A stretch of 64,000 nucleotides of DNA from Hippea alviniae EP5-r (lineage in GTDB: Bacteria; Campylobacterota_A; Desulfurellia; Desulfurellales; Hippeaceae). The notes beneath the pieces are model-generated. The model searched no databases. It was not told where the DNA came from and was given only the letters and a program-made list of their open reading frames with translations. The stretch is from positions 682,001 to 746,000 of the forward strand of contig NZ_ATUV01000001.1 of the NCBI RefSeq assembly GCF_000420385.1, given 5' to 3'. The position numbers and the translations under genes are program-made. Positions 1 through 64,000 of this stretch are shown here, one piece after another. Numbering within the stretch: the first letter of the stretch is position 1; each line of letters opens with the position of its first letter.

Positions 1-255
1 ATACATCACAAAGAGCATGATAACAACAAAAGCGAAACTAAGAACAATAAACAGAACAGATAACACGCACAAAAAACCTGCAAAAAGCTTATCTCTAAAA
101 GGATAAAAAACATTTTCAAACAGCCGTATAAGTTTTCCTATCCAAACGACGGGATGAATCTTTACAGGTGGCTCACCAAAGAAGTAATCCAGTATAAACC
201 CAACAACAAACGCTATGGCATTATAATAAACAAGCTGTGATATTATCTCTTTCAC
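1..255 (-). CDS. cbiB: Adenosylcobinamide-phosphate synthase CbiB (partial, C-terminus outside window)
   Basis: Only the first ~85 codons are in the window. Read on the minus strand from a GTG at 255, the product starts V-K-E-I-I-S-Q-L and carries the family signature D-x3-GEPP...HPVVWIGKLI, followed by a hydrophobic segment. CbiB is an integral membrane enzyme that attaches the aminopropanol arm to cobyric acid. The GTG overlaps the cobQ stop as GTGA, so the two are translationally coupled. The family motif and the cob context make the assignment firm, although the gene is incomplete. Confidence 0.85.
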   Translation of the reverse strand, partial: MKEIISQLVYYNAIAFVVGFILDYFFGEPPVKIHPVVWIGKLIRLFENVFYPFRDKLFAGFLCVLSVLFIVLSFAFVVIMLFVMY

Positions 256-1640
256 TGTATCATCTTATCAACAGGAAGACTATTTTCAATTATTTCAGCA
301 AGCATATCTATCTGTTTATCCTTCTCTTTTGCTATATCAATATTCACATCAATCTTTTTGCCAATAACATTAAAAATAAATTTTAGAAACTCTCTATTGT
401 TGAAAATGCCATGCAGATATGTGCCTATGATTTTTTTGCTTTCTTCAAACACGCAAACATTACTGTCTTCTGCAAGCTGAATAACACCTTCAACTTCTGA
501 TAAACCGTGATGAATCTCATAGCCTTCAAGGTTTGCACCTTTTAGGTAATTTATGCCTTTGTATGTTTTATTGATAAGCTTTTTATCTTTGGAAAACTCT
601 GTCGTCATTTTCAAAAAACCAAATCCCTTACTTAAACCAACCACTTCACCGAGCATCTGATAACCGCCGCAGACACCAATCAATAGCTTTTTTGAGAGAA
701 TCTTACACAAGGCTTCATAAAAACCTGCCTTATAAAGGTAATTTAAATCATAATCAACAGCTTTTGAACCCGGAATAATCACCATATCACAATCATCAAA
801 CTCTGGTTTGTCTATAAATTTAAGACTTACATCATCGATAAACTCAAAAACTCCAAAGTCTGTAAAGTTTGACATATAGGGCAACTTTATTACGCAGATT
901 TTTACAAAGCCTTCTTTTTTTGATGGTTTAAACAGAGAATCTTCTTCATCAAGCTTCAATCTAACAAAAGGCACAACACCCAAAATCGGCACACTACAAT
1001 AATTTTTAAACATATCAAAGGCAGGTTTTAGAAGATTTATATCACCCCTAAACTTGTTTATTATAAAGCCTTTGACCAACGGTTTAAATTTATCTTTTAT
1101 CAAATCGAATGTGCCCTTAAATGCTGCAAACACACCACCTTTGTCTATGTCTCCAACTATGTAAACATTCGCTTTGGCATAGCCTGCCATCCTTAAGTTT
1201 ACAATATCGTATTTTTGAAGGTTTATCTCAGCTGGTGAGCCTGCACCTTCCATAACAATAAAGTCAAACTCTCTACTTAGACTATCAAAGGCATCCTTTG
1301 CTATTTCGAAATGCTCATCTGCGAACTTGTAATACTCACCATAAGATACGGTTTTGAATGGTTTACCCTTTCTCACTATGTATGTCTTCCCGCCATCTGG
1401 TTTTAAAAGTATAGGGTTCATTCTCCAATCCGGCATAACTCGTGCCGCAGTTGCCTGTAGATTCTGAGCTATGCTTATCTCAAAGCCATCTGGCGTTGTT
1501 ATGCTGTTTAGCGACATATTTTGAGATTTAAACGGTGCAACAGAGTATCCTTTATTTGCTAAAATTCTGCAGAATGCAGTCGTTATTATGCTTTTCCCAA
1601 CCCCCGATGCAGTTCCGCAGAACATTATCGCTTTAGCCAT
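252..1640 (-). CDS. cobQ: Cobyric acid synthase CobQ/CbiP
   Basis: A glutamine-dependent amidotransferase that amidates adenosylcobyrinic acid a,c-diamide to adenosylcobyric acid. The N-terminal P-loop-like motif GTASGVGKS (residues 9-17) begins the synthetase domain. The C-terminal class-I-like glutaminase domain carries the nucleophile in GVCGGYQML (Cys324) and the YEIHHG motif near residue 375. At 462 aa it is slightly shorter than the usual ~480-510. It lies between cobD and cbiB in the minus-strand operon with overlapping ends, matching its position in the pathway just before CbiB. Confidence 0.95.
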   Translation of the reverse strand: MAKAIMFCGTASGVGKSIITTAFCRILANKGYSVAPFKSQNMSLNSITTPDGFEISIAQNLQATAARVMPDWRMNPILLKPDGGKTYIVRKGKPFKTVSYGEYYKFADEHFEIAKDAFDSLSREFDFIVMEGAGSPAEINLQKYDIVNLRMAGYAKANVYIVGDIDKGGVFAAFKGTFDLIKDKFKPLVKGFIINKFRGDINLLKPAFDMFKNYCSVPILGVVPFVRLKLDEEDSLFKPSKKEGFVKICVIKLPYMSNFTDFGVFEFIDDVSLKFIDKPEFDDCDMVIIPGSKAVDYDLNYLYKAGFYEALCKILSKKLLIGVCGGYQMLGEVVGLSKGFGFLKMTTEFSKDKKLINKTYKGINYLKGANLEGYEIHHGLSEVEGVIQLAEDSNVCVFEESKKIIGTYLHGIFNNREFLKFIFNVIGKKIDVNIDIAKEKDKQIDMLAEIIENSLPVDKMIQ

Positions 1641-2665
1641 CTTCCATAAACCTTCAAAAAAGAGTTTAAAAACTTCTCCGTAGTTCTTTTATCCTTGATA
1701 GAAATTCTAAAGAATTTATCACTCAATCCCCTAAAATTCGAGCAATCCCTTATCAAAAAGCCTTCTTTTATCATCTTATCAAAAAGCCAGGCTGAGTCTT
1801 TTCTCTTTAATTTAAACAACAAAAAGTTTGTCTTGCTTTCGAAGGTTTCAACATACCCACTCTTTTTCATCTCCTCTCTTAGCCAATCCCTAACATTTAC
1901 AATCTGAGCTATTTTGTTAGAATAATCCAGATCTAAAGCCCTTATAGCAAGCTCTTCGGCTAAAGCCGATACAGACCAGGAAAGATTAATTCTATTAAGT
2001 TTCTCTATAATTTCGCTGTTTGGAGTATAAAGCCAACCCACCCTTGCACCTGCAAGTCCATAAAGCTTGGAAAAACTTCTCAAAACGGCAAAATTATCGC
2101 TTTTTGCAAAATTAAAAACCGAAGTGTCTGATGCAAACTCTATATAAGACTCATCAACAACAAAAAATGTGTCCTTGTTCTCTTCTATAAACTGACTGAG
2201 TTTTAACGGTGATATAAAACCACCTGTTGGATTGTTTGGGTTGCAGATAAAGACAATGTCATGGTTGATTTCCAAAAGCTCAAACTCAAAATTCTTTTCT
2301 TCTTTTGCAAACCTAAAATCGACTTTCATATCAAATGCTTTAGCCAAAATCTCATACTCAGAAAATGCAGGCTCATAAATCAGTGCTTCTCTTTTTGAAA
2401 AAATCATGCACAAATCTTTAATAAGACTCAAACTCCCACTGCCTGCAATTATCTTTTCTTTATCAAGAGAAAACTTTTTAGATATTGCATCTCTTAGTCT
2501 GTATGGAGTTTCTGAAAACAAACCAGAAAGCAGAAATTTATAGTCCAAATCATCAAACAGAGCACTCTCTGGCTCAACGGTATTACTGCTTAAATCTATA
2601 AGACTTTTTTTGTCTATGCCGTATTTTTCTGAAAAATATAAAAGATTACCACCATGTTTTAGCAT
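1625..2665 (-). CDS. cobD: Threonine-phosphate decarboxylase CobD-like (PLP aminotransferase fold)
   Basis: A fold-type I PLP enzyme of the HisC/CobD/CobC group. It begins with the HGGN motif typical of CobD, has CNPNNPTGG for substrate/PLP binding and SFSKLYGLAGARVGW with the PLP-binding lysine. CobD makes (R)-1-aminopropan-2-ol phosphate for the nucleotide loop. A GTG six bases upstream (2671) is an alternative start; I prefer ATG at 2665 because GGTAAG lies about 5 nt before it. The start overlaps cobS. HisC activity is possible in principle, but the HGGN start and cob neighbours favour CobD. Confidence 0.88.
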   Translation of the reverse strand: MLKHGGNLLYFSEKYGIDKKSLIDLSSNTVEPESALFDDLDYKFLLSGLFSETPYRLRDAISKKFSLDKEKIIAGSGSLSLIKDLCMIFSKREALIYEPAFSEYEILAKAFDMKVDFRFAKEEKNFEFELLEINHDIVFICNPNNPTGGFISPLKLSQFIEENKDTFFVVDESYIEFASDTSVFNFAKSDNFAVLRSFSKLYGLAGARVGWLYTPNSEIIEKLNRINLSWSVSALAEELAIRALDLDYSNKIAQIVNVRDWLREEMKKSGYVETFESKTNFLLFKLKRKDSAWLFDKMIKEGFLIRDCSNFRGLSDKFFRISIKDKRTTEKFLNSFLKVYGRWLKR

Positions 2666-3362
2666 ACACACTTACCAGTGATAGAATTATAAGAAGCAGC
2701 GCTTCTGTTGTCTCTATGGAAAAACCCAGCATATCACCTGTTATAACTCCCAGTTTCTTTTTGAAATATTCAAAAATAAAGAAAACATATAAAAAGAATG
2801 CAAAATTTACAATCAAAGCAACTCTAATAGGCAAAACAAAAAAGCTTAAAACAACAATTATGTATCCAAAAGCAAAATCAAAAAACTTAAATTCTTTAAA
2901 AAAATCATGCGCTGTGCCTTTTTCTCTTCCATATGGAAGCTTTTTCATCAAGTAAACAACCGAAAACCTGCTGTATGCAGGCAGAAAAATATAAAACAAC
3001 TTATCTTTTACAACAAAGAAACCAAGCAACTTAGCAAAAAGCACGAAAAAGATAGCAAGGACGCCGAATGTCCCTATTCGGCTATCCTTCATTATTTTTA
3101 GCATCTCATCTCTGTCTCTGTGAGAGAAAAACGCATCCGAAGCATCGGCAAGTCCGTCTATATGCAAACCACCTGTTATAAAAACAAGATAAAACAGCAT
3201 AAAAAAGACAGAGAAAGGTTCTTTTAAAAAGGATAAACCATAAAGCCCAGCTCCTATGAGCAACCCGACAACAGGGAAAAACTTAACGCTCTCTTTTGCA
3301 TTGAATTTGCAGTTTATGCGTATAATTGTAAGAAACGATAGAGCGCTTAAAAGTGAGTTCAA
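2646..3362 (-). CDS. cobS: Adenosylcobinamide-GDP ribazoletransferase CobS
   Basis: A polytopic membrane protein of 238 aa that joins adenosylcobinamide-GDP and alpha-ribazole, the last stage of cobamide assembly. The signature GGLHIDGLADASDAFF followed by R-D-x-D and the KDSRIGTFG motif is diagnostic; several hydrophobic helices surround it. The start appears to be TTG at 3362, overlapping the cobT stop as TTGA, which implies translational coupling. The gene sits directly between cobT and cobD. No CobU/CobY gene is visible in the window. Confidence 0.93.
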   Translation of the reverse strand: MNSLLSALSFLTIIRINCKFNAKESVKFFPVVGLLIGAGLYGLSFLKEPFSVFFMLFYLVFITGGLHIDGLADASDAFFSHRDRDEMLKIMKDSRIGTFGVLAIFFVLFAKLLGFFVVKDKLFYIFLPAYSRFSVVYLMKKLPYGREKGTAHDFFKEFKFFDFAFGYIIVVLSFFVLPIRVALIVNFAFFLYVFFIFEYFKKKLGVITGDMLGFSIETTEALLLIILSLVSVYAKTWW

Positions 3363-4432
3363 GTTTCAGCCTCTGAAACACCCGCTTCTTCAAATGTTGC
3401 AACTTCTTTTATTATTCTTGCTGCAGCGTCTATGATATGCATGGCAAGTGTTGCACCTGTTCCTTCACCCAATCTCATATTTAGCCTTAAAATCGGCTCA
3501 AGGCCTAAATATTCAAGCATAAGCTTATGTCCCTTCTCTTCTGACAAATGCCCAGCAAACATGTAATCTTTAACGCTCTCATTTAGCTCATAGGCTATCA
3601 AAGCTGCTGCAGTTGATATAAAACCATCGATAATAACAGGAATTCTGTTATAAGCCGCAGCAAGAATAACGCCTGTAATACCTGCAATCTCAAGCCCACC
3701 AACCTTAGAGAGCACATCTATCGGGTCGTTCTTGTCTGGCTTGTTTAATTCTATAGCTTTTTTAATGGCATCTATTTTTCTCGAATAAGCATCATCGCTT
3801 ATGAGCGTGCCTCTTCCTGCTATCTCTTCTGGACTTTTATTTAAAATAACAGAAGCAATTGCAGCAGATGGCGTTGTGTTGCCTATTCCCATATCACCCG
3901 TTGCCACAAGATTTAAACCTTCACTCTTTATCTTTTCGTCTGCAATTTCAAAACCAACCATTATTGCATCTATAGCTTCTTCTCTACTCATCGCTGCAGT
4001 CTTTGTCATATTATTCGTGCCGTTTTTCACTTTTCTGCTTATAAACTCATTTTCACCATCTATCTCTTTTTCATCAAACTCACACTTTGTCCCTATGTCG
4101 CATACAACAACCTTTGCGTTATTTTGTCTTGCAAGAACAGTAATTGTTGCGATACCAGCTATAAATGCCTTTACCATTTCACATGTTACAACCTGTGGAT
4201 ATGCACTCACACCTTCTTCGACAACGCCATGGTCGCCTGCCATAACAAATACGCATCTTTTATCAGTTGAAGGCTTAAGTGTCTCCTGAATAGCACAAAG
4301 CCGCTCAGATATATCATTCAATTTTCCCATTGCCCTAAAAGGCATAATAAGTTGGGAGGTTCTCTCTTGTGCTTTCTTTAGTATTTTTTCATCCGGTTTT
4401 TTTATAGAAACTATGAGTTCATTAAAGTGCAT
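3359..4432 (-). CDS. cobT: Nicotinate-nucleotide-dimethylbenzimidazole phosphoribosyltransferase CobT
   Basis: Activates the lower-ligand base to its alpha-ribotide for cobamide synthesis. Visible family segments are FVMAGDHGVVEEGVSAYPQ, ATGDMGIGNTTPS, GGLEIAGITG and the C-terminal RLGEGTGA loop containing the catalytic Glu. At 357 aa the length is normal. It is the first gene of the minus-strand cob operon: an AGGAGG lies 5 nt before ATG 4432, and a TTGACA-type promoter is seen upstream. The 87-bp leader is too short for a cobalamin riboswitch. Confidence 0.96.
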   Translation of the reverse strand: MHFNELIVSIKKPDEKILKKAQERTSQLIMPFRAMGKLNDISERLCAIQETLKPSTDKRCVFVMAGDHGVVEEGVSAYPQVVTCEMVKAFIAGIATITVLARQNNAKVVVCDIGTKCEFDEKEIDGENEFISRKVKNGTNNMTKTAAMSREEAIDAIMVGFEIADEKIKSEGLNLVATGDMGIGNTTPSAAIASVILNKSPEEIAGRGTLISDDAYSRKIDAIKKAIELNKPDKNDPIDVLSKVGGLEIAGITGVILAAAYNRIPVIIDGFISTAAALIAYELNESVKDYMFAGHLSEEKGHKLMLEYLGLEPILRLNMRLGEGTGATLAMHIIDAAARIIKEVATFEEAGVSEAET

Positions 4433-4463
4433 ACAAACCTCCTGTTAATAAACTTTAAGGAAA

Positions 4464-4492
4464 TATTTAACAATATAAAACGCTTATGTCAA
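4464..4492 (-). promoter_or_regulatory. Candidate sigma70-type promoter of the cob operon
   Basis: On the minus strand TTGACA (4487-4492) is separated by 17 bp from TAAATA (4464-4469), about 30 nt before the cobT start. The -35 is perfect and the -10 weak (3 of 6). Confidence 0.5.
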
Positions 4493-4519
4493 CAATCAGA
4501 ATATTGAGCAATAAACAAC

Positions 4520-6451
4520 TTGAATTTATCTCAGAAAAGTATTAGGTTTTCAAAAATAAGACTGATTCAAGAAATGCTCGAAAAAGGTAGGATTGGTGAG
4601 ATTATAAGAGAAAACTTTACCAAACACTTCTCTCATATAGCAGACAAAAAAGATATTGAACTTTTAAGCGAAGCTGTTTATAGCCTACTAAACCACAAAA
4701 TGGATTCCTTAAGCAAATTAGGAGAAAGGCTATTTCTATCAGGAATCTTGCTTTCTCACTTTTTTTACATCTTTGAAAAGGTTGTATCCCTTCTTGAAGG
4801 TGAGAAAAAGAACCTAAGATTAGAGAATATGCTTTCAGCAAAAAGAGAGCTTGCAAAAGGATACATTAAAGAAGAGTTAAAATTCGACAAACACCTATTT
4901 GAAAGATACAAAAACAGAAAAATAGCAGCAGAAAGCAAAGAACTATCGGAAGCTTTAAATATGCATACAAGTTGGATTATCAATTTTATAAACTCTATCC
5001 TTGATGGAACGATTTACGAAAACAGCGAACTCGACAGCTGGATAGACAAAACTCAACAAACTGAGATACCGAATCTTGATAACAATACCTACAAAAAGAT
5101 AAACAATTCTCTTAAAGAAACGGCAAAAAGACTTTTGAAAGCTTATAGAAATGGAGAGTATTTCTATTTTTCTGTGCTTTACAGGGAATTTATGGGATAT
5201 TCGTCAAAAATGCAAAACATGTTGATTCTAAACTTCATGAGCGAAGAGATTATCTCTATATACACAGACTATCTAACTGGGCTCGATAATCAGTTTAAAC
5301 TGAAGAAAGATTTGAAAAAGTATGCGGATAAATACCTGCTTTTAATAGATATAAGCAACTTCAGAGAGATAAACATAAGTTATGGATTCGATACGGGCGA
5401 CAAAATCTTAAAACACACGGCAGAAGTGTTAAAAAGCATAGAAAACTGCAGAGCTTATAGGTTTATAGGCGATGAGTTTGCGGTTATTATTGACTCAAAA
5501 GAGAAATCCCACAAGATCCTAAAAAGCCTTGAATCTATGACATTTACTATAAATCATCACACAATATCGCTCTTTTTCTATGGAGCCTTAGGCAAAATTA
5601 AGCCAAACATACTCGAGCTTGCAGAATATGGTTTAATAAAAACCAAAAAGTTAAAAAACCATATAATAGATTTAGAAGAATCTGAAAAAAACAACTTAGC
5701 AGGTGTATCGCTCTCAAATAAAGACCTTCTCTCAATCAATGCTCAGCTAAAGGTGGCTGTGGCATCAGATAAAATTGTCCCTTATCTTCAGGGTATATTT
5801 GACGCATGCAATTTATCAAAACCTGCAAAATATGAAGCATTGATGAGAATAAGATTTAAAGAGAAAACAATAACGCCAAAGGAATTTCTAAGCATTTTAA
5901 AAAATACATATCTCTACTTTGAAGCAACAAAGATAATGTTTCTCAAATGCGTCGATGTAATTGAAAGAAGAGACATAGAGATAAACTTCAACTTAAGCGT
6001 ACTTGACATAATAAACCAAAACACAACAAAATTTCTAAAGACAATTCTACTTAAAAAACCAGAAATAGCACAGAAGATAACATTTGAGATTACAGAAGAA
6101 GAAGCCATAGAAAACTTCAGAGAAGTTAAGAAATTTATATCCGATATTAAAAAACTTGGAGTTAAAATTGCCATAGACGACTTCGGTAGCGGGTATGCAA
6201 ATTACAGCTATATCTTCAACATGAATCCAGATTACATAAAGATAGACGGAAACCTTGTGTCTGAGATACTAACAAACGACAAACAGGTTGTTTTTATAAA
6301 ATCGTTGGTTGATATGTGCAAAAATATAGGAATAAAAACCGTTGCGGAGTTTGTTGATTCAAAAGAGAAAATAGAGAAATTGGAAAAACTGGGTATAGAT
6401 TACTTTCAGGGTTTTTATCTGCATAAACCAGAACCATGCGATAAATTATAG
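4520..6451 (+). CDS. GGDEF/EAL protein: degenerate cyclase domain plus probable c-di-GMP phosphodiesterase
   Basis: A 643-aa soluble signalling protein. Residues 1-240 are helical and of uncertain family; an H-x2-W around 149-152 followed by a Gly faintly resembles a CZB zinc domain, but the other ligands are missing. Residues ~250-385 form a GGDEF domain whose active-site loop reads RFIGDEF, so cyclase activity is doubtful. The EAL domain (~405-640) keeps EALMR (439-443), FNLS, EITEEEA, DDFGSG, DYIKIDG, AEFVDSKE and QGFYL, the residues expected for catalysis. The likely role is c-di-GMP hydrolysis tuned by the N-terminus and a GTP-binding GGDEF domain. Start TTG 4520 is uncertain; ATG near 4574 is an alternative. 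Confidence 0.85.
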   Translation: MNLSQKSIRFSKIRLIQEMLEKGRIGEIIRENFTKHFSHIADKKDIELLSEAVYSLLNHKMDSLSKLGERLFLSGILLSHFFYIFEKVVSLLEGEKKNLRLENMLSAKRELAKGYIKEELKFDKHLFERYKNRKIAAESKELSEALNMHTSWIINFINSILDGTIYENSELDSWIDKTQQTEIPNLDNNTYKKINNSLKETAKRLLKAYRNGEYFYFSVLYREFMGYSSKMQNMLILNFMSEEIISIYTDYLTGLDNQFKLKKDLKKYADKYLLLIDISNFREINISYGFDTGDKILKHTAEVLKSIENCRAYRFIGDEFAVIIDSKEKSHKILKSLESMTFTINHHTISLFFYGALGKIKPNILELAEYGLIKTKKLKNHIIDLEESEKNNLAGVSLSNKDLLSINAQLKVAVASDKIVPYLQGIFDACNLSKPAKYEALMRIRFKEKTITPKEFLSILKNTYLYFEATKIMFLKCVDVIERRDIEINFNLSVLDIINQNTTKFLKTILLKKPEIAQKITFEITEEEAIENFREVKKFISDIKKLGVKIAIDDFGSGYANYSYIFNMNPDYIKIDGNLVSEILTNDKQVVFIKSLVDMCKNIGIKTVAEFVDSKEKIEKLEKLGIDYFQGFYLHKPEPCDKL

Positions 6452-6467
6452 CCACTCTTCTCAATCA

Positions 6468-6496
6468 TTGACAAAAAATATAGTTTAACCTATTAT
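6468..6496 (+). promoter_or_regulatory. Strong sigma70-type promoter for the flavoenzyme gene
   Basis: TTGACA (6468-6473), a 17-bp spacer, then TATTAT (6491-6496): a near-consensus promoter in the 109-bp gap before the gene at 6561, which also has a strong GGAGG ribosome binding site. Confidence 0.75.
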
Positions 6497-6560
6497 TTAA
6501 GTGGGATTTTTTACTTAAAAAGAAATTAAATGTTTTAGTTAGTTTAAGGAGGGCTTCCAA

Positions 6561-8444
6561 ATGGTTGGTATGTTTGATGCTGTAAAGATGGGCAGTCTAA
6601 ACCTTAAAAACCGATTCGTCATGGCTCCTGTTAAAACAGCATATGGCAATCCAAAAGGAGAAGTTAACGAACTGCATCTTAAGTTTTACGAAAAGGTGGC
6701 AAAGGGCGGAATAGCATTAATTATCACAGAACCTGTTGCAGTTTTGAAAAGCGGAAGAGAACATCCAAAACAGCTCTGTATCGATGAAGATTATTGTGTC
6801 GATGAACTAAAAAAGATAACGGATGTAATACACAAAAACGGCTCTTTGGCGTGCCTAAACCTTAACCACGCAGGAAGGGCAGCAAACCCAAAGGCAAGCG
6901 GTCAGCCACCTTTGGCACCAAGCGCAGTTATGTGTCCAGCAACAAAACAGACACCGCTTGAACTTACGCAGGAGCAGATTAAAGAGATAATTAAAGCATT
7001 TGGTGTTGCAACAAAAAGGGCAAAATTAGCCGGTTTTGATGCTGTTGAACTGCAGGCTGGAATGGGCTACCTTATAGCACAATTCCTAAAAGAGAGAACA
7101 AACAAAAGAACAGACGAATACGGCAAAGACAAGCTACTATTTGCAAAACAGGTGTTTGAAGAGATCTTTTCGAATGCAAATGGAATGGATGTAATTGTAA
7201 GAATTGCAGGCAATGAGTTTGTTGAAGGTGGAATTACACCAGAAGACAATAAACCAATCTTGGAGCTTGCAGAGAAATACGGTGCAGCTGCAATTCATGT
7301 GGGTTTGGGTAATGCGTGTGATACACCGCCATGGTACTATTCTGCAGCATTTACACCTGTTGAAAAGCAGATTGAAGCATTTAAATCTATCAAGAAACTT
7401 ACAAACCTGCCTGTAATCGTTGACGGAAGAATGGCAAACAAAGAGAAGATTCAGCAGGCTCTAAATGAAGGATGGGCTGATTTTATCGGTCTTGGCAAGT
7501 CTTTGGCCTGCGACCAAGCATTCGTAAAGAAACTTGAAGAAGGCAGAGATGACGAAATCTATTACTGTGGCGGATGTCTGCAGGGATGCTTACTAAAAGT
7601 CAAGGCTGGTATAGGTCTTGGATGTATTGTCAATCCATTTATCAATAGGGATGAGTTTACAAAGAGCGACAAGCAGCTTAAGTTTGTTGTAGTTGGTGGT
7701 GGTCCTGCTGGAATGGCAGCTGCAACCTATGCTGCAAAGAAAGGTTATTCTGCCGTTCTGTTTGAGAAAAACAAGCTTGGTGGCCAGTTCAACCTTGCCG
7801 TCTTGCCACCATTCAAAGACTCAATGAGAAGGCCGCTTAATTCTATGATTGAAGACCTAAAGAGACATAATGTTGAAGTAAAATACGAAGAAGCAGACTA
7901 TGAGAAAATCAAGGCATTAAATCCTGATGTTGTCGTCGTTGCAACAGGTGCAACATCTACACTTCCAAAGATTGAAGGTATTGAAAACGAAAACGCCGTT
8001 GATGCATTTGGATATTTTGAATTAAGCAAACCGGAAGGAAAGAAGGCTCTCGTTTTAGGCGTTGGATTGATAGGAAGAGAGATAATGGAAGATTTGATTC
8101 TAAAACATAGATTTGAAGAAGTTGTAGGTGTTGATATACTTGAAGAGTTGCCAGAAGATTTCACGCTTGCCAGATTGAGAACAAACCCGAAGGCGAAGAT
8201 AATTACAGGTGCAAGACTTGAGAGATTTACAAGCGATGGTGTCATAATAAACAAAGCTGGAAATGAAGAGAATATCGGTAAGTTTGACCTTGTAATAACC
8301 TGCATTGGAACAAGACCGAATCAGAAGCTGTATGAAGAGATAAAAGATAAGTTTGAGCATGTCGAACTTATAGGCGATGCAAACAAAGTCGCAGACATTT
8401 ACGAAGCAACGCAACAGGCTTATAATGTCGTTGCAAAGTATTAA
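6561..8444 (+). CDS. Old Yellow Enzyme / 2,4-dienoyl-CoA reductase-type NADH:flavin oxidoreductase
   Basis: A 627-aa three-part enzyme: an FMN-binding TIM barrel (1-~330), a 4Fe-4S site with Cys spacing C-x2-C-x3-C-x11-C (CGGCLQGC...C), then an FAD/NADH domain with VVGGGPAGMAA. This architecture passes electrons from NADH via FAD and Fe-S to FMN to reduce an activated C=C bond. The barrel motif usually reading HGAHGYL is QAGMGYL here, so the familiar active-site histidines are missing and the substrate cannot be inferred. The next family block, QFLKERTNKRTDEYG, is conserved. It has its own promoter and terminator, so it is probably monocistronic and well expressed. Confidence 0.88.
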   Translation: MVGMFDAVKMGSLNLKNRFVMAPVKTAYGNPKGEVNELHLKFYEKVAKGGIALIITEPVAVLKSGREHPKQLCIDEDYCVDELKKITDVIHKNGSLACLNLNHAGRAANPKASGQPPLAPSAVMCPATKQTPLELTQEQIKEIIKAFGVATKRAKLAGFDAVELQAGMGYLIAQFLKERTNKRTDEYGKDKLLFAKQVFEEIFSNANGMDVIVRIAGNEFVEGGITPEDNKPILELAEKYGAAAIHVGLGNACDTPPWYYSAAFTPVEKQIEAFKSIKKLTNLPVIVDGRMANKEKIQQALNEGWADFIGLGKSLACDQAFVKKLEEGRDDEIYYCGGCLQGCLLKVKAGIGLGCIVNPFINRDEFTKSDKQLKFVVVGGGPAGMAAATYAAKKGYSAVLFEKNKLGGQFNLAVLPPFKDSMRRPLNSMIEDLKRHNVEVKYEEADYEKIKALNPDVVVVATGATSTLPKIEGIENENAVDAFGYFELSKPEGKKALVLGVGLIGREIMEDLILKHRFEEVVGVDILEELPEDFTLARLRTNPKAKIITGARLERFTSDGVIINKAGNEENIGKFDLVITCIGTRPNQKLYEEIKDKFEHVELIGDANKVADIYEATQQAYNVVAKY

Positions 8445-8450
8445 AACATC

Positions 8451-8476
8451 AAAGGGAAGGCTAAAGCCTTCCCTTT
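8451..8476 (+). terminator. Intrinsic terminator after the flavoenzyme gene
   Basis: An 11-bp perfect hairpin, AAAGGGAAGGC / GCCTTCCCTTT with loop TAAA, immediately follows the stop codon. The A-rich left arm and T-rich right arm could allow function in both directions. Confidence 0.8.
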
Positions 8477-8490
8477 CCTCCTAAACAGCC

Positions 8491-8781
8491 ATGCCAAGAA
8501 GAAGAAAAAGAGCAAGAATAGGATATAGATTTGGAAAGGTTTGTTTTAAACCATGCGGAATGCCACGATACAACCTTGATAAGGTTACTCTAACCTATGA
8601 TGAGCTTGAAGCCATTAGGCTTGCAGATTTAGAAGGCATGTATCAACAGGATGCAAGCCAACTAATGAATGTATCAAGACCAACATTTTCGCGTATCATA
8701 GAGAGAGCACATCAAAAGATTGCAGAAGCGTTAATTCATTCTAAAGCCATAGAGATAGAAGAGCACATCGAAGATGAATAG
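8491..8781 (+). CDS. UPF0251 (DUF134) family DNA-binding protein
   Basis: A 96-aa protein with the family layout: basic N-terminus (MPRRRKRARIG), CFKPCGMP, then the block TYDELEAIRLADLEGM and a helix-turn-helix resembling sigma-4 regions (DASQLMNVSRPTFSRII). Presumed transcriptional regulator of unknown target. No Shine-Dalgarno is visible before the ATG, which lies 15 nt after the preceding terminator. It overlaps the HIT gene by 8 bp. Family assignment is confident; function is not. Confidence 0.88.
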   Translation: MPRRRKRARIGYRFGKVCFKPCGMPRYNLDKVTLTYDELEAIRLADLEGMYQQDASQLMNVSRPTFSRIIERAHQKIAEALIHSKAIEIEEHIEDE

Positions 8782-9154
8782 CTGCATATTTTGTAAGTAT
8801 GAAGAACTCAATGTTATTTTAAAAAATGAGTTATGTTATGCGATTTTTGATAAATATCCCGTCAATAAAGGGCATATGCTTATTATTCCATACAGACACA
8901 TAGAGAGCCTATTTGATGCAACAGAAAAAGAAATAAAGGCAATTTTCTCACTTTTAAAAGAAGCAAAAGCATACTTAGATGGTGAATTTAAACCCGATGG
9001 TTATAATGTTGGTGTCAATATAGGAAAATATGCAGGCCAAACCGTAATGCACCTACATGTCCATCTTATACCGCGATACAAAGGTGATATTGACAACCCA
9101 ACAGGTGGCGTAAGGGGGGTTATACCATCAAAGATGCGATATCCCTTCTCTTAA
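8774..9154 (+). CDS. HIT-family nucleotide hydrolase/transferase
   Basis: A 126-aa protein starting with a C-x2-C pair (CIFC) as in zinc-containing HIT proteins, with VNKGHMLIIPYRH in the middle and the catalytic histidine triad HLHVHLIPRY near residue 100. Such proteins hydrolyse nucleoside phosphoramidates or related mononucleotides; in some lineages they are Ap4A phosphorylase-like. It is coupled to the UPF0251 gene by an 8-bp overlap. Its stop codon ends exactly where the opposite-strand tRNA begins. Confidence 0.92.
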   Translation: MNSCIFCKYEELNVILKNELCYAIFDKYPVNKGHMLIIPYRHIESLFDATEKEIKAIFSLLKEAKAYLDGEFKPDGYNVGVNIGKYAGQTVMHLHVHLIPRYKGDIDNPTGGVRGVIPSKMRYPFS

Positions 9155-9239
9155 TGGTGCGAGCGGGGAGACTCGAACTCCCACGCCTTGCGGCACCAGA
9201 TCCTAAGTCTGGCGCGTCTACCAATTCCGCCACGCTCGC
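9155..9239 (-). tRNA. tRNA-Leu (anticodon UAG)
   Basis: The 85-nt minus-strand sequence folds into a class II tRNA: acceptor GCGAGCG/CGCTCGC, discriminator A, encoded CCA, D-loop with TTGGTAGACG, anticodon stem CCAGA/TCTGG enclosing loop CTTAGGA (anticodon TAG), a long variable arm TGCC-GCAA-GGCG, and a T-loop with GTTCGAGTC. It decodes CUN leucine codons, primarily CUA. Confidence 0.97.
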
Positions 9240-9250
9240 AAAGCGGAAAT

Positions 9251-9279
9251 TTTATATAAAACCTTACTACAAATGTCAA
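9251..9279 (-). promoter_or_regulatory. tRNA-Leu promoter
   Basis: On the minus strand TTGACA (9274-9279), a 17-bp spacer and TATAAA (9251-9256), placed so that transcription begins a few bases before the tRNA 5' end at 9239. Confidence 0.8.
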
Positions 9280-9332
9280 TTTATTTTGAAATTTATCCTG
9301 TTTTTTTGTATTTTCAAAAAAGGAGGCATTTC

Positions 9333-9599
9333 ATGGCAAAATTGAGATTTTACACTTTACTAAGAGAAAAACTAAATACGGATAACATAGATATAAAAAT
9401 AAGCAAAAACATGGACCTTATGCAAATTCTAAGAAAAGCAGAGAAAGAGATAAATAAGCACTTCGTCAACGATTTAATAAACAATGAGAGCACCTTAATA
9501 CTAATAAATGGCAAAAATTTTCACCAACTAAACTGTTTCTCAACAGAGATAAGCGACTCAGACATAATAGACATATTCCCTTCGGCTGGCGGCGGATGA
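9333..9599 (+). CDS. MoaD/ThiS-like ubiquitin-fold sulfur carrier
   Basis: An 88-aa beta-grasp protein (starts MAKLRFYTLLREKL) ending in IDIFPSAGGG, the exposed glycine tail that is adenylated and thiocarboxylated in MoaD/ThiS proteins. ATG 9333 is chosen because AGGAGG precedes it; an upstream in-frame ATG at 9273 would add residues unrelated to the family. The stop overlaps the ThiF-like start (ATGA). Pairing with an E1-like enzyme and a nearby tungstate transporter suggests pterin (Mo/W) cofactor sulfur supply; a role in another sulfur-transfer pathway is possible. Confidence 0.85.
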   Translation: MAKLRFYTLLREKLNTDNIDIKISKNMDLMQILRKAEKEINKHFVNDLINNESTLILINGKNFHQLNCFSTEISDSDIIDIFPSAGGG

Positions 9600-10267
9600 G
9601 AAAAATATTTTTTAGAAATATTCAATTTTTCGGTAAAGAATCGGTAAATAAGATAAAAAATTCAGAAGTTGCAGTATGCGGAGTCGGCGGTCTTGGATGT
9701 GTTGTAGCTGACATCCTAACGAGAATGGGCGTGGGAAAAATAAAACTTTTAGATAAAGGTATAGTGGACGAACCAGATATAGGAAGACAACTTTTGTATG
9801 ACTATTTCGACATAGGGAAAAAGAAAGTAGCTGCAGCAAAAGAAAAGCTTATTAAAATAAGAACATCTAAGATCGAATCTTATATGGTTGATATACAAAA
9901 TGATAACCTTGATTTTTTGGAAACAGTTAGTGTAGTTGCAGATTGTTTGGATAACTACTCTTCAAGATATTCACTTGAAAACATCATAAAAGAGCATCAA
10001 TTTTTAGTCCATGGAAGTGTTGAAAATTCATACGGACAAATAACAACAATAAAAAAGAAGGAAACGGTAAAATTAAAGGAACTATACTTTGGTTTAAAAG
10101 AAAAAGAAGAAATAGCCGTCAGTACACCTGCTGTATTCTTCGTTGGAACACTGATGGCAGAAGAAATAATAAACTGTATTCTGTTAAAGCCCAAACTCAA
10201 AAACACTCTTCTTGTAGCAAACCTAAGCGATTTTTCGTTATCAAAGATTCCGTTATCTATCGATTGA
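9596..10267 (+). CDS. ThiF/MoeB/HesA-family E1-like adenylyltransferase
   Basis: A 223-aa short E1-like enzyme expected to adenylate the C-terminal glycine of the MoaD-like protein encoded immediately upstream. Visible: Rossmann nucleotide site VCGVGGLGC (~30), DIGRQLLYDYFDIGKKK with the conserved Arg/Lys, and the metal-binding Asp in ADCLDNYSSRY. The C-x2-C zinc pair usual in MoeB/ThiF is absent and the protein is shorter than MoeB (~250). The ATGA overlap with the carrier gene indicates a matched pair. Confidence 0.87.
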   Translation: MRKIFFRNIQFFGKESVNKIKNSEVAVCGVGGLGCVVADILTRMGVGKIKLLDKGIVDEPDIGRQLLYDYFDIGKKKVAAAKEKLIKIRTSKIESYMVDIQNDNLDFLETVSVVADCLDNYSSRYSLENIIKEHQFLVHGSVENSYGQITTIKKKETVKLKELYFGLKEKEEIAVSTPAVFFVGTLMAEEIINCILLKPKLKNTLLVANLSDFSLSKIPLSID

Positions 10268-10293
10268 CTAATTCATCTTATGTGTTGTATAAA
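10264..10293 (+). promoter_or_regulatory. Promoter for the methyltransferase-wtp operon, leaderless geometry
   Basis: TTGACT (10264-10269), an 18-bp spacer and TATAAA (10288-10293). The predicted transcription start (~10299-10302) coincides with the ATG at 10302, and no Shine-Dalgarno is present. Confidence 0.6.
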
Positions 10294-10301
10294 AACTCAA
10301 C

Positions 10302-11018
10302 ATGGGTTTTGACAAAAACGCTTGGAATTACCTTGTAAGTTCGGACCATAGAGTAGGTGAAGATTTAGAGTTTATTAGGGTGTATTTTAAAGGATTAAAG
10401 TTTGAAAAGTTGCTTGATATTGCATCTGGTGCTGGTCATTTTGCAAACATTTTTGATGCCAATTCGAAAGTGATAAGTGATATAAGCTTAAACATGCTTA
10501 AAACTGCTAAAAAGCATTATGGATTTGAGCAAGTTGTAAGATGCGATGCTATGAACTTGCCTTTCAAAGACAATAGTTTTGATATTGCAACATGCAGGAT
10601 AGCATTTCATCATTTTAGAAGACCTTTTGAATTTTTCAAAGAAGTGCACAGAATTTTGAAACTAAAAGCTTTTTTTGTATTAATAGACAGCATCGTTGAT
10701 ATCGACGATAAAGAGCTAAACAGAATAGAGAAGATAAGGGACAAAACACATTACAAAAGCCATACCGTAGAAGAGATTCTCTCATTTGCAAAGGGTTTTA
10801 GGCTTATAAGTTTTCACACGATTTTTAAAAGGCATAATTTTGAAGAGTGGGCAGCAAGACTCTCGCCAGACAAAGATACATTCAATAGAATAGAAAATGC
10901 GTTTTTAGAGCTAAACAGGGATATTAAAAACGAGCTCAAGGTTGAGATAAAAGACGGTAAGGTTGTATCATACACCGATAAAAAAGGTATATTTATCTTT
11001 CAAAGATTGGGAGGTTAA
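10302..11018 (+). CDS. Class I SAM-dependent methyltransferase, substrate unknown
   Basis: A 238-aa protein with a Rossmann-fold methyltransferase core: motif I LLDIASGAGHFANIF (~40-55), acidic residue after the second strand, motif RCDAMNLPFKDNSFD (~90) and FHHFRRP (~105). Closest in style to UbiE/Methyltransf_11 proteins. It stands 1 nt before wtpA and shares its promoter, so it may be co-expressed with tungstate uptake, but nothing in the sequence names a substrate. Confidence 0.82.
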   Translation: MGFDKNAWNYLVSSDHRVGEDLEFIRVYFKGLKFEKLLDIASGAGHFANIFDANSKVISDISLNMLKTAKKHYGFEQVVRCDAMNLPFKDNSFDIATCRIAFHHFRRPFEFFKEVHRILKLKAFFVLIDSIVDIDDKELNRIEKIRDKTHYKSHTVEEILSFAKGFRLISFHTIFKRHNFEEWAARLSPDKDTFNRIENAFLELNRDIKNELKVEIKDGKVVSYTDKKGIFIFQRLGG

Positions 11019-11019
11019 G

Positions 11020-11988
11020 ATGCTTAAAAGGTTTTTCAGTTTTGTGTTAGTTTTTATTTTAGCATTTACACTTCCTGCTTTTGCCAAAAAGGATATTATC
11101 GTATTCCATGCTGGAAGTCTCTCTGTGCCATTTAAAAAAATGGCAAAAGAGCTTGAAAAACTTCATCCAGAGTATCATGTTGTCTTAGAAGCAAGTGGCT
11201 CAAGAATGGCAGCAAGAAAGATAGCAGACTTACACAGACCCTGCGATGTTATGGGTTCTGCTGATTATACGGTTATCAATAATCTGCTCATAGATACGGG
11301 AAATGCAAAATTTAATGCTCTATTTGCAACAAACGAGATGGCAATAGTTTTCACAGACAAATCAAGATATGCTAATATCATAAACTCAAAAAACTGGTAT
11401 AAAATCCTACTAAAGAAAGATGTCATTGTTGGACACTCAAATCCTAACGATGACCCCTGCGGATATAGAGCTATGCTTGTTGCTAAGTTAGCTGAAAAAT
11501 ACTATCATATTCCTGGATTTTTCAAAAAACTCTTTGGCTATCCCGACTATTACAAACCAGGTTTTGAAAAAAAAGGAAAGGTTATAGTAAGACCCAAAGA
11601 GACAGACTTGATAGCTCTTCTTCAGATGCACTACATAGATTACATTTTTCTTTATAAGTCTGTCGCCATTCAACATCATTTAAGATATATAACACTACCA
11701 CCAGAAATATCTTTAAAAAGCAAAAAGTTTGAAGATTTTTATAAAACTGTATCATTTAAGGTCAGCGGCAAAAAACCTGGTCAGTTCATAGTCAAAAAAG
11801 GCGCTCCAATGATTTATGGCCTTACAATTCCACAAAACTTTAATTCACCACCAAACAAAAAAGGAGCTGTCTTGTTTGCGAAATTTATTTTATCAAAAGA
11901 AGGCCAGAAAATAATGAAAGAGTGTGGTCAGGGTATCATAAATCCACCAATTATAGAAGGTGATGCATCTATACTAAACTCAAAGTGA
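11020..11988 (+). CDS. wtpA: Tungstate/molybdate ABC transporter, substrate-binding protein WtpA
   Basis: A periplasmic oxyanion-binding protein of 322 aa. A signal peptide (MLKRFFSFVLVFILAF...PAFA) is followed by IIVFHAGSLSVPF, EASGSRMAARKIADL, DVMGSADYTVI, ATNEMAIVFTDKS and NPNDDPCGYRAM, all WtpA hallmarks rather than ModA. The start at 11020 is set by GGAGG 4-8 nt upstream and by the signal peptide; a longer ORF from 10963 would precede it with unrelated residues. It overlaps wtpC by 4 bp. Confidence 0.95.
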   Translation: MLKRFFSFVLVFILAFTLPAFAKKDIIVFHAGSLSVPFKKMAKELEKLHPEYHVVLEASGSRMAARKIADLHRPCDVMGSADYTVINNLLIDTGNAKFNALFATNEMAIVFTDKSRYANIINSKNWYKILLKKDVIVGHSNPNDDPCGYRAMLVAKLAEKYYHIPGFFKKLFGYPDYYKPGFEKKGKVIVRPKETDLIALLQMHYIDYIFLYKSVAIQHHLRYITLPPEISLKSKKFEDFYKTVSFKVSGKKPGQFIVKKGAPMIYGLTIPQNFNSPPNKKGAVLFAKFILSKEGQKIMKECGQGIINPPIIEGDASILNSK

Positions 11989-12920
11989 GCTTTCTGTCAG
12001 TAAAAGATTTAAGTCTAAAACTGGGCAATTTTGAGCTTAAAAATATAAGTTTTGAGATAGATAAAGGTGATTTTTTAGCAGTATTAGGCAGAACAGGTTC
12101 AGGTAAAACATCACTTCTCGAATGTTTAACAGGTTTTAAAAAACCCAAAGGCTCAATTTATCTCGAAGGAGAAGAAATAACAAAGAAGCCAATTCAAAAA
12201 AGAAAAATATCAATCGTTTATCAAGATTCCATGTTATTCCCCAATATGAGTGTTGAAGAGAACATTCTATTTTCAACAAGATTTTTTAAAAGAGATGCTA
12301 ACATGATTGACGAACTCATTGAGTTTTTTGATTTAAAACCATTGCTCAATCGCAATGTAAAGACATTATCAGGAGGAGAAAAACAAAAAGTTGCCATAGC
12401 AAGAGCACTCATAAGTAAACCAAAGCTACTCCTATTAGACGAACCCTTAAGTTCCATTGATTTCTCATTCAGAGAAGCGTTCTTAGATTTTATCACATCT
12501 ATACACAGACGATACGAATTAACCACAATCTATGTTACACACAACATAAAAGAGGCTTACACACTCTCAAATAAAACAGCAATATTAGATAAAGGTGAGC
12601 TTATAAGATTTGGAAACACACTCAAGGTAATAAACAGACCCAAAACAAAAAGAGAAGCCGAATTCTTAAGCTTTAAAAACATTCTAAAAGATAAAAATGG
12701 CAGATGGTTTACAATAGACCCTTACAAGGTAAGAATAAGCAAAAACAACCTTAAAACAGACATAATCCTTAAATCCAAAGTAAAAACCACAAGACCAACG
12801 AGAAACGGTTTCAAGATAAAAACAGAAAACAACATAACAGCATTTTCGGATAAACAAATTGAAGGAGAAGTCCTAATCGGTTTTAATAAAAGTGATATGA
12901 TGTGGCTTGATGAAAGTTAA
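11985..12920 (+). CDS. wtpC: Tungstate/molybdate ABC transporter ATPase WtpC
   Basis: A 311-aa ABC ATPase: Walker A GRTGSGKTS (~36), Q-loop VYQDSMLFPNMSV, signature LSGGEKQKVAIARAL, Walker B LLLLDEPLSSID and switch His in VTHN. A ~90-aa C-terminal extension resembles a small TOBE-like regulatory region (RPTRNGFKIK). It starts at GTG 11985 within the wtpA stop (GTGA). The order A-C-B differs from the more common A-B-C. It powers uptake of tungstate or molybdate. Confidence 0.93.
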   Translation: MSFLSVKDLSLKLGNFELKNISFEIDKGDFLAVLGRTGSGKTSLLECLTGFKKPKGSIYLEGEEITKKPIQKRKISIVYQDSMLFPNMSVEENILFSTRFFKRDANMIDELIEFFDLKPLLNRNVKTLSGGEKQKVAIARALISKPKLLLLDEPLSSIDFSFREAFLDFITSIHRRYELTTIYVTHNIKEAYTLSNKTAILDKGELIRFGNTLKVINRPKTKREAEFLSFKNILKDKNGRWFTIDPYKVRISKNNLKTDIILKSKVKTTRPTRNGFKIKTENNITAFSDKQIEGEVLIGFNKSDMMWLDES

Positions 12921-13665
12921 AATATTGTTTTGGATATTTGCCATCATCATACTTCTTTTCCTCGTTGTTCCTGTGTTAAATATATTAACAGGCTTGCCAA
13001 TCAATGAACTTATATTATCCCTGAAAGACAAATCTATAATAAATTCTATATTGCTAACCATAACACTCTCACTACTGTCAACAACAATCGTTCTTTTAAC
13101 TGGCATTCCACTCGCCTATATAATCGCAAGGTTCAACTTCCCATTAAAGGGCTTGGCAGAAGGCATAATAGACATACCAATAATGATACCGCATGTCGCA
13201 GCGGGAATAGCTTTACTGTTGAGTTTTGGTGCAAATGGATACTTCGGAGAGATTTTAAAAAAAATCGGCATAACAATCTTAGATAACCCTATAGGTATAA
13301 CAATAGCAATGATGTTCGTATCAGCACCCTATCTAATAGACGCAGCAAAAGAAGGCTTCAAGAAGGTAGATGTAAGGTTAGAACACGCAGCAAAAACACT
13401 CGGCGCAGGTGATATATCCACATTCTTCAGCATAACCCTGCCACTTGCAAAAAAAGACATAATCAACGGAGCACTTCTCATGTGGGGCAGAGGCATAGGC
13501 GAGTTTGGTGCAATTGTTATAATAGCCTATCACCCTATGACTGCAACAGTAATGATATACGACAGATTCACATCTTTCGGCCTAACCTATGCCCTTCCAG
13601 TGACAACAATTTTAATTCTTGTCTCTTTAGCAATCTTCACAATAGCAAGGTTTATTAATAGGTAA
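12910..13665 (+). CDS. wtpB: Tungstate/molybdate ABC transporter permease WtpB
   Basis: A 251-aa polytopic inner-membrane permease with about six hydrophobic helices and the EAA loop that contacts the ATPase: HAAKTLGAGDISTFFSITLP, followed by WGRGIGEFGAI, typical of the ModB/WtpB/CysT group. ATG 12910 is preferred over the TTG three bases upstream. It overlaps the end of wtpC by 11 bp, completing the WtpACB importer. Confidence 0.93.
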   Translation: MKVKILFWIFAIIILLFLVVPVLNILTGLPINELILSLKDKSIINSILLTITLSLLSTTIVLLTGIPLAYIIARFNFPLKGLAEGIIDIPIMIPHVAAGIALLLSFGANGYFGEILKKIGITILDNPIGITIAMMFVSAPYLIDAAKEGFKKVDVRLEHAAKTLGAGDISTFFSITLPLAKKDIINGALLMWGRGIGEFGAIVIIAYHPMTATVMIYDRFTSFGLTYALPVTTILILVSLAIFTIARFINR

Positions 13666-13674
13666 CCAATTTAA

Positions 13675-13704
13675 TTGAAAACACAGTAGCTTTTTTGATA
13701 TTAT
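13675..13704 (+). promoter_or_regulatory. Promoter for the glycosyltransferase/rtcB genes, leaderless geometry
   Basis: TTGAAA (13675-13680), an 18-bp spacer and TATTAT (13699-13704), with the ATG of the next gene at 13711, seven bases after the -10 box. No Shine-Dalgarno is present between them. Confidence 0.6.
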
Positions 13705-13710
13705 TTAAAG

Positions 13711-14724
13711 ATGTCTGGTCGTTATCTGATTATTCAGACTGCCTTCTTGGGCGATGCAATACTTACAGAGCCAATCATAGAGACAATAAAGGCAAACCAG
13801 AAAGATGCATTTATAGGTGTTATTGTCATACCGGCAAATGTTGAAGTTTTCTCTTTAAATCCAAAGGTTGATGTAATAATACCGTATGATAAACATGGCG
13901 AAGATAACGGGATTGTTGGTTTTGCAAAAATCATAAAAACAATTAAAGAATACAGGTTTGACTCTATCATATCACCGCACAGAAGCTTTAGAACGGCCGT
14001 AATCTCTTTTTTAAGTGGCGTAAAAAAGAGAATAGGGTTTAAGGATGCAGAAGCAAGCTTTCTATATACACACCGCATAAAAAGGCCAAAGAATATTCAT
14101 GAAGTCGATAAAAACCTAAGACTCCTTGAGCCTTTTAACTTTAACAACATCGTAAGAGAGATAAGGCTATACTGGTCTGAAGAGAACAAGCGTTTTATAG
14201 AAGGCATCTTTGAAGCAAACGACATAAGCTCAACAGATAAAGTTGTTGTGATAAGCCCATCATCTGTCTGGCCTACGAAGAGATGGCCAAAAGAGTATTT
14301 CAAAGAAACAGCAGAAGAGCTCAGCAAGAAAGGATACAGGGTAATCCTAATCGGCACAGAGAAGGATAAAGAGATTTGCAGTTTTGTTAAGGGTGAAAAC
14401 AAAAGAATTGTCGATTTGGCAGGTAAAACACGCATAAAAGACCTGTTTTATCTCATAGCTTGGGCAAAACTTCTAATAAGCAACGACTCTGCACCAGTGC
14501 ATATAGCAAGTGCATTTAACACGCCAACGATTGAGATATATGGCCCAACAGTGCCAGAGTTTGGTTTTTATCCCTTGAGCGAAAAGCATAAGATTGTCCA
14601 GGTTGACCTACCATGCAGACCATGTGGAAAGCATGGAAGTGTTTCTTGTTCGCAAAAACATTTCAAATGCATGAGAGATATAAAACCAGAAACGGTAATT
14701 AACGCTGCGTTAGAGCTATTATGA
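13711..14724 (+). CDS. Glycosyltransferase family 9 (heptosyltransferase II-like)
   Basis: A 337-aa cytoplasmic GT-B enzyme starting with LIIQTAFLGDAILTEP, the GT9 N-terminal loop. The C-terminal half has SSVWPTKRWPKEYF (donor/acceptor region), ISNDSAPVHIASAFNTPTIE and YGPTVPEFGF. A run of Cys (CRPCGKHGS...CSQ...CM) near 305-325 matches the family tail. WaaF/WaaC enzymes add heptose to the LPS inner core; the exact sugar is not readable. The start codon is placed for a leaderless mRNA, and the gene overlaps the second GT9 gene by 4 bp. Confidence 0.9.
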   Translation: MSGRYLIIQTAFLGDAILTEPIIETIKANQKDAFIGVIVIPANVEVFSLNPKVDVIIPYDKHGEDNGIVGFAKIIKTIKEYRFDSIISPHRSFRTAVISFLSGVKKRIGFKDAEASFLYTHRIKRPKNIHEVDKNLRLLEPFNFNNIVREIRLYWSEENKRFIEGIFEANDISSTDKVVVISPSSVWPTKRWPKEYFKETAEELSKKGYRVILIGTEKDKEICSFVKGENKRIVDLAGKTRIKDLFYLIAWAKLLISNDSAPVHIASAFNTPTIEIYGPTVPEFGFYPLSEKHKIVQVDLPCRPCGKHGSVSCSQKHFKCMRDIKPETVINAALELL

Positions 14725-15674
14725 AGTTTCTTGTTATAAGGTTTTCATCCTTAGGAGATATAATACAAACAACGGCATTTGTAAAAAAACTTAAAGAGAT
14801 TTATCCAAATGGTGAAATTATCTATGCAACAAAGGAAGAGTTTAAAGAGATTTTAGAAGAACAGCCATATATAGACAGATTAATAGGACTAAAAAAAAGT
14901 GAAAGCATAACCAATTTTGCAAAAAGGATAGGCAAGGTCCACTGTATATTTGATTTACATAAAAATCTAAGAAGCACTGCTTTATGCAATATTCTCAACC
15001 CAGCCTGCATAAAACGGGTAAACAAGAATACGATTTATAGATACGCACTTGTTTTAAAGCTAAAAAGTATCACAAAGATATTTGAAAGAGAAAGCAGAGA
15101 TAATATTCAAGAGCAGCTAAAACTTATAAATCAGGAAAACTCTCAAGCAAAACCCTATATCAAAGTCAAAAAAAGCAAAACAGATAAAACAGTAATCGGC
15201 ATTGCACCGGGTGCAAAATGGCATACAAAGATGTGGCCAAAAGAGTATTACAGAGAAGTTGCAAAAATGCTAACAGAGAAAGGCTTTTATGTCTATATAT
15301 TTGGTTCTAAAGAAGAAGAGCAGGTGGCAAACTTTATAGCCGAAGGATTGGATAGGGTTGAATCATTTGCAGGCAAGTTATCAATAAAAGAGACGGCAGA
15401 GAAAATGACGGCATGTAAGGTATTCATCTCAAACGACTCTGCTTTGATGCACCTTGCCAATGCTTTAAACATACCAACCGTTGCCATTTTTGGGCCTACG
15501 GTTAAAGGATTTGGATTTTACCCAAAGAGAGATGTGATTGTGCTTGAGAAGGATTTACCATGCAGACCATGTTCTCTTCACGGTTCAGATAGATGCCCAA
15601 ACGGCACATTAAAATGCCTAAAAGAGATAAAACCAGAAGAAGTCTATAATGCGGTTATGCAATGGTTAAATTAG
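14721..15674 (+). CDS. Glycosyltransferase family 9 (heptosyltransferase I/II-like)
   Basis: A 317-aa paralogue of the preceding gene, starting MKFLVIRFSSLGDIIQTTAF. It keeps GIAPGAKWHTKMWPKEYY, SNDSALMHLANALNIPTVAI and FGPTVKGFGFYP plus the terminal CRPCSLHGSDRCP cysteines. The tandem arrangement, joined by an ATGA overlap, suggests two successive steps in building the LPS core or another heptose-containing glycan. Specificity is inferred only from the family. Confidence 0.9.
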   Translation: MKFLVIRFSSLGDIIQTTAFVKKLKEIYPNGEIIYATKEEFKEILEEQPYIDRLIGLKKSESITNFAKRIGKVHCIFDLHKNLRSTALCNILNPACIKRVNKNTIYRYALVLKLKSITKIFERESRDNIQEQLKLINQENSQAKPYIKVKKSKTDKTVIGIAPGAKWHTKMWPKEYYREVAKMLTEKGFYVYIFGSKEEEQVANFIAEGLDRVESFAGKLSIKETAEKMTACKVFISNDSALMHLANALNIPTVAIFGPTVKGFGFYPKRDVIVLEKDLPCRPCSLHGSDRCPNGTLKCLKEIKPEEVYNAVMQWLN

Positions 15675-16837
15675 TTATTAAAAAGGGCAGAATACCTATA
15701 AAAATGTGGACAGAAAACATAGAAGAAGGTGCACTCAAACAGGCTATAAACCTATCTAACCTGCCATTTGCCTTTAGTCATGTTGCAATAATGCCCGATG
15801 TTCATGAAGGGTTTGGTATGCCTATAGGTGCCGTTGTTGCACTTGAAGATACGCTAATCCCACATGCCGTAGGCGTTGACATAGGCTGCGGTATGCATGC
15901 AGTCAAAACGATTTTTGAAGATATAAAGAGAAACGAGCTTGCAGCAATAGTAAAACTGATTAAAGAAGCCATACCCTTAGGATTTGAGAAACATAAAACA
16001 GCTCAAGATAAAAACCTAATGCCGAAACCCAAAGTAAAATTGCCAAAACACTTCATAACATTCAAAGAGTATGATAACGCTTTGTATTCGCTTGGCACTC
16101 TTGGTGGCGGCAATCATTTTATCGAAATTCAAAAGGGGAGTGATGGACATATATGGTTCATGATACACTCAGGCAGCAGAAACTTGGGCAAACAGGTTGC
16201 AGACCATTACAACAAAGTAGCAAAAAACCTTAACGCATCGTGGAATTATCCCGTTCCACCATCCTATGAGTTATTCTATTTACCTATAGAGACAAAAGAA
16301 GGTAAAGACTATCTTGAAGAGATGAACTTCTGCATAAAATACGCAAAAGCAAACAGGACACTGATGGCCGAAAGAATAAAAGCAATATTCGAAGTTGTGC
16401 TAAGAAAAAGTGATATCGTATTGGAAGAGTATGATGTTATTCACAATTATGCAGCAAAAGAGAAACACTTTGGAAAAGATGTATGGGTTCACAGAAAGGG
16501 AGCAACAAGGGCATTCGAAGGAGAGATAGGTATAATTCCAGGCTCTCAAGGTTCTAAATCTTACATAGTCAAAGGTTTGGGTAATCCTGAAAGCTTCAAA
16601 AGTTGCTCGCACGGTGCTGGACGGGTTTTAAGCAGACATAAAGCAAGAAAAAGTTTATCCTTGAAAGAAGAAGTGGAAAAACTCAACAAACTCGGTATTA
16701 TCCACTCTATACGCTCAAAAAGAGACTTAGACGAAGCACCAAGCGCCTATAAAAATATAAACGAAGTAATAAATAACCAGTTGGATTTAATAGAACCTAA
16801 GGTTGAACTTTCTCCATTGGCTGTTGTTAAAGGTTGA
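15662..16837 (+). CDS. rtcB: RNA-splicing ligase RtcB
   Basis: A 391-aa GTP-dependent 3'-phosphate RNA ligase. Metal-site motif HAVGVDIGCGMHAVKT (catalytic-site Cys), GTLGGGNHFIEI, MIHSGSRNLGK and the guanylylated histidine in SCSHGAGRVLSR are all present. The protein lacks any obvious intein or extra domain. No RtcA, RtcR or archease gene accompanies it; it starts 13 bp inside the end of the second glycosyltransferase gene, so expression may be coupled to that operon. Its 3' end overlaps the convergent gene by 11 bp. Confidence 0.95.
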   Translation: MVKLVIKKGRIPIKMWTENIEEGALKQAINLSNLPFAFSHVAIMPDVHEGFGMPIGAVVALEDTLIPHAVGVDIGCGMHAVKTIFEDIKRNELAAIVKLIKEAIPLGFEKHKTAQDKNLMPKPKVKLPKHFITFKEYDNALYSLGTLGGGNHFIEIQKGSDGHIWFMIHSGSRNLGKQVADHYNKVAKNLNASWNYPVPPSYELFYLPIETKEGKDYLEEMNFCIKYAKANRTLMAERIKAIFEVVLRKSDIVLEEYDVIHNYAAKEKHFGKDVWVHRKGATRAFEGEIGIIPGSQGSKSYIVKGLGNPESFKSCSHGAGRVLSRHKARKSLSLKEEVEKLNKLGIIHSIRSKRDLDEAPSAYKNINEVINNQLDLIEPKVELSPLAVVKG

Positions 16838-17162
16838 GATTCTCTGCTATCTTTCCAATCACGGGAAGCGGTTTTATCTTGCCCGTTATAGCGTTTATAA
16901 TGCCTGTAATTGTAAGAAACATTAAAAATACACTAACAAACAGGTCAAGCGCTTTGCCTACATCGGGTATAAAGAGAATAAATGCGGAAACCAAGTTTGT
17001 TATCGTAAGTACCAATCCCTGCTTGACATGATATACAACAAAAGGGTTGTCTTTATGAATAACGGCGGGAATTATCATAAGAAGTCCAAAGTATGATAAC
17101 CAGGCAAGCCACCTACCCTTCTTTATATACTCTTCTAACTCTCTGTTCTTTTCTATCTCCAT
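16827..17162 (-). CDS. DUF4870-like small membrane protein
   Basis: A 111-aa protein with three predicted hydrophobic segments: one after WLAWLSYFGLLMIIPAVI, one around TITNLVSAFILFIP and one around FLMFLTITGIINAI. The phrase HVKQGLVL following a polar turn is typical of DUF4870/Tic20-like proteins. ATG 17162 is chosen; a longer frame to 17234 lies inside nth. Function unknown. It is the last gene of the long minus-strand run and is translationally coupled to nth by a 10-bp overlap. Confidence 0.72.
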   Translation of the reverse strand: MEIEKNRELEEYIKKGRWLAWLSYFGLLMIIPAVIHKDNPFVVYHVKQGLVLTITNLVSAFILFIPDVGKALDLFVSVFLMFLTITGIINAITGKIKPLPVIGKIAENLNL

Positions 17163-17806
17163 TTTTGAACGCCCACTCTGTCGCAGAAATCGTATATCGG
17201 GCATTTTGAACAGAACGGAGAAGTCGGTCTGCATATATTTTGGCCAAATGGGACAAGTAAATCGTTAAACTCTATCCAATATTTTTTTGGAAGAATATTT
17301 GAAAGAGCAACTTCTGTTTCTTCTGGTGCCTTTGTTTTTACAAGACCAAGTCTGTTCGAGATTCTGTGAACATGTATGTCAACACAGATTGCAGGTATGT
17401 TGTATCCCTTTGCAAGCACAAGATTCGCCGTTTTTAATCCAACATTAGGAAGTTTAAGTAAATCGTTCAGATTCGACGGCACAACACCGTCATACTCATC
17501 AACTATTATCTGGGCAATCTTCTTTAGATTCTTTGCCTTTGTTTTATAAAAACCGACAGGGTATATTAGCTTTTCTATCTCTTCCTGCTTCAGCTGTTTG
17601 AGTGTAAATATATCAGGTGCTCTCTCAAACAGCCTTAAAGACGCTTCTTTTGTTGTCTCGTCTTTTGTTCTTAAGCTTAAGACTGTCGAGACAAGCACCT
17701 TATACGGGTCTTTATCCTTTGCAACTTCCGTTACTACAGGTTCTTTAAAGCTTTTATACGCTTCTTTTAAAATCCTTACAACTTCGTCTATATCTTCCTT
17801 CTTCAT
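17153..17806 (-). CDS. nth: Endonuclease III (DNA glycosylase/AP lyase)
   Basis: A 217-aa base-excision repair enzyme removing oxidised pyrimidines. The helix-hairpin-helix LPNVGLKTANLVLA contains the catalytic Lys, CVDIHVHRISNRLG the catalytic Asp, and the C-terminus has the 4Fe-4S pattern C-x6-C-x2-C-x5-C (CRPTSPFCSKCPIYDFC). Length is standard. It overlaps the ppiD-like stop by 4 bp and the DUF4870 start by 10 bp. Confidence 0.96.
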   Translation of the reverse strand: MKKEDIDEVVRILKEAYKSFKEPVVTEVAKDKDPYKVLVSTVLSLRTKDETTKEASLRLFERAPDIFTLKQLKQEEIEKLIYPVGFYKTKAKNLKKIAQIIVDEYDGVVPSNLNDLLKLPNVGLKTANLVLAKGYNIPAICVDIHVHRISNRLGLVKTKAPEETEVALSNILPKKYWIEFNDLLVPFGQNICRPTSPFCSKCPIYDFCDRVGVQKWR

Positions 17807-19698
17807 AATTTCGGATTTATCTTAATTTTTGTTTCTCTCTTCAGCTTCTCTATTAGATTGGAAAGTATCTCATCTTCTTTCTGGGCAAGGAGCTGCTGTT
17901 TTATACTATCTTTTAGTTTTTCAAACTCTTTCTTGTCGAATATCTTGTCTGTTATTTGATAAACATACACATTACCATCTGTTTTACATAGATTGAGATA
18001 CCCTTTGTCGTGAGAAAATATATCTTCAATAGCCTTCTCATTAAAAGAACAAGCAAACTTTTTTGTCGGCGTAAGCTTCGTCATATTTTTGACTGTTTTT
18101 ATCTTTAGCTTCTTCTCTTTGGCTACTTTCTCTAAGCTTTTCTCTTCTTTTGCAAGTTTTAGAATCTCTTTTGCTTTCTCATAAGCCAGTTTTTTTGCCT
18201 GCTCTTCTATATAATCCTTTTTTACTTTATCTTTAACCTGCTCAAACTTTGGTATATACGAAGGCTTCTTATCAACAAGTTTGTATATAAGGTATCCTTC
18301 CGAAGACAAATCAGGCCCAAATAGTTTGCCCTTCTGAGCAAGTATAGCATTTTGAATCATAGCTTCAGTAAACGGCTGCTTTGGATTCTTCAAAGAGATA
18401 AATGGACTCTCTTTAAGTTTTAGTCCGTATTCTTTGGCTGCCTTTTTTAGACTCTCTTTAGAGTCTCTAATTTTAACAAATATTTTATCCGCTTCAACAA
18501 ACCAAATCTTTTTCGCTTTTGTTTCTTTAAGATAATTGATTATATCCTTTTTAACTTTATCAAACGGTCTGATAAATGGTTCTTTAATATCTTCAATTAA
18601 AGCTATATGATAGCCAAACTTTGTTTTGAATGGTTTGGATATCTCGCCTTTTTTCAGTTTAACAATAGCATTCCAGAAGCTGTCTATAACCATATTTTTT
18701 GTAATATACCCCAAATCGCCGCCAACATTTTTTGTAAGTTTATCAGCCGAATATTCCTTAACGGCTTCTTTGAAGGTTATTTTCTTATCCTTCAAAAGTT
18801 TATACACCCTTTCAGCTTCTTGCTTGAGCTCTTCATCTGTCTGGTTATCCTTTTTGGCAAACAGAATATGGGCAACCCTTATTCTTAGTGGAACTTTAAA
18901 ATAGGATTTATGCTCTTCATAGAACTTTTTGGCTTCTTCATCTGATACCTTTACTTTCTTCTCAACATAACTCAACGGAACAGCTATATACTCAAACTTA
19001 ACCATTGTCGGCACTCTGTATTTCTCTTTATGCAAAAGGTAGTATTTTTTAAGCTCTTTATCATTAACTTTTATGCTTTTTTCAAAATCCTTCCAATTGA
19101 ATACAACAAACTCTATATTCACTTTGGAATAATTCTTATCAAAAAACTTTTTTACTTCTTTATCCGTAATTTTTACATTCTTAAACAGCTTTTCTTTCAA
19201 TTTAGTTATATAAAGCGAAGTTTTTAAACTCTCTTCATACTCCTTTGGGTTTATGTTGTTTGCCTTAAGAAGTGCAAGATACTTCTCTTTTGAAAACTTG
19301 CCGTTTACAAAGAAGGCTGGATTTGACTGAATAGCCTTTATCACATCTTCATCTGTGACCTTTATACCTTCCCTTTTTGCTTCTTCAATTAGAAGTGCCC
19401 TTTCGATAAGCATATCTATTGTTTTCTGTTTTATATTGAGTTTCTTTATGTCTTCTTCCGTTATATTTCCGCCCTTTAGTTGGCTAATCAGTTGTATATA
19501 AAACTTGTATATATCGTTGTATGTTTTTTCATACTCTGGAATGCTTATCTTTATATCCCCCACTTCAATGGCTGTATTACTGCCCATAGTAAATGGGCCT
19601 CTAACAAATAGATATGCACCACCAATTATGAAAGCTGCTGCTGCAATCCACAACAAAATAGCAAACTTCTTTATGTTTTTTCTCAAAAAGTCAAGCAT
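17803..19698 (-). CDS. PpiD/SurA-like periplasmic chaperone with parvulin domain
   Basis: A 631-aa protein anchored by one N-terminal membrane helix (LLWIAAAAFIIGGAYLFV) after a short basic cytosolic start, then an N-terminal SurA_N-like helical region, a parvulin rotamase domain around residues 275-375 (RVAHILFA...GGDLGYITK...F.TKFGYHIALIEDI) and a second, divergent C-terminal region. This is the PpiD layout: a SecYEG-associated folding helper for exported proteins, consistent with secDF nearby. Very Lys-rich. It has a near-consensus promoter of its own upstream. Confidence 0.88.
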   Translation of the reverse strand: MLDFLRKNIKKFAILLWIAAAAFIIGGAYLFVRGPFTMGSNTAIEVGDIKISIPEYEKTYNDIYKFYIQLISQLKGGNITEEDIKKLNIKQKTIDMLIERALLIEEAKREGIKVTDEDVIKAIQSNPAFFVNGKFSKEKYLALLKANNINPKEYEESLKTSLYITKLKEKLFKNVKITDKEVKKFFDKNYSKVNIEFVVFNWKDFEKSIKVNDKELKKYYLLHKEKYRVPTMVKFEYIAVPLSYVEKKVKVSDEEAKKFYEEHKSYFKVPLRIRVAHILFAKKDNQTDEELKQEAERVYKLLKDKKITFKEAVKEYSADKLTKNVGGDLGYITKNMVIDSFWNAIVKLKKGEISKPFKTKFGYHIALIEDIKEPFIRPFDKVKKDIINYLKETKAKKIWFVEADKIFVKIRDSKESLKKAAKEYGLKLKESPFISLKNPKQPFTEAMIQNAILAQKGKLFGPDLSSEGYLIYKLVDKKPSYIPKFEQVKDKVKKDYIEEQAKKLAYEKAKEILKLAKEEKSLEKVAKEKKLKIKTVKNMTKLTPTKKFACSFNEKAIEDIFSHDKGYLNLCKTDGNVYVYQITDKIFDKKEFEKLKDSIKQQLLAQKEDEILSNLIEKLKRETKIKINPKL

Positions 19699-19735
19699 AC
19701 AAACCCCCTACTCTTCTGTAATAGAAATACGGCAA

Positions 19736-19764
19736 ATTATACATTTTGATTTTCAATCTATCAA
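19736..19764 (-). promoter_or_regulatory. Promoter for ppiD-nth-DUF4870
   Basis: On the minus strand TTGATA (19759-19764), a 17-bp spacer and consensus TATAAT (19736-19741). The -35 box overlaps the maf stop codon, so the ppiD group can be transcribed independently of the upstream genes. Confidence 0.7.
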
Positions 19765-20294
19765 ATAATCTTGCAAAGTCTCTTCATGGGCAAACCTATA
19801 ACGGTTGTTATGTCTCCTTCTATAAGGTGCATGAAGTGTCTGGCTCTGCCCTGAATTGCATAACCTGCAGCTCTTCCCATATATTCGTTTGTATCAAGGT
19901 AACTATTTATCTCATCTTCTGTTAATTTATCAACTTTAACGCTTGCAACTTCAACAAACCTTTCGCACCACTTATCACTTATCACACTTACACCCGTATA
20001 AACCTGATGAATCTTTCCAGAAAGCATCGAGAGTATCTGGTAGGCTTCTTCTCTATCCTTTGGTTTGCCTATCACCCTTCCATCAAAATATATAACCGTA
20101 TCAGCACCTATTACAATCTGATTTTTTCTCTTTACGCTCAAAGCCTTTAAAAAACTAACCCTTAGCAGATACTCCACTATACTCTCTCCAACAAAGCGCT
20201 TCTCGTCTATATTCGATACCGTTATAATTGCATTCCTTTTACACTTCTTCAAAAGTCTTCTTCTTGCTTGCGATTTAGTCGCAAGAACAATCAT
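19761..20294 (-). CDS. maf: Maf-family nucleoside triphosphate pyrophosphatase
   Basis: A 177-aa Maf protein: N-terminal LATKSQARRRLLKK (family S-x2-R-R), VIGADTVIYFDGRVIGKP with the catalytic acidic residues, and HQVYTGVSVI. These enzymes hydrolyse non-canonical or excess NTPs (dTTP/UTP or methylated nucleotides) and are linked to septum control. ATG 20294 is set by GGAG about 8 nt upstream; a TTG immediately before it is less likely. It overlaps the end of glnE by 20 bp. Confidence 0.9.
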   Translation of the reverse strand: MIVLATKSQARRRLLKKCKRNAIITVSNIDEKRFVGESIVEYLLRVSFLKALSVKRKNQIVIGADTVIYFDGRVIGKPKDREEAYQILSMLSGKIHQVYTGVSVISDKWCERFVEVASVKVDKLTEDEINSYLDTNEYMGRAAGYAIQGRARHFMHLIEGDITTVIGLPMKRLCKII

Positions 20295-22800
20295 CAAAAT
20301 AACTCCTTACAAAATCCGACACCCTTTTAAATTTAGAGTCTATCTTAAGCTTTAGACTATCTTCACTCAAAAGAAATTCTACCAACTTTATGCCCTGCTC
20401 ATTCAGTTTTGAAGATAGACCAGCAATCCTTGCCGTATTCAAAACCTTAAAGAGAAATCTGTAAGTATCTTCAATCTCTTCAAGCCCTTTTATGTCTTTC
20501 TTCTTCAATTTCTCTATAAGCTTGAGCGTGCCAGAACCAATATCTGCGCACTCATTTTCAAAGGATAGGGATTGAACAAAAAAGTCTATCGTAGTCAATC
20601 CACCAAACGAACTTTTTATATCAAAACCAACACCCTTATTCTCCACGATTTTTTTAAGCATACAGAATATCTCGCATTTAGAAGGCGGCCTATTCAAAAC
20701 AAACTCTTTTATAATTTTTCTAAGCTCATCATCTTCAAAACCCGAATAGACAACAACAGAACGCTGAGCAGCCTGTTTCTCCCAGCTCTGAGCATCCTTA
20801 TCAAAATACTTCTTCAAATAATCAACATCACAAACAAGTGTTCCTTTATCCCCAAACGGCCTTAGCCTTAAATCTATCTCATAAAAACTTTTTAACTCTT
20901 TTGTTATTCTTCTTACAATAGGCTCATACATATAAGGCTGATTTTTGCTTACAAATACGATATCCAAATCACTTCCAACAAACAGCTCACCTGTTGCAAG
21001 CTTTCCATATCCCAAAACCGTAAGACCACCATTTGAATCAAACTCAGACGAAACTTTCCTTATCAATGCCCTTGCAAACTCCGTTGTTATAACAAGGTCT
21101 TCGTGTCTATAAGAGTCTGTTAAAAGCTTCAATATTATCTCAAATTCGAGCCTTTCCTTCTCTTTTTTATCCAAAGAGTCAAACCCAAGCTCTAACGGTG
21201 CAACAAGACTATCCAATAGTGAAGGATACTTTATAAACTTCTCTGCATAGTCTATTGATAAAAGTTTTAAGAACAGTTCAAACAGCTTTCTGTTTTTGAA
21301 TATCGTCTTTATGTATATAGGGTCTATCTTGCCAAATCCAGCAACAACCCTATCAAATCTGCCGATATCCTTTGTAAATTCAAAAGCAAAATCAAAAATG
21401 CTTTGAATCTCGTCTGGTTTCATATCCGTTGCCTTAAACTTCTTTAGACTCTCTTCTATATTCAAAGCAACGGTTTTTGCATCATCTATACCAAACTCTT
21501 TTAAAAAACCTTCAATATCATCCGCTGTGCTAAAAACAGGCACGCCCTTGTCAACAATAAAGATGCTTCTAAAAATCTCATGCACCCTATCCGTATAACT
21601 GAGATACTTAGAAACAAACTCATTTAACTCCATATTCAGCTTTTTAGCCAAAGCCTTCAAAGACTTCTCATCCGTCGGCAAATTCTGTGTCTGTTGCTCG
21701 TTCAACAACTGAATTTTATGCTCCATCCTTCTAAAGAACAGATAGGCATCTGACAAAAAATTACTCTCTTCAGCCTTCAACAAACCAAGTTCAGCAAGAA
21801 GCTTTAAACCATCTATTGTCCTTACTTTTCTTAGCTGCTTGACTTTTCCACCGTATAGAAGCTGAAAGTAATTGAGAACAAACTCTATTTCTCTTATTCC
21901 GCCCTTCCCTTTTTTTATGTCCTGTTTTTCCTGCGGTATGATGCCTTCTGTCCCTTTAGACGACTTATGTATTTTAAACATTAACCGTCTAATTTCGTCT
22001 ATGTATTCAATGTCTATGGTTCTTTTAAATACGAACGGTTCAACAACTTTTAAGAATTCATCACCCAATTTACTACTTCCAGCCACACACCTTGCCTTTA
22101 TCAAAGCAAGCTTCTCCCAAACTTGACCAAATGTCGCATAGTAATTCTCATACTCTTCTATCGACAGAGAAAGCGGCGAATATGCCCCATTCGGTCTTAG
22201 CCTTGTATCAACCCTAAATACAAAACCACCTTCCTTATTCTGATTTAAAATATTCACAATTAGAGATGCTATTCTGTTGTATATGTCAGATTTATCTTCT
22301 TCTCTATGTACAAACATAATGTCTATATCCGAAGAGAAGTTTAGCTCTTTATTACCCAATTTACCCAATCCTATAACGGCAAAACCATCTTTCAAATCTT
22401 CTTTCTTTAACTTTTCAAATGCCATATCAGCAGCAACTTCAACAAGTGCATCGGCAAGATTGGAAAGCTCTTCCATAGTCTCTTCGAAACTGCACGCTTT
22501 TATTATCTCTTTTGCTGCTATCCTTAAATACTCTCTTTTTCTGTAATGTCTAAGTTTCGACTCCTTCTTTGGAAAAGGTAAAGAGTCTAAAAATTCAACA
22601 GCTTCCTTGTAATATTCAAGTTTTGTCTTCTTTTTTGATAATGTCTCTGTCTCTATAAGCCAAAAGATATACTCAGGATTATTTATCAAAAACAGGGATA
22701 ATGTATGAGATTGAGAGAATATACCAAACAGGACTTCTCCAACAACCCTAAAAGAGACAAGTAGCTCAAGGATTGTCGATTTTGACGGACTATTTTTCAA
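20275..22800 (-). CDS. glnE: Glutamine synthetase adenylyltransferase-like protein GlnE (5' end unresolved)
   Basis: Two tandem nucleotidyltransferase-plus-helical modules, as in the bifunctional enzyme that adenylylates and deadenylylates glutamine synthetase. Module 1 has GLGKLGNKELNFSSDIDIMF (~145-165); module 2 has GYGKLATGELFVGSDLDIVF (~595-615). From TTG 22800 the protein is 841 aa, shorter than E. coli GlnE (~946). The same frame stays open another ~61 codons upstream to 23004 and encodes residues such as SADPDNAFLYFDDFLK that look like a genuine GlnE N-terminus, but that stretch contains no ATG, GTG or TTG. The true start is therefore unresolved. Confidence 0.85.
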   Translation of the reverse strand: MKNSPSKSTILELLVSFRVVGEVLFGIFSQSHTLSLFLINNPEYIFWLIETETLSKKKTKLEYYKEAVEFLDSLPFPKKESKLRHYRKREYLRIAAKEIIKACSFEETMEELSNLADALVEVAADMAFEKLKKEDLKDGFAVIGLGKLGNKELNFSSDIDIMFVHREEDKSDIYNRIASLIVNILNQNKEGGFVFRVDTRLRPNGAYSPLSLSIEEYENYYATFGQVWEKLALIKARCVAGSSKLGDEFLKVVEPFVFKRTIDIEYIDEIRRLMFKIHKSSKGTEGIIPQEKQDIKKGKGGIREIEFVLNYFQLLYGGKVKQLRKVRTIDGLKLLAELGLLKAEESNFLSDAYLFFRRMEHKIQLLNEQQTQNLPTDEKSLKALAKKLNMELNEFVSKYLSYTDRVHEIFRSIFIVDKGVPVFSTADDIEGFLKEFGIDDAKTVALNIEESLKKFKATDMKPDEIQSIFDFAFEFTKDIGRFDRVVAGFGKIDPIYIKTIFKNRKLFELFLKLLSIDYAEKFIKYPSLLDSLVAPLELGFDSLDKKEKERLEFEIILKLLTDSYRHEDLVITTEFARALIRKVSSEFDSNGGLTVLGYGKLATGELFVGSDLDIVFVSKNQPYMYEPIVRRITKELKSFYEIDLRLRPFGDKGTLVCDVDYLKKYFDKDAQSWEKQAAQRSVVVYSGFEDDELRKIIKEFVLNRPPSKCEIFCMLKKIVENKGVGFDIKSSFGGLTTIDFFVQSLSFENECADIGSGTLKLIEKLKKKDIKGLEEIEDTYRFLFKVLNTARIAGLSSKLNEQGIKLVEFLLSEDSLKLKIDSKFKRVSDFVRSYFDDCSCD

Positions 22801-22982
22801 AAAATCATCAAAGTATAAAAAGGCGTTGTCAGGGTCGGCACTCTCTTTGATGAGCTGGGCTATTCTATCAAAAAGTGTTTTAAACTCATGGGACAGCTTA
22901 TACTCCGATGTGATATGGAGCAGAATCCTGAAGGCTCTCTTTTTATCTTCAAAAAGGTCTATGAACTCTTTGAGAGTTACTT

Positions 22983-23957
22983 TTAACCACCCCTTTGTTT
23001 TATGTCAAACTCAATTCTTTGCTTAAATCTATCCGTTGAATCTTCTTCCTTCTTCTCGGGCATAAGCTCGCCTTTAAACAATAGCAATATTGGCGAAGCT
23101 ATAAAAATTGATGAGTATGTTCCAGATATTATTCCAACAAGCAATGCAAACGACATACCCTTTAATGCGTGTCCACCAAATAAATAAAGAGCAATTACGA
23201 CAAACAGAGTAGTTCCAGCGGTTAGAACAGTTCTTGAAAGTGTTTCACTTATGCCTTTATTTATTGCTTCAACACTGCTTAATTTTCTATTCTCTCTAAC
23301 TTTTTCCCTAATTCTGTCAAAGATAACTATTGTGTCGTTAACCGAATAACCAACAATCGTCAAAATAGCTGCAACAACATCCAATGTGAACTCATACCCA
23401 AACAGACTTAAAAAACCTATTGTTATCAGAACATCGTGAACAAGAGCAACAATAGCTCCAATCGCAAATCTATATTGAAATCTTAAGCTTATGTAAATTA
23501 AAATAGCAAGCAAGGATAATACAATGGCTATAATACCCTTATCTCTAAACTCTTTTCCTATCTTAGGACCCACCATATCTACTTCTAAAATTTTATATCC
23601 TTTACCAAATCTTTTATCTAACAACTTCTTTAGCTTTCCTTCTATACTGCTTGTTGTTGATGATGTTGAAACCTTTGTATAAATAATAAATCTTCTATTA
23701 CTGTTACCTATATTTTGAATACGAGAATCAGTAAAAATTTTATCGCTCTTTATTGCATCCCTAAGTTGAGCAACATTAATGGGCTTGTCAAACTCAACCT
23801 GTATAGATGTTCCACCTTTAAACTCTATGCCAAATTTAGGACCTTTTACTATTAGGTTTCCTATACCTATAATTATCAACAGAATAGAAATAGAAATAGC
23901 TATCTTAAACTTAGAAACAAAGTCTATAAAAACATTTGGCTTGACAATTTGAATCAT
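22983..23957 (-). CDS. secF: Protein translocase subunit SecF
   Basis: A 324-aa inner-membrane protein with an N-terminal helix, the P1-like periplasmic segment beginning GIEFKGGTSIQVEF, and five further C-terminal helices including GYSVNDTIVIFDRIRE, the SecF signature. With SecD and YajC it uses the proton motive force to pull exported proteins across the membrane. It follows secD by 9 nt. Its last codons overlap the open frame that appears to encode the GlnE N-terminus. Confidence 0.96.
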   Translation of the reverse strand: MIQIVKPNVFIDFVSKFKIAISISILLIIIGIGNLIVKGPKFGIEFKGGTSIQVEFDKPINVAQLRDAIKSDKIFTDSRIQNIGNSNRRFIIYTKVSTSSTTSSIEGKLKKLLDKRFGKGYKILEVDMVGPKIGKEFRDKGIIAIVLSLLAILIYISLRFQYRFAIGAIVALVHDVLITIGFLSLFGYEFTLDVVAAILTIVGYSVNDTIVIFDRIREKVRENRKLSSVEAINKGISETLSRTVLTAGTTLFVVIALYLFGGHALKGMSFALLVGIISGTYSSIFIASPILLLFKGELMPEKKEEDSTDRFKQRIEFDIKQRGG

Positions 23958-23966
23958 ACCAGTCTC

Positions 23967-25571
23967 CTAAATACTCAACCTTTGTGGTTTGAATTTATCG
24001 AGCACTATCTCAAATACCATCTTCGTAAATGTTACAGCAGTAAATATATTAGCCAACAAACCTATTGCCATAGTTATACCAAAACCTTTAACAGGGCCGC
24101 TGCCAAACTGATAAAGAATTAAAGCAACAATTAAAGTTGTTATGTTAGCATCTAAGATTGTTATAAATGCCCGTGAATAACCCGTATTTACAGCGTCATG
24201 AACACTTCGACCAATAAGCAATTCTTCCCTAATGCGCTCATAAATAAGAACATTTGCATCAACAGACATTCCAACAGTTAAAGCTATTCCTGCAAGTCCA
24301 GGTAGCGTCAAAGTTGCATTAAGCATCACCATAGCACCTAATATAATCAATATGTTCAAAGCCATAGCAACATCTGCAAGCAGACCCGAGAGCCGGTAAT
24401 AGAATATCATAAATAGCACAACGATAATCGCACCAAATATCATTGCTTTCTTACCTTTTTCAATAGACAACTTACCTAAGGATGGTCCTATTGTAACCTT
24501 TTGAAGTATCTTAACAGGTGCAGGCAAAGAGCCGCTCCTTAAAACCAAAGCCAAATCGTGTGCTTCTTCAAGTGTAAAATTACCCGTTATTTGTCCACTG
24601 CCGCCTGTTATAGCACTTTGAATTACAGGCGCTGAGTAAACTACATTATCTAAAACTATAGCTAATCTTTTTCCTATATGGGTAGCTGTAAATTTGGCAA
24701 ATATTTTCGCGCCTTCGGAGTTTAATTCGAAGGCAACATACGGCCTATTGAGATTGTCAAATCTAACCGAAGCGTTTGTTATCATATCACCTGTTATAAC
24801 TGGTTCCTTTTTAACAACAATAGGTATTTTTGTTATTTCACCGGTAGTCGGGTTGTGTTTTATCTCATACAAAATCTCATCGTCTTCGGGTAAATTACCA
24901 CTTAAAGCATCTGCGACATTTACACTATCGTCAACAAGATGAAGCTCGAGCCTTGCTGTCTCACCAAGCAGTCTTACTGCCCTGTTTGCATTCTTAATAC
25001 CTGGTAAATCAACAACAATGTGATCTTCTCCTGCTTGAACAACAGTTGGTTCTGTAACACCAAACTGATTAACCCTGTTTCTTATAACACTTATAGCTTG
25101 TTGAACTGCTTCTCTTTTTATGTGCTGAACAATCTTATCTTTAAGTTTTATAACTATCGGATTACTGTCAGATACAACGACATAGTTTGGATAGTTTGCT
25201 GTTATAAGGTTCAATGCTCTGTTTAAATCAGAATTATCTACAAGATGAATTTTTATAATATAACCGTTTTGAGTTGATGGGACAACCTGGTCTGCTGCTA
25301 TCTTAGCGTTTGTGAGTTGCTGCTGAAGATTATTGGCAGCCCTTGATAAAACGGCAAACACAGCCTTGTCTGTCTCCACACCCAAAACAAGGTGCATTCC
25401 GCCTTTTAAGTCTAAACCCAAGTTAATAGTATTTGTTGGCAGAAAACCACCCACAAGTTCAGAGAAATACTTTGCATTCTTCTTGCCAATTAATGTTGGT
25501 AAAGCATACGAGCCAAAGATTGCAACAACAATCAAAACAGTGATAAGTTTTATCAAAGTTGACGACTTCAT
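23967..25571 (-). CDS. secD: Protein translocase subunit SecD
   Basis: A 534-aa inner-membrane protein: N-terminal helix, the LGLDLKGGMHLVLGV motif, periplasmic P1 head region with RNRVNQFGVTEPTV and VDLPGI, and a C-terminal bundle of helices with GMSVDANVLIYERIREEL containing the conserved Asp of the proton pathway. Partner of SecF; separate, unfused genes in the order yajC-secD-secF as in many bacteria. The Shine-Dalgarno before ATG 25571 is weak, consistent with coupling to yajC 16 nt upstream. Confidence 0.96.
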   Translation of the reverse strand: MKSSTLIKLITVLIVVAIFGSYALPTLIGKKNAKYFSELVGGFLPTNTINLGLDLKGGMHLVLGVETDKAVFAVLSRAANNLQQQLTNAKIAADQVVPSTQNGYIIKIHLVDNSDLNRALNLITANYPNYVVVSDSNPIVIKLKDKIVQHIKREAVQQAISVIRNRVNQFGVTEPTVVQAGEDHIVVDLPGIKNANRAVRLLGETARLELHLVDDSVNVADALSGNLPEDDEILYEIKHNPTTGEITKIPIVVKKEPVITGDMITNASVRFDNLNRPYVAFELNSEGAKIFAKFTATHIGKRLAIVLDNVVYSAPVIQSAITGGSGQITGNFTLEEAHDLALVLRSGSLPAPVKILQKVTIGPSLGKLSIEKGKKAMIFGAIIVVLFMIFYYRLSGLLADVAMALNILIILGAMVMLNATLTLPGLAGIALTVGMSVDANVLIYERIREELLIGRSVHDAVNTGYSRAFITILDANITTLIVALILYQFGSGPVKGFGITMAIGLLANIFTAVTFTKMVFEIVLDKFKPQRLSI

Positions 25572-25587
25572 TTTCTAAAAACCTTTC

Positions 25588-25890
25588 CTACTGTTTTGCA
25601 GCAACGCTGCTCTTTGTTACTTTAATTTGAACACCGTCAGCTATCTCAATTGTGAAATCGTTATCACCGACTTTAACAATTGTTCCATAGATACCGCTTG
25701 AAGTGATAATTTTATCTCCCCTTTTTAAAGAGTTGATAAATTCCTGATGTTTCTTTCTTTGTTTCTGCTGTGGTAAAATTAAAAATACATAAAAAACAAC
25801 GACAATTAAAATTAATGGAACAAGCTGTGCAATCATTGACGGATGTTCTGTTTGAGCAGCTGCATAAGCCACATTTACAAAGGATAACAT
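25588..25890 (-). CDS. yajC: Preprotein translocase subunit YajC
   Basis: A 100-aa protein with one hydrophobic helix (LVPLILIVVVFYVFLILP) then the family block QQKQRKKHQEFINSLKRGDK and SSGIYGTIVKV. Accessory to SecDF. An AGGAGG lies just upstream of ATG 25890. Located directly before secD, as expected. Confidence 0.95.
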   Translation of the reverse strand: MLSFVNVAYAAAQTEHPSMIAQLVPLILIVVVFYVFLILPQQKQRKKHQEFINSLKRGDKIITSSGIYGTIVKVGDNDFTIEIADGVQIKVTKSSVAAKQ

Positions 25891-25901
25891 AAAATCTCCT
25901 C

Positions 25902-26123
25902 CTACCTTCTTCCTAAAAAGTAAAAAATAACCGTAAGGATTATACTCAAAATAATGCTGCTTGCAAGTGGAAAGTAAAAAGTAAAGTTATCTCTTTTAAT
26001 CACTATATCACCCGGTAGTTTACCAAAGGGAATCTTTGTAATCTGTGGAAAGTATGTGAAAAACAGCCCTATTATAATAAGTAAAACGCCCATTCCTATA
26101 AGAAGCTTACCAAACTCGCTCAT
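25902..26123 (-). CDS. DUF2905 small membrane protein
   Basis: A 73-aa protein with two hydrophobic helices (N-terminal [19 protein letters not shown] and C-terminal [19 protein letters not shown]) separated by the family motif [23 protein letters not shown]. Function unknown. It begins 17 bp inside the end of ispF and precedes yajC by 11 nt. Confidence 0.9.
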
Positions 26124-26601
26124 AGGCCTCCCTCAACATGACAACTGCATAGGCTGAAATACCTTCTCCTCTACCTTCGAATCCCAAAAACTCTGTCGTC
26201 GAAGCCTTTATATTTACTATTTCTGGCTCTATTTTCAGAGCTTTTGCTATATTCTTCTCCATTGCTTTCTTGTAAGGCTTCAGTTTGGGTTTCTGAAGCA
26301 CAACAGTTGCATCAATGTTCTCTATCTCAAAGCCAGCTTCATCTATTAAATCTCTTATTCTCTGCAAGAAAAACAGACTCCTTATGTCCTTATACTTCGG
26401 GTCCGTATCGGGAAAAAGCTCTCCTATATCACCAAAACCTAAAGCACCTATCAAGGCATCACATATCGCATGTGTTAAACAGTCTGCATCAGAATGACCT
26501 ATAAGCCCAAGCTCATAATCTATATTAACACCACCCAGTATCAAATCCCTACCCTTGCCAAACTTATGCACATCGTATCCAAAGCCTATCCTAAAAGACA
26601 C
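26107..26601 (-). CDS. ispF: 2-C-methyl-D-erythritol 2,4-cyclodiphosphate synthase IspF
   Basis: A 164-aa enzyme of the MEP isoprenoid pathway forming the cyclodiphosphate. Metal ligands in GYDVHKF (Asp, His) and [16 protein letters not shown], followed by [17 protein letters not shown]-terminal [17 protein letters not shown]. The start is GTG 26601, inside the 3' end of ispD (16-bp overlap). The adjacent ispD-ispF pair is a common MEP arrangement; here they remain unfused. Confidence 0.96.
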
Positions 26602-27224
26602 CTTACAAGCTCCAAATCTTCTTTCGTTGTAATTTTAATATTTTTTCTGCTGCCTTCAACAGTTTTAACTTCTCCGTAATACTTCTCCCACACAGCAGAC
26701 TCATCTGTATATATCTCACCCTTTAAAATACACTCATTTAAGGCTTTAAGAAGCTTTTTAAATTCAAATCCCTGCGGTGTTTGAGATATAACAATGCTGC
26801 TTCTGTCTATGGTTTGAACGACAAAACCGTCTCTTTTTCTTTTTAGTGTCTCAAATGCCCCTATAACAGGTATTGCGGCTGAAAACTCTCCTGCAGCATC
26901 AATAACAGCACTAACCATTTCTCTATAGATTAACGGCCTTGCTGCATCATGAATCAAAACAATATCGCAATCCTTTATAGATTTAAGTCCATTGTAAACA
27001 GAGTGCATCCTCTCTTTTCCGCCTTCAACAACAGTTGCTTGGGGATAAAAACTCTTAACAAATTCCAAATCTTCTTTGCTTGCAACTATAACAACTTCAC
27101 CAAACTCAGATAGAATCTCAACACTATAATCCAATACCATTTTACCGTTTATCTTTTCAAACTGCTTCTTTGAGCCAAAACGCTCTCCTTTTCCTGCAGC
27201 AACAATAACACTTACCACTCTCAT
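26586..27224 (-). CDS. ispD: 2-C-methyl-D-erythritol 4-phosphate cytidylyltransferase IspD
   Basis: A 212-aa CTP:MEP cytidylyltransferase. The N-terminal nucleotide loop is [17 protein letters not shown], with [11 protein letters not shown] in the centre and [12 protein letters not shown] near residue 180. Slightly shorter than the typical ~230 aa. ATG 27224 overlaps the xer stop (ATGA). It supplies CDP-methylerythritol for the IspE and IspF steps; ispE is not in the window. Confidence 0.95.
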
Positions 27225-28060
27225 TTCAAAATATCAGCCTTCCTAAAAGCATCTTCAACTGCATTATCAGAAATATCAGTGTATATCTGGGTTGTCGTTA
27301 TATTCTCATGACCCAACATCTCCTGCACAGCTCTGATATTCGCACCATTCTCTATCATGTGGGTGGCAAACATGTGTCTGAGCATGTGTGGATGTATATT
27401 GTATCCAAGCCTGTTAAATCTCTTTTTTATTATTTTCCACAAACCCTGCCTGCTAAACGGCTTACCACGATTAGAAATAAACAGATAGTCGCTGTTTGCA
27501 TATCCCTTTATCTGCTTTCTGAAACTCTCTATGTAATGCCTTATTGCATTTATTGTCTTCAAATCAACAGGAACGAATCGCTCTTTATTGCCCTTGCCTT
27601 TAACCTTTACAAAACCACTCTCAAACATAATGTCAGATATCTTGAGATTAACTATTTCGCTAATTCTTAACCCAGAAGCATACATAAGCCTTACAATAAG
27701 CCCATCTCTATCTTCACCTATAGCCTTTTTTATAACTTCAAACGGTATATAATCAGGCGGAACCCTTTTCGTTTTTATGTTCTTCAAATCTGAATAATCT
27801 ATATCGGTATGACCATACTTTAGAAGAAATTTTAAAAAGCCACGAATGCTTGAGAGCTTCCTGTTAACTGTTGAAGGCTTGTATCTATTCACAAGCACAT
27901 TTTCTATAAACTCCATCAGGTTATCCTTTGTTAAATCACGCTTTGAGAAGAATTTAGAGAACTCTTTTAAATCTGCAGCATAGCTGCTTATCGTATTCTC
28001 AGAAAAGCCCTTAGTCTGCAGGCTAAAGATAAACCTATCTATAAGGCTATCTATATCCAT
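27221..28060 (-). CDS. Tyrosine recombinase of the XerC/XerD family
   Basis: A 279-aa site-specific recombinase. N-terminal SAM-like core-binding domain (FSENTISSYAADLKEFSKFF), then the catalytic domain with Arg in MYASGLRISEIVNL, Lys in KGKGNKERFVPV, H-x2-R in HPHMLRHMFATHM, His in LGHENITTTQ and the nucleophile in IYTDI. Length and uninterrupted context fit chromosome-dimer resolution rather than a phage or integron enzyme. No second Xer gene and no dif-like site is evident in the window, so C versus D versus a single-Xer system cannot be decided. Confidence 0.9.
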   Translation of the reverse strand: MDIDSLIDRFIFSLQTKGFSENTISSYAADLKEFSKFFSKRDLTKDNLMEFIENVLVNRYKPSTVNRKLSSIRGFLKFLLKYGHTDIDYSDLKNIKTKRVPPDYIPFEVIKKAIGEDRDGLIVRLMYASGLRISEIVNLKISDIMFESGFVKVKGKGNKERFVPVDLKTINAIRHYIESFRKQIKGYANSDYLFISNRGKPFSRQGLWKIIKKRFNRLGYNIHPHMLRHMFATHMIENGANIRAVQEMLGHENITTTQIYTDISDNAVEDAFRKADILK

Positions 28061-29384
28061 ACTGCCTTGCTATCTCTTCTATCTTCTGGCTGAAATCTTT
28101 ATAACTTACTATACCAATTGAGACAGAGCCACTAAAGATTTTATGTGCAACACTTTTTACATCATCAACACTAATATCTTTTATCTTTTTTTCAAAGTGA
28201 ATCCACGGTAAAGAGTTTATGCCTTTGAAATAGGCATCAGAAAGGTAAGCAGCTATAGCTTCTGGACGCTGAAGTGAAATTGGTATGCTTCCACTGAAGT
28301 AATCCTTAGCCAATGCAACACTCTTTGGCGTTATAAATTTATCAATCCCTTTTATATCAGTAAATACCCTTTCTATCGCCTTCAGTGTAAATTTATTCTC
28401 CGTTTGCAAACCTATCACAAAAACACCACCCTTCGGAAGCCTATAATTAAAAGCAAAAGACGAATAGGCATAACCGTGTTTTGTCCTTATATCTTTCATC
28501 AGGACAGAATCAAGTCCACCACCCAAAATACGCCCAAGAATAAGGGTCGCATAGTATTCTTTTAAGCAGCACCCAAACGAAGGGAATGCAAAATAGATAT
28601 AGCTCTGTTTTGTCTGCGGTTTTATTATGTCGCTTATGTGCAGGCCTTTTCTAAAGATAGGTTTTTCAAATTCTTCGTTTTTGCCTTCCTTTAACTTCGA
28701 AAAATAAAGCTCTATCTCTTCTATCGCTTCTTTTGGGTCAAAACCGCCACCGCTTATTGATATAACCATATTGTTTGGCTTAAAATAAGTTTTAAAAAAC
28801 CTAACAACATCGTCTCTTTTTATCTTCTGCAAAGTGCTTATCTCTCCAATTGATGTGTGATTTATAGACTTCTGTTTAATCAAACCAACAAAAGCAGCAT
28901 GTATAGAGAGATAATCTTTGTCGTTTTTTAAAGAATAGACGCTGTTTAAAGCATCCCTTCTTACAAAATCTATGCCTTTCTCATCAAACTTACTGTTCAT
29001 AATCTCATTAATAATGCAGAAAATCCTATCCAGATTCTCACTTAAACCAACAAAATTTATATCTATGAACCCTTTACTAACTCTCACAGAACTTTCTATT
29101 CCATATTTATCAAACATCTCTCTCAGTTTTTCAGCCGTTAACATAGGTGTGTCGCAATTCTCAAGAGAATGACCCACAACATAGGCAAGGCCAAACTTAC
29201 CCTTAGGGTCAAAAACACTTCCAGCTTTGACTTTTATATTTACACCAACAATAGGCAGGTTTGATTTTAAATATATCCTATACGCAAGCCCATTTTTCAA
29301 CTTCCCTTCTATTAGATTCGAAGCATGGGATAACTGCAGAGAGAGTATCACAAACAAAACAGCAAAAATCAATTTTCTCATCAT
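28047..29384 (-). CDS. M16 peptidase-like protein lacking the zinc motif
   Basis: A 445-aa exported protein with signal peptide (MMRKLIFAVLFVILSLQLSHA). It has the two-lobe M16 fold (GLAYVVGHSLEN in place of the zinc helix; C-terminal SGSIPISLQRPEAIAAYLSDA), but the H-x2-E-H zinc site is absent. It overlaps the active paralogue by 4 bp. In M16B heterodimers one subunit carries zinc and the other binds substrate, so this is probably the non-catalytic half of a periplasmic protease. Substrate unknown. Confidence 0.88.
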   Translation of the reverse strand: MMRKLIFAVLFVILSLQLSHASNLIEGKLKNGLAYRIYLKSNLPIVGVNIKVKAGSVFDPKGKFGLAYVVGHSLENCDTPMLTAEKLREMFDKYGIESSVRVSKGFIDINFVGLSENLDRIFCIINEIMNSKFDEKGIDFVRRDALNSVYSLKNDKDYLSIHAAFVGLIKQKSINHTSIGEISTLQKIKRDDVVRFFKTYFKPNNMVISISGGGFDPKEAIEEIELYFSKLKEGKNEEFEKPIFRKGLHISDIIKPQTKQSYIYFAFPSFGCCLKEYYATLILGRILGGGLDSVLMKDIRTKHGYAYSSFAFNYRLPKGGVFVIGLQTENKFTLKAIERVFTDIKGIDKFITPKSVALAKDYFSGSIPISLQRPEAIAAYLSDAYFKGINSLPWIHFEKKIKDISVDDVKSVAHKIFSGSVSIGIVSYKDFSQKIEEIARQYGYR

Positions 29385-30718
29385 CTCAAACTTCCCTTAA
29401 ACTTAGGATTGTTAAAGATTTTACCCTTAGAAGGCACAAGATAAACATCTGTCTCATGCTCTTCTATAAAATATTTTTCTGCCACCCTTTCCACATCCTT
29501 TATTGTGATTTTATCAATAATCTTAAGATAATTTTCGTAATAATCATCTAAACCAAAAGCAGCATAAAACGCCTTATTCATATCTTTGCTTCTCAAAGTC
29601 TCTTCAGAAAGCAGATAATCCATCTTAGCCTTCTGCTTTGCCATCTCAAGAAGTCTTGGGTCAAACCTACCGCTTTTAATTTTATTAAGCTCTTTCAATA
29701 TAGATTCTCGTGCCTGTTTAAAACTTATACCCTTCTCTATATCACCAAAAATCTCAAACAACCCTTTATCCCAAACCCTTTCTTCATTTCCACCATCTAT
29801 ATCTGCAAATATTTTCTTATCCCTTACCAAATCATTGTATGCAAGAGCCGTTTTACCATCAAATAGAATGTAACTTATCAAATCCAAAACGGGTGTATCG
29901 TGGCTATAAACAGAAGGTATCTTAAATCCTACGGCTATTTTTCTAAATTGTGAAGGCTTGGATATATAAGCTATCCTTCTGCCGTTTTGTGCAGGCTCTT
30001 TCGTTATACGCCTTACAATTCTCTTTGGTTTTTTATCTCTAAATAGTTTTTTTATCATTGCTATCGTTTTTGTTGTATTCAAATCTCCCGATACAACAAG
30101 CACAGCGTTATTAGGAGCATAGTATTTTTCATAATAACTTCTTAGCTCGTCAATCGTATAGTGTTGAATGTCGTATGCAAAACCGATAGGAGTCCATCTG
30201 TAAGGCGAAGCCTTATATGCCATATTGTGAAGAGTGAAATACAAAAACCCATCAGCCGAATTATCTATACGCCAAAGTCTCTCCTGATAAACAACGCTTC
30301 TCTCTTTTAGAAATTTACTCTTCTCAAGCAGAAGATTATTCATATTATCCGCAAAAAAGCCAAGCACATCCTTTAAAGCCTTTTTCTGAATTGTTGCAAA
30401 ATAAACAGTGTAATCAAACGATGTCTGAGCGTTGTTTATACCACCATACCTTGATGTCAATCTATCTATATAACCATCGGGAAAGTGCTTTGAACCTCTG
30501 AAGTTCATATGCTCAAGCATGTGCGATATGCCTGTTATAGAGTTATACTCATCGACGCATCCAACCTTATACAAAATAGTAATATTTACTATAGGAAGTG
30601 CGTGATTCTCTTCTATATAAACATTCAACCCGTTTTTCAGTTTGTAATGTTTAAAACCTGCAAACGAAAAAGCAGGTATCAGAAAAATCACCAAAACAGC
30701 TAAGAAAATTTTGCGCAT
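29381..30718 (-). CDS. M16 zinc metallopeptidase (catalytic subunit)
   Basis: A 445-aa exported peptidase with signal peptide MRKIFLAVLVIFLIPAFSFA. The inverted zinc motif is SHMLEHMNFRGS (H-x2-E-H, ~residues 65-69), with the distal Glu expected in the following helix region near QERLWRI. C-terminal lobe with FEIFGDIEKG and TIKDVERVAEKYF. Partner of the following zinc-less M16 gene (ATGA overlap). It starts 19 bp inside lemA. Confidence 0.92.
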   Translation of the reverse strand: MRKIFLAVLVIFLIPAFSFAGFKHYKLKNGLNVYIEENHALPIVNITILYKVGCVDEYNSITGISHMLEHMNFRGSKHFPDGYIDRLTSRYGGINNAQTSFDYTVYFATIQKKALKDVLGFFADNMNNLLLEKSKFLKERSVVYQERLWRIDNSADGFLYFTLHNMAYKASPYRWTPIGFAYDIQHYTIDELRSYYEKYYAPNNAVLVVSGDLNTTKTIAMIKKLFRDKKPKRIVRRITKEPAQNGRRIAYISKPSQFRKIAVGFKIPSVYSHDTPVLDLISYILFDGKTALAYNDLVRDKKIFADIDGGNEERVWDKGLFEIFGDIEKGISFKQARESILKELNKIKSGRFDPRLLEMAKQKAKMDYLLSEETLRSKDMNKAFYAAFGLDDYYENYLKIIDKITIKDVERVAEKYFIEEHETDVYLVPSKGKIFNNPKFKGSLR

Positions 30719-31302
30719 TTTTCAATCTCCCAAAGAGTTAAATTCCGTCTTTGCTTTTCCTTTGTTGCACTTTTAAAGCTAAACAGTTTTTTTACCTTAA
30801 ATCCCATCTTAGAAGCAATCAAATTCAACGGAAACTTATTCAACCTTTTATTAAAATCCTTAACGAGGCTGTTGTATTCCGCCTTTGCTTTTTCAATTTT
30901 ATTATCAATATTTTCAAGTTTAGTCAACATTTGCGTAAACTTGTCATTAACCTTCAACTGCGGGTAATTCTCTACCATGCTCAGCAATTTAGATGCAGCC
31001 TTTTCAAGCTCATCTGCCGCCTTTATCTTCTCCTGCTTTGTTTTGGCAGACTTAAGAACTTTAACGGCACTATCCAAAAAGCTAAAGTCCTGCGTATTGT
31101 TATCACTGTTGGCATTTACCATAAAATCCTTTATTTTCATTAAAATTTCAGCTTTATCATTAAGATACAAGTTTAAAGTTTCCCACTTCTTCTCAATATC
31201 TGCATTTGTTTTCGAAAGATTATTGTATGTTGAATAGTAATAAAGGCCAACCATTATGACGATAAAGAGAATAACCCAGATAACGGCAAGAACACTTTTC
31301 AT
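30700..31302 (-). CDS. lemA: LemA family membrane protein
   Basis: A 200-aa protein with one N-terminal membrane helix (VIWVILFIVIMVGLYYYS) and a long helical cytosolic/periplasmic bundle with the LemA pattern YNNLSKTNADIEKKWETLN and the C-terminal FPLNLIASKMGFKVKKLF block. Role unknown; LemA is often encoded beside TPM-domain or metalloprotease genes, and here a small Gly-rich protein precedes it and M16 peptidases follow. GGAGG precedes ATG 31302. Confidence 0.88.
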   Translation of the reverse strand: MKSVLAVIWVILFIVIMVGLYYYSTYNNLSKTNADIEKKWETLNLYLNDKAEILMKIKDFMVNANSDNNTQDFSFLDSAVKVLKSAKTKQEKIKAADELEKAASKLLSMVENYPQLKVNDKFTQMLTKLENIDNKIEKAKAEYNSLVKDFNKRLNKFPLNLIASKMGFKVKKLFSFKSATKEKQRRNLTLWEIEKCAKFS

Positions 31303-31318
31303 TGGTTTTTACCTCCAC

Positions 31319-31648
31319 TTACCAGCCTGCATCCTTCAATCCACCGAGAAATCCACCAAATCCACCGCCCAAAACACCACTGAAACAGCCACCCAGAGTT
31401 GAATCCCAGCCGCTTTTGTATCCACCAAGCAACTTCGCAGCCAAAAAGCCAAACAGATAAGGCATAACAAGAAAAATCAGCGCAGTAGCAAGAACAACCT
31501 TTACCCATTTAGATTTTGAGCTAACCTTCTTCTTTTCAACCTTTACAACTGCTTCTTTGTGTGTATTTGAAGTGTGCGAATATGAAAAGCTCAAACTACC
31601 CAAAACAAAAGCAATACTAAGAAAAATGGGTATTAAAAACTTTTTCAA
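31319..31648 (-). CDS. Small exported membrane protein with Gly-rich C-terminus, possible minimal TPM-like partner of LemA
   Basis: A 109-aa product starting at TTG 31648 (AAGGAG ~10 nt upstream). An N-terminal signal (MKKFLIPIFLSIAFVLGSL), a short polar Lys/Ser-rich linker, one membrane helix (VVLATALIFLVMPYLFGFLA) and a tail rich in Gly-Phe repeats ending in DAGW. LemA operons commonly contain a TPM_phosphatase (YgcG-like) protein with exactly a membrane helix plus a GGG/FGG tail ending in Trp; here the TPM domain itself is missing. I do not recognise a named family. It overlaps the upstream gene by 32 bp. Confidence 0.7.
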   Translation of the reverse strand: MKKFLIPIFLSIAFVLGSLSFSYSHTSNTHKEAVVKVEKKKVSSKSKWVKVVLATALIFLVMPYLFGFLAAKLLGGYKSGWDSTLGGCFSGVLGGGFGGFLGGLKDAGW

Positions 31649-32285
31649 TGGTTTCTATCTCCTTTAAGTATTTTTTAAAAACTTCTATCAATCTATCAAA
31701 CGGCATTTTTGAAGAGTCTCTCAATGTTTTAAACGCTTCAAGCTTAACATCAAACATCTCTTCAAACTTCTCAATCAGCGTCTCATCGTTTATCAATTTA
31801 TCCTTCAATCTCAACATGTTTCTCATAATAAGCAAAAAGTTATACAGAGACCTGTAAGTGATGCTATCTATCACCTTTCTTTCAAGCGGCAAATCGACAA
31901 ATGCACCCTTCAAAGCAAGAAATTTACTAAAAAGCTCATGTTTTATCTGACTTTTTAAATCGTCATCCGATATCTCTATATTTTTGAACGGATTTTTGCC
32001 GTATATAATCTCTGAATTCTCTTTCATTTCGAGTATCTCCATACAGAATACATCCTTTGAGTTCTCAAAGAAGTGCTCATCAACAACAAGCGGCGTTGTA
32101 AAATTCTTTTTATACTTTATATAAACCCTTTTTACTGCAAATATATCTTCTGGCTCAACAGCATCTAAAACAACAAAAAGCCCGTTTTTCTCTATGAAGG
32201 AAGTTACACCAACATTATGCAAACCAACCGATATCAACCTATCGCCAAACTCATCCTTCAATTTTTCAACAAGTGCGTCTCTCAT
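31617..32285 (-). CDS. Nucleotidyltransferase-like protein with helical C-terminal domain, function unknown
   Basis: A 222-aa protein. Residues 1-~100 have a beta-alpha pattern resembling a nucleotidyltransferase (KLKDEFGDRLISVGLHNVG, LFVVLDAVEPEDI, FFENSKDVFCMEIL), but no G-S-x(n)-D-x-D signature, so catalysis is doubtful. Residues ~110-220 are helical, HEPN-like in general appearance. It is coupled to tgt by an ATGA overlap. Resemblance is by eye only; function should be treated as unknown. Confidence 0.7.
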   Translation of the reverse strand: MRDALVEKLKDEFGDRLISVGLHNVGVTSFIEKNGLFVVLDAVEPEDIFAVKRVYIKYKKNFTTPLVVDEHFFENSKDVFCMEILEMKENSEIIYGKNPFKNIEISDDDLKSQIKHELFSKFLALKGAFVDLPLERKVIDSITYRSLYNFLLIMRNMLRLKDKLINDETLIEKFEEMFDVKLEAFKTLRDSSKMPFDRLIEVFKKYLKEIETIEKVFNTHFS

Positions 32286-33397
32286 TGTTCTCCTTCTTTT
32301 TGCATTAAGTAAAACTCCCTTTTAAACTGCTCAAATTTCCCTTCTAATATAGCGTTTCTTGCAGATTTTACAAGATGAATGTAATAGTAAAGATTGTGAA
32401 TTGAAGCAAGTGTATAGAAAGATAACTCTTTTGCTTTGTGTAAGTGCCTTAGATAGCCACGAGAGAAATTTCTGCAGGTATAACATCTGCATCCTTCTTC
32501 AATCGGCCTATCATCGTCTCTGTATTCCTGTCTTTTTATATTGACAACGCCAAAACGGGTAAATAGTGTTCCGTTTCTTGCGTTTCTTGTCGGCATTACG
32601 CAATCAAACATATCAACACCCATTCCGATAAGCTCGATGATATTTTCTGGCCTTCCTATTCCCATCGCATATCTTGGTTTACTTTTGGGCAAAATATCAT
32701 TCACTATTGGCACGACCCTATACATATCTTCAATAGGCTCACCAACACTCAATCCGCCAATAGCAAAACCTTCAAACTCCATATCTCTCATTCTCAAAGC
32801 TGCTTCTCTTCTCAAATCATCGAACACACCACCCTGAACGATACCAAACAGAGCTTTAATAGGATAACTTCTTCTTGCTTTTAAAGACCTTTCAGCCCAG
32901 TTTATTGTAATCTCAAGCGACTTTTTCACATATCCTTTATCCTGTGTATAGGGCGGACACTCATCCAAAACCATCGCTATATCGCTGCCCCACCTTGATT
33001 GAAGCTCAACAACATACTCAGGCGTAAAAAAGTGCATAGAGCCGTCTATGTGTGATTTGAAACTAACGCCTTCTGGGTTTATACTTCTTAAATCACTCAA
33101 GCTAAAAACCTGAAAGCCACCGGAATCTGTCAATATGCCACGCTTCCAGCCCATGAATTTATGCAATCCACCAAGCTTCTCTATGGTCTCAATGCCCGGC
33201 CTTAGGTATAAATGGTATGTATTTGAGAGTATGATTGTTGCTCCAACAGCCTTCAACATGCAGGGCAAAATAGCCTTTACAGTCGCATTTGTCCCAACAG
33301 GCATAAACACAGGTGTTTCAATCTTAACATTACCCAAATCTATAACACCAGCCCTTGCTGAGCCGTCTTCTGCTATAAGCTTAAAGGAGAAACTCAT
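32282..33397 (-). CDS. tgt: tRNA-guanine (queuine) transglycosylase Tgt
   Basis: A 371-aa TIM-barrel enzyme exchanging G34 for preQ1 in GUN-anticodon tRNAs. SNTYHLYLRPG, ILTDSGGFQVFSL (catalytic Asp), GGLSVGEP, DMFDCVMPTRNARNG (nucleophile Asp) and the zinc site CRCYTC...H in CRCYTCRNFSRGYLRHL are all intact. Overlaps the preceding propeller gene stop by 4 bp. No queA or other queuosine gene is in the window. Confidence 0.97.
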   Translation of the reverse strand: MSFSFKLIAEDGSARAGVIDLGNVKIETPVFMPVGTNATVKAILPCMLKAVGATIILSNTYHLYLRPGIETIEKLGGLHKFMGWKRGILTDSGGFQVFSLSDLRSINPEGVSFKSHIDGSMHFFTPEYVVELQSRWGSDIAMVLDECPPYTQDKGYVKKSLEITINWAERSLKARRSYPIKALFGIVQGGVFDDLRREAALRMRDMEFEGFAIGGLSVGEPIEDMYRVVPIVNDILPKSKPRYAMGIGRPENIIELIGMGVDMFDCVMPTRNARNGTLFTRFGVVNIKRQEYRDDDRPIEEGCRCYTCRNFSRGYLRHLHKAKELSFYTLASIHNLYYYIHLVKSARNAILEGKFEQFKREFYLMQKEGEQ

Positions 33398-34221
33398 TGC
33401 AGGCGACCTATGATAAGCTTATTCTTCTCAATAAGCGGCAAGTATATTTTATCTTTCGAAACGAATATATCAGCTGCAGGTGTATTCAACTCTTTTACTA
33501 TTTTGTATTTTTTTAATGTTAAATCCGTCTGTATAATCTTTCCGCTTCTGTAATCTGAGATAAACAGCTTATCGCCCAAAAGCGATATACCATCAAAACC
33601 CGTCAAACCCTTGAATGTTATACTCTTCTTTAACTCACCAGCTAAACTGATAAGGCTAATAGTTGGACTATTAAATGATACAACGGCAAATACATTCTGC
33701 TTTTTTATGAAAATAATACCATTTGGCGAGAAATTATCCTTTTTAAAAAACAGAGACACCTTACCCTTCTTGTCAACCTTGTATATGCAGTTATTGACCG
33801 TATCGGTTATATAAGAGACTCCATTCAGAACAACAATATCATTTAGAAACTTAGAGCCTTTAATGTCTATGCACTTTGTCTTTGTGCTCGTCAAATCGGC
33901 TATACACAATCTATTTAAATCTGCAATGTAAAGCTTGTTATCAAAAGGATATATACCCTTTGGTGCCTGAAGATTGTCAATAAACTTAAACTCCAATATA
34001 TTACCGTATTTATCAAGCTTTGTAATAAATCCATCCTTATTTGGTGAAACAGGCGAGTTTCCAATGTTTGACACATAGATATAATTGCCGTAAGGATACA
34101 CGCTTTCTGGATGATGAAGACCTACAATTTCACCTTCTTCCATAAACTTAAAACTGCTCAAAACCACCAAAACCAATAGAGCTATAAGAACCAAAACCTT
34201 CTGGCTTTTCAGAAATGACAT
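33394..34221 (-). CDS. Membrane-anchored or exported NHL/YncE-like beta-propeller protein
   Basis: A 275-aa protein with an N-terminal hydrophobic segment (VLVLIALLVLVVLSSF) and then repeated four-stranded blades of the form ...YGNYIYVSNIG..., DNKLYIADLNRL, LNGVSYITDTVNNCIYKV and LGDKLFISDYRSGKI, as in NHL or SMP-30-type propellers. Such proteins bind ligands or act as scaffolds; no catalytic residues can be named. ATG 34221 is chosen because it overlaps the ABC gene end by 13 bp and gives a clean signal anchor. The role is unknown. Confidence 0.72.
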   Translation of the reverse strand: MSFLKSQKVLVLIALLVLVVLSSFKFMEEGEIVGLHHPESVYPYGNYIYVSNIGNSPVSPNKDGFITKLDKYGNILEFKFIDNLQAPKGIYPFDNKLYIADLNRLCIADLTSTKTKCIDIKGSKFLNDIVVLNGVSYITDTVNNCIYKVDKKGKVSLFFKKDNFSPNGIIFIKKQNVFAVVSFNSPTISLISLAGELKKSITFKGLTGFDGISLLGDKLFISDYRSGKIIQTDLTLKKYKIVKELNTPAADIFVSKDKIYLPLIEKNKLIIGRLQ

Positions 34222-35048
34222 CTTACAAACCTGTCGTTTCTCTCTTTCAGTGGTGGTTGTTCTGTTTTGCACTTCTCTTCTGCTTTAGGGCAGTTTAAAT
34301 AGAAAGGACAGGCATACTCCCTTTTTGCTTCTATTTCGCTAAACCTAAAATCTTTATAATGCATATCAATCTTGGGAACAGAACCAAATAAAAAACGCGT
34401 ATATGGGTGAGTTGGAGCAAGTTTTATCTCTTCTATGCTGCCCATCTCAACGATTTTACCGTCAAACAGAACAACAAGTTTACCATCAAATGCCAACATC
34501 TCAACATCATGTGTTATGAATATAAGCGTAATATTGTCTGTTCTGTTTAGCTCTTTTAGGAGATTTACAACCTTCATTTTCGTCATGCTGTCAAGAGCAC
34601 TTGTAAACTCATCTGCCAGTATAATTTTAGACTTCAAAAGCGCAGCAGCTATAAGAACCCTTTGTCTCATACCACCACTTAGGTTATGTGGGTATGAGTC
34701 AAGCACATACTCAACATCTTCAAAACCAACCTTTCTAAGCGTCTCTTTAATCTTATCTAAATCACTTTCTATCTCAAGAAGCTGCTCTCTTATCTTAAAG
34801 AGTGGATCTAAGGAGTCTGTAATATTCTGTGGAATCAGGCCTGTATCTTCATCTATTGATACTTCTCCTTCAAATCTCAATGGGTAAAATCGCCACATTC
34901 CACTGATTATTCTTGCAAGTGTGGTTTTACCTGCACCTGATTCTCCAACTATAGCCCACACATCACCCTTTTTCACATTTAGCCGTATATCTTCAAGAAC
35001 CTTCTTATCATCGTAATAGGCTTCTTCTATGTTTATATTACATACCAT
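34209..35048 (-). CDS. Peptide/nickel-type ABC transporter ATPase (DppD/NikD-like), unaccompanied
   Basis: A 279-aa ATPase: Walker A GESGAGKTT, Q-loop LIPQNITDSLDP, signature NLSGGMRQRVLIAAAL, Walker B ILADEFTSALD and switch ITHD. The C-terminus has the oligopeptide-transporter (oligo_HPY) extension with THPYTRFLFGSVP and Cys pattern CPFYLNCPKAEEKC...C, resembling the Fe-S-associated tail of DppD. No permease, binding protein or second ATPase is adjacent, which is unusual for this family. It overlaps purE by 11 bp. Confidence 0.88.
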   Translation of the reverse strand: MVCNINIEEAYYDDKKVLEDIRLNVKKGDVWAIVGESGAGKTTLARIISGMWRFYPLRFEGEVSIDEDTGLIPQNITDSLDPLFKIREQLLEIESDLDKIKETLRKVGFEDVEYVLDSYPHNLSGGMRQRVLIAAALLKSKIILADEFTSALDSMTKMKVVNLLKELNRTDNITLIFITHDVEMLAFDGKLVVLFDGKIVEMGSIEEIKLAPTHPYTRFLFGSVPKIDMHYKDFRFSEIEAKREYACPFYLNCPKAEEKCKTEQPPLKERNDRFVRCHF

Positions 35049-35508
35049 TGAGTTTTCTTAACTCATCTTCTTCCTGCTTCGACCTTCTCTTAAGCTCTTC
35101 TCTTAACTTCTCGTTATTCAAAGCAAGCATTCTTAAAACAAACAGAGCGGCATTTTTTGCTCCCTTTTTGCCTATTCCAAATGTCGCAACAGGAACGCCT
35201 CTTGGCATTTGAGCTATAGAAAACAGTGCATCAAGTCCAAGCAAATCACTTGCAACCGGCACACCAAGAACAGGTTTTTGAGTGTGGGCAGCTATAACGC
35301 CAGGTAAGGCAGCTGAAAGGCCAGCAATCACTATAGCCGCATCAAACTCCCTATCTATTATCTCTGCCACTTCTTTTGTTAAATTTGGAGACCTATGCGC
35401 AGAAGTTATAAATGTCTTGTTCTCTATTTCATACTCATCAAGCACACCCTTTGCAGCATCCATTATCTCTTTATCCGAAACGCTTCCAGCAACAATAGCA
35501 ACTCTCAT
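35038..35508 (-). CDS. purE: Phosphoribosylaminoimidazole carboxylase / N5-CAIR mutase PurE
   Basis: A 156-aa purine biosynthesis enzyme. It has the phosphate-site GSVSDKEIM, the catalytic SAHRSP and PVLGVPVASDLLGLDALFSIAQMPRGVPVA. The usual GGAAHLPG loop is the shorter AGLSAALPG, similar to the archaeal-type AGLAAHLPG but with the His replaced by Ala. PurK is not in the window, so the substrate (N5-CAIR versus AIR plus CO2) is not settled. GGGG lies 8 nt before the ATG. Confidence 0.92.
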   Translation of the reverse strand: MRVAIVAGSVSDKEIMDAAKGVLDEYEIENKTFITSAHRSPNLTKEVAEIIDREFDAAIVIAGLSAALPGVIAAHTQKPVLGVPVASDLLGLDALFSIAQMPRGVPVATFGIGKKGAKNAALFVLRMLALNNEKLREELKRRSKQEEDELRKLNGM

Positions 35509-35518
35509 AACAATACCC

Positions 35519-36358
35519 CTAAAGTTTTATCAACTGTTCTATCTTGACATTGGCATCCTGAAGCGTATTGACAATCTTTATAATTGTGCTCAAAAGCTCA
35601 TAAATCTTTACGATTCTTGCTGTCAAATCATCTATAACTTCTGCATGCTCATTTATAGCAAGACTGTTTTCATTCAACGACTCTGCTATATCATTTGACT
35701 TCTCATTTATTTTTAAGAATATCTCAGCAAAGTCATTAAAATCCTTTCTCAACTCATCGAGAAACTCTTTAACAGATTCGACTTTCTCAACGGTTGACAT
35801 CAGCTTTGCGTTAAAATCGTAAAGAATCTCCTGAATATTATCCGTTATATTGTCTGTCTTATTTGCAAGCTTTTTAATCTCGTCTGCAACGACGGCAAAA
35901 CCCTTACCGGCTTCACCTACCCTTGCAGCCTCAATGGCAGCATTCAAGGCAAGAAGATTCGTCTGTTTTGCAATATCAGATATACTGCTTGCGGCTTTGT
36001 TTATATTCTGTGTTATCGTCGTTAAACCCTTGATGCTTGCGACAAACTCATCAACTTCACTCTTCCTATTTTCAACTTCTTCGTTGCGCTCCATTACCCT
36101 GTTTGAGATATCGTTTATATTGAGATTAAACTCTTCAAAGTCGCTGTTGATTTTTGAGACATTCGTTGCCATACCCTTTAGGTTGCCTTCCATCTCTTCC
36201 AACGATGCAGAAAATGTCTTCATCTGGTCTTCTAAAAACTCAATGTCGTTTGCTATTATTTTAAAGCTCTCGATTGTTGCTGTTGAAACAAATGAGCTTT
36301 TTACAACACCCTTCGATAGCTTTCGTATGGCGTTTGCAGTCTTGCTATTCTCCTTCAT
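35519..36358 (-). CDS. Transmembrane-free methyl-accepting chemotaxis-type receptor
   Basis: A 279-aa coiled-coil protein without membrane segments or a recognisable ligand domain. It has the MCP signalling hairpin tip [32 protein letters not shown] that binds CheA/CheW. ATG 36358 is chosen because AGGTGA lies ~6 nt upstream; a GTG at 36367 overlapping the previous stop is the alternative. Immediate coupling to a di-iron ODP-like gene suggests that protein supplies the sensory input. Confidence 0.9.
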
Positions 36359-36363
36359 GGCTA

Positions 36364-37146
36364 TCACCTGCTTATCTCGTCTATTATATCAGCACCGCAT
36401 TTGAGATTATTCAACCAATTCAGGAACATATCGACAGCTTCAAATCTAAAGACAGCTCCGTGCTGTGGTGCAAGCATCTTTGGTGCAAGGCTTCTAATTT
36501 TATTCACATAGTATCTGCATGCGTTAGAAGATGCCATATATCGTTTATGGAACCCTTCCATTAAATTTATATGACTGTTGAAGTTATCCTTATCAACAAA
36601 CAGATACTTGTTTGTATCGCTAAATACTGCAGCACCTATGTCTCCATTAAACAGAATCTTAGAGATAGGGTCAAACACTATAAGATTGCCAGGAGCATGA
36701 AGGAAATGAGCTGGTATAACTTCAAGCTCTCCAACCCTTCCACCAGAGTCAGGCAAACCCTTTATTCTTGACAAGTCCGTAATTCCAAAATGCGGCAAGA
36801 ATCTTACCCAAAGCTCTGATATGTAAACATTTGCATTGGTAACAGAAAGCCACATAGGAATACCAGAGCTGACATCTGGGTCTTGATGTGAGAAGAATAT
36901 ATACTCTATGTCGTCTAAATCTATATACTTCGTAACATTCGAGACAACCTTTGGAAATATGTGAATACCACCTGGATCAAGCAGAGTTCCCTTTTTACCG
37001 TGAACTATCAGATACTGGTTTGTCTGAATCAGTCCATCTTCAAGCCTGCCCCACCCAAGCCAGACAAACTTATGCTCTCCATCATCATATAATAATTCAC
37101 CATTCTCTATATCCACATCGGCATTTGACTTCGTGCAGTATTCCAT
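36364..37146 (-). CDS. ODP-like di-iron metallo-beta-lactamase-fold protein (putative oxygen/iron sensor)
   Basis: A 260-aa flavodiiron-type MBL-fold protein without flavodoxin or rubredoxin domains. Candidate metal ligands are H87, D89 and D91 (FSHQDPD), H150 (FLHAPGN), D169 (LFNGDIG) and H229 (APQHGAV), matching the H-x-[E/D]-x-D...H...D...H set of the family. In Treponema denticola an ODP of this kind works with a soluble chemoreceptor as an O2/Fe(II) sensor; the gene here is likewise followed by one. GGAGG precedes ATG 37146. O2 reduction as a plain enzyme is an alternative role. Confidence 0.85.
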
Positions 37147-37182
37147 TTTTTACCTCCAAATTTTGACTTTTTTCTATTTACT

Positions 37183-37211
37183 TTGATAACATAAGGATAA
37201 ACGAAAGTCAA
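37183..37211 (-). promoter_or_regulatory. Promoter of the ODP-MCP operon
   Basis: On the minus strand TTGACT (37206-37211), a 17-bp spacer and TATCAA (37183-37188), ~37 nt before the ODP start. It lies in the 75-bp gap after gadB and probably drives the long downstream gene run. Confidence 0.55.
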
Positions 37212-37221
37212 CGAGAATTGC

Positions 37222-38610
37222 TTAACATATTTTGTTATGAATCTGGGAACTTTTCTTTTTTTGTGGTGCTCTAACAATACACTCACCCTTTATAGTATCA
37301 ACTGCTCTTTTCAAATCCCCTATTAACATATCAGCCATGTCCCTACTAAAGTTTTCTTTAACAACCACTCTCAAGATATGCATATCTTCGGCATTCTTAG
37401 GTAAATTATAAGCTGGCACTATCCAATCCCTCTCTCTTAGCTTTCTTGAAACTTCATACACGCTTATCTCATTATCAATGGAGTAGAAAGTTACAACAGG
37501 AAGTTTCAAGTCTTCATGAGTTAGCTTAAAAACACTCATCTTTCTTATCTCTTTTGCAACATATTTTGCATTTTCCATGCATGTTTTCATTATGGCTTTA
37601 TACCCGCTCTTGCCCAACCTTAGCATATTGTAGTATTGTGCTATCACCATAGCACTATTTCTCGAAAAGTTTAGTGTGTAAGTTGCTTCTTCACTTCCAA
37701 GATAATTAACATAAAATATTAAATCTTCTGGTAAAAATTCTTTATCCTTAAATATTAGCCAACCCACACCAGGATATACCAAACCATATTTATGACCAGA
37801 TACATTTATAGATTTCACCTGATTCAATCTGAAATCCCATTCCATATTAGGATATAAAAATGGCACTATAAACCCACCACTTGCAGCATCAACATGTATC
37901 GGTATATCTAAACCTTTAGCACTCTTTAAATCCACCAGCATCTCGTTTATCTCTTTTATTGGATCTATCTGACCTGTGAACGTAGTTCCAAGTACAGCTC
38001 CAACACATATCGTATTTTCATCTATCAGTTCTTTTGTCATTTCAACATCCATTGTATATCTTCCATGCTCCATAGGAACAAGCCTAAGCTCAACATCAAA
38101 GTACTTAGCAAACTTCTCCCACACAACATGGACATCAGCACCAACTACCAGATTGGGCTTTGTTGTATCTTTACCTTCCTTCTCTCTTCTTTTTCTCCAA
38201 CTCCACTTATGAGCTAAAAGCCCAAGCATTATCGCTTCAGAAGAGCCTATTGTAGATGTTCCAACATAGTCATTTTTTTCTGGAGCATTAAATAGTTTAG
38301 CTAACATATTAACTACTCTCTCTTGAATTACGCCTGTTTGGGGATACTCTTCTTGGTCAACCAAATTTTTGTTTATCGTCTCCATTATCAACTTTTCCGC
38401 CTGTGGTTCCATCCACGTAGTAACAAATGAAGCCAAATTCAAAAAAGGATTACCGTCAAGATTCATCTCATCATGTATAAGTTGATAGGCCACATCTGGC
38501 CCTATCCCATTATTTGGTATCTCATATTTTGGTATTGGCTCTGAAAACGCCCTGTTAGCATAAGTAGCAGAGACTTTGGCTCCTCTTTTTCTTCTTTTTC
38601 TTGAAAGCAT
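37222..38610 (-). CDS. gadB: Glutamate decarboxylase
   Basis: A 462-aa PLP enzyme converting glutamate to GABA plus CO2, consuming a proton. Strong family landmarks: [50 protein letters not shown] and the PLP lysine in [18 protein letters not shown] 38610 follows GGGAGG by 8 nt; an upstream TTG (38619) is less likely. No glutamate/GABA antiporter gene is nearby. It lies 15 nt after the LutBA fusion gene and so is the last member of the oxidation operon. Confidence 0.94.
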
Positions 38611-38625
38611 TACAAACAACCTCCC

Positions 38626-40740
38626 TTATTTTGATATAAAAATATATTTTTCAAACAGCTCTGAGATATGTATTACCTCTATTGGCAAATCTCTCTTTTC
38701 TATCCCACCTTTTATCTGAATCATGCATCCTGGACACTCCGTTACAACAACATTAACATTTGTAGACTTTATGCTTTTTATTTTTTTGTCAAGGATAGAT
38801 GCCGATATTTCAGGATGGTCTATAGAAAAACTACCACCAAAACCGCAACATCTATCTGAATCTGGCAACTCAACAAACGCATCTTCCAATATCTTACGCA
38901 AAAAACTATCAGCAGAAAACCCAAAGCCCCTAATTTGATGACATGGAGTATGATAAGTGAATTTCTTATTTTTATCTGCTTTTACTTTCACTCCTAAATC
39001 TTTAATAAACTCTGAGAACATCCTCAGTTTACTCACTATCTGATTAGAAACTCTATAAATCTCTGGTATATCGGCCACCATATCTGGAAACTTTTTTATC
39101 ATAGAGCCACATGTCGGACACAACACTACATAACTATCGTAATCAGAAGGAGTATTCATATATTCTAAAGCCTTTATTACGCTCTTTTTTGCACTTTCTT
39201 TATCTCCTGAATGCAAAGCCGGAAATCCACAACATACGCTTGATGTAGGTATATCAATAGCTATATTCATTCTAACCAACAACTTAGCCATCGATATACC
39301 TACATCAGGATACAAAAATTCTATGGCACACCCAGGATAAAAAAACACTCTTTTTTCTGGATTCTTTGGGTTTTTTATCTCCTTTTTGAACCTTTCACTA
39401 AATGTCTTTTTGCTTATTTCCGGCAATTTCCTAAAGTTATACTTATCTGGAAGCAGTTTATCCTGCCTTGATGTTTTTAAAATCAAGCTTCCTATCTTAG
39501 CTGCACCCTTTAAATTCACAGGTTTAGATAAAATTGAAGAGAAGAGAAACTTTTTTGCAGGATTTATTCCATATTGCTCTGCTAAACCTACATTGAGTTT
39601 CTCTATCAAACCTTGAATATCCACTTTTGCTGGACATATATCATTACAAGTTTTACAACCAGCACACAGACTAAGAAGGTCCTTTGTATCACCCGTAGGG
39701 TGATACAAAGTTGTAAGTATAAGACCTATGGGACCTGTATAAATCTTCCCAAAAACATGCCCTCCTACAACTCCATAAACAGGACACACATTGGCACAAG
39801 AACCACACCTTATACATTTGAACGCCTCTTTAAGTATAGAATTATTCAAATAATTTAACCTACCATTATCAACAAATACAAAATGTAGCTCTTTTTTTCC
39901 ACTTTCGGAAGCTAAAGAGTTCAAAGCCCCCTTTATCCAACTAACATAAACAGACATAACTTGACCAGTAGCATTCTTCGGCAAAACCTTTAGGATTTTC
40001 AAAGCATCATCAAAACTTCCAACTAATTTTTCGTATCCCAGTACCACTATATGAACTGGTGGTATGGTAGTGACGAGTCTTCCGTTCCCTTCATTGGTGA
40101 CTATTCCTATAGTTCCTGTCTCCGCTACTGCCACATTTGCACCGCTTATTCCCACCTTAGCCCTAAAGTAGAACTCCCTTAAATAATTTCTCGCTATACT
40201 AACCATTCCTTCTATATCATCCTCATCTACTTCTACATTCAGATGTTGTTTAAACAATTTAGCTACTTGCTGCCTATTTTTGTGTATTGCTGGCATAATC
40301 ATATGCGAAGGGGTTTCTCCTGCAAGCTGTATAATCCATTCTCCTAAGTCGGTTTCGACAAGTTTCACTCCATTGCTTTCTAAATATTTATTTAAGCCTA
40401 TCTCTTCGGCAGTCATAGATTTTGACTTTACAACATGCTCCGCATTGTGCTTCTTGCAAACGCTTAGAATGTATTCGCAGGCATCGACCGAGTTTTCGGC
40501 TTGATAAACCTTAGCACCTGTCTTTTCAACTTCTTTCTTAAACTTTTCAAACAGTTCACCGATTTTATCCGCATTCCTAATTCTCAGGCTCGATACTTCT
40601 TCTCTAAGCTTTTGAAAACTTAAACCCTTATACGCTTTGATTTGGGCTTCCTTGTAATTATGATAAAATGTTTCAAGATTATTACCAAGAACACTATCTT
40701 TTATAGAATTTTCTATTTTCTCTTTTAATCTCTTGTGCAT
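38626..40740 (-). CDS. LutB-LutA fusion: Fe-S subunit of a lactate-oxidising complex
   Basis: A 704-aa protein (from ATG 40740; a GTG at 40752 overlapping the lutC stop is possible). Residues ~60-290 are a LUD domain (TAEEIGLNKYLES, VAVAETGTIGIVTNEGNGR). Two 4Fe-4S clusters follow (CIRCGSCANVCP, CAGCKTCNDICP), then two CCG domains (SVCCGFPALHSGD; CPGC...; DRCCGFGGSFS) characteristic of LutA/GlpC/LldE. In Bacillus LutA and LutB are separate; here they are one polypeptide. It sits between lutC and gadB. Confidence 0.9.
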   Translation of the reverse strand: MHKRLKEKIENSIKDSVLGNNLETFYHNYKEAQIKAYKGLSFQKLREEVSSLRIRNADKIGELFEKFKKEVEKTGAKVYQAENSVDACEYILSVCKKHNAEHVVKSKSMTAEEIGLNKYLESNGVKLVETDLGEWIIQLAGETPSHMIMPAIHKNRQQVAKLFKQHLNVEVDEDDIEGMVSIARNYLREFYFRAKVGISGANVAVAETGTIGIVTNEGNGRLVTTIPPVHIVVLGYEKLVGSFDDALKILKVLPKNATGQVMSVYVSWIKGALNSLASESGKKELHFVFVDNGRLNYLNNSILKEAFKCIRCGSCANVCPVYGVVGGHVFGKIYTGPIGLILTTLYHPTGDTKDLLSLCAGCKTCNDICPAKVDIQGLIEKLNVGLAEQYGINPAKKFLFSSILSKPVNLKGAAKIGSLILKTSRQDKLLPDKYNFRKLPEISKKTFSERFKKEIKNPKNPEKRVFFYPGCAIEFLYPDVGISMAKLLVRMNIAIDIPTSSVCCGFPALHSGDKESAKKSVIKALEYMNTPSDYDSYVVLCPTCGSMIKKFPDMVADIPEIYRVSNQIVSKLRMFSEFIKDLGVKVKADKNKKFTYHTPCHQIRGFGFSADSFLRKILEDAFVELPDSDRCCGFGGSFSIDHPEISASILDKKIKSIKSTNVNVVVTECPGCMIQIKGGIEKRDLPIEVIHISELFEKYIFISK

Positions 40741-40748
40741 CTTATCCC

Positions 40749-41225
40749 TCACAAATCTTTAACTATAAAAATTTTCATAGATTTAGGACCATGAACACCC
40801 AGAGTTAAAAACATCTCTATATCGGCCGTTCTACTTGCTCCTGTTATAAAAACAGCATAAGAACCACCATCTTTTGAAGTTATATCTTTTAAAATACTGG
40901 CTGCATCCTCCATTCTTCTCACGATACGAGACGCAGGTAAGATAACATGTAAATCATCACACAAAGCTGTAGCCCTTCTATACTCCTCTGAATCCTCGCA
41001 CAGAACCACGCTTCCAGTTTCAGCTATACCCAAACACGCCTCAACTATGGTTCTGTCTATGCCTTCTTTTTCAACAATTTTTATTGATTCCAAATTCAAG
41101 GAAGGTATATGTATAAAATCATAATGATTCTTTTCCAAAATACTACCCACATCTACTCTTTCCACTATCTTATTATCATTGCCAACAAGTTTTGAGAATT
41201 CCATAAACAGCTCAATTTCTTCCAT
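40749..41225 (-). CDS. lutC: LutC-like LUD-domain protein
   Basis: A 158-aa short LUD-domain protein: EACLGIAETGSVVLCEDSEEYRR and TADIEMFLTLGVHGPKSM are the LutC-type strands. It starts 14 bp inside the glcF-like gene and overlaps the LutBA gene (GTGA). LutC is the third component of the LutABC L-lactate oxidation complex. Confidence 0.88.
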   Translation of the reverse strand: MEEIELFMEFSKLVGNDNKIVERVDVGSILEKNHYDFIHIPSLNLESIKIVEKEGIDRTIVEACLGIAETGSVVLCEDSEEYRRATALCDDLHVILPASRIVRRMEDAASILKDITSKDGGSYAVFITGASRTADIEMFLTLGVHGPKSMKIFIVKDL

Positions 41226-42459
41226 TTAACCTCTCCTTTAGTAGCTGCTTGTATATAGTTTCTATCGGGTGTTTAACTTCCACGTTTAATGAGTTTTCAG
41301 AAACCAAGTCGGTAAACTGCATTACGCACCCAGGACAAGGTGTATACAAAACATCGTATCTCTTTATCTCATTCAGCTTTTTACTTCCGACCTCTCTTGA
41401 TGTTTTATTATGTTTAAGCCTGAAAGTCCCTCCGAACCCACAACAACTCTGATTTTTTAAGGGTTTTAGATTCTTTGAAACACTTTCTTTCAAAAAATCT
41501 ATCATTACACTATCTTTTGAATGCTCATAATGGCACGGCACATGCAGGGTAGAATTTTCACTGTTAGGGTTTATTTTTACATTCAACACCTCTTTTAAAA
41601 AGACAAGCACATCTATCATTCTCTGCCTTATCTTTCTGTCTGTAACCCTAACTCCTAAATCGGACAAACCCCATTGACATGTTGGACATGCCGTTATTAT
41701 GTAATCTGCATCATTTATAGAGTCAAACCAATCGAAATTTCTTTCAACCATGGTTTTATATAAATCCATATCTCCCATAGTTGCAGCAGGTATTCCACAA
41801 CAGTTATTTACTTTCGGAACATATACAGATACCTTAAACATCTTTAAAGTCTCAACTATAGCTTCTCCCCATGAAGTGTAAACATAGTTTATGGCACACC
41901 CAGGATAGAATATTACTCTCATTTTTTCATTTTTTGCTTTATTTAATCCACCATACATCTTTGTGAACGATACCGATTTTATGTTTTTCACATTAATCTC
42001 TATAGGAATCTTAAGCTTTCTTGTGCTTTCATCAAGCTTAGATGAGATCAAACGCATACCTACACTCACTGTTGGCTGAATACTCTCTACAAAATTGGGT
42101 CTATTCATCGCTGTCTTTAGAAAAATCTTTTGAGACACTGGTAGTTTATCTATTCTTCTTAGAACACTTTTAGCTCCAACAAATATCTCATCCGTCTTCA
42201 CACTGCTTGGACAAAATCTTTTGCATCTACCACACAATATGCAATAATCTAAATATTTAATAGCTCCTTTGAGACTATCTAGCCTACCTTCGTATATAGC
42301 CTCAATAAGCGAAATTTTGCCTCTTGAGACGGATTGCTCCAATCTATCTTTTTCATAAAGCGGGCAAACAGACTGACATATACCACACTTCATGCACTGA
42401 AGTGTAAGTTCTTCTAATTCCTTTAACTCTTTAACTATTTTTTTAAGCGAAAGAATCAT
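41212..42459 (-). CDS. Fe-S subunit of glycolate/D-lactate oxidase (GlcF-like)
   Basis: A 415-aa protein with two N-terminal 4Fe-4S motifs (CMKCGICQSVCP and CILCGRCKRFCP, residues ~20-75) and two C-terminal CCG domains (NNCCGIPAATMGD, QSCCGFGGTFRL, with CPTC and CPGC companions). This is the GlcF layout, passing electrons from the FAD subunit encoded just upstream (glcD-like, ATGA overlap) to a membrane carrier or to a partner such as the LutBA protein. Substrate (glycolate, D-lactate or another 2-hydroxyacid) is not readable. Confidence 0.92.
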   Translation of the reverse strand: MILSLKKIVKELKELEELTLQCMKCGICQSVCPLYEKDRLEQSVSRGKISLIEAIYEGRLDSLKGAIKYLDYCILCGRCKRFCPSSVKTDEIFVGAKSVLRRIDKLPVSQKIFLKTAMNRPNFVESIQPTVSVGMRLISSKLDESTRKLKIPIEINVKNIKSVSFTKMYGGLNKAKNEKMRVIFYPGCAINYVYTSWGEAIVETLKMFKVSVYVPKVNNCCGIPAATMGDMDLYKTMVERNFDWFDSINDADYIITACPTCQWGLSDLGVRVTDRKIRQRMIDVLVFLKEVLNVKINPNSENSTLHVPCHYEHSKDSVMIDFLKESVSKNLKPLKNQSCCGFGGTFRLKHNKTSREVGSKKLNEIKRYDVLYTPCPGCVMQFTDLVSENSLNVEVKHPIETIYKQLLKERLNGRN

Positions 42460-43829
42460 CTCAATACCTTACCTGGATTGAATATCCCTTTTTCATCTAT
42501 ACCGTTTTTTAATTTTCTCATGAACTTTATGGTGTCTAAGCCAATTTCTCTTTCTAAATACTTAGATTTTGCTATACCTATGCCGTGCTCTCCGCTTAGA
42601 GTCCCATCTAATTTCAATGTCTCCTCAAATATCTCATCTATAGCAGCTTTAACTCTCTTCATTTCCTTTTTATCCCTTTTGTCAGTTAGGATGGTAGGAT
42701 GAAGATTTCCATCACCAGCATGACCAAACGTTCCTATTATTATTTCGTATTTTTTTGAAATCTTTCGTATTAGTTGCATCATTTCTGGCACTTTGCTACG
42801 AGGTACAGTAGCATCTTCCAAAATCAAAGTTGGCCTAAGAAGAGCAAGGCTGCTCAAAGCATCTCTTCTTGCTTGCCATAGTTTATCTCTCTCTTCTTCT
42901 GTTCTGGCTATATGCACTTCTCCCTTCAAAGATCTGCATATTTTATAAATCTTTTTATATTCATCCTCAATCGCAGCAGGATGACCATCTATCTCTATAA
43001 GCAGTATAGCATCGGCCGATGTAGGAAGCCCTATTCTGTGGAACTTTTCCACTGTTCTTATGGTAAAATTGTCCAAAATCTCTAAAGTAGCAGGTAATAT
43101 CCTTGAAGCTATAATCTTAGAGACAGTTTCAGATGCTTTTATTATATCCGAATAATATACAAGCATTGTCTTTTTAGCTTCAGGTGGCGGAATAAGCTTT
43201 AATATAAACTCTACCATAACGCCAAATAGACCTTCAGATGACAGCATCAAACCGGGCAAGTTAAAGCCACTAACCAGCTTAACGGGTTTCCCACCTCCAG
43301 CAACAAAGTTGCCATCTGAATCAAAAAATTTAACGCCCATAAGATAGTTACTTGTAACGCCGTATTTTAAAGCTCTAAGCCCACCAGAATTCTCTGCAAC
43401 ATTTCCACCGATAGTAGAAACTTTCATGCTTGCCGGGTCTGGAGGATAAAGCAAGCCTTTCTCGGCAACTGCATCTGCTAATTTTTGTGTTACCACGCCA
43501 GCTTGCACTATTGCATATAAGTCTTCGGTATTTATTTCTATTATTCTATCCAACGCTGTGGTTAATAAAACACATCCACCTTTCACAGGAACACTACCGC
43601 CGCTCAGATTTGTTCCAGCACCTCTCACTGTTAGCGGTATAGAAGCTTTGTTGCACAGCTTTACTATCTTCTCAACTTGCTCATAATTTGTAGGCTGGAC
43701 CACAATATCTGGAAAAATAGGCCTTTCAGGATAAGCATCATAGCTATAAAAAGAGAGATCCAAAGGATTTGTAAAACAGTGCTCTTTTCCCACTATATTC
43801 TCAAAATCTTTTACAATACTCTTTTTAAT
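42456..43829 (-). CDS. FAD-linked 2-hydroxyacid dehydrogenase (GlcD / D-lactate dehydrogenase type), unusual start
   Basis: A 457-aa FAD_binding_4 plus FAD-oxidase C-terminal protein. Visible: PDIVVQPTNYEQVEKIVKLC, VRGAGTNLSGGSVPVKGG (FAD pyrophosphate loop), NVAENSGGLRALKYG, and C-terminal GTFGHAGDGNLHP and GTLSGEHGIGIAK. The N-terminus fitting the family begins at ATT 43829, seven nt after AAGGGG; no ATG/GTG/TTG starts this region. GTG 43793 is the nearest canonical alternative and would remove 12 residues. TTG 43892 lies inside the promoter. First gene of the oxidation operon. Confidence 0.85.
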   Translation of the reverse strand: MKKSIVKDFENIVGKEHCFTNPLDLSFYSYDAYPERPIFPDIVVQPTNYEQVEKIVKLCNKASIPLTVRGAGTNLSGGSVPVKGGCVLLTTALDRIIEINTEDLYAIVQAGVVTQKLADAVAEKGLLYPPDPASMKVSTIGGNVAENSGGLRALKYGVTSNYLMGVKFFDSDGNFVAGGGKPVKLVSGFNLPGLMLSSEGLFGVMVEFILKLIPPPEAKKTMLVYYSDIIKASETVSKIIASRILPATLEILDNFTIRTVEKFHRIGLPTSADAILLIEIDGHPAAIEDEYKKIYKICRSLKGEVHIARTEEERDKLWQARRDALSSLALLRPTLILEDATVPRSKVPEMMQLIRKISKKYEIIIGTFGHAGDGNLHPTILTDKRDKKEMKRVKAAIDEIFEETLKLDGTLSGEHGIGIAKSKYLEREIGLDTIKFMRKLKNGIDEKGIFNPGKVLR

Positions 43830-43880
43830 AACAATACCCCTTAAACCTAAAATTCTTAAAAAATTCTTAATATATTTAGC

Positions 43881-43909
43881 AAAATACTCCAATTTTTCTT
43901 GCCTGTCAA
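43881..43909 (-). promoter_or_regulatory. Promoter of the glcD-glcF-lutC-lutBA-gadB operon
   Basis: On the minus strand TTGACA (43904-43909), a 17-bp spacer and TATTTT (43881-43886). Transcription would begin near 43874, about 45 nt before the ATT start at 43829. Confidence 0.7.
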
Positions 43910-43974
43910 GTCGCCCACTTGCTATTTTTTTCTCTTTTTGATAAATAATTAATGTGTAAAAGGAGGCAAAAGTA

Positions 43975-44319
43975 ATGAAACAAATTAAAGAATTACCTGA
44001 AAATGGTAAATTTGTTGTGCTTTTCACATCAGACCACTGTCCACACTGCAAAAAGATGGAAAAGAATCTAAAGCAAATAGAAAAGAAATATCAAGAAAAA
44101 GGAATAGAGTTTTACACTATCAACATCTCAAGAAATCAGGAGATAGCCTTAAAATACAACATTATGTCAGTTCCCTTCACTGTTTTCATGAATGGTAAAA
44201 AGCTTGTTGGTAAGGAAGCGGGAGCCGTATCCATAAAAGCCATAGAGTTAGAACTTGAAGAGCTTATAAAAGATGGAGAGTTCGTCAAAAAGATAAAAAG
44301 GCTGTTTGGTTTTAAGTAA
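43975..44319 (+). CDS. Thioredoxin-fold protein with CPHC active site
   Basis: A 114-aa cytoplasmic thioredoxin-like protein: TSDHCPHCKKMEK contains the redox pair (DsbA-like CPHC rather than CGPC), INISRNQEIALKYNIMSVPFTVF contains the cis-Pro loop. The C-terminus adds a short basic extension (KKIKRLFGFK). AGGAGG precedes ATG 43975. It diverges from the glcD-like operon and its last 8 bp overlap the convergent PAS-GGDEF gene. Partner reductase unknown. Confidence 0.88.
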   Translation: MKQIKELPENGKFVVLFTSDHCPHCKKMEKNLKQIEKKYQEKGIEFYTINISRNQEIALKYNIMSVPFTVFMNGKKLVGKEAGAVSIKAIELELEELIKDGEFVKKIKRLFGFK

Positions 44320-45292
44320 ACCTGAAGCTTTTGTCTGAAAACACCCAGTTGATTTTTCTTTTTCCCTTGAGTTCTTTGCACTTATACAAAGCAGAGTCTG
44401 CAAACCTTAATGCAACATTTGTCGTTATAGAAGAAGATGGCACATATATGTAAACACCCATACTGTATTCTATCTCAATATTACTTGCAGAAGGCGATAT
44501 TCTCATAGGTTGCTTAAAAGACCTATCTATCTTTGAGAGTATAACATCCACAGAACGCTTCGATTTTACACCTTCAAAAATCAGAACAAACTCATCGCCG
44601 CCAAACCTTGAGATAAAATCACTGCTTCTTAAGTTTGTTCTTAGCCTTCTTGCCACAGTCTTTAAAACAACATCACCTGCATGATGCCCATACTCATCAT
44701 TTATCTGCTTAAAATCATCAAGGTCTATTATACATACCATTATCTTTTCACCGGTTCTCTGCGCCCTTGCCGCTACCCTTTCAAGTTCGCACTCAAGACT
44801 GCTTCTATTGTAAAGACCTGTCAAATAATCATGACCTGCCGAATATTCAAGCTTTTTTCTTAATCTATGCAATTCTGTTGAGTCAACAGCGCTCCACAAA
44901 ACTCCAAACTCTTCAGTTGGCAACATTATTCTTGAGCCCGTCATTTGAGTCCATATAATTCTACCATCCTTGCGTTTGAGACTCCTTTCAAAGGTAACAA
45001 CAATATCACTATCTAAAATCTTTTCAAATAAGGGTTGTTGCCTAAAATACGACTTCTCATTTGGATGTAATATGGACGCATTTTTACCTATCAGCTCTTC
45101 TCTTTTATAACCGAGAAGTCTATAAACTGAAGGATTTACATCTATTAAATTTCTGTTTTTATCAACGACAAATATTGCCGCAGGATTTTTCTCAAACAGA
45201 ACACGATAATAAGAAAGCAGATAATCAAAAGTGTATTCTGTTGCTTTTTTATTTTTAATCAGAAGTTCAAGCATGAATTTTTTACTTTCCAA
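44312..45292 (-). CDS. PAS-domain diguanylate cyclase
   Basis: A 326-aa protein: short N-terminal helix, a PAS domain (~30-145: PAAIFVVDKNRNLIDVNPSV...KRKDGRIIW), then a GGDEF domain with intact SRFGGDEFVLIFE and an RSSD inhibitory I-site five residues before it, so it should synthesise c-di-GMP with product feedback. No membrane segment, so the PAS signal is cytosolic. Start TTG 45292 is weakly supported; ATG 45274 is an alternative. A promoter lies just upstream. Confidence 0.9.
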   Translation of the reverse strand: MESKKFMLELLIKNKKATEYTFDYLLSYYRVLFEKNPAAIFVVDKNRNLIDVNPSVYRLLGYKREELIGKNASILHPNEKSYFRQQPLFEKILDSDIVVTFERSLKRKDGRIIWTQMTGSRIMLPTEEFGVLWSAVDSTELHRLRKKLEYSAGHDYLTGLYNRSSLECELERVAARAQRTGEKIMVCIIDLDDFKQINDEYGHHAGDVVLKTVARRLRTNLRSSDFISRFGGDEFVLIFEGVKSKRSVDVILSKIDRSFKQPMRISPSASNIEIEYSMGVYIYVPSSSITTNVALRFADSALYKCKELKGKRKINWVFSDKSFRFT

Positions 45293-45322
45293 TACCTTTT
45301 TACAATCAAATCTCTAAGTGAA

Positions 45323-45351
45323 AGTTTATCTGATTTAACATTAAATTTCAA
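45323..45351 (-). promoter_or_regulatory. Promoter of the PAS-GGDEF gene
   Basis: On the minus strand TTGAAA (45346-45351), a 17-bp spacer and TAAACT (45323-45328), within the 83-bp gap after pepP. Confidence 0.5.
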
Positions 45352-45375
45352 GCAAGTTTTAATTTCTTAATTAAC

Positions 45376-46716
45376 TTATGTTTTAATTATAGATTCACTT
45401 AAAACATCACAAGAATCCTTTAAAACCAAAACATCATCTTCAAGCCTTATACCACCAAAATCAAGCATCTCAAAAGCTCTATCGTAATTTATAAACTCTT
45501 TGAATTTAGCTTCTTCATACCACTTTTTTATGAGTTTAGGGATAAAGTAAATTCCAGGTTCAATAGTCATAACATAATTCTCTTTAAGCTTACGAGCAAA
45601 CCTTAAAGATTTAAGCCCAAATATATTACTCCTTTTTACACTCTCATCATACCCAACATAATTTTCACCCAGCGCTTCAAGGTCGTGAACATCCAATCCC
45701 AACGGATGACCCAATCCATGCGGGAAGAACAGAGCATAAGCGTGATTCTGCATAATGTCATCAATGCCACCCTTCAAAAATCCCAACTCTTTAAGCCCTT
45801 CTGCTATCACCCTTGCAGCTTTAAGATGCAAATTTATAAACATCTCACCTTCTCTTATACTGTCAAACGATACCTGCTGCGCTTTTTTGACAATCTGGTA
45901 TATATCTTTCTGAAGCGGCGTAAACTCACCATCAACTGGAACTGTTCTTGTTATATCGCTTGCATAATGCTCTTTAGTCTCAACTCCAGAGTCAAGTATA
46001 AACATGTCGTTCTTTCTTAGCGTATTTTCGTGTGTCGTATTGTGAAGAATTGCACCATCCTTTGTCAAAATCGTTGGAAATGAGAGCCAAACACCATTTT
46101 TGATGGCATAGCCTTCAACTTCTGCAAGTATCTCTCTTTCTTTTGTTCCATCTTTTGCCTTCTCAAAAGCTATCTCAAACATGCCCTTGCTTATCTCTAT
46201 AGCCTTCTTTATCTCATAAATTTCTCTTTCTTCTTTCTCTAAACGCTGATTGGCTATAACTCTTACAAGCTCAATATCTACCAATCCTTCAACTTCATGA
46301 CATTTAATATCAAATATTTCGGCAAGCTTTATAATATTCGAGCTTCTGTATTGTGGAATTATTCTAACGCTTCTGTTTCTAAAATAGTTTTTGAGCTCTT
46401 TTGACTGTCTTAACTCTGCGCCACTTCTGTCTGTAAGCTCTTTTAAATTACTCTCCCTTTTTATCCAGATAAGCTCATCTTCATCTAAATCATCGCCAAA
46501 AACAATACCTCTATCGTTGTCAATATCTATAACAGCTGCGATATTCGGCACATCTATGCCAAAATAGTATAAAAATGTGCTGTCCTGTCTAAAACGATAG
46601 CAGTTTGCAGGAAAATTTATAGGCTCTTCACTATTGCCTAAAAGAAGAACAACTCCTTCCTTTAATCTATCCTTCAAATAGTTTCTTCTTTTTATGTAAA
46701 CTTCCTTCTTAAACAC
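45376..46716 (-). CDS. pepP: Xaa-Pro aminopeptidase (aminopeptidase P, M24B)
   Basis: A 446-aa dinuclear metallopeptidase removing N-terminal residues before proline. The N-terminal AMP_N domain starts KKEVYIKRRNYLKDRL and contains QDSTFLYYFGI. The catalytic pita-bread domain has the metal residues in LDSGVETKEHYASDITRT (two Asp), FPHGLGHPLGLDVHD (His), MTIEPGIYF (Glu) and GGIRLEDDVLV (Glu). The ATG directly abuts the stop of the double-receiver GGDEF gene. Confidence 0.95.
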   Translation of the reverse strand: MFKKEVYIKRRNYLKDRLKEGVVLLLGNSEEPINFPANCYRFRQDSTFLYYFGIDVPNIAAVIDIDNDRGIVFGDDLDEDELIWIKRESNLKELTDRSGAELRQSKELKNYFRNRSVRIIPQYRSSNIIKLAEIFDIKCHEVEGLVDIELVRVIANQRLEKEEREIYEIKKAIEISKGMFEIAFEKAKDGTKEREILAEVEGYAIKNGVWLSFPTILTKDGAILHNTTHENTLRKNDMFILDSGVETKEHYASDITRTVPVDGEFTPLQKDIYQIVKKAQQVSFDSIREGEMFINLHLKAARVIAEGLKELGFLKGGIDDIMQNHAYALFFPHGLGHPLGLDVHDLEALGENYVGYDESVKRSNIFGLKSLRFARKLKENYVMTIEPGIYFIPKLIKKWYEEAKFKEFINYDRAFEMLDFGGIRLEDDVLVLKDSCDVLSESIIKT

Positions 46717-48003
46717 TCAGCAATCCTTTATCTCTCCACTTTCAGATTTCATAACCCTATTTCTGCCGTTTGCCTTTGCCTTATAAAGCGATTTATCAGC
46801 CCTACCTATGAACTCGTTGATTGTCTCGTTGTTATACTCAGACACGCCTGCAGATACTGTTATCGACACATCTCCATTCTCACTTTTGACTCTCATGCTC
46901 TCAATGTTTGCCCTTATTCTTTCTGCAACTTCGCATGCCTTATCCAACTCTGTCTCTGGCAAAATTACAGAAAACTCTTCACCACCAAACCTGCCAGCAA
47001 TATCTGAGCTTCTTATAGATTTCTCTATAACTCTTGCAACTTCCCTTAAAACATCATCACCCACAAGATGCCCGTATGTGTCATTTATTCGCTTAAATTT
47101 ATCAAGGTCTAAAATCATAAACGAGAGCGGCTTGTTGTTTCTCTTCGATAGAGCAATAAATTTTTCAAGAAAGGTTATAATCGAGCGTCTGTTGTAAAGT
47201 TTTGTCAAGAAATCCCTTTCGGATTCGTCTTTTAGTTTTTTAATTAGCTGGCCCCTGTGTATATTGGCTCTTATACGAGCATAAAACTCTATCATGCTGT
47301 ATGGTTTTCTTATGAAATCATCAACGCCGCTATCAAACGCCTGTTTCATAACGCTAAAGCCTTCTGAACCTTCAGCTGCCGTAACACCGATTATGGGTAT
47401 ATATCTAAATCTCTCATCACTCTTTAATGCCTTTGCCACTTCAAAACCACTCGCACCGGGCAAATTTATATCAAGCAGAATGGCATCAACTTCGCTGCCT
47501 TCAAGCAAAAGTCTCAATGCTTCTTCGCCGGTATATGCACTTAAAGGCTTTATGTTCTTCTCTTTAAGCTGGTGGCACATGGTCTGATTCTGTATCTTTG
47601 AATCTTCAACCACTAAAACAGTCCCGATAATATTCTTCTCTTCTTCGAAAAACGCCTTCAAGTATTCGTAAAGCTCACCTTGTTTAAAGGGCTTTTTCAA
47701 ATAGTTAAAAGCACCATAATCAAATGCCTTATTCTTAAAATAGTCATCATCACTTGCAGTAAGCATGACAACAGGCAATTGTTCAAGATTAAGCTCTGTT
47801 TTTATCTTTTTTATCAACTCCCAACCATCCATACCCGGCATCTCACCATCTATGATGGCAAAATCAAAATTGCTGTCATTTTTTAAAAACTCGTAGGCTT
47901 CTTCACCGTTTGAAAAAACTTCAACTTCAAATGAACTTTCAAGCTCTCTTTTCACCATTTTCTGAATAAACGAGCTATCGTCGCATACAAGTATGCGTCT
48001 CAT
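46717..48003 (-). CDS. PleD-like response regulator: REC-REC-GGDEF
   Basis: A 428-aa protein with two receiver domains and a C-terminal diguanylate cyclase. REC1 has DDSS and phospho-acceptor D52 in [12 protein letters not shown]2 has VEDSK and the acceptor in ILLDINLPG. The GGDEF loop is [14 protein letters not shown], with an RSSD I-site in SIRSSDIAG. This is the PleD architecture, in which phosphorylation drives dimerisation and c-di-GMP synthesis. No histidine kinase is adjacent. It overlaps hemB by 4 bp. Confidence 0.95.
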
Positions 48004-48986
48004 GTTTCACCTCTGAGCATTTTAGCTATATCCTTAGCAAAATAGGTAATAATAATATCTGCACCAGCCCTTTTTATAGCCGTCAGTGTCTCAATCATTA
48101 CAGCTTTCTCATCAATCCAACCCTTCAAAGCCGCAGCTTTTATCATTGAGTATTCACCACTCACATTGTATGCAGCAAGCGGCATATAAGGGAATTTCTC
48201 TTTTACTGCTCTTATTACATCCAAATAAGCCAAAGCTGGTTTAACCATAAGAAAGTCGGCACCTTCTTCCATATCAAGCATACACTCTTTTATGGCTTCC
48301 TTTGAGTTTCTAAAATCCATCTGATAGCTCTTTCTGTCGCCAAAGGCAGGAGCACTCTCTGCTGCATCTCTAAATGGTCCATAGAAGGAAGATGAGTATT
48401 TAACGGCATACGACATAATCGACACATCGTAAAATCCATTCTCGTCTAACGACTCTCTGATTGCCTTAACCATGCCGTCCATCATGCCGCTTGGTGCGAT
48501 TATATCTGCACCCATCTTTGCATAAACATAAGCTTCTTTTTTTAAGAGCTTTAGCGTCTCATCGTTAAGCACATTACCGTTTTTATCCAATACTCCACAA
48601 TGACCATGTGATGTATATTCACACAAACACGCATCGGCTATAACAACAAGCTGCGGTATTGCTGATTTTATGCTGTTTATTGCTCTTGCAATAATACCAT
48701 CTTCGGCATAAGCTTGAGAACCAAACTCATCCTTCTTATCTGGAATACCAAACAGAATCACGCTTTTTATACCCAAATCAAAGGCTTCTTTTGCTTCTTT
48801 TATAGCGTTATCAATAGAAAGCTGATATATACCCGGCATTGACTCAACGGGATTTTTTATATTTTCTCCTTCTCTTACAAAAATAGGATAGACAAAATCA
48901 TCCAAATCGAGCTTTGTCTCAGCAACCATATCCCTAAGCTGGGCTGTTTTTCTTAGCCTTCTTGCTCGTGTTTCTGGGAATTTCAT
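48000..48986 (-). CDS. hemB: Delta-aminolevulinic acid dehydratase (porphobilinogen synthase)
   Basis: A 328-aa tetrapyrrole biosynthesis enzyme condensing two ALA molecules. Zinc-type cysteine cluster in [14 protein letters not shown], Schiff-base lysines in [15 protein letters not shown] and VKPALAYLD, and the family segment [15 protein letters not shown]. It overlaps the flanking genes by 4 bp on both sides. Tetrapyrrole supply could serve both haem and the cobamide route, although the cob genes lie far away at the window start. Confidence 0.97.
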
Positions 48987-50050
48987 TTTTTGACCTCCAT
49001 AAGCTCATTATAAACAATTATATAACTCTCAACCATTTTTTTCACGGAAAATTTTTCCTTTACAATTTTGTATGCATTATCAACAAATCTGTCTCTTAAA
49101 TTGGGCTCCCTGTAAAGTTTCAAAATGGCATCTGCAAGTTGCTTTGAATCCCTTTTTCTTACGATAAAACCACTTTTGTTATCTTCTACTATCTCTCTTG
49201 CGCCGCCAGCATCTGTAACTATGACTGGTATCTTCAGAATCATGGCATTTAGAATGGCACCGCTAAAACCTTCATTATCCGATGCCAATACAAACAAATC
49301 AAAAGCCTTTATATAATTTTGAATATCCCTTTTGAAACCTATAAGAAAAAATCTATCTTCTATGGACAAACTTTTTATCTGTTTTTCAAGCTGCTCTTTC
49401 AGATTGCCTTCTCCTGCAACAATAAACACCACATCCTTAGCCTGCTTTAAAACCATCGATGCCGCTTCTATTAAATTCGGTATGTTTTTCTGCTTTGTTA
49501 GAGCTGCAGCTGTCCCAACAATAAATTTACCCTTGTAAGAATTTCTTATCTTTTCAACCCTTTTTAAATCAACACTATCTTCAAGTTTTGGGTCTGTTAT
49601 AGAGTAAATAACCCTTAACTTCTTGCTATCAACAAAGCCAACCAATGTATCCTTTACAGCTTCAGATACACAGACAACAACATCTGACAAACGGTATTTA
49701 AACTTGGTAAAAATATTATTTTTCGGCTTGTAATCAACCCTTCTTGTGTATATGAGTGGTTTTTTGTTAATCTTTTTTGCTAAAGCAGATATGTTGAGTG
49801 CTTTTGCCGTATGGGCATGTATGATGTCGTAATTTTTACCTTCTTTTGCAAGCCTTAACCAGTCAGTTAGCTGATTTCCTGTTAATCTTACTGTTTTTAT
49901 TCCTTTCTTTCTGCACCTGTTATACAGCTCATCTTTTACTGTTGCAACAGCCGAATCTATGCCATTTTTTATGAGCCCTTCGACAAGCCACAAAAGTTGC
50001 TGCTCACCGCCTCTAAAACCTTTTTCTGTATCAACATGCAAAATTCTCAT
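48983..50050 (-). CDS. Family 4 glycosyltransferase
   Basis: A 355-aa GT-B glycosyltransferase: N-terminal [22 protein letters not shown], central [21 protein letters not shown]-terminal [19 protein letters not shown] and the donor loop [14 protein letters not shown]. The second Glu of the usual E-x7-E motif is Asn here. The neighbouring deacetylase suggests synthesis of a surface polysaccharide; the sugar is unknown. Confidence 0.88.
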
Positions 50051-51159
50051 ATCTTCCTGTGAACCATTGAGTATGTCTTTGCAAGCATCTTGTTCGAATA
50101 CAGCCTTACTCGTGATTTAAACCAGTCTAAATCCTTTTTCCATACACCAAATCTCTTTATCTCGTATGTTGAATCGCCGGGCGAGTTTGCACCAACCTTC
50201 GTTGTAAAGAGATATTTAAAACCAACTTCCTTTGCTATCTTGAGTGATAAGTCGTTGTATGCACCCCAGGGCCAGCTAAAGGCATTGCATCGTTTCTTGA
50301 CTTCATATCCAACTTCACCCTTTGCAACTTCAAGCTCCATCCTTATTCTTGAAGCCTGCTCTTCTTCTGTCTCAAACCTGCCTATCTCTTCACTTCCCTT
50401 CTCTTTCTTGTATCTTTCAACTATCTGATTAAGTTCACTCTCCCAATTAGGTTTTTTAAAAAACTCAACAAAACCGTTATCTTCAACATACTTTGCAAGC
50501 ATATCCCTTAGCTCTTTATCTGCTGTAAACTCCCTTGCTGCAAGCTCTGGTTTTCTCTCAAAATCCGGTGTTCCAAATCTCTCATCACCCTTGACCATCT
50601 GCCATGCCGAATGCTTATCTCTTGGCCTGTTAAAACCTATGATTTTACTATCTGCATACACCTTTTTATGCATTTTTGTATGTGGTTGAACATCTATAAT
50701 TCCGCTTCTCTCCATCGTTCTTATCTCTTCCCAGCAGAGCCTTCTTATCATTTTTATTCTGCACCCATGCTCTTTGATATAGGTTGATGAGCAGTCTGGA
50801 ATTCTCTCCTTTGGAATCTTGCCCGACCAGTAATCTTCCAAATTCAAACCGGTAAACTCGTCTTCTTCGACCGTCCAGGTAACCAAAAACAGAATAGCAT
50901 TAAAACCATACTTCTTAAGCAAAGGATACGCATGAACCCAGGTGTCTAAATAACCATCATCAAATGTTATCAAAACAGCCTTATCCCAATCCTTTTTACC
51001 GGTTTCCAAATACTCGCCAAGCTGTTCCTTTGTTATCGAAACATAACCTTCGCTTTTTAAAAACTTGAGATGCTCTTCAAACAGCTCAGGTGGAATAGAG
51101 AGCACATCATCGTCGTAATTTATATGATGGTAAAGCAAAACAGGAACACTCGTCTGCAT
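50047..51159 (-). CDS. Polysaccharide deacetylase (CE4/NodB type)
   Basis: A 370-aa protein starting with PVLLYHHINYDD, then the NodB motif TFDDGYLDT (catalytic and metal Asp, ~65) and the metal His pair in QPHTKMH (~160). Two large charged insertions (~115-155 and ~190-280) lie between NodB motifs, making it longer than a minimal CE4 domain; C-terminal FSWPWGAYNDLSL. No clear signal peptide, so it may act in the cytoplasm or at the membrane face. GGGGGAG precedes ATG 51159; ATGA overlap with the GT4 gene. Confidence 0.88.
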   Translation of the reverse strand: MQTSVPVLLYHHINYDDDVLSIPPELFEEHLKFLKSEGYVSITKEQLGEYLETGKKDWDKAVLITFDDGYLDTWVHAYPLLKKYGFNAILFLVTWTVEEDEFTGLNLEDYWSGKIPKERIPDCSSTYIKEHGCRIKMIRRLCWEEIRTMERSGIIDVQPHTKMHKKVYADSKIIGFNRPRDKHSAWQMVKGDERFGTPDFERKPELAAREFTADKELRDMLAKYVEDNGFVEFFKKPNWESELNQIVERYKKEKGSEEIGRFETEEEQASRIRMELEVAKGEVGYEVKKRCNAFSWPWGAYNDLSLKIAKEVGFKYLFTTKVGANSPGDSTYEIKRFGVWKKDLDWFKSRVRLYSNKMLAKTYSMVHRKI

Positions 51160-51191
51160 CTTACTCCCCCTTATTGTTTTCTAAGACAAAT

Positions 51192-51219
51192 ACTATACAC
51201 ATAAAGGAGAGTCATTCAA
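51192..51219 (-). promoter_or_regulatory. Promoter of the deacetylase-GT4-hemB-REC-GGDEF-pepP operon
   Basis: On the minus strand TTGAAT (51214-51219), a 16-bp spacer and TATAGT (51192-51197), just after the upstream DUF505 terminator. Confidence 0.6.
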
Positions 51220-51228
51220 GAGAGAAAA

Positions 51229-51257
51229 CAAAAAAAGCGGGCTTGTGATGCCCGCTT
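51229..51257 (-). terminator. Intrinsic terminator of the DUF505 gene
   Basis: On the minus strand an 8-bp stem AAGCGGGC / GCCCGCTT with loop ATCACAA is followed by a T-run, directly after the DUF505 stop codon. Confidence 0.88.
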
Positions 51258-51263
51258 GGTGGG

Positions 51264-53213
51264 TTATTCGCTTAAATGCTCTTTTTTGTATTCATACATA
51301 TCTGCATATCCAATAAGCGACTCTTGTGGATTCATAAGCTTTGTGGCTTCAAGTATCAAAAGACCAGCTTCATTTACCGTATTCACACCTACAAACCCAG
51401 CTCTTTTGCAAACATTAAACGCTTCCTTGAATAGATCTTCTGACAAACCGCTTCTTTTTATCGCTTCTTTATGTTTCTTTGGCAAAATTCTTATTTTCTT
51501 CTCTTTCTCATAAAGAGAGCCAACTTCAGAAAGAGCCTTTATAACCCTATACATTACAGGTGTAATCGGTGTTGCAAAGCTTGTAGGAACGCCAGATAAA
51601 GCCCTATCCATGAGCTGACCTGCTTCTGTCTCAACGATATTATTATCCGGTAAAATTTCTATCAGATGGCGAGCTTCCAATTTCTCCAAAGCCCACTGCA
51701 TTTTTCTTCTCTCGTCATCGTTTTTGGCTCTGCCTAAAAGCTCATCAACAGTCATACCCTTATCGGGAATCATCTTAAATATCTCATGCTCATACTTTGT
51801 AAGATACGGTTCTCTCTTTATCTCTTCAGCTAAGTATGCATAGAAGTATCCAGACTTTGTTGGCTCGGCTGTTCCAACCAAGCTTGTCTCTTTTGCCTTT
51901 TCATACCACTCTATGCTTGGTGCAGAAAATGCCTTTCTCGTCATCGTTATAGCCTTAACAGCTGTTGAGCTTATAGACCTTCTTCTAACCTGCTGGTCTT
52001 TCAGCACTTCTTTTCCAAATTCGCTTAATTCAAACACTTCATTATGCCCATCTTTTTCTATTGTCTTTATCAAGTTAAACGACTCAAGCGAGAAGAGAGC
52101 TATCCTTAAATTGAAGTTATCTTCAAACCATTTGATATAGTTCTTTGTCTGTTGAAACTGCTCTGCAATCCTTCTAAACTTCTCTGGCATCTCCTTAATC
52201 TTTTTTCCATATTTCTCAATTAACTTCTCATACTCCTTTACCTTCCTGTCAACAAGCTCAGCTTTAATCTGCTCAAATGTTGGCAGAATCTCTTTATTCT
52301 CCTTATTCTTCTTCCAAAGATAATCTATAACTTCCAAAACGGCTATCTCTTCATCTTCTATAGAGAAAGACCAGACATCAACCCTTGCATCCTTTTTCCA
52401 CAGCCTGTAAACTTCAAGTGCCCACTCGCCAGCCGGTGAAAGTTCACCATCTGCATTTACATAACCCAATGCTTCAAGCCAACTTTTAGCATCATTATCA
52501 ATCTCTTCACCATCAGCCAAAGCTGCAAGGTTTATCAAAATGTGTGGACTTAAAACATAACCTTCCTTAACAAATCCACCAAGCTCAAGCGTGTTCTTTA
52601 CAGCCTGACCCAAAGCAGTGAAAGAGTAAACATCACTCTTAGGAACGCTATAAGCGATTAATCTCATTGCTTCAAGCAGGCTCTCATAATACTCACCCAC
52701 ATGCAATCTTGAACTCAAAGCAGGACCAAATGGCAGCTTTCTAATCTCCTCAGCCAACTCAGCAGATACAACAAGCAGCGGTGATGTTGCTTTGTATGTA
52801 TGCAAGATAAACTCTGCTTCTTTATTCAAAACAAACTTCTTTTTTAGTTTATCTTCTTCGACGAATCCTCTCTCTTTGAGATATGGTAATGTTATATCTG
52901 TTATGTTCTCTGATTTTTCTGCACTATCAAGCATCTCTATGATTTCTGAACCTATCCACTTCCAATCATCATCCCACTGATTAAAATGTTTAAGCTCACC
53001 CTTCTCAATTAAAGCATCAAGCTGCTGTGCTATACCAACACCAGCATAAGTCAAAGAGACATTTAACCTTGAATCTAATGATACAAGTCCTGCCCTTTCG
53101 AGTGTCCTTACGACCTCATCGTTCTCTTTTTCAAGCACCGTCAGATGTCTGTCTGTTTCTTTTTCCTTCAGAAGTTTCAGAAGCATCTCGGCATGATTCT
53201 TCTTAATGACCAT
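51264..53213 (-). CDS. DUF505 family protein, function unknown
   Basis: A 649-aa soluble protein that begins VIKKNHAEMLLKLL, characteristic of the DUF505 family. It is mostly alpha-helical and contains several winged-helix-like repeats of the form ...LERAGLVSLDSRLNVSLTYAG, LKERGFVEEDKLKKKF, FELSEFGKEVL and LEARHLIEILPDNNIVET. No catalytic motif is seen. It has a strong GGAGGG ribosome site and its own promoter and terminator, so it is an isolated transcription unit. From memory the family occurs mainly in thermophilic anaerobes; its function is unknown. Confidence 0.85.
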   Translation of the reverse strand: MVIKKNHAEMLLKLLKEKETDRHLTVLEKENDEVVRTLERAGLVSLDSRLNVSLTYAGVGIAQQLDALIEKGELKHFNQWDDDWKWIGSEIIEMLDSAEKSENITDITLPYLKERGFVEEDKLKKKFVLNKEAEFILHTYKATSPLLVVSAELAEEIRKLPFGPALSSRLHVGEYYESLLEAMRLIAYSVPKSDVYSFTALGQAVKNTLELGGFVKEGYVLSPHILINLAALADGEEIDNDAKSWLEALGYVNADGELSPAGEWALEVYRLWKKDARVDVWSFSIEDEEIAVLEVIDYLWKKNKENKEILPTFEQIKAELVDRKVKEYEKLIEKYGKKIKEMPEKFRRIAEQFQQTKNYIKWFEDNFNLRIALFSLESFNLIKTIEKDGHNEVFELSEFGKEVLKDQQVRRRSISSTAVKAITMTRKAFSAPSIEWYEKAKETSLVGTAEPTKSGYFYAYLAEEIKREPYLTKYEHEIFKMIPDKGMTVDELLGRAKNDDERRKMQWALEKLEARHLIEILPDNNIVETEAGQLMDRALSGVPTSFATPITPVMYRVIKALSEVGSLYEKEKKIRILPKKHKEAIKRSGLSEDLFKEAFNVCKRAGFVGVNTVNEAGLLILEATKLMNPQESLIGYADMYEYKKEHLSE

Positions 53214-53248
53214 GTTTCACCCTCCACTTTTTATTTTTTTCTATCAAC

Positions 53249-53276
53249 AATATAATTCTAAACTGAAAATTTTCAA
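53249..53276 (-). promoter_or_regulatory. Promoter of the DUF505 gene
   Basis: On the minus strand TTGAAA (53271-53276), a 16-bp spacer and TATATT (53249-53254), with the start codon ~35 nt downstream. Confidence 0.6.
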
Positions 53277-53302
53277 TTGTGGTTGAATATTTTTACAAGT
53301 AT

Positions 53303-54604
53303 TTAAGTAAATAGATTTATACTTTTTACTTTTTCAGCTAAAATATCTGTTGGTGAGATGAGCTCTTTAGCCTTCACATTCAAAAATTCACCTGCTTTAA
53401 AGCTTCCCTTTAACAAAAAGACGCCGTCTATCTCATAAGCACTCCTATAGCTTCTTGCCTTATAAAATCCTTCAAACTCATCATCTTCTCCATCAACAAC
53501 CACTTTAAACTCTTCTCCTAAAAGCTCTATATTCTTCTCTTCGGTTATAGATGTCGCAATGTTTTGAATTTCTATAAGTCTTTCTTCCTTTAAAAGCTCA
53601 TCCAAATCGTCAAACATTTCGAACGCCTTTGTTCTATCTTCGTGGTAATAACTAAAGAAAGCAGACCAATCAAGCTTAACATCTTTAATGAAATCTACAA
53701 GCTCTTCAAACTCTTCATCAGTCTCTGTTGGAAAACCAACGATAAATGTTGACCTTATAGCTATATCTGGAATTCTTTTTCTTAAGTTCTCAACCAACTT
53801 CTCCATATAAGAGCGATTATAACTTCTGCCCATGTCTTTTAAAACCTTATCCGATGCATGTTGAAATGGCACATCTATGTAATGAACAACCTTATCTGAC
53901 GATGCAATAAAATCTATAAGCTCATCCGTTATGTATGTCGGATATGTATAAAGAAGCCTTATCCACTCTATACCCTTGACTTTCTCAAGCTCCTTTAAAA
54001 GCTCAACAAGTCCATTTTTAACGCCCTTTTCTATCAGATAGGCTGTTGTATCTTGGGCAACAAGATTTATCTCTTTAGCGCCACTTTCAATCAGAGTTTT
54101 AGCTTCTTCAACAACCTGTTCTATCGGTTTGCTCCAAAATCTGCCTTTTATCAACGGAATAGCACAAAATGTGCAGTTGTTTGAACAACCATCGCCTATT
54201 TTTAGATAGCCAATATGCTTAGGCGCAACAGGATACCGCACAAACTTAAAATCTTTTAACTTTTCTTCTTTTGCCACATCGACTATTCTGTCAAGCTCAT
54301 AAACACCCAAAAACGCATCAACTTCTGGCAACTCTTCTTTTAGTTGTTCTCTATAACGCTCAAAGAGACAGCCGCAAACTATGAGTTTCTGTTTGTTTTT
54401 CTTCTTTATCTGTGCAAGCTCAAGTATCGTATCTATGGACTCTTCCTTTGCAGGCTGAATAAACCCGCAGGTGTTAACTATAAGGCAATTGGCATCTTCA
54501 GGATTACTGACAACTCTACAGCCAGCCTGAGCCAAAAGCCCAAGCATGTATTCGCTATCGGCTGTATTCTTAGGGCAGCCAAGCGACTCTAAATAGACCT
54601 TCAT
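53303..54604 (-). CDS. rimO: Ribosomal protein S12 methylthiotransferase RimO
   Basis: A 433-aa radical-SAM enzyme. The N-terminal MTTase domain starts YLESLGCPKNTADSEYM with the RimO-type GCPKN-x-ADSE rather than the MiaB form; the radical-SAM Cys triad is GDGCSNNCTFCAIP; C-terminal TRAM-like domain (GFYKARSYRSAYEIDG). It inserts a methylthio group on the conserved Asp of uS12. ATGA overlap with the NMO gene; it ends the ilvD-leuS operon. Confidence 0.95.
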   Translation of the reverse strand: MKVYLESLGCPKNTADSEYMLGLLAQAGCRVVSNPEDANCLIVNTCGFIQPAKEESIDTILELAQIKKKNKQKLIVCGCLFERYREQLKEELPEVDAFLGVYELDRIVDVAKEEKLKDFKFVRYPVAPKHIGYLKIGDGCSNNCTFCAIPLIKGRFWSKPIEQVVEEAKTLIESGAKEINLVAQDTTAYLIEKGVKNGLVELLKELEKVKGIEWIRLLYTYPTYITDELIDFIASSDKVVHYIDVPFQHASDKVLKDMGRSYNRSYMEKLVENLRKRIPDIAIRSTFIVGFPTETDEEFEELVDFIKDVKLDWSAFFSYYHEDRTKAFEMFDDLDELLKEERLIEIQNIATSITEEKNIELLGEEFKVVVDGEDDEFEGFYKARSYRSAYEIDGVFLLKGSFKAGEFLNVKAKELISPTDILAEKVKSINLFT

Positions 54605-55698
54605 TGAGACCTATCTGCAGCCCTTAGATAGCCTTCAACAAGCTCATCGATTAGCTCTTTTACTGAGACTATCTTATCAACCCTATACACATTCTCACCT
54701 GCAAATGCAAAACCGCCCGCAAACCTTCCCTTCTGTGCATTAACCAAAGCCTGTGTTATACAGTATGGAGCCTTTCTATAATCGCACCCCTTCAAACACT
54801 GCCAGATACACTTAAACGGCTGCTTTTTACCCTTCTCTACATCTTCTAAGAACTTGTTATTTATTGCCCTTCCCGGCAATCCTACAGGGCTTTTTATGAT
54901 AACAACATCTTCTTTTTTTGCATTAATGTAAGCTTCTTTAAATTTTATGTCAGCATCACACTCGTATGTTGCAACAAATCTGGTTGCCATTTGGACACCG
55001 TCAACACCTATTTCGTTCATAAAGAAGTATATATCTTCACCTGTGTATATACCACCCGCAGCAACAACAGGAACATTTTTAGAGTATTTCTCTTCATACT
55101 TCTTTACCACATCAATCACGGGCGGCGTTATCCTCTCAAGAGCAAAGTTCGGGTCAAATATTTGCTCCAATTTAAAACCCAAATGTCCACCCGCCTTCGG
55201 ACCTTCAACAACAACACAGTCAGGTATATCCTTATAATGTCTGTCCCAATACTTAAATATAAGCTCTGCAGCTTTAGCAGAAGATACAATGACACCAAAT
55301 TTTGTACCATTTCTTCTTATCTCTTTTAATGGTACAGTGAGTGGCAAACCCGCACCAGCAAAGATTATATCGGCTTTCTCTTCTGCTGAAACAACGCAGA
55401 GTTCTTCAAATTCAGTCATTGCAACCATTATGTTTATGCCGATAATCCCACCGCCACTTATCTCTTTTGCCTTTTTAATCTCTTTTCTTAAAGCCCTTTT
55501 GTTGGCTTCCTGCGGATGCTGAAAAAAGTCCTTCTCTTCAATCATACCAATCTCAGCAGCAGAGATAACACCTATGGCACCTTCTTTTGCAACAGCACCA
55601 GCCAAAGAAGACAGCGATATTCCAACACCCATTCCACCCTGAATTATGGGAACTTTAGCGACAAGGTCTCCTATTTTTAAAGCAGGTATTTTACTCAT
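54601..55698 (-). CDS. Nitronate monooxygenase-family flavoprotein
   Basis: A 365-aa FMN TIM-barrel protein of the 2-nitropropane dioxygenase/NMO group: VPIIQGGMGVGISLSSLAGAVAKEGAIG, GINIMVAMTEF, EGPKAGGHLGF, VVAAGGIYTGEDIYF and VDGVQMATRFVAT. A Cys-rich stretch near 300-320 (C-x3-C-x3-CDYRKAPYC) is seen in some anaerobe homologues. Physiological substrate unknown; the family also includes enoyl reductase-like FabK proteins, so that role cannot be excluded. Confidence 0.87.
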   Translation of the reverse strand: MSKIPALKIGDLVAKVPIIQGGMGVGISLSSLAGAVAKEGAIGVISAAEIGMIEEKDFFQHPQEANKRALRKEIKKAKEISGGGIIGINIMVAMTEFEELCVVSAEEKADIIFAGAGLPLTVPLKEIRRNGTKFGVIVSSAKAAELIFKYWDRHYKDIPDCVVVEGPKAGGHLGFKLEQIFDPNFALERITPPVIDVVKKYEEKYSKNVPVVAAGGIYTGEDIYFFMNEIGVDGVQMATRFVATYECDADIKFKEAYINAKKEDVVIIKSPVGLPGRAINNKFLEDVEKGKKQPFKCIWQCLKGCDYRKAPYCITQALVNAQKGRFAGGFAFAGENVYRVDKIVSVKELIDELVEGYLRAADRSQ

Positions 55699-56041
55699 CT
55701 GAACCCTCTTTTACGAAAAGATTTAGAAGAAAACTTACAATACTCATAAACATTGAAGCAACAAAGGCAGCCCAGAATCCGTCAACATCAAATCCCCTTA
55801 CAAGCTGGGAAGTAATAAGCATCATTATCGTATTAATCACAAGCGTAAAAAATCCCAATGTCAGTATATTCAAAGGCAGAGTAAAAAGTATCATAACGGG
55901 CTTTAGCGATGCATTGAGTAATCCTATAACAAGCGATGCTACAGAGAGACTGACAATACCGCTTACATGGACACCTTTAACAATTAAAACGGCAACACCT
56001 AAAGCTATCGTATTTATCGCCCATCGCAGAAGAAAATACAT
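55691..56041 (-). CDS. YvlD/phage holin family 4-like membrane protein
   Basis: A 116-aa protein with four hydrophobic helices: N-terminal LLRWAINTIALGVAVLIV, then VSLSVASLVIGLLNASLKPV, LPLNILTLGFFTLVINTIM and FWAAFVASMFMSIVSFLLN. The NASLKPV...LPLNILTLG signature identifies the YvlD family. Function unknown. It directly abuts lptE and overlaps the NMO gene by 8 bp. Confidence 0.88.
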   Translation of the reverse strand: MYFLLRWAINTIALGVAVLIVKGVHVSGIVSLSVASLVIGLLNASLKPVMILFTLPLNILTLGFFTLVINTIMMLITSQLVRGFDVDGFWAAFVASMFMSIVSFLLNLFVKEGSDE

Positions 56042-56551
56042 CTAAAACCCTACAAACAGAGAATCCCTTATCTTTTCAGCTAAGCTTTTAAGCACATCCT
56101 TAGATATCTTATCCCTTGCCATCTCGGTTGCAGAAACGCTATCACTCGCCGAATAGTCTTCAAAGTCGCTCACAACCATAGAGCTTATAATCTTTTTGCC
56201 TTTACTATCAATGAGACTAACATTAGCCGATATTGCACATCTGTAACGTATTGCAAGGCCGCTTTCAGCATACGAAATCGGATTTACATCATACTTAACA
56301 ATAGAAACCTTCAAAAAACCATCAGCCAAATCCTTACTCTTTGCAAGAGATACCCTTGAGTCAAGATTCAAAACATCTATCAAATCCCTTTTTAAATAGA
56401 CCTGCAAATCCGGTTGAGATGTCTCATTCACAACATTTTCGATATATATGCTTTTTATATCACCCTTTATCCTGCCACCCTGTCCTATAAACGAGTATGC
56501 ACAGGATGAGAGTATAAAAGCCACAACAACAATCAAAATCCTTTTCATCAT
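56042..56551 (-). CDS. lptE: LPS-assembly lipoprotein LptE-like
   Basis: A 169-aa lipoprotein: signal MMKRILIVVVAFILSSCAYSF with a lipobox ending in Cys17. The rest follows the LptE pattern of a strand-rich N-terminus (IKSIYIENVVNET), a helix (DLQVYLKRDLIDVL) and a second helix at the C-terminus. Sequence identity in this family is low, so the assignment leans on size, lipobox, and position directly after leuS, a conserved lptE neighbour. It would plug LptD in the outer membrane. Confidence 0.78.
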   Translation of the reverse strand: MMKRILIVVVAFILSSCAYSFIGQGGRIKGDIKSIYIENVVNETSQPDLQVYLKRDLIDVLNLDSRVSLAKSKDLADGFLKVSIVKYDVNPISYAESGLAIRYRCAISANVSLIDSKGKKIISSMVVSDFEDYSASDSVSATEMARDKISKDVLKSLAEKIRDSLFVGF

Positions 56552-58992
56552 TTCACCACAATATTCAACAACTTATCTTTAACAAATATCTTCTTTATAA
56601 TCTGTTTACCTTCAACATGCCTTTTAACCTTTTGACTCTCAAGAGCTTTTTTGAATACTTCATCTTCTTCTGCACCACGAGAAAACTCAAGTGCATCTCT
56701 CAATTTTCCATTAACCGTTATCGCTATTGTGACAGTATCTTTTATTGTTGCTTTTTCGTCGTATTCCGGCCATCTCTCAAATGCTATCAACCCATCATGG
56801 CCTGTTATCTGCCACAACTCTTCAGCTATATGCGGCACAATAGGATTAAGCATAATCAACAACACTTCAATAGCCCTTGCAAACAGTTTTTTCTCATCTT
56901 CCGTCTCAGGCTTGAAATCATACAAGAAATTTACAAACTCCATGCTTGCAGCAATCGCCGTATTAAAGTGATAATCTTCAAAATCCTGTGTAATCCTTTT
57001 AATCGTTGAGTGTATCATATAATTCAACTCTTTGAGTCTGTCTGTATTAATCTCAACATCAGAAGCCTTCAAATCCTTATACTCAAGCACCAATCTCCAA
57101 AGCCTATTTAAAAACCTATATGCACCTTCAACGCCTTCGTCAGACCACTCAAGGTCCTTCTCTGGCGGTGCAGCAAACAGGATAAATAGCCTTGCCGTAT
57201 CTGCACCGTATTGATTGATAATATCGTCAGGGTCAACAACATTACCCTTGGATTTACTCATCTTTGCGCCGTCTTTTATAACCATACCTTGAGTAAGCAG
57301 GCGTTTGAAAGGCTCTGTCGAGCTTGTATAACCCAAATCACGCAAAACCTTTGTAAAATAGCGAGCATAGAGCAGATGCATTACGGCATGTTCAATACCG
57401 CCAACATACTGGTCAACATCCATCCAGTAATCCACTTTATCCTTTTCAAATATACCCTTGTCGTATTTTGGTGAGCAATAACGCAAGAAATACCAGGAAG
57501 ACTCAACAAATGTATCAAAGGTGTCTGTCTCTCTTTTTGCATCGGCACCACAAATTGGACATTTAACATTCACAAACTCTTCAACCTTTGCAAGTGGCGA
57601 GCCACCTTCACCGGTAATCTCAACATCTTCGGGCAATTTAACTGGAAGGTTCTCTTCCTTTTCTGGCACTATGCCACAGTTTGGACAGTAAATAACAGGA
57701 ATTGGAGCACCCCAATATCTTTGGCGAGATACATTCCAATCTCTAAGCCTATACTGATAACCAATACGCGCAAGCCCTTTCTCTTCAAGCCACTTAACTA
57801 TCTCCCACTTTGCCTTCTCATTATCCATTCCGTCAAACTGACCGGAGTTAACCAGAATACCTTTATCTGTGTATGCTTTCTCCCACCTTGAGACATCTTT
57901 ATCAAGCTCATCAGACCAGATAACTATCTTCTTAGGCAAGTTGTATTTTGTTGCAAATTCAAAGTCTCTCTGATCATGAGCAGGAACAGCCATAACAACT
58001 CCTGTTCCATAATCCATCAAAACAAAGTTTGCAGCATAAAGCGGCACATCTTCACCCGTTGCTGGATTTATCAGATAAGCACCGGTAAACACACCTTCCT
58101 TCTCTTTTGAGAAATCCCTATCAACCTTCTTAAACTCTTCGATAAATCTTTCAACAGTCTCTTTCTGTTCATCACTTACAAGTTCCATCAGTTTAGGATG
58201 GTTCGGAGCAATACTTACAAATGTCACGCCAAACAGCGTATCGGGTCTTGTTGTAAATACTTCCAAATACTCATCTGTGCCTTTTATCTTAAACTTAACA
58301 AAAGCACCTTTGGACTTTCCTATCCAGTTTCTCTGCTGAACCAAAACACGCTCAGGCCAGCCTTCTTCAATCAGCTTCATATCATCAAGCAGCTGGTCGG
58401 CATAATCTGTAATCTTCAAGAACCACTCATCCATCTCTTTCTGTATAACTTCATCGCCACATCGCCAGCACTTGCCATCTTCAACCTGCTCGTTTGCAAG
58501 AACAGTCTTACATGTTGGGCAGTAATTTACCGTGCTCTTTGCACGATAAACCATACCCTTTTTGAACATCTCAATAAAAATCTTCTGTTCCCATTTGTAA
58601 TAATCCGGGTCGCATGTAATAACAAGCCTATCCCAATCGTATGAAAAGCCCAATCTTTTGAGTTCCTTTATCATGTAATCAATGTTTGAGTATGTCCATT
58701 TAGCCGGGTGTGTCTTATTGCTTATAGCGGCATTTTCAGCAGGCATTCCAAATGCGTCAAAGCCCATAGGATGGAGCACATTGTATCCTTGAGCGAATTT
58801 ATACCTTGCTATTGCATCACCTATAGAGTAATTTCTGACATGTCCCATGTGAATTCTGCCTGAAGGATACGGGAACATCTCAAGCTGGTAAAACTTTGGC
58901 TTCTCATCAAAGTCTTTTGCCTTAAAAACGCCTTTCTCTTCCCAGATTTTCTGCCACTTAATCTCTATCTCTGCTGGATTGTATTTTTTCAA
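56548..58992 (-). CDS. leuS: Leucyl-tRNA synthetase
   Basis: An 814-aa class Ia synthetase: HIGH motif in FPYPSGRIHMGHVRNYS, a zinc-type C-x2-C-x(n)-C-x2-C segment (YCPTCKTVLANEQVEDGKCWRC), CP1 editing domain with TTRPDTLFGVTF and the editing Asp region in AVPAHDQRDFEFA, and KMSKSKGNVVDPDD. The start is TTG 58992, well supported by GGAGGG 7 nt upstream; no ATG lies nearby. It follows ilvD by 18 nt and overlaps lptE by 4 bp. Confidence 0.97.
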   Translation of the reverse strand: MKKYNPAEIEIKWQKIWEEKGVFKAKDFDEKPKFYQLEMFPYPSGRIHMGHVRNYSIGDAIARYKFAQGYNVLHPMGFDAFGMPAENAAISNKTHPAKWTYSNIDYMIKELKRLGFSYDWDRLVITCDPDYYKWEQKIFIEMFKKGMVYRAKSTVNYCPTCKTVLANEQVEDGKCWRCGDEVIQKEMDEWFLKITDYADQLLDDMKLIEEGWPERVLVQQRNWIGKSKGAFVKFKIKGTDEYLEVFTTRPDTLFGVTFVSIAPNHPKLMELVSDEQKETVERFIEEFKKVDRDFSKEKEGVFTGAYLINPATGEDVPLYAANFVLMDYGTGVVMAVPAHDQRDFEFATKYNLPKKIVIWSDELDKDVSRWEKAYTDKGILVNSGQFDGMDNEKAKWEIVKWLEEKGLARIGYQYRLRDWNVSRQRYWGAPIPVIYCPNCGIVPEKEENLPVKLPEDVEITGEGGSPLAKVEEFVNVKCPICGADAKRETDTFDTFVESSWYFLRYCSPKYDKGIFEKDKVDYWMDVDQYVGGIEHAVMHLLYARYFTKVLRDLGYTSSTEPFKRLLTQGMVIKDGAKMSKSKGNVVDPDDIINQYGADTARLFILFAAPPEKDLEWSDEGVEGAYRFLNRLWRLVLEYKDLKASDVEINTDRLKELNYMIHSTIKRITQDFEDYHFNTAIAASMEFVNFLYDFKPETEDEKKLFARAIEVLLIMLNPIVPHIAEELWQITGHDGLIAFERWPEYDEKATIKDTVTIAITVNGKLRDALEFSRGAEEDEVFKKALESQKVKRHVEGKQIIKKIFVKDKLLNIVVK

Positions 58993-59010
58993 CTTGGAAC
59001 CCTCCGTCCA

Positions 59011-60678
59011 TTAGTATTCTAATACTGCTCCCTTGCTTGCAGGTCCAACCATTTTGGAATACCTTGCAAGCCAACCTTCTGTAATTTTTGGTGGTTTTGG
59101 CTTAAAGTTTTTCTTTCTCTCTTCGATTGTTTTATCATCAACAAGCAGATTCATCGTTTTCTTTTCAACATCAAACTCAATCTTATCTCCTTCTTCAATC
59201 AGGGCTATAAGGCCGCCCCTTGCTGCTTCTGGCGATATATGACCAACTGATAGACCCCTTGTTGCACCAGAGAACCTGCCGTCTGTAATCAAAGCCACAT
59301 CCTTATCCATGCCCATTCCCGCTATAGCACTTGTAGGCTGCAGCATCTCCTTCATTCCTGGCCCACCGGCAGGACCTTCATACCTTATAACAACAACATC
59401 GCCCTTGTTTATCTGCTTGCCAAATATTGCCTTCAATGCTTCATCTTCTGAGTCAAATACCCTTGCCCTTCCAACAAATTTATTCATTGAAGTATCAACG
59501 CCAGACTGCTTCAAAACAGCACCATCAGGTGCAAGGTTGCCTTTCAAAATCGTCAAACCACCTTTTGGATAGTAAGGCTTATCAAGTGGCCTTATCACTT
59601 CATCCCTGTAAACCTTTGCATCCTTATAGTTCTCATAGATCGTCTTGCCCGTAACCGTAATACAATCATGGTTTAGAATACCCAAAGGCTCAAGCCTATT
59701 TAAAAGTGCCATCATGCCGCCTGCTTCGTCCAAATCCTGCAAATGATAAGGCCCAACAGGTGAAAAGGCGCACAAATCAGGCACAATGTCAGTCATCTTA
59801 TCAAAATCATCAAGGGTTAAATCAACCTTTGCTTCATTGGCTATAGCCAAAAGATGAAGCACCGTATTTGTTGAGCAACCCATAGCCATATCGGCAGCTA
59901 TGGCGTTCATGAATGCTTCCTTTGTCATTATGTCTCTGGGCTTAATCCCTCTATTTACAAGCTCAACTATTTTCATACCCGCTATTTTGGCAAGTCTCAC
60001 CCTTGCAGCCATTGGCGCTGGGATTGTGCCATTTCCAGGCAGAGACAAACCGAGCACTTCGCTTATACAGTTAATCGAGTTTGCAGAATACATACCAGAG
60101 CAAGAGCCACACGATGGGCAACCTGCATCTTCTATCTCTTTTAACTCTTCTTCTGTTATCTGACCATTTAAGTATTTACCTACACCTTCAAACACCTGTG
60201 CAAGGTCAATATCCGTGCCGTTGTATCTGCCGGCAAGCATAGGCCCACCAGAAATCATAATCGAAGGAATATTCACCCTTGCAACAGCCATCATCATACC
60301 CGGAACAATCTTATCGCAAGCAGGCAAAATAACGAGACCATCAACAGGATGGGCATTAACCATCGTCTCAACACTGTCTGCAATGAGTTCCCTTGAAGGC
60401 AGCGAGTAATGCATGCCTAAATGACCCATAGCTATACCATCATCAACGCCTATAACATTGAACTCAATCGGTGTTCCACCAGCCATGTAAATACCATATT
60501 TAACGGCTTCAACAAGCTGCTGCATATGTACATGGCCTGGGACAATTGTATTGTAAGAGTTTGCTATTGCTATTATTGGCCTGTTTAGTTCAATGTCCGT
60601 ATAACCATCAGCTTTAAATAGAGACCTGTGTGGTGCCCTTTCTGGGCCTTTCAGCATAATATCACTTCTTCTTGCCAT
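59011..60678 (-). CDS. ilvD: Dihydroxy-acid dehydratase IlvD
   Basis: A 555-aa Fe-S dehydratase of branched-chain amino acid biosynthesis. Cluster cysteines lie in [10 protein letters not shown] and [16 protein letters not shown]-terminal [24 protein letters not shown] is typical. ATG 60678 is chosen with GGAGG 7 nt upstream; a GTG two codons before is less likely. It is the first gene of ilvD-leuS-lptE-yvlD-NMO-rimO and has its own promoter. Confidence 0.96.
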
Positions 60679-60707
60679 TTTCACGCCTCCTGCGTTTAGT
60701 TAGAACG

Positions 60708-60735
60708 ATTATTAACAAAAATGAATTTATGTCAA
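60708..60735 (-). promoter_or_regulatory. Promoter of ilvD-leuS operon
   Basis: On the minus strand TTGACA (60730-60735), a 16-bp spacer and AATAAT (60708-60713). The -35 box is formed by the final Leu-Thr codons of the ybgC-like gene. Confidence 0.6.
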
Positions 60736-61113
60736 GTGGCTAAAGCAATCTGGAAGTTTTACTATTTTTAAATCCTTATCAACCGATACAGATTTTATCT
60801 CTATCTCTGCTTTTTTCTCACCACCTGCCACTATCTCAAAAAACAGGTCAACACTCGCCCTTTTTATCCTTTTTATAGATACATACACTTCGGCTTCATC
60901 TCCAAGCTTTAAGCTCGAGATGTAATTCGCCTTAACTTCCTTCACAACAAGATATATACCTTCGTAATGCAACTTAAATAAATCGCAACCCTTCTTTAGA
61001 AAAAACTCCTGTTTTGCCCTTTCGCACAGCTTTAAATAGTTTGCATAATAAACAACACCACCAGCGTCGGTATCATCATAATAAATATTTGTTTTGTAAG
61101 ATAGTTCAGCCAT
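60727..61113 (-). CDS. ybgC: YbgC/4-hydroxybenzoyl-CoA-type thioesterase
   Basis: A 128-aa hotdog-fold acyl-CoA thioesterase. The motif YYDDTDAGGVVYYANYLKLCER contains the catalytic Asp and the surrounding YANY helix typical of YbgC. Tol-Pal genes, its usual neighbours in proteobacteria, are absent here. ATG 61113 overlaps the pgi stop by 8 bp. Confidence 0.92.
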   Translation of the reverse strand: MAELSYKTNIYYDDTDAGGVVYYANYLKLCERAKQEFFLKKGCDLFKLHYEGIYLVVKEVKANYISSLKLGDEAEVYVSIKRIKRASVDLFFEIVAGGEKKAEIEIKSVSVDKDLKIVKLPDCFSHLT

Positions 61114-62284
61114 TTTTTAGTGCCTCTTTTGTGTATTTTTTGCCAAGTTCAACACCCGGCTGGTCAAATGGATTAACACCTAACACTTCACCAGCCTTTG
61201 CCGTTGCAATCATAAGAGAGATAAACAAAGCTCCAAGAGCAAACTCATCATTTCTCTTTAGCTTCAAATAAGCCACATCAACACCGCTCTCTTTCAATGC
61301 CCTTATTGTCGAGTCTCTCTCAATCTCCATAATCTCACCAAGCGTCTTTCCCTTAAGATAGCCAAAACCGTAATCATTCTCTATCTTAAAATCGCATCTT
61401 GGACTGCTATCAATAACAAGGATAGCTTTATCCTTAGGTCCATCCTGATAAAGCTGGAGCTGTGAGTGCTGGTCTGTAACACCGAGAGCTTTGATGGGTG
61501 TTTGACCTTTCGACTCTTTGCCTAAGCTTTCAGCCCACAGCTGCCTAAACCAATCAGCAATACCAAACAGATAATCCTTATAGGCAAAGACAACGAGCAT
61601 ATTTTTACCTTCTTTGTATGCACCTATGGAGAAGTTGACAAAGTCATTAGGAAAGCTCCAGCCATTTCTGTATGCCCTTACTGCAGCTTTTGCACCTTCA
61701 ATAAACCCATCAATATCAAAACCAAAAAATGCCAAACCAAGCAAGCCAACAGGTGTAAACACAGAGTATCTGCCGCCAACTTCATCGGGTATAAAAAGCA
61801 GCTCTATATCATTTTTCAGTGCAAAATCGTAAAGAAAACCCTTTTCAGATGTCGTAAAAACTACCTGATTGCTATTTATCCTATCCCAAATAGCAAAAAA
61901 CTCAGCAAGCGTCTCAATTGTTGAGCCACTCTTTGAAACAACATGAAACAGCGTCTTATTTAGATTGAGTTTTAAAACCTTATCTATTCTGCAAGGGTCT
62001 ATATTATCAAGCATAAATAGATTCTTACCAAAACCGTCAAAATCAAAAAATCTAAGTGCAGCTTCAAGCCCTAAAGCCGAACCACCAATACCTATCTGAA
62101 CAAAGTTCTCATATCTATCAGAAAACTCTTTTGCTATCTCTTTTATCTTCTCTTTCTGACCTTTAACGCATAAGCTCCTTATAAACCCGTAATGGGCAAG
62201 AAATTTAAGCCCAAAATCATGCCTTTTCTCATAATAAAACTCAAAAATCTCTTCCATTAAAAGTACTTCTTTGATTTTTTTCAT
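61106..62284 (-). CDS. pgi: Glucose-6-phosphate isomerase
   Basis: A 392-aa short-form phosphoglucose isomerase (E. coli ~549 aa), the size seen in several thermophiles and Campylobacterota. Sugar-phosphate sites: [28 protein letters not shown], and the catalytic stretch [15 protein letters not shown] with LWAESLGKE upstream. Start ATG 62284 overlaps the MCP stop (ATGA); an in-frame ATG at 62257 is an alternative. Confidence 0.95.
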
Positions 62285-63462
62285 AACTTAAAAACCTCTA
62301 TGGTTCTTCTCAATGAGTCAACCTTACTTACGAGCTCAGCCAATCCGTCTTTTATCTTCTCTATTCTCACCGATACATCTTCAATAGCCGCAATCTTGTT
62401 TACATTCTCTTCAACATAATTCATGACAGACGATAACTCTTCTACCTCTTCAAAGAATGAGAGCAACTCCCTATAAACATCGTTCATATCAGCCTGAAGA
62501 AACCTTGTCTTCTCCATCAAGTTTTCGCTGTTTTTTCTGCTCTTTTCTGCCTTTTTTATTGCTGTTTCCATGATTTTGTAAAAATCTTCAGACATGTTTA
62601 CAAGCTTAGTTATCACTTCCCTTATATTTGAAGTTGAGAAATGCGTTTTTTCAGCTAATTTTCTCACTTCATCGGCAACAACGGCAAAACCACGACCAGC
62701 TTCTCCAGCTCGTGCTGCTTCGATTGCAGCATTTAAAGCGAGTAAGTTTGTTTGATCTGCAATCTCATCTATTACAAGCACAGAATCCACTACAAGATTT
62801 ACAATGTTTTTTAGTTGTTCAACATCTTTTTTCATCTCATAAAACGAAGCAGAAAAACTGCTAACATCGTTTAGATTGTTTTCTATCAAATCAAAACTCT
62901 CATTGAATGTATTATTTGACCTTTCAAGCTTTTTTCTAACAATATCAAGTCTGCCACCAAGTTCAGAATACACTTCATTTAACCTACTTACAGACTCTTT
63001 AACCTGACGGGAATAGTTTAAAGCATCAACCGATACACCTTTTATAGACTCAACATCGTTCTCTACTTCAGAAGACAAAGAAAATACAGATAATATAAGT
63101 TCAGATGTGCGTTTTATAACGCTTTTAAGAGTTTCTATGGCTTTATTAAAATTCCTTGCAAGCAAGCCTATTTCGTCTTTAGATAACAAAATCGACTCAT
63201 CTTCTATTTTTGAAGTCAAGTCTTCACTCTCTATCTTTTTTACCACAAAGCTCATATTGCTGAGTTGTTTTAAGATCGTTATCTTTGTTATGTAAAAACC
63301 ACTAAGACCAACAACAATCCCTGCCACTACACAACTAATATCAAAAATAATCCCGTATCCATCTTTTACATCAACAAAAAAAGAAGCAAATATGGGGAAC
63401 ACAATCCCCATACCTATTCCAAAGCTCACCATATAAATAAACAGCTTTTTTGTATAACTCAC
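62281..63462 (-). CDS. Membrane-bound methyl-accepting chemotaxis protein with minimal sensor region
   Basis: A 393-aa receptor with two N-terminal membrane helices ([19 protein letters not shown] and [19 protein letters not shown]) separated by only ~10 residues, so there is no periplasmic ligand domain. A HAMP-like region follows (~65-125), then a signalling domain with [19 protein letters not shown] and [21 protein letters not shown]. Start GTG 63462 with AGGG ~8 nt upstream. It sits between fba and pgi. The input signal must come from the membrane, HAMP or a partner protein. Confidence 0.92.
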
Positions 63463-63464
63463 GG

Positions 63465-64000
63465 CTATACCCTATTTGCGCTACCCAAAACTTCTTTATT
63501 CTTTCTCATATACATTTTGATTAACTCTTCTCTTGCAGGACCTAAGTATTTTCTTGGGTCAAACTCTTTCGGATTATTCCACAAAAACTCTCTAATTTTA
63601 GCCGTCATAACAAGCCTACCGTCTGAGTCTATGTTTATCTTGCAAACTGCACTCTTCGCAGCTTTTCTTAACTGGTCTTCTGGAACACCGACAGCACCTT
63701 CCAAATTGCCGCCGTATTTGTTGATAATCTCAACATACTCTTGTAATACGCTGCTTGCACCATGCAAAACTATAGGGAATCCAGGGATTCTCCTTTCTAT
63801 CTCTTCAAGTATATCAAATCTCAATGGTGGTGGTTGTTCACCTGGTTTTACCTTAAATTTATATGCACCATGAGATGTTCCAATAGCTATAGCCAAAGAA
63901 TCAACTCCTGTTCTCTTTACAAAATCTTCGACATCGTCTGGGTTTGTGTAAATATTCTTTTCAGCCTTAACATCATCTTCTATACCAGCCAAAACACCAA
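63465..64000 (-). CDS. fba: Class II fructose-1,6-bisphosphate aldolase (partial, 5' end outside window)
   Basis: The C-terminal ~178 codons, open through the window edge. Reading upstream in frame gives GVLAGIEDD, the zinc-site neighbourhood of class II aldolases. Further motifs are [11 protein letters not shown] (metal His), [12 protein letters not shown] (metal His) and [11 protein letters not shown]. It belongs to the class II family used in glycolysis and gluconeogenesis. It ends 2 nt before the MCP start, with pgi beyond, forming a sugar-phosphate group. Confidence 0.94.

Follow-up and report, generated by a model that had tools for sequence, protein, structure and literature searches.

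An ODP and a membrane-free chemoreceptor as a putative cytosolic oxygen/iron sensing pair in Hippea alviniae

Introduction

The oxygen-binding di-iron protein ODP serves as an oxygen sensor in Treponema denticola, where it is genetically coupled to an MCP that has neither transmembrane segments nor a sensor domain and is able to modulate CheA (PMC7666581). Loss of ODP changes the order of CheA in T. denticola arrays (PMC7666581). Cryo-tomography of T. denticola revealed no fixed position of ODP in the array (PMC7666581), which counts against a chemosensory reading of the pair described here. ODP is described as an auxiliary sensory subunit that binds both iron and oxygen (PMC6978683). ODP-MCP operons in two gene orders, together with other signalling operons and fusions, are catalogued in PMC7319448.

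ODP-MCP systems are among the few chemoreceptor systems that sense via a separate metalloprotein and not via a domain of the receptor. Muok et al. reportedly found such pairs in eight phyla in 2019. Here, we analyse an odp-mcp pair in the window, a stretch of 64,000 nucleotides from Hippea alviniae, a thermophilic anaerobic bacterium. The genome (1.75 Mb, 99.6% complete) contains 11 MCP genes. Both genes of the pair lie at the coordinates given in the original prediction, on the minus strand.

Results

An ODP orthologue with a complete putative di-iron site

36364-37146, minus strand: odp, MBL-fold ODP of 260 aa (ligands H87, D89, H150 / D91, D169, H229)

The odp product matches the Pfam ODP family (PF19583) over the whole profile (1-194/194), with E=4e-71 and 239 bits against a cut-off of 27.2. 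The broader Lactamase_B model also matches (3e-15). The domain search returned these two families alone; as originally claimed, neither a flavodoxin nor a rubredoxin domain was found in the 260 residues. A phmmer search of solved proteins retrieved the ODPs of T. maritima (6qrq, 8e-95) and T. denticola (6qnm, 3e-87), and flavodiiron proteins ranked below both, at 1e-7 or weaker. An AF2 model was built from 23 aligned relatives (pLDDT 90.4, pTM 0.90). The best ten Foldseek matches of this model in the PDB are ODP chains throughout, with E from 8e-36 to 1e-29 and TM from 0.82 to 0.92. They comprise T. maritima 6qwo and 6qrq (about 55% identity) and T. denticola 6r9n, a ‘peroxy diiron species’, and 6qnm (about 50%).

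All six members of the proposed metal set, namely H87, D89 and D91 of the HQDPD motif, H150, D169 and H229, are present and invariant in the alignment of 23 ODP sequences (A1), so that none is lost in close homologues. H147 and H119 are likewise invariant in this alignment. The Asp at the second ligand position had been presented as a departure from the usual Glu. This view had to be given up, and the residue was dropped as a novelty: Asp is the norm of the ODP family, being found in both solved ODPs (6qrq and 6qnm) and in almost every HxDPD homologue retrieved. Among the aligned homologues, another residue occurs at this position only in two sequences of flavodiiron length, which carry HAEQD and HNESD. 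As judged from these alignments, Asp at ligand 2 sets ODPs apart from flavodiiron proteins and is not peculiar to the Hippea alviniae genome. By sequence and by predicted structure, the product of 36364-37146 is an ODP orthologue with a complete putative di-iron ligand set.

A soluble MCP with a canonical signalling tip

35519-36358, minus strand: soluble MCP of 279 aa from ATG 36358 (MCPsignal, hydropathy, conserved ATG, 15-sequence alignment A2)
36364-36369, minus strand: Shine-Dalgarno sequence AGGTGA of the MCP, overlapping the odp stop codon (sequence and junction conservation in relatives)

The MCP frame can also be opened at GTG 36367, giving 282 aa and the ‘GTGA’ overlap with the odp stop codon that had been pointed out originally. 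The overlap is indeed there in the sequence, but it is probably not where translation begins. AGGTGA sits 5 nt before ATG 36358. Close relatives likewise have an ATG, a few codons beyond the GTG position, with AGGTGA or a similar sequence at good spacing, whereas comparison of the odp-mcp junctions shows that the GTG is not conserved and is absent in relatives whose odp stop codon is TAA. Given that only ATG 36358 is conserved, a start at GTG 36367 is unlikely. The MCP most likely starts at ATG 36358, with AGGTGA as its predicted ribosome-binding site.

MCPsignal (E=8e-34) is the sole convincing domain of the soluble MCP, and no ligand or sensor domain was found in the domain search. The protein is also devoid of a hydrophobic stretch. 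Its maximum KD19 is 1.31, as compared with 2.1-3.3 in nine of the ten other MCPs of the genome; the tenth (L053) has a maximum of 1.18. The absence of membrane helices and of a ligand domain, as first proposed, was thus confirmed. Another MCP in the window (62383-62838; ORF of about 396 aa) has one hydrophobic segment near its N-terminus.

The hairpin tip, a segment of 33 residues, is almost the same as in the genome’s transmembrane MCPs, with no gap in the alignment. By this comparison, the soluble MCP is a receptor hairpin with a canonical, intact CheA/CheW-binding tip. AF2 modelling of the MCP gave long helices only, with a low pTM of 0.39, and the model was not used further.

Conservation among 15 MCP orthologues peaks at the tip (about 127-175) and at a second level about 90 residues away from it, formed by both arms (43-66 and 225-256). 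The N-arm patch contains a stretch of 10 residues and faces a stretch of 11 residues on the other arm. The strict methylation-site pattern is absent from the soluble MCP across the 15 orthologues, and a relaxed pattern that allows N at the ends is found in 15/15. A canonical methylation motif was rejected, since only the relaxed version is present.

Neighbouring genes and a probable promoter

35038-35508, minus strand: purE (TIGR01162), after a 10-nt gap downstream of the MCP gene
34209-35048, minus strand: ABC transporter ATPase of oligopeptide type, downstream neighbour (Pfam/NCBIfam)
37183-37211, minus strand: probable sigma-70 promoter of odp-mcp, TTGACT-N17-TATCAA (orthologous upstream regions compared by eye)

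The original prediction set the pair upstream of purE and an ABC ATPase. The two neighbours are confirmed, and purE is probably in one transcription unit with odp-mcp. Unlike the linkage to the MCP, however, this linkage is local to the genus. Both genes adjoin odp-mcp in the same genus only, where the arrangement corresponds to a purE-ABC-NHL-tgt operon, and purE was not found beside the pair in sister genera where the flank is long enough to show it. It is doubtful that purE is functionally linked to odp-mcp. A functional link to purE and the ABC ATPase as a general feature was rejected, as the linkage is limited to the genus.

By eye, a TTGAC(A/T)-N17-(TA-rich) element can be seen 5’ of odp throughout the Hippea family, even though the upstream genes differ, and it is missing where the pair follows cheA in a che operon. 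This distribution therefore suggests that odp-mcp has a promoter of its own, at 37183-37211. A sigma-70 consensus scan did not exceed the level of shuffles plus 1.5 sd, and the site at 37183-37211 was not among its matches.

The gene upstream of odp (37222-38619) reads like a glutamate decarboxylase/PLP enzyme. Further upstream, 38626-42459 encodes lactate-utilisation-like iron-sulphur proteins.

Conservation of the odp-mcp linkage

We surveyed 25 genomes of the phylum. A close odp orthologue is present in 16 of them, counting the window itself; the others have 63-81% identity. In the Hippea/Desulfurella lineage an MCP gene adjoins odp in 16/16 orthologues and in three genomic contexts, so that, as the original prediction required, the linkage is conserved outside this genome. 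The closest named loci belong to Hippea sp. and other Desulfurellales. In the tree, the 16 MCP-linked orthologues form one clade (support 100/99). ODP paralogues from the same genomes (39-50% identity) are without an MCP and form a separate clade (support 100/100). One MCP-free paralogue (G006:C58:45205-45899) looks broken, split between two frames with an internal stop, whereas the MCP-linked copy is intact.

The pair also occurs beyond the phylum, in Aquificaceae. MCP linkage was seen at half of 28 further ODP loci from a second centre (14/28), mainly in Aquificota-like relatives; two of the 14 loci without MCP end at a contig end. Linkage labels are clustered on the ODP tree, with 4 changes versus 16.6 in shuffles, a difference to which near-copies contribute. 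One locus from outside the phylum (L105) is MCP-linked in the 28-locus count and solo in the tree labelling, where a stricter pattern applied; the conclusion is unaffected. On this comparative evidence, odp and mcp stay together while their surroundings change.

Some relatives show other neighbours. In L033-L035 and L037, odp-mcp is divergent from a gene reading like msrA (methionine sulfoxide reductase, with a GCFWC motif). In the Aquificales loci L038, L039 and L041, the pair adjoins genes that read like potassium uptake (Trk-type).

The chemotaxis machinery

A single CheA was located in the genome (L062). The CheW-domain search retrieved only CheA, CheW and CheV, all in a single cluster, which reads cheA-cheW-cheV-cheX-(239 aa, no Pfam hit)-cheY and does not contain odp-mcp. 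One convincing CheR and one CheB were found, and FliM is present.

The Desulfurella-type cluster (L063:4264-11376) reads cheA-odp-mcp-cheW-cheV-cheX-(241 aa)-cheY. Three Desulfurella-type genomes have the pair at this position, and the whole cluster is visible in G016. Gene by gene, this cluster and that of Hippea alviniae show identities of 51% for CheA, 51% for CheW, 58% for CheV, 61% for CheX and 81% for CheY. By gene order and identity, the two che clusters are orthologous and odp-mcp is the insertion in the Desulfurella-type one. This placement of odp and mcp, flanked by cheA and cheW, provides genomic evidence for the kinase that they serve. Because one CheA was located and the receptor tip matches, the soluble MCP most likely joins the array of this sole located CheA and reports to it.

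A possible second ODP output

An ODP-GGDEF fusion of 582 aa is encoded in the same genome, outside the window (L064:4330-6078, minus strand; around G000:C1:233367-234044). The ODP part matches at 4e-62 and the GGDEF part at 5e-50. Relatives have ODP proteins of 585-612 aa at the identity level of this fusion. These findings suggest O2/iron control of c-di-GMP.

Discussion

The pair very likely senses O2/Fe(II) in the cytosol for chemotaxis, as an ODP-MCP unit like that described in T. denticola. The argument draws on sequence, on the structural model and on homology. It upholds the original reading as a cytosolic oxygen/iron chemosensor: the family assignment and the ligands stand, as do the association with a soluble MCP and the parallel to T. 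denticola, and the insertion of the pair into the che operon of relatives is added to them. The fold is not in itself proof of chemotaxis, because ODPs elsewhere are also solo or fused to other outputs.

If it works like its orthologues in T. denticola and T. maritima, this ODP would load two Fe(II) and bind O2 as a peroxo adduct. Peroxo-ODP would then change conformation and act on the MCP. The MCP would in turn alter the activity of CheA and, via CheY, flagellar switching. In an anaerobic type of host, the likely outcome would be O2 avoidance, and possibly iron seeking too.

ODP might instead be a flavodiiron-type enzyme that scavenges O2 or NO, and its gene would then be no more than a neighbour of the MCP gene. 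Both protein families share the fold and the ligand positions, and the divergent gene of some relatives reads like the oxidative-repair gene msrA. However, ODP has no flavodoxin or rubredoxin domain that would supply electrons, a separate protein of about 400 aa and thus of flavodiiron length (G000:C1:815925; assigned by length alone) is available for that role, and the MCP linkage holds in 16/16 orthologues across three contexts, the che operon among them. We consider scavenging improbable. Still less probable is bound zinc, which would make the protein a hydrolase or a zinc sensor acting via the MCP. The ligands follow the carboxylate-rich di-iron pattern HxDxD...H...D...H and not the HxHxDH of zinc hydrolases, and structure 6r9n shows a T. 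denticola orthologue in the form of a peroxy di-iron species; this outweighs the MBL fold and the crystallised zinc form of T. maritima ODP (6qwo). Finally, although the pair in Hippea alviniae has moved out of the che operon or never entered it, the strong conservation of the ligands, of the MCP tip and of the second MCP patch (43-66 facing 225-256), together with the retained probable promoter, leaves hardly any room for a remnant that no longer signals to the array.

Within the preferred reading of the pair as a chemotaxis sensor, we tentatively propose that one ODP sensor type feeds both chemotaxis (ODP-MCP) and c-di-GMP (ODP-GGDEF), and that the methylation-helix-like MCP patch serves tuning by CheR/CheB or docking of ODP. 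This combined scheme is possible but on the doubtful side.

Altogether, odp-mcp is here a genuine and well-supported case of an already known system, and of low surprise. What the locus adds is the placement of the pair within the che operon of the sister family, the split from MCP-free paralogues, the second conserved level of the MCP and the coexistence with ODP-GGDEF. Thermophilic ODP, MCP, CheA and CheW could suit reconstitution experiments addressing the docking site of ODP.

Comparison with known systems

Flavodiiron proteins (FprA, ROO, flavorubredoxin) have the MBL fold and the ligand positions in common with Hippea alviniae ODP, with TM 0.60-0.72 by query length. This ODP differs from them in having neither a C-terminal flavodoxin nor a rubredoxin domain and, like ODPs generally, in carrying Asp at ligand 2 where they have Glu. 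The ODP-GGDEF fusion of the same genome shares an ODP sensor domain with HQDPD, but its output is a diguanylate cyclase domain instead of an MCP, and it is only about 24-28% identical to the MCP-linked ODP. T. maritima ODP (6qrq, 6qwo) is the closest solved relative, with about 55% identity over the full length, TM 0.85-0.92 and the same HQDPD and other ligands; no structural difference from the Hippea alviniae model was found. The T. denticola pair (ODP TDE2498 and MCP TDE2496; 6qnm, 6r9n) shows about 50% identity, the same six ligands and a partner MCP without transmembrane or sensor module. It differs in the type of host, and in Hippea alviniae the MCP gene immediately follows odp and appears to share an operon with purE.
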